Shown: in pieces, positions 1-22,718 of the stretch
How the letters are laid out: every line of letters begins with the position of its first letter
Numbering within the stretch: the stretch's first letter is position 1
Assembly (NCBI RefSeq): GCF_000003605.2
Contig: NW_003157822.1
Location: forward strand, 1 to 22,718
DNA: 22,718 bases
Origin: Saccoglossus kowalevskii
Lineage: Eukaryota > Hemichordata > Enteropneusta > Harrimaniidae
Reading direction: 5' to 3'
Made by a program: the position numbers and the translations under genes
The notes under the pieces: generated by a model
The model's input: the letters and a program-made list of their open reading frames with translations, nothing else
Databases searched by the model: none
Told to the model about the DNA's origin: nothing

Positions 1-436
1 AGCTTTCACCATTGAAAAAACAGAGACTTTTCTGATCAGTGTTAAAGTAAGTTTCAACCATTGAAATGACACACAGTTTGCGGATCAGTGTTAAAGTTAG
101 TTTCAAACATTGAAATGACACACAGTTTGCTGATCATTGTAAAGTAAGCTTTCAACCATTGAAAAAAACAGAGACTTTTCTGATCAGTGTTAAACTAAGT
201 TTCAACCATTGAAATGACACACAGTTTGCTGAACAGTGTAAAGTAAGTTACAACCATTAAAATGACACACAGTTTGCTGATCAGTGAAAAGTAAGTTTCA
301 ATCATTGAAATGACACAGTTTGCTGATCAGTGTAAAGTAAGTTTCAACCATTGAAATGACACTCACTTTGCTGATCAGTGTTAAGTAAGTTTCAACCAAT
401 GAAATGACACACAGTTTGCTGATCAGTGTAAAATAA
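1..436 (+). repeat. Left-edge irregular satellite monomers
   Basis: This is a run of divergent monomers that does not follow the m1-m12 order. It contains two copies of an A-rich variant with CAGAGAC (near 21 and 169) and several GCGGATCAG or GAACAGTG members. The window begins with AGCTTTC inside an A-rich variant monomer, so the array continues to the left. Nothing other than satellite is visible. Confidence 0.8.
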
Positions 437-864
437 GTTTCAACCATTGAAATGACACACAGTTTGCGGATCGTTGTAAAGTAAGTTTCAAACATTGAAA
501 TAACACAGACTTTCCTGATCAGTGTTAAAGTAAGTTTCAACCATTGAAATGACACACAGTTTGCTGACCAGTGTTAAAGTTTCAATCATTGAAATGACAC
601 ACAGTTTGCTGATCAGTGTAAAGTAAGTTTCAACCATTGAAATGACACATAGTTTGCTGATCAGTGTAAAGTTTCAACCATTGAAATGACACAAAGTTTG
701 ATGATCAGTGTTAAAGTAAGTTTCAACCATTGAAATAACACAGTCTTTTCTGATCAGTGTTAAAGTAAGTTTCAACCATTGAAATGATACACAGTTTGCT
801 GAACAGTGTAAAGTAAGTTTCAACCATTAAAATGACACACAGTTTGCTGATCAGTGTAAAGTAA
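437..864 (+). repeat. Partial 12-mer HOR (m3-like to m11)
   Basis: The order of diagnostic monomers matches m3-m11: GATCGTTG, AAACATTGAAATAACAC, GACCAGTG, TTCAATCATTG, CACATAG, the m8 position, CAGTCTTTTC, GATACACAG with GAACAG, and CATTAAAATG. The first monomer is a hybrid reading GCGGATCGTTG, which joins the middle of m2 to the end of m3. The segment 481-790 is collinear with 3513-3822 at an offset of 3032. Confidence 0.85.
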
Positions 865-1012
865 GTTTCAACCTATTGAAATGGCACACAGTTTGCGGAT
901 CAGTGTTAAAGTAAGTTTCAACCATTGAAATGACACACAGTTTGCTAATCATTGTAAAGTAAGCTTTCAAACATTGAAAAAACACAGACTTTTCTGATCA
1001 GTGTTAAAGTAA
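865..1012 (+). repeat. Satellite linker with A-rich variant monomer
   Basis: Three monomers separate the partial 12-mer from the next n-module. They read ACCTATTG with GCGGATCAG, then a monomer with GCTAATCATTG, then the 50-bp A-rich class. The same succession precedes the n-module at 3133 at an offset of 2120, so it belongs to a conserved block. Confidence 0.75.
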
Positions 1013-1252
1013 GTTTCAATCATTGAAATGGCACACAGTTTGCTGATCAGTGTTAAAGTAAGTTTCAACCATTGAAATGACACACAGTTTGCTGATCAGT
1101 GTAAAATAAGTTTCAGCCATTGAAATGGCACACAGTTTGCTGATCAGTGTAAAGTAAGTTTCAACCATTGAAATGGCACACAGTTTGCTGATCAGTGTTA
1201 AGTAAGTTTCAACCATTGAAATGACACAGTTTGCTGATCAGTGTTAAAGTAA
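1013..1252 (+). repeat. n-module (n1-n5, 240 bp)
   Basis: Five monomers of 49, 48, 48, 48 and 47 bp. Diagnostics are GGCACACAG (n1), GTAAAATAAG (n2), TTTCAGCC with GGCACAC (n3), GGCACAC with GTGTTAAGTAAG (n4), and GACACAGTTTGC lacking one CA (n5). It is followed directly by an m1 monomer at 1253. Further copies begin at 3133, 4093, 6259, 9756, 14772 and 22161; related versions lie at 7694, 12839 and 20231. Confidence 0.88.
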
Positions 1253-1498
1253 GTTTCAACCATTGAAATGACACACAGTTTGCTGATCTGTGTAAGATAA
1301 GTTTAAACCATTGAAATGGCACACAGTTTGCTGATCAGTGTTAAGTAAGTTTCAACCATTGAAATGACACACAGTTTGCAGATCAGTGTAAAGTAAGTTT
1401 CAACCATTGAAATGGCACACAGTTTGCTGATCAGTGTTAAAGTAAGCTTTCAACCATTGAAAAAACACAGACTTTTCTGATCAGTGTTAAAGTTTCAA
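1253..1498 (+). repeat. m1 followed by irregular monomers
   Basis: An m1 monomer (CTGATCTG, GTAAGATAAG) at 1253 leads into an altered m2 with GGCACACAG, then ordinary monomers and one 50-bp A-rich copy. The m1 at 1733 lies exactly 480 bp later, and roughly 1190-1390 is collinear with 1670-1870. This is a local shift of about ten monomers. Confidence 0.75.
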
Positions 1499-2790
1499 CC
1501 ATTGAAATGACACAAAGTTTGCTGATCAGTGTAAAGTAAGCTTTCAACTATTGAAATGACACACAGTTTGCTGATCAGTGTTAAAGTAAGTTTCAACCAT
1601 TGAAATGACACACAGTTTGCTGATCAGTGTAAAATAAGTTTCAGCCATTGAAATGGCACACAGTTTGCTGATCAGTGTAAAGTAAGTTTCAACCATTGAA
1701 GTGACACAGTTTACTGATCAGTGTTAAAGTAAGTTTCAACCATTGAAATGACACACAGTTTGCTGATCTGTGTAAGATAAGTTTAAACCATTGAAATGAC
1801 CCACAGTTTGCTGATCAGTGTTAAGTACGTTTCAACCATTGAAATGACACACAGTTTGCTGATCGTTGTAAAGTAAGTTTCAACCATTGAAATAACACAG
1901 ACTTTCCTGATCAGTGTTAAAGTAAGTTTCAACCATTGAAATGACACACAGTTTGCTGATCAGTGTAAAGTAAGCTTTCAACTATTGAAATGACACACAG
2001 TTTGCTGATCATTGTAAAGTAAGTTTCAACCATTGAAATAACACAGACTTTTCTGATCAGTGTTAACGTAAGTTTCAACCATTGAAATGACACACAGTTT
2101 GCTGATCAGTGTAAAGTAAGTTTCTGCCATTAAAATGACACACAGTTTGCTGATCAGTGTTAAATTTTCAATCATTGAAATGACACATAGTTTGCTGATG
2201 AGTGTAAAGTTTCAACCATTGAAATGACACACAGTTTGATGATCAGTGCTAAAGTAAGTTTCAACCATTGAAATAACACACAGTTTGCTGATCATTGTAA
2301 AGTAAGTTTCAACCATTGAAATAACACAGACTTTTCTGATCAGTGTTAACGTAAGTTTCAACCATTGAAATGATACACAGTTTGCTGATCAGTGGAAAGT
2401 AAGTTTCAGCCATTGAAATGGCACACAGTTTCCTGATCAGTGTTAAAGTAAGTTTAAACCATTGAAATGACACACAGTTTGCTGATCAGTGTTAAAGTAA
2501 GTTTCAACCATTGAAATGACACAGTTTGCGGATCAGTGTAAAGTAAGTTTCAACCATTGAAATGACACACAGTTTGCGGATCAGTGTTAAAGTAAGTTTC
2601 AACCATTGAAATGACACACAGTTTGCTGATCATTGTAAAGTAAGCTTTCAACCATTGAAAAAACACAGACTTTTCTAATCAGTGTTAAAGTAAGTTTCAA
2701 CCATTGAAATGACACACAGTTTGCTGATCATTCTAAAGTATGCTTTCAACCATTGAAAAAACACAGACTATTCTGATCAGTGTTAAAGTA
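1499..2790 (+). repeat. Family F1 block, copy A
   Basis: Collinear with copies B (12799), C (18571) and D (20191). Markers in order are GACACAAAGTTTGC, CTTTCAACTATTG, GAAGTGACACAG, m1-m4, GTTAACGTAAG, TTTCTGCC, TTAAATTTTCAATC, GATGAGTG, GTGCTAAAG, GTGGAAAG, TCTAATCAG and AAAGTATGC. The offset to copy B is 11298, then 11346, then 11394, each step being one 48-bp monomer missing here. A further 2-bp deletion (GACACAGTTTGCGG) raises it to 11396. Similarity to the other copies stops near 2790. Confidence 0.88.
2644..2693 (+). repeat. 50-bp variant monomer with A-run and AAGCTT (representative)
   Basis: This class begins GCTTTCAACC, has TTGAAAAAAC in place of TTGAAATGAC, and has CAGACTTTTCT in place of CAGTTTGCT. 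Joined to the preceding TAA it creates an AAGCTT site. Related copies recur near 962, 2746, 3082, 3897, 4042, 5727, 9327, 9377, 12739, 14040, 14721, 19571 and 21388. It usually follows a monomer ending GATCATTGTAAAG or GATCATTCTAAAG, so it has a fixed place in the F1-type blocks. Confidence 0.85.
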
Positions 2791-3132
2791 AGTTTTCAAC
2801 CATTGAAATGGCACACAGTTTGCTGATCATTGTAAAGTAATCTTTCATCCATTGAAAAAACACAGACTTTTCTGATCAGTGTTAAAGTAAGTTTCAACCA
2901 TTGAAATGACACACAGTTTGATGAATGTGTTAAGTAAGTTTCAACCAATGAAATGACACACGGTTTGCTGATCAGTGTAAAGTAAGTTTCAACCATTGAA
3001 ATGACACACAGTTTGCGGATCAGTGTTAAAGTAAGTTTCAACCATTGAAATGACACACAGTTTGCTAATCATTGTAAAGTAAGCTTTCAAACATTGAAAA
3101 AAGACAGACTTTTCTGATCAGTGTTAAAGTAA
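2791..3132 (+). repeat. Satellite segment with truncated monomer
   Basis: This segment holds A-rich variant monomers and one shortened monomer reading GATGAATGTGTTAAG near 2929, followed by a CCAATG variant. A matching short monomer with the same following CCAATG copy occurs near 14562. The right part, from 2971, starts the block repeated 960 bp further on. Confidence 0.75.
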
Positions 3133-3800
3133 GTTTCAACCATTGAAATGGCACACAGTTTGCTGATCAGTGTTAAAGTAAGTTTCAACCATTGAAATGA
3201 CACACAGTTTGCTGATCAGTGTAAAATAAGTTTCAGCCATTGAAATGGCACACAGTTTGCTGATCAGTGTAAAGTAAGTTTCAACCATTGAAATGGCACA
3301 CAGTTTGCTGATCAGTGTTAAGTAAGTTTCAACCATTGAAATGACACAGTTTGCTGATCAGTGTTAAAGTAAGTTTCAACCATTGAAATGACACACTGTT
3401 TGCTGATCTGTGTAAGATAAGTTTAAACCATTGAAATGACCCACAGTTTGCGGATCAGTGTTAAGTACGTTTCAACCATTGAAATGGGACACAGTTTGCT
3501 GATCGTTGTAAAGTAAGTTTCAAACATTGAAATAACACAGACTTTCCTGATCAGTGTTAAAGTAAGTTTCAACCATTGAAATGTCACACAGTTTGCTGAC
3601 CAGTGTTAAAGTTTCAATCATTGAAATGACACACAGTTTGCTGATCAGTGTAAAGTAAGTTTCAACCATTGAAATGACACATAGTTTGCTGATCAGTGTA
3701 AAGTTTCAACCATTGAAATGACACACAGTTTGATGATTAGTGTTAAAGTAAGTTTCAACCATTGAAATAACACAGTCTTTTCTGATCAGTGTTAAAGTAA
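3133..3800 (+). repeat. Truncated 17-mer HOR (n1-n5, m1-m9)
   Basis: The n-module (3133-3372) is followed by m1 to m9 (3373-3800). Members m10-m12 are replaced by monomers reading GCAGATCAGTCTAAAG and later an A-rich copy. The larger interval 2971-3780 matches 3931-4740 at an offset of exactly 960 bp. By hand comparison I count about 16 substitutions and no net indel. Confidence 0.9.
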
Positions 3801-4092
3801 GTTTCAACCATTGAAATGACACACAGTTTGCAGATCAGTCTAAAGTAAGTTTCAACCATTGAAATGGCACACAGTTTGCTGATCATTGTAAAGTAAGCTT
3901 TCATCCATTGAAAAAACACAGACTTTTCTGATCAGTGTAAAGTAAGTTTCAACCATTGAAATGACACACAGTTTGCGGATCAGTGTTAAAGTAAGTTTCA
4001 AACATTGAAATGACACACAGTTTGCTGATCATTGTAAAGTAAGCTTTCAAACATTGAAAAAACTCAGACTTTTCTGATCAGTGTTAAAGTAA
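3801..4092 (+). repeat. Linker between tandem HOR copies
   Basis: Six monomers, including two A-rich variants, connect the truncated HOR to the full one. From 3931 the sequence matches 14610 onward. To the left of 3928 it does not, because an A-rich TCATCC monomer is fused in where the distant copy has a CCAATG monomer. This marks a recombination boundary within a monomer at the shared CTGATCAG. Confidence 0.78.
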
Positions 4093-4905
4093 GTTTCAAC
4101 CATTGAAATGGCACACAGTTTGCTGATCAGTGTTAAAGTAAGTTTCAACCATTGAAATGACACACAGTTTGCTGATCAGTGTAAAATAAGTTTCAGCCAT
4201 TGAAATGGCACACAGTTTGCTGATGAGTGTAAAGTAAGTTTCAACCATTGAAATGGCACACAGTTTGCTGATCAGTGTTAAGTAAGTTTCAACCATTGAA
4301 ATGACACAGTTTGCTGATCAGTGTTAAAGTAAGTTTCAACCATTGAAATGACACACAGTTTGCTGATCTGTGTAAGATAAGTTTAAACCATTGAAATGAC
4401 CCACAGTATACGGATCAGTGTTAAGTACGTTTCAACCATTGAAATGGCACACAGTTTGCTGATCGTTGTAAAGTAAGTTTCAAACATTGAAATAACACAG
4501 ACTTTCGTGATCAGTGTTAAAGTTAGTTTCAACCATTGAAATGACACACAGTTTGCTGACCAGTGTTAAAGTTTCAATCATTGAAATGACACACAGTTTG
4601 CTGATCAGTGTAAAGTAAGTTTCAACCATTGAAATGACACATATTTTGCTGATCAGTGTAAAGTTTCAAGCATTGAAATGACACACAGTTTGATGATCAG
4701 TGTTAACGTAAGTTTCAACCATTGAAATAACACAGTCTTTTCTGATCAGTGTTAAAGTAAGTTTCAACCATTGAAATGATACACAGTTTGCTGAACAGTG
4801 TAAAGTAAGTTTCAACCATTAAAATGACACACAGTTTGCTGATCAGTGTAAAGTAAGTTTCAGCCATTGAAATGGCTCACAGTTTCCTGATCAGTGTTAA
4901 AGTAA
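4093..4905 (+). repeat. Complete 17-mer HOR (n1-n5, m1-m12; 813 bp)
   Basis: This is one of two clean, complete copies of the higher-order unit: n-module 4093-4332 (240 bp) and 12-mer 4333-4905 (573 bp). Diagnostics of the 12-mer are CTGATCTG (m1), TTTAAACC with GACCCAC (m2), GATCGTTG (m3), ACTTTCGTG (m4), GACCAGTG with loss of GTAA (m5), TTCAATC (m6), ATATTTTG with loss of GTAA (m7), ATGATCAG (m8), CAGTCTTTTC (m9), GATACACAG (m10), CATTAAAATG (m11), and TTTCAGCC with TTTCCTG (m12). The following monomer at 4906 is again m1, so the unit closes on itself. Confidence 0.93.
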
Positions 4906-5245
4906 GTTTCATCCATTGAAATGACACACAGTTTGCTGATCTGTGTAAGATAAGTTTAAACCATTGAAATGACCCACACTTTGCGGATCAGTGTTAAGTA
5001 CGTTTCATCCATTGAAATGGCACACAGTTTGCTGATCGTTGTAAAGTAAGTTTCAACCATTGAAATAACACAGACTTTCCTGATCAGTGTTAAAGTAAGT
5101 TTCAACCATTAAAATGACACACAGTTTGCTGATCAGTGTTAAAGTAAGTTTCAACCATTGAAATGACACACAGTTTGCAGATCAGTGTTAAAGTAAGTTT
5201 CAACCATTGAAATGACACACAGTTTGCGGATCAGTGTAAAGTAAG
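4906..5245 (+). repeat. m1-m4 followed by ordinary monomers
   Basis: m1-m4 occupies 4906-5098, with the sub-variant CACACTTTGCGG in m2 and TTTCATCC in m3. The array then changes to ordinary 48/49-bp monomers, including GCAGATCAG and GCGGATCAG forms. Collinearity with the block at 14610-15818 ends near 5139. Confidence 0.8.
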
Positions 5246-5776
5246 TTTCAACCATTGAAATGACACACAGTTTGCTGATCAGTGTAAAGTAAGTTTCAAC
5301 CATTGAAATGACACATAGTTTGCTGATCAGTGTAAAGTTTCAACCATTGAAATGACACACAGTTTGATGATCAGTACTAAAGTAAGTTTCAACCATTGAA
5401 ATAACACAGACTTTTCTGATCAGTGTTAAAGTAAGTTTCAACCATTGAAATGATACACAGTTTGCTGAACAGTGTAAAGTAAGTTTCAACCATTAAAATG
5501 ACACACAGTTTGCTGATCAGTGTTAAAGTAAGTTTCAACCATTGAAATGACACACAGTTTCCTGATCAGTGTTAAAGTAAGTTTCAACCATTGAAATGAC
5601 ACACAGTTTGCGGATCAGTGTAAAGTAAGTTTCAACCATTGAAATGACACACAGTTTGCGGATCAGTGTTAAAGTAAGTTTCAACCATTGAAATGACTCA
5701 CAGTTTGCTGATCATTCTAAAGTAAGCTTTCAACCATTGAAAAAACACAGACTATTCTGATCAGTGTTAAAGTAAG
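5246..5776 (+). repeat. 531-bp block, left member of a pair 3600 bp apart
   Basis: It aligns base for base with 8846-9376 at an offset of exactly 3600 bp. I find two substitutions (5698 T/A and 5717 C/G) and no indel. Markers are CACATAG, ATGATCAGTACTAAAG, GATACACAG, CATTAAAATG, GCGGATCAG (twice) and an A-rich monomer with CAGACTATTCTG. To the right the two copies diverge at once: this one continues with TTTCAATCATTCAAATGG, the other with a second A-rich monomer. Confidence 0.92.
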
Positions 5777-6065
5777 TTTCAATCATTCAAATGGCACACA
5801 GTTTGCTGATCATTGTAAAGTAAGTTTACAACCATTGAAATAATACAGACTTTTCTTATCAGTGTTAAAGTAAGTTTCAACCATTGAAATGACACACAGT
5901 TTGCTGATCAGTGTAAAATAAACTTTCAACCATTGAAAAAATACACAGTTTGCTGATCAGTGTAAAGTAAGTTTCAACCATTGAAATGGCACACAGTTTG
6001 CTGATCAGTGTTAAGTAAGTTTCAACCATTGAAATGACACAGTTTGCTGATCAGTGTTAAAGTAA
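5777..6065 (+). repeat. Satellite linker including AATACACAG variant
   Basis: Monomers here include TTCATTCAAATGGC-type relatives, a TTTACAACC monomer with AATAATACAG, and one reading ACTTTCAACC with AAAAAATACACAG near 5931. From 5945 the sequence is collinear with 21847 at an offset of 15902. Confidence 0.75.
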
Positions 6066-6729
6066 GTTTCATCCATTGAAATGACACACAGTTTGCTGAT
6101 CTGTGTAAGATAAGTTTAAACCATTGAAATGACCCACACTTTGCGGATCAGTGTTAAGTAAGTTTCAACCATTGAAATGGCACACAGTTTGCTGATCGTT
6201 GTAAAGTAAGTTTCAACCATTGAAATAACACAGACTTTCCTGATCAGTGTTAAAGTAAGTTTCAACCATTGAAATGGCACACAGTTTGCTGATCAGTGTT
6301 AAAGTAAGTTTCAACCATTGAAATGACACACAGTTTGCTGATCAGTGTAAAATAAGTTTCAGCCATTGAAATGGCACACAGTTTGCTGATCAGTGTAAAG
6401 TAAGTTTCAACCATTGAAATGGCACACAGTTTGCTGATCAGTGTTAAGTAAGTTTCAACCATTGAAATGACACAGTTTGCTGATCAGTGTTAAAGTAAGT
6501 TTCAACCATTGAAATGACACACAGTTTGCTGATCTGTGTAAGATAAGTTTAAACCATTGAAATGACCCTCAATTTGCGGATCCGTGTTAAGTACGTTTCA
6601 ACCATTGAAATGGCACACAGTTTGCTGATCGTTGTAAAGTAAGTTTCAAACATTGAAATAACACAGACTTTCCTGATCAGTGTTAAAGTAAGTTTCAACC
6701 ATTGAAATGACACACAGTTTGCTGATCAG
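5945..6729 (+). repeat. Block repeated at 21847-22631 (offset 15902)
   Basis: This 785-bp block holds m1-m4 (6066-6258), a complete n-module (6259-6498) and another m1-m4 (6499 onward). The distance between its two m1 monomers is 433 bp in both copies. It is a nine-monomer HOR form in which m5-m12 are absent. Substitutions include CCCTCAATTTGCGG with TCCGTG in this copy near 6567. Confidence 0.88.
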
Positions 6730-7054
6730 TGTTAAAGTTTCAATCATTGAAATGACACACAGTTTGCGGATCAGTGTTAAAGTAAGTTTCAACCATTGAA
6801 ATGACACACAATTTGCTGATCATTGTAAAGTAAAGCTTTCTACCATTGAAAAAACATAAACTTTTCTGATCAGTGTTAAAGTAAGTTTCAAACCATTGAA
6901 ATGACACACAGTTTGCTGAATGTGTTAAAGTAATTTTCACCCATGAAATGACACACAGATTGCTGATCAGTGTAAATAAGTTCAGCCATTGAAATGGCAC
7001 ACAGTTGCTGATCAGTGTAAAGTAAGTTTCAACCATTGAAATGGCACACAGTTT
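6730..7054 (+). repeat. Indel-rich satellite patch
   Basis: Within about 6826-7020 several monomers carry single-base gains and losses seen rarely elsewhere: AAAGCTTTCTACC, TTTCAAACCATTG, a truncated TGCTGAATGTG, TTTTCACCCATG, GTAAATAAGTTCAGCC and CAGTTGCTG. It separates the block ending at 6729 from the one starting at 7055. Either local decay at an exchange point or residual consensus error could explain it. Confidence 0.75.
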
Positions 7055-7693
7055 GCTGATCAGTGTTAAGTACGTTTCAACCATTGAAATGACACAGTTT
7101 GCTGATCAGTGTTAAAGTAAGTTTCAACCATTGAAATGACACACAGTTTGCTGATCTGTGTAAGATAAGTTTAAACCATTGAAATGACCCACAGTTTGCG
7201 GATCAGTGTTAAGTACGTTTCAACCATTGAAATGGCACACAGTTTGCTGATCGTTGTAAAGTAAGTTTCAAACATTGAAATAACACAGACTTTCGTGATC
7301 AGTGTTAAAGTAAGTTTCAACCATTGAAATGACACACAGTTTGCTGACCAGTGTTAAAGTTTCAATCATTGATATGACACACAGTTTGCTGATCAGTGTA
7401 AAGTAAGTTTCAACCATTGAAATGACACATATTTTGCTGATCAGTGTAAAGTTTCAACCATTGAAATGACACACAGTTTGATGATCAGTGTTAAAGTAAG
7501 TTTCAACCATTGAAATAACACAGTCTTTTCTGATCAGTGTTAAAGTAAGTTTCAACCATTGAAATGATACACAGTTTGCTGAACAGTGTAAAGTAAGTTT
7601 CAACCATTAAAATGACACACAGTTTGCTGATCAGTGTAAAGTAAGTTTCAGCCATTGAAATGGCACACAGTTTCCTGATCAGTGTTAAAGTAA
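7055..7693 (+). repeat. n5-like monomer plus complete 12-mer HOR
   Basis: The 12-mer occupies 7121-7693 (573 bp), with all twelve diagnostics in order and an m6 variant reading CATTGATATG. The interval 7055 to about 7720 is collinear with 15904 to about 16569 at an offset of 8849. The copy near 10250 shares the rare CATTGATATG variant. Confidence 0.9.
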
Positions 7694-8302
7694 GTTTCAT
7701 CCATTGAAATGACACACAGTTTGCTGATCAGCGTTAAAGTAAGTTTCAACCATTGAAATGACACACAGTTTGCTGATCAGTGTAAAATAAGTTTCAGCCA
7801 TTGAAATGGCACACAGTTTGCTGATGAGTGTAAAGTAAGTTTCAACCATTGAAATGGCACACAGTTTGCTGATCAGTGTTAAGTAAGTTTCAACCATTGA
7901 AATGACACACAGTTTGCTGATCAGTGTTAAAGTAAGTTTCAACCATTGAAATGACACACAGTTTGCTGATCTGTGTAAGATAAGTTTAAACCATTGAAAT
8001 GACCCACATTATGCGGATCAGTGTTAAGTACGTTTCAACCATTGAAATGGCACACAGTTTGCTGATCGTTGTAAAGTAAGTTTCAAACATTGAAATAACA
8101 CAGACTTTCGTGATCAGTGTTAAAGTTAGTTTCAACCATTGAAATGACACACAGTTTGCTGACCAGTGTTAAAGTTTCAATCATTGAAATGACACACAGT
8201 TTGCTGATCAGTGTAAAGTAAGTTTCAACAATTGAAATGACACATATTTTGCTGATCAGTGTAAAGTTTCAACCATTGAAATGACACACAGTTTGATGAT
8301 CA
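7694..8302 (+). repeat. 17-mer HOR variant with hybrid m8/m1 exit
   Basis: A modified n-module (7694-7935), starting TTTCATCC and holding a restored 49-bp n5, leads to m1 at 7936. The m2 here has CCCACATTATGCGG. The series runs m1-m8 and then breaks inside m8: GATGATCAG is followed by the m1 end, GTGTAAGATAAG. The array jumps to m2 of another copy with loss of m9-m12. Confidence 0.87.
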
Positions 8303-8337
8303 GTGTAAGATAAGTTTAAACCATTGAAATGACCCAC

Positions 8338-9300
8338 ACTTTGCGGATCAGTGTTAAGTACGTTTCATCCATTGAAATGGCACACAGTTTGCTGATCGTT
8401 GTAAAGTAAGTTTCAACCATTGAAATAACACAGACTTTCCTGATCAGTGTTAAAGTAAGTTTCAACCATTGAAATGACACACAGTTTGCTGATCAGTGTA
8501 AAGTAAGCTTTCAACCATTGAAATGACACACAGTTTGCTGATCATTGTAAAGTAAGTTTCAACAATTGAAATAACACAGACTTTTCTGATCAGTGTTAAA
8601 GTAAGTTTCAACCATTGAAATGACACACAGTTTGCTGATCAGTGTTAAAGTAAGTTTCAATCATTCAAATGGCACACAGTTTGCTGATCATTGTAAATTA
8701 AGTTTACAACCATTGAAATAATACAGACTTTTCTGATCAGTGTTAAAGTAAGTTTCAACCATTGAAATGACACACACTTTGCTGATCAGTGTAAAGTAAG
8801 TTTCTGCCATTAAAATGACACACAGTTTGCTGATCAGTGTTAAAGTTTCAATCATTGAAATGACACACAGTTTGCTGATCAGTGTAAAGTAAGTTTCAAC
8901 CATTGAAATGACACATAGTTTGCTGATCAGTGTAAAGTTTCAACCATTGAAATGACACACAGTTTGATGATCAGTACTAAAGTAAGTTTCAACCATTGAA
9001 ATAACACAGACTTTTCTGATCAGTGTTAAAGTAAGTTTCAACCATTGAAATGATACACAGTTTGCTGAACAGTGTAAAGTAAGTTTCAACCATTAAAATG
9101 ACACACAGTTTGCTGATCAGTGTTAAAGTAAGTTTCAACCATTGAAATGACACACAGTTTCCTGATCAGTGTTAAAGTAAGTTTCAACCATTGAAATGAC
9201 ACACAGTTTGCGGATCAGTGTAAAGTAAGTTTCAACCATTGAAATGACACACAGTTTGCGGATCAGTGTTAAAGTAAGTTTCAACCATTGAAATGACACA
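8338..9300 (+). repeat. Family q block, copy 1
   Basis: Collinear with 17604-18480 at an offset of 9243, and with 11413-12480 at 3075 then 3221. Markers are GTTAAGTACG, GATCGTTG, CTTTCAACC, TTTCAACAATTG, TTTCAATCATTCAAATGG, GTAAATTAAGTTTACAACC, AATAATACAG, TTTCTGCC, CATTAAAATG, TTCAATC, CACATAG and AGTACTAAAG. Its right part (8846-9300) is also the 3600-bp partner of 5246-5776. Confidence 0.88.
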
Positions 9301-9376
9301 CAGTTTGCTGATCATTGTAAAGTAAGCTTTCAACCATTGAAAAAACACAGACTATTCTGATCAGTGTTAAAGTAAG
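8846..9376 (+). repeat. 531-bp block, right member of the 3600-bp pair
   Basis: Partner of 5246-5776 with two substitutions over 531 bp. The duplicated interval starts inside a monomer reading TTCAATCATTG and ends exactly where this copy has duplicated its terminal A-rich 50-mer. Confidence 0.92.
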
Positions 9377-9426
9377 CTTTCAACCATTGAAAAAACACAG
9401 ACTATTCTGATCAGTGTTAAAGTAAG
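9327..9426 (+). repeat. Perfect tandem duplication of a 50-bp monomer
   Basis: 9327-9376 and 9377-9426 are identical 50-bp A-rich monomers (CTTTCAACC, TTGAAAAAAC, CAGACTATTCTG). The partner block at 5246-5776 has a single copy. Adjacent identical diagnostic monomers are unusual in this array and suggest a recent slippage or unequal-exchange event. Confidence 0.92.
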
Positions 9427-9755
9427 TTTCATCATTCGAATGGCACACCAGTTGCTGATCATGTTCAGTAAGTTACAACATGAAATAATACAGACTTTCT
9501 ATCAGTGTAAAGTAGTTTCAACCATGAAATGACACACAGTTTGCTGATCAGTGTAAAATAAATTTCAGCCATTAAAATGGCACACAGTTTGCTGATCAGT
9601 GTAAAATAAGTTTCAGCTATTGAAATGGCACACTGCTTGCTGATCAGTGTAAAGTAAGTTTCAACAATTGAAATGACACACAGTTTGCTGATCATTGTAA
9701 AGTAAGCTTTCAAACATTGACAAAACACAGACTTTTCTGATCATTGTTAAAGTAA
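9427..9755 (+). repeat. Indel-rich satellite patch and linker
   Basis: 9427-9530 is the noisiest stretch in the window. Monomers lose single bases repeatedly, as in TTTCATCATTCGAATGG, CACACCAGTTGCTG, ATCATGTTCAGTAAG, TTACAACATG, ACTTTCTATC and AAAGTAGTTTC. The underlying order (TCATTCAAATGG, TTTACAACC, AATAATACAG) is that of families q and F1, so this is a damaged or poorly resolved copy rather than new sequence. 9531-9755 holds variants such as AATTTCAGCCATTAAAATGG, CTATTG, CACTGCTTGC and CAATTG. Confidence 0.8.
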
Positions 9756-10571
9756 GTTTCAACCATTGAAATGGCACACAGTTTGCTGATCAGTGTTAAA
9801 GTAAGTTTCAACCATTGAAATGACACACAGTTTGCTGATCAGTGTAAAATAAGTTTCAGCCATTGAAATGGCACACAGTTTGCTGATCAGTGTAAAGTAA
9901 GTTTCAACCATTGAAATGGCACACAGTTTGCTGATCAGTGTTAAGTAAGTTTCAACCATTGAAATGACACAGTTTGCTGATCAGTGTTAAAGTAAGTTTC
10001 AACCATTGAAATGACACACAGTTTGCTGATCTGTGTAAGATAAGTTTAAACCATTGAAATGACCCACAGTTTGCGGATCAGTGTTAAGTACGTTTCAACC
10101 ATTGAAATGGCACACAGTTTGCTGATCGTTGTAAAGTAAGTTTCAAACATTGAAATAACACAGACTTTCGTGATCAGTGTTAAAGTAAGTTTCAACCATT
10201 GAAATGACACACAGTTTGCTGACCAGTGTTAAAGTTTCAATCATTGATATGACACACAGTTTGCTGATCAGTGTAAAGTAAGTTTCAACCATTGAAATGA
10301 CACATATTTTGCTGATCAGTGTAAAGTTTCAACCATTGAAATGACACACAGTTTGATGATCAGTGTTAAAGTAAGTTTCAACCATTGAAATAACACAGTC
10401 TTTTTCTGATCAGTGTTAAAGTAAGTTTCAAACATTGAAATGATACACAGTTTGCTGAACAGTGTAAAGTAAGTTTCAACCATTAAAATGACACACAGTT
10501 TGCTGATCAGTGGTAAAGTAAGTTTCAGCCATTGAAATGGCACACAGTTTTCCTGATCAGTGTAAAAATAA
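9756..10571 (+). repeat. 17-mer HOR, right end noisy
   Basis: The n-module 9756-9995 is clean. The 12-mer from 9996 has all members in order, with the rare CATTGATATG m6. From about 10400 single-base insertions accumulate in homopolymers (CTTTTTCTG, GTGGTAAAG, GTTTTCCTG). The unit runs into an insertion-rich monomer near 10561. Confidence 0.85.
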
Positions 10572-10766
10572 ATTTTCACCCATTGAAAATGGCACACAGT
10601 TTGCTGATCAGTGTAAAAGTAAGTTTCAACCATTGAAATGACACACAGTTTGCTGATCAGTGTAAAATAAGGTTCAGCCATTGAAATGGCACACAGTTGG
10701 CTGATCAGGGTAAAGTAAGTTTCAACCATTGAAATGGCACACAGTTTGCTGATCAGTGTTAAGTAA
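10572..10766 (+). repeat. Degraded n-like module
   Basis: About four monomers resembling n1-n4, with extra or substituted bases: AAATTTTCACCC, GAAAATGGC, GTAAAAGTAAG, AAGGTTCAGCC, GTTGGCTGATCAGGG and AAGTTTTAACC. It occupies the n-module position between two 12-mers. n5 is missing, since m1 follows the n4-like end directly. Confidence 0.8.
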
Positions 10767-11340
10767 GTTTTAACCATTGAAATGACACACAGTTTGCTGA
10801 TCTGTGTAAGATTAGTTTAAACCATTGAAATGACCCACAGTTTGCGGATCAGTGTTAAGTACGTTTCAACCATTGAAATGGCACACAGTTTGCTGATCGT
10901 TGTAAAGTAAGTTTCAAACATTGAAATAACACAGACTTTCCTGATCAGTGTTAAAGTAAGTTTCAACCATTGAAATGACACACAGTTAGCTGACCAGTGT
11001 TAAAGTTTCAATCATTGAAATGACACACAGTTTGTGATCAGTGTAAAGTAAGTTTCAACCATTGAAATGACACATATTTTTGGTGATCAGTGTAAAGTTT
11101 CAACCATTGAAAATGACACACAGTTTGATGATCAGTGTTAAAGTAAGTTTCAACCATTGAAATAACACAGTCTTTTCTGATCAGTGTTAAAGTTAGTTTC
11201 AAACATTGAAATGATACACAGTTTGATGAACAGTGTAAAGTAAGTTTCAACCATTAAAATGACACACAGTTTGCTGATCAGTGTAAAGTAAGTTTCAGCC
11301 ATTGAAATGGCACACAGTTTGTTGATCAGTGTTAAAGTAA
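10767..11340 (+). repeat. 12-mer HOR with local indels
   Basis: Starts with an m1 reading GTTTTAACC and GTAAGATTAG, and runs through m12 to the next m1 at 11341. It is 574 bp against the usual 573. Small indels cluster at 11029-11121 (TTTGTGATC, TATTTTTGGTG, GAAAATGAC). m12 reads GTTTGTTGATC instead of TTTCCTG. Confidence 0.87.
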
Positions 11341-12480
11341 GTTTCATCCATTGAAATGACACACAGTTTGCTGATCTGTGTAAGATAAGTTTAAACCATT
11401 GAAATGACCCACACTTTGCGGATCAGTGTTAAGTACGTTTCAACCATTGAAATGGCACACAGTTTGCTGATCGTTGTAAAGTAAGTTTCAACCATTGAAA
11501 TAACACAGACTTTCCTGATCAGTGTTAAAGTAAGTTTCAACCATTGAAATGACACACAGTTTGCTGATCAGTGTAAAGTAAGCTTTCAACCATTGGAATG
11601 ACACACAGTTTGCAGATCATTGTAAAGTAAGTTTCAACCATTGAAATAACACAGACTTTTCTGATCAGTGTTAAAGTAAGTTTCAACCATTGAAATGACA
11701 CACAGTTTGCTGATCAGTGTAAAGTAAGCTTTCAACCATTGAAATGACACACAGTTTGCTGATCATTGTAAAGTAAGTTTCAACAATTGAAATAACACAG
11801 ACTTTTCTGATCAGTGTTAAAGTAAGTTTCAACCATTGAAATGACACACAGTTTGCTGATCAGTGTTAAAGTAAGTTTCAATCATTCAAATGGCACACAG
11901 TTTGCTGATCATTGTAAATTAAGTTTACAACCATTGAAATAATACAGACTTTTCTGATCAGTGTTAAAGTAAGTTTCAATCATTGAAATGACACACAGTT
12001 TGCTGATCAGTGTAAAGTAAGTTTCTGCCATTAAAATGACACACAGTTTGCTGATCAGTGTTAAAGTTTCAATCATTGAAATGACACACAGTTTGCTGAT
12101 CAGTGTAAAGTAAGTTTCAACCATTGAAATGACACATAGTTTGCTGATCAGTGTAAAGTTTCAACCATTGAAATGACACACAGTTTGATGATCAGTACAA
12201 AAGTAAGTTTCAACCATTGAAATAACACAGACTTTTCTGATCAGTGTTAAAGTAAGTTTCAACCAATGAAATAATACACAGTTTGCTGAACAGTGTAAAG
12301 TAAGTTTCAACCATTAAAATGACACACAGTTTGCTGATCAGTGTTAAAGTAAGTTTCAACCATTGAAATGACACACAGTTTGCAGATCAGTGTTAAAGTA
12401 AGTTTCACCATTGAAATGACACACAGTTTGCGGATCAGTGTAAAGTAAGTTTCAATCATTGAAATGACACACAGTTTGCT
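11341..12480 (+). repeat. m1-m4 plus family q block, copy 2
   Basis: m1 at 11341 starts the block; from 11413 it follows q copy 1. The offset rises from 3075 to 3221 because of a 146-bp three-monomer duplication at 11485-11776. Copy-specific changes include CATTGGAATG, AGTACAAAAG and AATAATACACAG. Confidence 0.87.
11485..11776 (+). repeat. Tandem duplication of a three-monomer (146-bp) unit
   Basis: 11485-11630 and 11631-11776 are successive copies of a trimer of 49, 48 and 49 bp: a TAACACAGAC monomer, a reference monomer, and a GCTTTC monomer ending GATCATTG. The other two q copies contain it once. The first copy differs by TTTCCTG, CATTGGAATG and GCAGATC. Confidence 0.9.
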
Positions 12481-12798
12481 GATCAGTGTAAAGTAAGTTT
12501 CACCATTGAAATGACCACACCAGTTTGGCTGATCAGTGTAAAATAAGTTTCAGCTATTGAAATGGCACACAAGTTGCTGATCAGTGTAAAGTAAGTTTCA
12601 ACAATTGAAATGGCACACAGTTTGCTGATCAGTGTTAAGTAAGTTTCACCCATTGAAATGACACACAGTTTGCAGATCAGTGTAAAGTAAGTTTCAACAA
12701 TTGAAATGGCACACAGTTTGCTGATCATTGTAAAGTAAGCTTTTCAACCATTGAAAAAACACAGACTTTTCTGATCAGTGTTAAAGTAAGTTTCAACC
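12481..12798 (+). repeat. Indel-rich satellite linker
   Basis: Monomers here show scattered indels: TTTCACCATTG, GACCACACCAGTTTGGCTG, CACACAAGTTGCTG, TTTCACCCATTG and GCTTTTCAACC. The order includes three CAATTG or CTATTG members and ends with an A-rich 50-bp-type copy. It separates q copy 2 from F1 copy B. Confidence 0.78.
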
Positions 12799-14360
12799 AT
12801 TGAAATGACACAAAGTTTGCTGATCAGTGTAAAGTAAGCTTTCAACTATTGAAATGACACACAGTTTGCTGATCAGTGTTAAAGTAAGTTTCAACCATTG
12901 AAATGACACACAGTTTGCTGATCAGTGTAAAATAAGTTTCAGCCATTGAAATGGCACACAGTTTGCTGATCAGTGTAAAGTAAGTTTCAACCATTGAAAT
13001 GGCACACAGTTTGCTGATCAGCGTTAAGTAAGTTTCAACCATTGAAGTGACACAGTTTACTGATCAGTGTTAAAGTAAGTTTCAACCATTGAAATGACAC
13101 ACAGTTTGCTGATCTGTGTAAGATAAGTTTAAACCATTGAAATGACCCACAGTTTGCGGATCAGTGTTAAGTACGTTTCAACCATTGAAATGACACACAG
13201 TTTGCTGATCGTTGTAAAGTAAGTTTCAACCATTGAAATAACACAGACTTTCCTGATCAGTGTTAAAGTAAGTTTCAACCATTGAAATGACACACAGTTT
13301 GCTGATCAGTGTAAAGTAAGCTTTCAACTATTGAAATGACACACAGTTTGCTGATCATTGTAAAGTAAGTTTCAACCATTGAAATAACACAGACTTTTCT
13401 GATCAGTGTTAACGTAAGTTTCAACCATTGAAATGACACACAGTTTGCTGATCAGTGTAAAGTAAGTTTCTGCCATTAAAATGACACACAGTTTGCTGAT
13501 CAGTGTTAAATTTTCAATCATTGAAATGACACATAGTTTGCTGATGAGTGTAAAGTTTCAACCATTGAAATGACACACAGTTTGATGATCAGTGCTAAAG
13601 TAAGTTTCAACCATTGAAATAACAAACAGTTTGCTGATCATTGTAAAGTAAGTTTCAACCATTGAAATAACACAGACTTTTCTGATCAGTGTTAACGTAA
13701 GTTTCAACCATTGAAATGATACACAGTTTGCTGAACAGTGTAAAGTAAGTTTCAACCATTAAAATGACACACAGTTTGCTGATCAGTGGAAAGTAAGTTT
13801 CAGCCATTGAAATGGCACACAGTTTCCTGATCAGTGTTAAAGTAAGTTTAAACCATTGAAATGACACACAGTTTGCTGATCAGTGTTAAAGTAAGTTTCA
13901 ACCATTGAAATGACACACAGTTTGCGGATCAGTGTAAAGTAAGTTTCAACCATTGAAATGACACGCAGTTTGCGGATCAGTGTTAAAGTAAGTTTCAACC
14001 ATTGAAATGACACACAGTTTGCTGATCATTGTAAAGTAAGCTTTCAACCATTGAAAAAACACAGACTTTTCTAATCAGTGTTAAAGTAAGTTTCAACCAT
14101 TGAAATGACACACAGTTTGCTGATCATTCTAAAGTATGCTTTCAACCATTGAAAAAACACAGACTATTCTGATCAGTGTTAAAGTAAGTTTCAATCATTC
14201 AAATGGCACACAGTTTGCTGATCATTGTAAAATAAGTTTACAACCATTGTAATAATACAGACTTTTCTGATCAGTGTTAAAGTAAGTTTCAACCATTGAA
14301 ATGACACACAGTTTGCTGATCAGCGTAAAGTAAGTTTCAGCCATTAAAATGACACACAGT
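12799..14360 (+). repeat. Family F1 block, copy B (longest)
   Basis: This is the most complete F1 copy and the reference for the others. It contains an n-like module whose n1 reads CTTTCAACTATTG (12839-13078), m1-m4 (13079 onward), and then the F1-specific order: CTTTCAACTATTG, GTTAACGTAAG, TTTCTGCC, TTTTCAATC, GATGAGTG, GTGCTAAAG, AACAAACAG, GTGGAAAG, two GCGGATCAG monomers, TCTAATCAG, AAAGTATGC, TTCAAATGG, ATTGTAATAATACAG and GATCAGCG. Offsets are 5534 to copy C and 7392 to copy D. Confidence 0.9.
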
Positions 14361-14771
14361 TTGCTGATCAGTGTTAAAGTAAGTTTTAAACATTGAAATG
14401 ACACACAGTTTGCTGATCAGTGTAAAGTAAGTTTCAACCATTGAAATGGCACACAGTTTGCTGATCATTGTAAAGTAAGCTTTCATCCCTTGAAAAAACA
14501 CAATACTTTTCTGATCAGTGTTAAAGTAAGTTTCAACCATTGAAATGACACACAGTTTGCTGAATGTGTTAAGTAAGTTTCAACCAATGAAATGACACAC
14601 AGTTTGCTGATCAGTGTAAAGTAAGTTTCAACCATTGAAATGACACACAGTTTGCGGATCAGTGTTAAAGTAAGTTTCAAACATTGAAATGACACACAGT
14701 TTGCTGATCATTGTAAAGTAAGCTTTCAAACATTGAAAAAACTCAGACTTTTCTGATCAGTGTTAAAGTAA
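14361..14771 (+). repeat. Linker between F1 copy B and a 17-mer
   Basis: It includes an A-rich monomer reading TTTCATCCCTTG with CAATAC, and the truncated TGCTGAATGTGTTAAG monomer followed by a CCAATG copy, as near 2929. The right part, from 14610, belongs to the 1.2-kb block shared with 3931-5139. Confidence 0.78.
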
Positions 14772-15584
14772 GTTTCAACCATTGAAATGGCACACAGTTT
14801 GCTGATCAGTGTTAAAGTAAGTTTCAACCATTGAAATGACACACAGTTTGCTGATCAGTGTAAAATAAGTTTCAGCCATTGAAATGGCACACAGTTTGCT
14901 GATGAGTGTAAAGTAAGTTTCAACCATTGAAATGGCACACAGTTTGCTGATCAGTGTTAAGTAAGTTTCAACCATTGAAATGACACAGTTTGCTGATCAG
15001 TGTTAAAGTAAGTTTCAACCATTGAAATGATACACAGTTTGCTGATCTGTGTAAGATAAGTTTAAACCATTGAAATGACCCACAGTATGCGGATCAGTGT
15101 TAAGTACGTTTCAACCATTGAAATGGCACACAGTTTGCTGATCGTTGTAAAGTAAGTTTCAAACATTGAAATAACACAGACTTTCGTGATCAGTGTTAAA
15201 GTTAGTTTCAACCATTGAAATGACACACAGTTTGCTGACCAGTGTTAAAGTTTCAATCATTGAAATGACACACAGTTTGCTGATCAGTGTAAAGTAAGTT
15301 TCAACCATTGAAATGACACATATTTTGCTGATCAATGTAAAGTTTCAACCATTGAAATGACACACAGTTTGATGATCAGTGTTAAAGTAAGTTTCAACCA
15401 TTGAAATAACACAGTCTTTTCTGATCAGTGTTAAAGTAAGTTTCAACCATTGAAATGATACACAGTTTGCTGAACAGTGTAAAGTAAGTTTCAACCATTA
15501 AAATGACACACAGTTTGCTGATCAGTGTAAAGTAAGTTTCAGCCATTGAAATGGCTCACAGTTTCCTGATCAGTGTTAAAGTAA
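14772..15584 (+). repeat. Complete 17-mer HOR (n1-n5, m1-m12; 813 bp)
   Basis: The second clean complete unit, with the same length and order as 4093-4905. It shares with that copy several changes absent from the copy at 3133: GATGAGTG in n3, CAGTAT in m2, TTTCGTG and GTTAGTTTC in m4, ATATTTTG in m7 and GGCTCACAG in m12. Within 14610-15818 I count about six substitutions against 3931-5139. Confidence 0.93.
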
Positions 15585-15969
15585 GTTTCATCCATTGAAA
15601 TGACACACAGTTTGCTGATCTGTGTAAGATAAGTTTAAACCATTGAAATGACCCACACTTTGCGGATCAGTGTTAAGTACGTTTCATCCATTGAAATGGC
15701 ACACAGTTTGCTGATCGTTGTAAAGTAAGTTTCAACCATTGAAATAACACAGACTTTCCTGATCAGTGTTAAAGTAAGTTTCAACCATTGAAATGACACA
15801 CAGTTTGCTGATCAGTGTAAAGTAAGCTTTCAAACATTGAAATGACACACAGTTTGCAGATCATTGTAAAGTAAGTTTCAACCATTGAAATAACACAGAC
15901 TTTGCTGATCAGTGTTAAGTAAGTTTCAACCATTGAAATGACACAGTTTGCTGATCAGTGTTAAAGTAA
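15585..15969 (+). repeat. m1-m4, q-like monomers and n5
   Basis: m1-m4 with the CACACTTTGCGG and TTTCATCC sub-variants is followed by a reference monomer, a GCTTTCAAAC monomer with GCAGATCATTG, and a TAACACAGAC monomer with a hybrid TTTGCTG end. Then comes an n4/n5 junction that leads to the next m1. This is an alternative continuation from the m1-m4 hub. Confidence 0.8.
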
Positions 15970-16542
15970 GTTTCAACCATTGAAATGACACACAGTTTGC
16001 TGATCTGTGTAAGATAAGTTTAAACCATTGAAATGACCCACAGTTTGCGGATCAGTGTTAAGTACGTTTCAACCATTGAAATGGCACACAGTTTGCTGAT
16101 CGTTGTAAAGTAAGTTTCAAACATTGAAATAACACAGACTTTCGTGATCAGTGTTAAAGTAAGTTTCAACCATTGAAATGACACACAGTTTGCTGACCAG
16201 TGTTAAAGTTTCAATCATTGAAATGACACACAGTTTGCTGATCAGTGTAAAGTAAGTTTCAACCATTGAAATGACACATATTTTGCTGATCAGTGTAAAG
16301 TTTCAACCATTGAAATGACACACAGTTTGATGATCAGTGTTAAAGTAAGTTTCAACCATTGAAATAACACAGTCTTTTCTGATCAGTGTTAAAGTAAGTT
16401 TCAACCATTGAAATGATACACAGTTTGCTGAACAGTGTAAAGTAAGTTTCAACCATTAAAATGACACACAGTTTGCTGATCAGTGTAAAGTAAGTTTCAG
16501 CCATTGAAATGGCACACAGTTTCCTGATCAGCGTTAAAGTAA
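15970..16542 (+). repeat. Complete 12-mer HOR (573 bp)
   Basis: m1 to m12 in order and at the canonical length, closing on the next m1 at 16543. It is collinear with 7121-7693 at an offset of 8849. m12 ends with a private GATCAGCG variant. Confidence 0.92.
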
Positions 16543-16833
16543 GTTTCATCCATTGAAATGACACACAGTTTGCTGATCTGTGTAAGATAAGTTTAAACCA
16601 TTGAAATGACCCACACTTTGCGGATCAGTGTTAAGTACGTTTCAACCATTGAAATGGCACACAGTTTGCTGATCGTTGTAAAGTAAGTTTCAACCATTGA
16701 AATAACACAGACTTTCCTGATCAGTGTTAAAGTAAGTTTCAACCATTGAAATGACACACAGTTTGCTGATCAGTGTAAAGTAAGCTTTCAACCATTGAAA
16801 TGACACACAGTTTGCTGATCAGTGTAAAGTAAG

Positions 16834-16848
16834 TTTCAACCATTGAAA
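16834..16848. repeat. Inverted repeat at the monomer start (representative)
   Basis: TTTCAACCATTGAAA is a perfect 6-bp inverted repeat (TTTCAA/TTGAAA) around a 3-nt spacer. It recurs in most monomers, so the array holds hundreds of short potential hairpins. Monomers reading TTCAATCATTGAA keep the stem and change only the spacer. Those reading TTTCAGCC, TTTAAACC or CATTAAAATG weaken it. Confidence 0.85.
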
Positions 16849-16862
16849 TGACACACAGTTTG

Positions 16863-16870
16863 CTGATCAG
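16863..16870. repeat. CTGATCAG palindrome (representative)
   Basis: CTGATCAG is an 8-bp perfect palindrome present in most monomers and contains TGATCA and GATC. Diagnostic monomers alter it: GCGGATCAG (m2), CTGATCGTTG (m3), CTGACCAG (m5), ATGATCAG (m8), CTGAACAG (m10) and CTGATCTG (m1). The palindrome is therefore the main variable site that distinguishes HOR members. Confidence 0.85.
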
Positions 16871-17296
16871 TGTAAAGTAAGTTTCAACCATTGAAATGAC
16901 ACACAGTTTGCTGATCAGTGTAAAGTAAGTTTCAACCATTGAAATAACACAGAATTTTCTTATCATTGTAAAGTAAGCTTTCAACCATTGAAATGACACA
17001 CAGTTTGCTGATCAGTGTTAAAGTAAGTTTCAAACATTGAAATAACACAGACTTTCCTGATCAGTGTTAAAGTAAGTTTCAACCATTGAAATGACACACA
17101 GTTTGCTGATCAGTGTAAAGTAAGCTTTCAACCATTGAAATAACACACAGTTTGCTGATCATTGTAAAGTAAGTTTTAAGCATTGAAATGACACACAGTT
17201 TGCTGATCAGTGTAAAGTAAGTTTCAACCATTGAAATGACACACAGTTTGCTGATCAGTGTTAAAGTAAGTTTCAACCATTGAAATGACACACAGT

Positions 17297-17603
17297 TTGC
17301 AGGTCAGTGTTAAAGTAAGTTTCAACCATTGAAATGACACACAGTTTGCGGATCAGTGTAAAGTAAGTTTCAACCATTGAAATGACACAAAGTTTGCTGA
17401 TCAGTGTAAAGTTTCAACCATTGAAATGACACACAGTTTGATGATCAGTGTTAAAGTAAGTTTCAACCATTGAAATAACACAGTCTTTTCTGATCAGTGT
17501 TAAAGTAAGTTTCAACCATTGAAATGATACACAGTTTGCTGAACAGTGTAAAGTAAGTTTCAACCATTGAAATGGCACACAGTTTGCTGATCAGTGTTAA
17601 GTA
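17297..17603 (+). repeat. Partial HOR (m7-like to m10) with hybrid junction
   Basis: Monomers with GCAGGTCAG and GCGGATCAG lead to an m7-like copy lacking GTAA, then m8 (ATGATCAG), m9 (CAGTCTTTTC) and m10 (GATACACAG, GAACAG). The next monomer joins GGCACACAG to the m2 end GTTAAGTACG. Members m11, m12, m1 and most of m2 are therefore skipped. Confidence 0.82.
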
Positions 17604-18480
17604 CGTTTCAACCATTGAAATGGCACACAGTTTACTGATCGTTGTAAAGTAAGTTTCAACCATTGAAATAACACAGACTTTCCTGATCAGTGTTAAAGTA
17701 AGTTTCAACAATTGAAATGACACACAGTTTGCTGATCAGTGTAAAGTAAGCTTTCAACCATTGAAATGACACACAGTTTGCTGATCATTGTAAAGTAAGT
17801 TTCAACAATTGAAATAACACAGACTTTTCTGATCAGTGTTAAAGTAAGTTTCAACCATTGAAATGACACACAGTTTGCTGATCAGTGTTAAAGTAAGTTT
17901 CAATCATTCAAATGGCACACAGTTTGCAGATCATTGTAAATTAAGTTTACAACCATTGAAATAATACAGACTTTTCTGATCAGTGTTAAAGTAAGTTTCA
18001 ACCATTGAAATGACACACAGTTTGCTGATCAGTGTAAAGTAAGTTTCTGCCATTAAAATGACACACAGTTTGCTGATCAGTGTTAAAGTTTCAATCATTG
18101 AAATGACACACAGTTTGCTGATCAGTGTAAAGTAAGTTTCAACCATTGAAATGACACATAGTTTGCTGATCAGTGTAAAGTTTCAACCATTGAAATGACA
18201 CACAGTTTGATGATCAGTACTAAAGTAAGTTTCAACCATTGAAATAACACAGACTTTTCTGATCAGTGTTAAAGTAAGTTTCAACCAATGACATGATACA
18301 CAGTTTGCTGAACAGTGTAAAGTAAGTTTCAACCAATGAAATGGCACACAGTTTGCTGATCAGTGTTAAAGTAAGTTTCAACCATTGAAATGACACACAG
18401 TTTGCTGATCAGTGTTAAAGTAAGTTTCAACCATTGAAATGACACACAGTTTGCAGATCAGTGTAAAGTAAGTTTCACCA
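17604..18480 (+). repeat. Family q block, copy 3
   Basis: Collinear with 8361 onward at an offset of 9243. It has the single, unduplicated trimer. Copy-specific changes include TTTACTG in m3, GCAGATCATTG before the TTACAACC monomer, AATGACATGATACACAG, and a CCAATG monomer near 18331. Confidence 0.88.
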
Positions 18481-18570
18481 TTGAAATGACACACAGTTTG
18501 CTGATCAGTGTAAAGTAAGTTCAACCATTGAAATGGCACAGACTTTTCTGATCAGTGTAAAGTAAGTTCA
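18481..18570 (+). repeat. Indel-rich satellite patch
   Basis: Short stretch with TTTCACC, AAGTTCAACC (twice), and GGCACAGACTTTTC joined across monomer types. It sits at the boundary between q copy 3 and F1 copy C. A further extra T occurs just after it, in CAGTTTTACTG. Confidence 0.75.
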
Positions 18571-19885
18571 ACCATTGAAGTGACACAGTTTTACTGATCA
18601 GTGTTAAAGTAAGTTTCAACCATTGAAATGACACACAGTTTGCTGATCTGTGTAAGATAAGTTTAAACCATTGAAATGACTCACAGTTTGCGGATCAGTG
18701 TTAAGTACGTTTCAACCATTGAAATGACACACAGTTTGCTGATCGTTGTAAAGTAAGTTTCAACCATTGAAATAACACAGACTTTCCTGATCAGTGTTAA
18801 AGTAAGTTTCAACCATTGAAATGACACACAGTTTGCTGATCAGTGTAAAGTAAGCTTTCAACTATTGAAATGACACACAGTTTGCTGATCATTGTAAAGT
18901 AAGTTTCAACCATTGAAATAACACAGACTTTTCTGATCAGTGTTAACGTAAGTTTCAACCATTGAAATGACACACAGTTTGCTGATCAGTGTAAAGTAAG
19001 TTTCTGCCATTAAAATGACACACAGTTTGCTGATCAGTGTTAAATTTTCAATCATTGAAAATACACATAGTTTGCTGATGAGTGTAAAGTTTCAACCATT
19101 GAAATGACACACAGTTTGATGATCAGTGCTAAAGTAAGTTTCAACCATTGAAATAACAAACAGTTTGCTGATCATTGTAAAGTAAGTTTCAACCATTGAA
19201 ATAACACAGACTTTTCTGATCAGTGTTAACGTAAGTTTCAACCATTGAAATGATACACAGTTTGCTGAACAGTGTAAAGTAAGTTTCAACCATTAAAATG
19301 ACACACAGTTTGCTGATCAGTGGAAAGTAAGTTTCAGCCATTGAAATGGCACACAGTTTCCTGATCAGTGTTAAAGTAAGTTTAAACCATTGAAATGACA
19401 CACAGTTTGCTGATCAGTGTTAAAGTAAGTTTCAACCATTGAAATGACACAGTTTGCGGATCAGTGGAAAGTAAGTTTCAACCATTGAAATGAAACACAG
19501 TTTGCGGATCAGTGTTAAAGTAAGTTTCAACCATTGAAATGACACACAGTTTGCTGATCATTGTAAAGTAAGCTTTCAACCATTGAAAAAACACAGACTT
19601 TTCTAATCAGTGTTAAAATAAGTTTCAACCATTGAAATGACACACAGTTTGCTGATCATTCTAAAGTATGCTTTCAACCATTGAAAAAACACAGACTATT
19701 CTGATCAGTGTTAAAGTAAGTTTCAATCATTCAAATGGCACACAGTTTGCTGATCATTGTAAAATAAGTTTACAACCATTGTAATAATACAGACTTTTCT
19801 GATCAGTGTTAAAGTAAGTTTCAACCATTGAAATGACACACAGTTTGCTGATCAGCGTAAAGTAAGTTTCAGCCATTAAAATGAC
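18571..19885 (+). repeat. Family F1 block, copy C (5' partial)
   Basis: Begins at the GAAGTGACACAG monomer, so the n-like part seen in copies B and D is missing. It then follows copy B at an offset of 5534, with m1 at 18613. A 2-bp loss (GACACAGTTTGCGG, near 19447) lowers the offset to 5532; copy A has the same loss, whereas B and D do not. Private changes include GAAAATACACATAG and GAAACACAG. Confidence 0.9.
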
Positions 19886-20190
19886 ACACAGTTGCTGATC
19901 AGCGTAAAGTAAGTTTCAGCTATGAAATGGCACACAGTTTGCTGATCAGTGTAAAGTAAGTTTACAACCCATTGAAATAATACAGACTTTTCTGATCAGT
20001 GTTAAAGTAAGTTTCAACCATTGAAATGACACACAGTTTGCTGATCAGTGACACACAGACTTTTCTGATCAGTGTTAAAGTAAGTTTCAATCATTCAAAT
20101 ATCACACAGTTTGCTGATCATTGTTAAGTAAGTTTACAACCATTGAAATAATACAGACTTTTCTGATCAGTGTTAAAGTAAGTTTCAACC
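19886..20190 (+). repeat. Indel-rich and truncated satellite linker
   Basis: It contains CACAGTTGCTG, TTTCAGCTATG and TTTACAACCCATTG, and a clear truncated monomer near 20041-20066. There GATCAGTG is followed directly by ACACACAGAC, so about half a monomer is missing. The TTTACAACC monomer with AATAATACAG appears three times between 19760 and 20160, indicating local duplication. Confidence 0.8.
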
Positions 20191-21693
20191 ATTGAAATGA
20201 CACAAAGTTTGCTGATCAGTGTAAAGTAAGCTTTCAACTATTGAAATGACACACAGTTTGCTGATCAGTGTTAAAGTAAGTTTCAACCATTGAAATGACA
20301 CACAGTTTGCTGATCAGTGTAAAATAAGTTTCAGCCATTGAAATGGCACACAGTTTGCTGATCAGTGTAAAGTAAGTTTCAACCATTGAAATGGCACACA
20401 GTTTGCTGATCAGTGTTAAGTAAGTTTCAACCATTGAAGTGACACAGTTTACTGATCAGTGTTAAAGTAAGTTTCAACCATTCAAATGACACACAGTTTG
20501 CTGATCTGTGTAAGATAAGTTTAAACCATTGAAATGACCCACAGTTTGCGGATCAGTGTTAAGTACGTTTCAACCATTGAAATGACACACAGTTTGCTGA
20601 TCGTTGTAAAGTAAGTTTCAACTATTGAAATAACACAGACTTTCCTGATCAGTGTTAAAGTAAGTTTCAACCATTGAAATGACACACAGTTTGCTGATCA
20701 GTGTAAAGTAAGGTTTCAGCTATTGAAATGACACACAGTTTGCTGATCATTGTAAAGTAAGTTTGAACCATTGAAATAACACAGACTTTTCTGATCAGTG
20801 TTAACGTAAGTTTCAACCATTGAAATGACACACAGTTTGCTGATCAGTGTAAAGTAAGTTTCTGCCATTAAAATGACACACAGTTTGCTGATCAGTGTTA
20901 AATTTTCAATCATTGAAATGACACACAGTTTGCTGATCAGTGTAAAGTAAGTTTCAACCATTGAAATGACACACAGTTTGATGATCAGTGCTAAAGTAAG
21001 TTTCAACCATTGAAATAACACACAGTTTGCTGATCATTGTAAAGTAAGTTTCAACCATTGAAATAACACAGACTTTTCTGATCAGTGTTAACGTAAGTTT
21101 CAACCATTGAAATGATACACAGTTTGCTGAACAGTGTAAAGTAAGTTTCAACCATTAAAATGACACACAGTTTGCTGATCAGTGGAAAGTAAGTTTAAAC
21201 CATTGAAATGACACACAGTTTGCTGATCAGTGTTAAAGTAAGTTTCAACCATTGAAATGACACACAGTTTGCGGATCAGTGTAAAGTAAGTTTCAACCAT
21301 TGAAATGACACACAGTTTGCGGATCAGTGTTAAAGTAAGTTTCAACCATTGAAATGACACACAGTTTGCTGATCATTGTAAAGTAAGCTTTCAACCATTG
21401 AAAAAACACAGACTTTTCTAATCAGTGTTAAAGTAAGTTTCAACCATTGAAATGACACACAGTTTGCTGATCATTCTAAAGTATGCTTTCAACCATTGAA
21501 AAAACACAGACTATTCTGATCAGTGTTAAAGTAAGTTTCAATCATTCAAATGGCACACAGTTTGCTGATCATTGTAAAGTAAGTTTACAACCATTGTAAT
21601 AATACAGACTTTTCTGATCAGTGATAAGTAAGTTTCAACCATTGAAATGACACACAGTTTGCTGATCAGCGTAAAGTAAGTTTCAGCCATTAA
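20191..21693 (+). repeat. Family F1 block, copy D
   Basis: Follows copy B at an offset of 7392, with m1 at 20471. Near 20917-20956 the monomer has the ordinary CACACAG, GATCAG and GTAAGTTTC sequence, while A, B and C have CACATAG, GATGAG and loss of GTAA; this adds 4 bp. Near 21192 the GTGGAAAG monomer is joined directly to TTTAAACC, so one 49-bp monomer (TTTCAGCC, TTTCCTG) is missing. Confidence 0.9.
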
Positions 21694-21846
21694 ATGACAC
21701 ACAGTTTGCTGATCATTGTAAAGTAAGTTTAAAACCATTGAAAATAATACAGACATTTCTGATCAGTGTTAAAGTAAGTTTCAACCATGAAATGACACAC
21801 AGTTTGCTGATCAGTGTAAAGTAAGTTTCAACCATTGAAATGACAC
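21694..21846 (+). repeat. Indel-rich satellite patch
   Basis: Monomers around 21615-21800 show single-base changes in length: GTGATAAGTAAG, CATTAAATGAC, TTTAAAACCATTGAAAATAA, CAGACATTTCTG and TTTCAACCATGAAATG. It lies between F1 copy D and the block that matches 5945. Confidence 0.75.
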
Positions 21847-22631
21847 ACAGTTTGCTGATCAGTGTAAAGTAAGTTTCAACCATTGAAATGGCACACAGTT
21901 TGCTGATCAGTGTTAAGTAAGTTTCAACCATTGAAATGACACAGTTTGCTGATCAGTGTTAAAGTAAGTTTCATCCATTGAAATGACACACAGTTTGCTG
22001 ATCTGTGTAAGATAAGTTTAAACCATTGAAATGACCCACACTTTGCGGATCAGTGTTAAGTACGTTTCAACCATTGAAATGGCACACAGTTTGCTGATCG
22101 TTGTAAAGTAAGTTTCAACCATTGAAATAACACAGACTTTCCTGATCAGTGTTAAAGTAAGTTTCAACCATTGAAATGGCACACAGTTTGCTGATCAGTG
22201 TTAAAGTAAGTTTCAACCATTGAAATGACACACAGTTTGCTGATCAGTGTAAAATAAGTTTCAGCCATTGAATTGGCACACAGTTTGCTGATCAGTGTAA
22301 AGTAAGTTTCAACCATTGAAATGGCACACAGTTTGCTGATCAGTGTTAAGTAAGTTTCAACCATTGAAATGACACAGTTTGCTGATCAGTGTTAAAGTAA
22401 GTTTCAACCATTGAAATGACACACAGTTTGCTGATCTGTGTAAGATAAGTTTAAACCATTGAAATGACCCACACTTTGCGGATCAGTGTTAAATACGTTT
22501 CAACCATTGAAATGGCACACAGTTTACTGATCGTTGTAAAGTAAGTTTCAACCATTGAAATAACACAGACTTTCCTGATCAGTGTTAAAGTAAGTTTCAA
22601 CCATTCAAATGACACACAGTTTGCTGATCAG
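21847..22631 (+). repeat. Block repeated from 5945-6729 (offset 15902)
   Basis: Holds m1-m4 (21968-22160), a complete n-module (22161-22400), and m1-m4 again (22401 onward). Differences from the left copy include GAATTGGC in n3, GTTAAATACG in m2 and TTTACTG in m3. It is the second-largest collinear segment linking the two ends of the window. Confidence 0.88.
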
Positions 22632-22718
22632 TGTAAAGTAAGCTTTCAACCATTGAAATGACACACAGTTTGCTGATCATTGTTAAGTAAGTTTCAACCA
22701 TTGAAATAACACAGATGA
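22632..22718 (+). repeat. Right-edge satellite monomers
   Basis: Continues with a GCTTTCAACC monomer, a GATCATTGTTAAG end and a TAACACAG monomer that stops at ACAGATGA. The expected text there is ACAGACTTTCCTGA, so the last bases may reflect a small deletion. The array clearly runs to the window edge. Confidence 0.8.

Follow-up and report, generated by a model that had tools for sequence, protein, structure and literature searches.

An ordered 17-monomer block within an irregular mosaic of 48-bp satellite monomers in Saccoglossus kowalevskii

Introduction

Alpha satellite contains two types of box, the A and B boxes, and the CENP-B box, for which the pattern TTCGNNNNANNCGGG was used here, is absent from some alpha-satellite arrays. 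According to the sections of PMC11050224 and PMC11630843 that deal with higher-order repeats (HORs), the copies of a regular HOR are less than 5% apart and its monomers 20–40% apart, and in cascading HORs monomer types recur within the unit. HORs composed of short monomers have been published before. Carrot CentDc, as described in the relevant part of PMC8259371, forms HORs from 39–40-bp monomers, as a rule in 4-mers of ~159 bp. The mouse repeats described in PMC3218096 include a 2154-bp HOR of the major satellite, composed of 58–60-bp units, and the 2017-bp unit of TRPC-21A, composed of 21-bp monomers, and human VNTR arrays of 36- and 38-bp monomers are marked as HORs in the table of PMC2588610. 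Unequal crossing-over is named among the mechanisms of satellite turnover in the pertinent section of a review (PMC8122249).

In a preliminary description of S. kowalevskii DNA, an 813-bp stretch of five monomers (n1–n5) followed by 12 monomers (m1–m12) was presented as a defined 17-monomer HOR comparable to the alpha-satellite-like HORs of some centromeres, with a putative centromeric role. Here we report an analysis of this block and of the window in which it lies, that is, the whole 22,718-bp stretch of DNA analyzed.

Results

Monomers of the array

The entire window consisted of one head-to-tail array of monomers belonging to one family, as seen both with TRF and with a split on the cyclic consensus (Table 1). 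TRF gave a period of 48 over positions 4–22713, with 471.4 copies and 85% matches, and the cyclic-consensus alignment yielded 472 complete monomers between positions 2 and 22690. Monomer lengths in this split ranged from 32 to 51 bp, 48 bp (228 of 472) and 49 bp (133 of 472) among them. There were 201 distinct sequences among the 472 monomers, the mean pairwise distance was 6.24 edits (~13%), and the GC content was 33–35% along the whole window. The register was near-constant, with only two of the 472 monomers shorter than 43 bp; these two adjoin each other and form one out-of-register junction.

A protein-coding repeat was considered and ruled out: three frames of at least 100 aa were present, the longest of 153 aa, and the variable monomer lengths break the frame. 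Ancestry from a 24-bp half-monomer was also unsupported, as the best cyclic self-alignment scored −8, no better than what 179 of 300 dinucleotide shuffles and 131 of 200 simple shuffles attained. The array is noncoding satellite DNA. No Rfam family matched at gathering scores, three consensus strands folded into hairpins no better than their shuffles did (z = −0.06, −0.49 and −0.82), and the autocorrelation of AA/TT spacing had no clear 10-bp rhythm. The window had no match in the collections covered by the search, which comprise viral, prokaryote, phage and plasmid records; blastn of positions 4093–4905 against phages and plasmids likewise gave no match, nor did five monomer stretches in a full-text literature search.

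The observed/expected ratio of CpG was 0.17 over the whole window, compared with 0.78 for GpC. Among monomer types with at least five members, changes were commoner at CpG sites (16 of 118) than elsewhere (256 of 19430). Since just three of these 16 changes were the expected transitions, they say little about methylation.

The 17-monomer block and its copies

The automatic monomer split reproduced exactly the 17 monomers, the coordinates and the lengths that had been reported for the block, namely 49, 48, 48, 48 and 47 bp for n1–n5 and 48, 48, 48, 49, 45, 48, 44, 49, 49, 48, 48 and 49 bp for m1–m12. The reported recurrence was also recovered, with the same 17 lengths and five mismatches in 813 bp. 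The two complete copies start 10679 bp apart, and their similarity extends past both block ends to cover 25 monomers (3946–5147 and 14625–15825).

When the 17 block monomers were compared with the window at all 456 possible starts, allowing up to three edits per monomer and no indels, all 17 monomers matched at two starts, one of them the template itself. Sixteen matched at one start and 15 at two, one start each gave 14, 13 and 12, and the next best reached 10 of 17. These counts carry no shuffle control of their own, the shuffle controls given below applying to overall monomer order. At the four best sites, template included, each monomer differed from its counterpart by 0–5 edits. Corresponding monomers were far closer than different monomers of one block, the complete copies being 0.6% apart compared with a mean of 13% between monomers within the block. 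Six of the 136 monomer pairs within the block nevertheless lay within two edits; n1 and n4 differed by a single edit, and the block is therefore not built from 17 distinct types. In this respect it departs from a Willard-type (regular) HOR, in which all monomers are of different types when those less than 5% apart are counted as one type.

Table 1. Coordinates of the array, of the 17-monomer block and its copies, and of other local structures in the window. Letters denote monomer types.
Feature	Position	Strand	Basis
Single tandem array of 48–49-bp monomers	1–22718	.	TRF and cyclic-consensus split
Long collinear segment holding the 17-mer	1301–5292	+	Pairs with 12595–16928: 82 monomer pairs, 9 monomer indels, 97.6%
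Partial copy	3133–3945	+	Template scan; 15/17 monomers within 3 edits
Reported 17-monomer block, types E A N E L G H F U P A M l B I J Q	4093–4905	+	Monomer split, typing
Partial copy, followed by truncated copy at 7694	6885–7693	+	Template scan; 15/17 monomers within 3 edits
Truncated copy (7694–8265), then types G H F B A D	7694–8506	+	Template scan, typing; 12/17 monomers within 3 edits
Partial copy	9756–10572	+	Template scan; 16/17 monomers within 3 edits
Partial copy	10522–11340	+	Template scan; 13/17 monomers within 3 edits
Partner of 1301–5292	12595–16928	+	Best-scoring collinear pair
Second complete 17-monomer copy	14772–15584	+	5/813 bases differ from 4093–4905
Local head-to-tail 20-mer, ~958 bp	14965–16783	+	14965–15825 and 15923–16783 alike at 99.2% over 18 monomers
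Partial copy	15729–16542	+	Template scan; 14/17 monomers within 3 edits
Two adjoining short monomers, 41 + 32 bp	20011–20083	+	Only monomers <43 bp in the window
Local head-to-tail 9-mer, ~433 bp	21778–22641	+	9/9 at period 9; TRF period 433 over 20049–22713

Monomer order compared with chance

For an analysis of order, the monomers were grouped into 65 types by average linkage at 2.5 edits, with a single symbol for three singletons. Given the type of one monomer, the type that followed had an entropy of 1.57 bits, compared with a mean of 3.24 bits (sd 0.03, minimum 3.15) across 500 shuffles. Successive monomers matching at up to three edits each formed runs of as many as 28, compared with longest runs of 6–8 in 20 order-shuffles, and 396 of the 472 monomers lay inside ordered runs of at least nine, a class in which the same 20 shuffles had no member, since none of their runs exceeded eight. 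The order of the monomers thus far exceeds that of the shuffles, where the preliminary description would have been contradicted by a series no more ordered than chance, and the run and entropy values support its suggestion of an alpha-satellite-like higher-order arrangement of a short monomer.

Mosaic structure and large-scale collinearity

Painting of the window, in which each monomer is copied from another place in the window, gave 41 segments (mean 11.5 monomers), compared with 116–130 in five order-shuffles, at a total cost of 438 edits, or 0.93 per monomer. Counted from the segment list, 32 different offsets occurred among the 41 segments, several of them as reciprocal pairs, and 5% of the monomers were painted from within 25 monomers. 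Adjacent monomers were more unlike than average (ratio, 1.08).

This large-scale arrangement bears on whether a macro-unit of ~11 kb (or ~5.5 kb) is the true repeat, with the 17-mer as an internal part of it. Over lags of 1–299 monomers, the mean monomer distance was lowest at 242 monomers, where it was 5.12, compared with a minimum of 5.77 in 200 shuffles scored at lags below 200. Identical 24-mer pairs pointed the same way: the leading lags were 10679 (1080 pairs), 5534 (900) and 958 (833), with 11637 in fourth place. By the same measure, periods of 573 and 813 bp, which had been predicted to dominate, failed to do so, with 311 and 126 pairs, respectively, and 494 pairs at 815. The pair of long segments in Table 1, alike at 97.6%, also speaks for a macro-unit, but its collinearity spans ~4 kb rather than 11 kb and is interrupted by nine monomer indels, and the painting offsets differ from block to block. 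We consider a macro-unit unlikely on this evidence.

Is the 17-mer a repeating unit?

The unit had been described as closing on itself at position 4906. A second complete 12-mer or 17-mer does not start there: the monomers downstream of 4905 are of types G, H, F and B (m1–m3 and an m4-like monomer), followed by J, C and C, and the same four types follow the second copy downstream of 15584 before different ones appear. At one place only, 7693/7694, does a 17-mer end with n-side monomers coming next, and the copy that begins there departs after m7, with 12 of 17 monomers. Head-to-tail matching at periods of 9, 12, 17, 20 and 36 monomers gave best values of 9/9, 7/12, 11/17, 19/20 and 14/36, respectively, the best period-20 stretch beginning at 15012. 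Among the periods tested, the clearest local head-to-tail units were the 20-mer and the 9-mer listed in Table 1.

We also recorded the distance from each monomer to the next similar one (up to two edits) and compared the resulting spectrum with 100 shuffles. The excesses were modest, with 22 against 12.9 at period 9, 17 against 9.9 at period 12, 16 against 6.5 at period 17 and 16 against 5.4 at period 20; the observed count at period 36 was 12. No single period dominates the window.

The 17-mer, or a longer unit holding it such as the 20-mer, might still be the canonical repeat of a regular HOR array at a centromere, the window then being a degenerate flank of that array or a part of it rich in variants. 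Consistent with this are eight copies among the 456 starts, two of them complete (the template included) and six partial (12–16 of 17 monomers), the contrast between 0.6% divergence of the complete copies and 13% between block monomers, and the raised count at period 17. That count is, however, no stronger than those at periods 12 and 20, each being small out of 472; the complete copies never lie head to tail, and the complete and best partial copies have different flanking monomers on at least one side. A canonical 17-mer is accordingly improbable, a little more so than a macro-unit. Because an HOR requires head-to-tail copies of its unit, the 17-mer is not an HOR unit in this window. Of the defined 17-monomer HOR, the ordered block stands; its status as a unit does not, the best tandem match being 11 of 17 and the complete series occurring at two of 456 starts. 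The 17-mer is one ordered block in an irregular mosaic, not a regularly repeated unit.

Selection-free simulation of the array

The array was compared with a single-molecule model of tandem block duplication, deletion and mutation, free of selection and with mutation tuned to the observed mean distance. Six settings were run six times each, and a statistic was counted as covered when the observed value fell between the extremes of the runs. The setting with 1500 monomers and a mean block of 50 did best, covering five of seven untuned statistics: segment number, longest run, commonest offset, short-offset share and best-lag ratio. Four of the seven were covered with 3000 monomers and blocks of 20 or 50, three with 3000 monomers and blocks of 100, and one in each of the poorest settings (1500 monomers, block 20; 1000 monomers, block 100). 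Across settings, segment number was covered in four of six and the longest run in two of six.

The observed painting distance of 0.93 exceeded the simulated means (0.32–0.58) in all six settings and lay within range in two of them. The neighbor ratio of 1.08 was above every tuned run (maximum, 1.06; covered in none of the six settings), was attained in three of 100 further runs, and fell within one of three 600-monomer settings (maximum, 1.10), in which the painting distances were lower still (means, 0.19–0.45). Very short blocks (mean 3 or 5) fitted badly, with 62–97% of monomers painted from within 25 monomers compared with the 5% observed. In an untuned sweep (nine settings, two runs each), mean distances were 10–36, all above the observed 6.24. 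Within these simulations, a simple duplication/deletion model covers much of the array statistics, and its fit to the array is partial.

Two monomer classes

Linked substitutions at consensus columns 18, 24, 26 and 30 divide the monomers of the whole window into two classes. Class II, defined by columns 24 and 26, comprised 83 of the 472 monomers, of which 82 had A at column 18 and 81 had T or C at column 30. It is very unlikely, in our assessment, that the array is an undescribed 48-bp satellite family of patchwork higher-order structure serving as a functional centromere or a germline-restricted chromosome region, its two interspersed classes bearing alternative protein-binding boxes.

The least probable reading is that the order itself was selected, the two classes carrying alternative protein-binding boxes whose spacing is meaningful, as with the A and B boxes of alpha satellite. 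Class II monomers do avoid one another, with one self-adjacent pair compared with ~14.4 expected and at least four in each of 2000 random placements, and with one adjacent case among 58 distinct type contexts; yet self-avoidance at least as strong (adjacency ratio ≤0.07) arose at the deepest monomer split in 22 of 100 arrays simulated without selection. This control is a rough one, as the simulated arrays were scored at their deepest split, whereas another split of the window goes deeper than class II on the same measure. Nor was the CENP-B-box-like pattern enriched (one match at up to two mismatches, compared with 4.4 expected). The adjacency ratios of other monomer clusters in the window ranged from 0 to 2.3. 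As judged from the simulations, self-avoidance of class II alone is no evidence of function, and selection on spacing would not be needed to account for it.

Discussion

The array, its ordered blocks, its mosaic junctions and its near-constant register were observed directly, and we consider it probable that they represent an ordinary satellite with irregular, cascading-like higher-order structure produced by unequal exchange. Under such a history, point mutation would have diversified the 48-bp monomers, and repeated in-register exchange between out-of-phase positions would have duplicated and removed stretches of adjoining monomers, some 20–50 at a time (about 1–2.5 kb), whether by unequal crossing-over, involving either sister chromatids or homologues, or by equivalent repair and conversion. 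The 17-mer would have been carried along as one such block, its boundaries having no privilege, and the same process presumably operated in the rest of the array beyond the window. Exchange as a molecular event is what we infer from this pattern; the register, kept by nearly every monomer, fits homologous in-register exchange between misaligned repeats. Gene conversion or rolling-circle re-insertion could fit as well, and the nearest donors of some blocks may lie outside the 22.7 kb examined. The 17-mer can be accounted for without assigning the block a function.

The array looks like the product of ordinary satellite evolution, and it provides a small, clean case in which satellite higher-order structure can resemble a designed unit although random block duplication accounts for much of it. 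The array also carries a warning: two matched copies are insufficient to name an HOR, as unit boundaries need head-to-tail recurrence.

The preliminary description had regarded a 17-mer HOR of so short a monomer as notable, a view weakened by the published short-monomer HORs of CentDc, mouse satellites and human VNTRs. CentDc resembles the array in having higher-order structure built from a monomer of less than 50 bp and differs in being typically a 4-mer, as far as the relevant part of PMC8259371 describes it. The mouse major satellite and TRPC-21A, compared by description only from PMC3218096, likewise assemble short monomers into HORs of ~2 kb, with different unit lengths. Human CER (PMC2588610, PMC6942050, PMC8393943) shares the 48-bp monomer, the arrays listed in PMC2588610 being about 11–123 kb long; this comparison too is by description only, and, unlike the present array, CER occupies four rows without an HOR note in the table of PMC2588610. 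By their descriptions in the relevant sections, the 49-bp satellite that is removed from somatic cells in Toxocara canis (PMC9894435) and the 48-bp HT1H04 of tobacco (PMC11503545) resemble the array in monomer length only.

In alpha satellite, as described in the relevant sections of PMC11050224 and PMC11630843, the monomer is 171 bp long, compared with 48–49 bp here, and units form long head-to-tail runs, such as 429 copies of a 15-mer, which this array does not. Monomer divergence is 20–40% in alpha satellite (PMC11050224, PMC11630843) and 13% here. Of the marks of alpha-satellite membership, the array has neither the 171-bp monomer nor, by the pattern used, the CENP-B box.

The resemblance lies in organization. 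The two monomer classes recall the A and B boxes of alpha satellite, and the 17-mer block shows in kind the contrast between copies and monomers that marks regular HORs, without their head-to-tail recurrence. The array is like the cascading or irregular alpha-satellite HORs of human and ape centromeres, as these are described in parts of PMC11050224 and PMC11630843, in combining ordered types with matched copies less than 5% apart, and like the cascading HORs in particular in that types recur inside one block and several periods are present at once.
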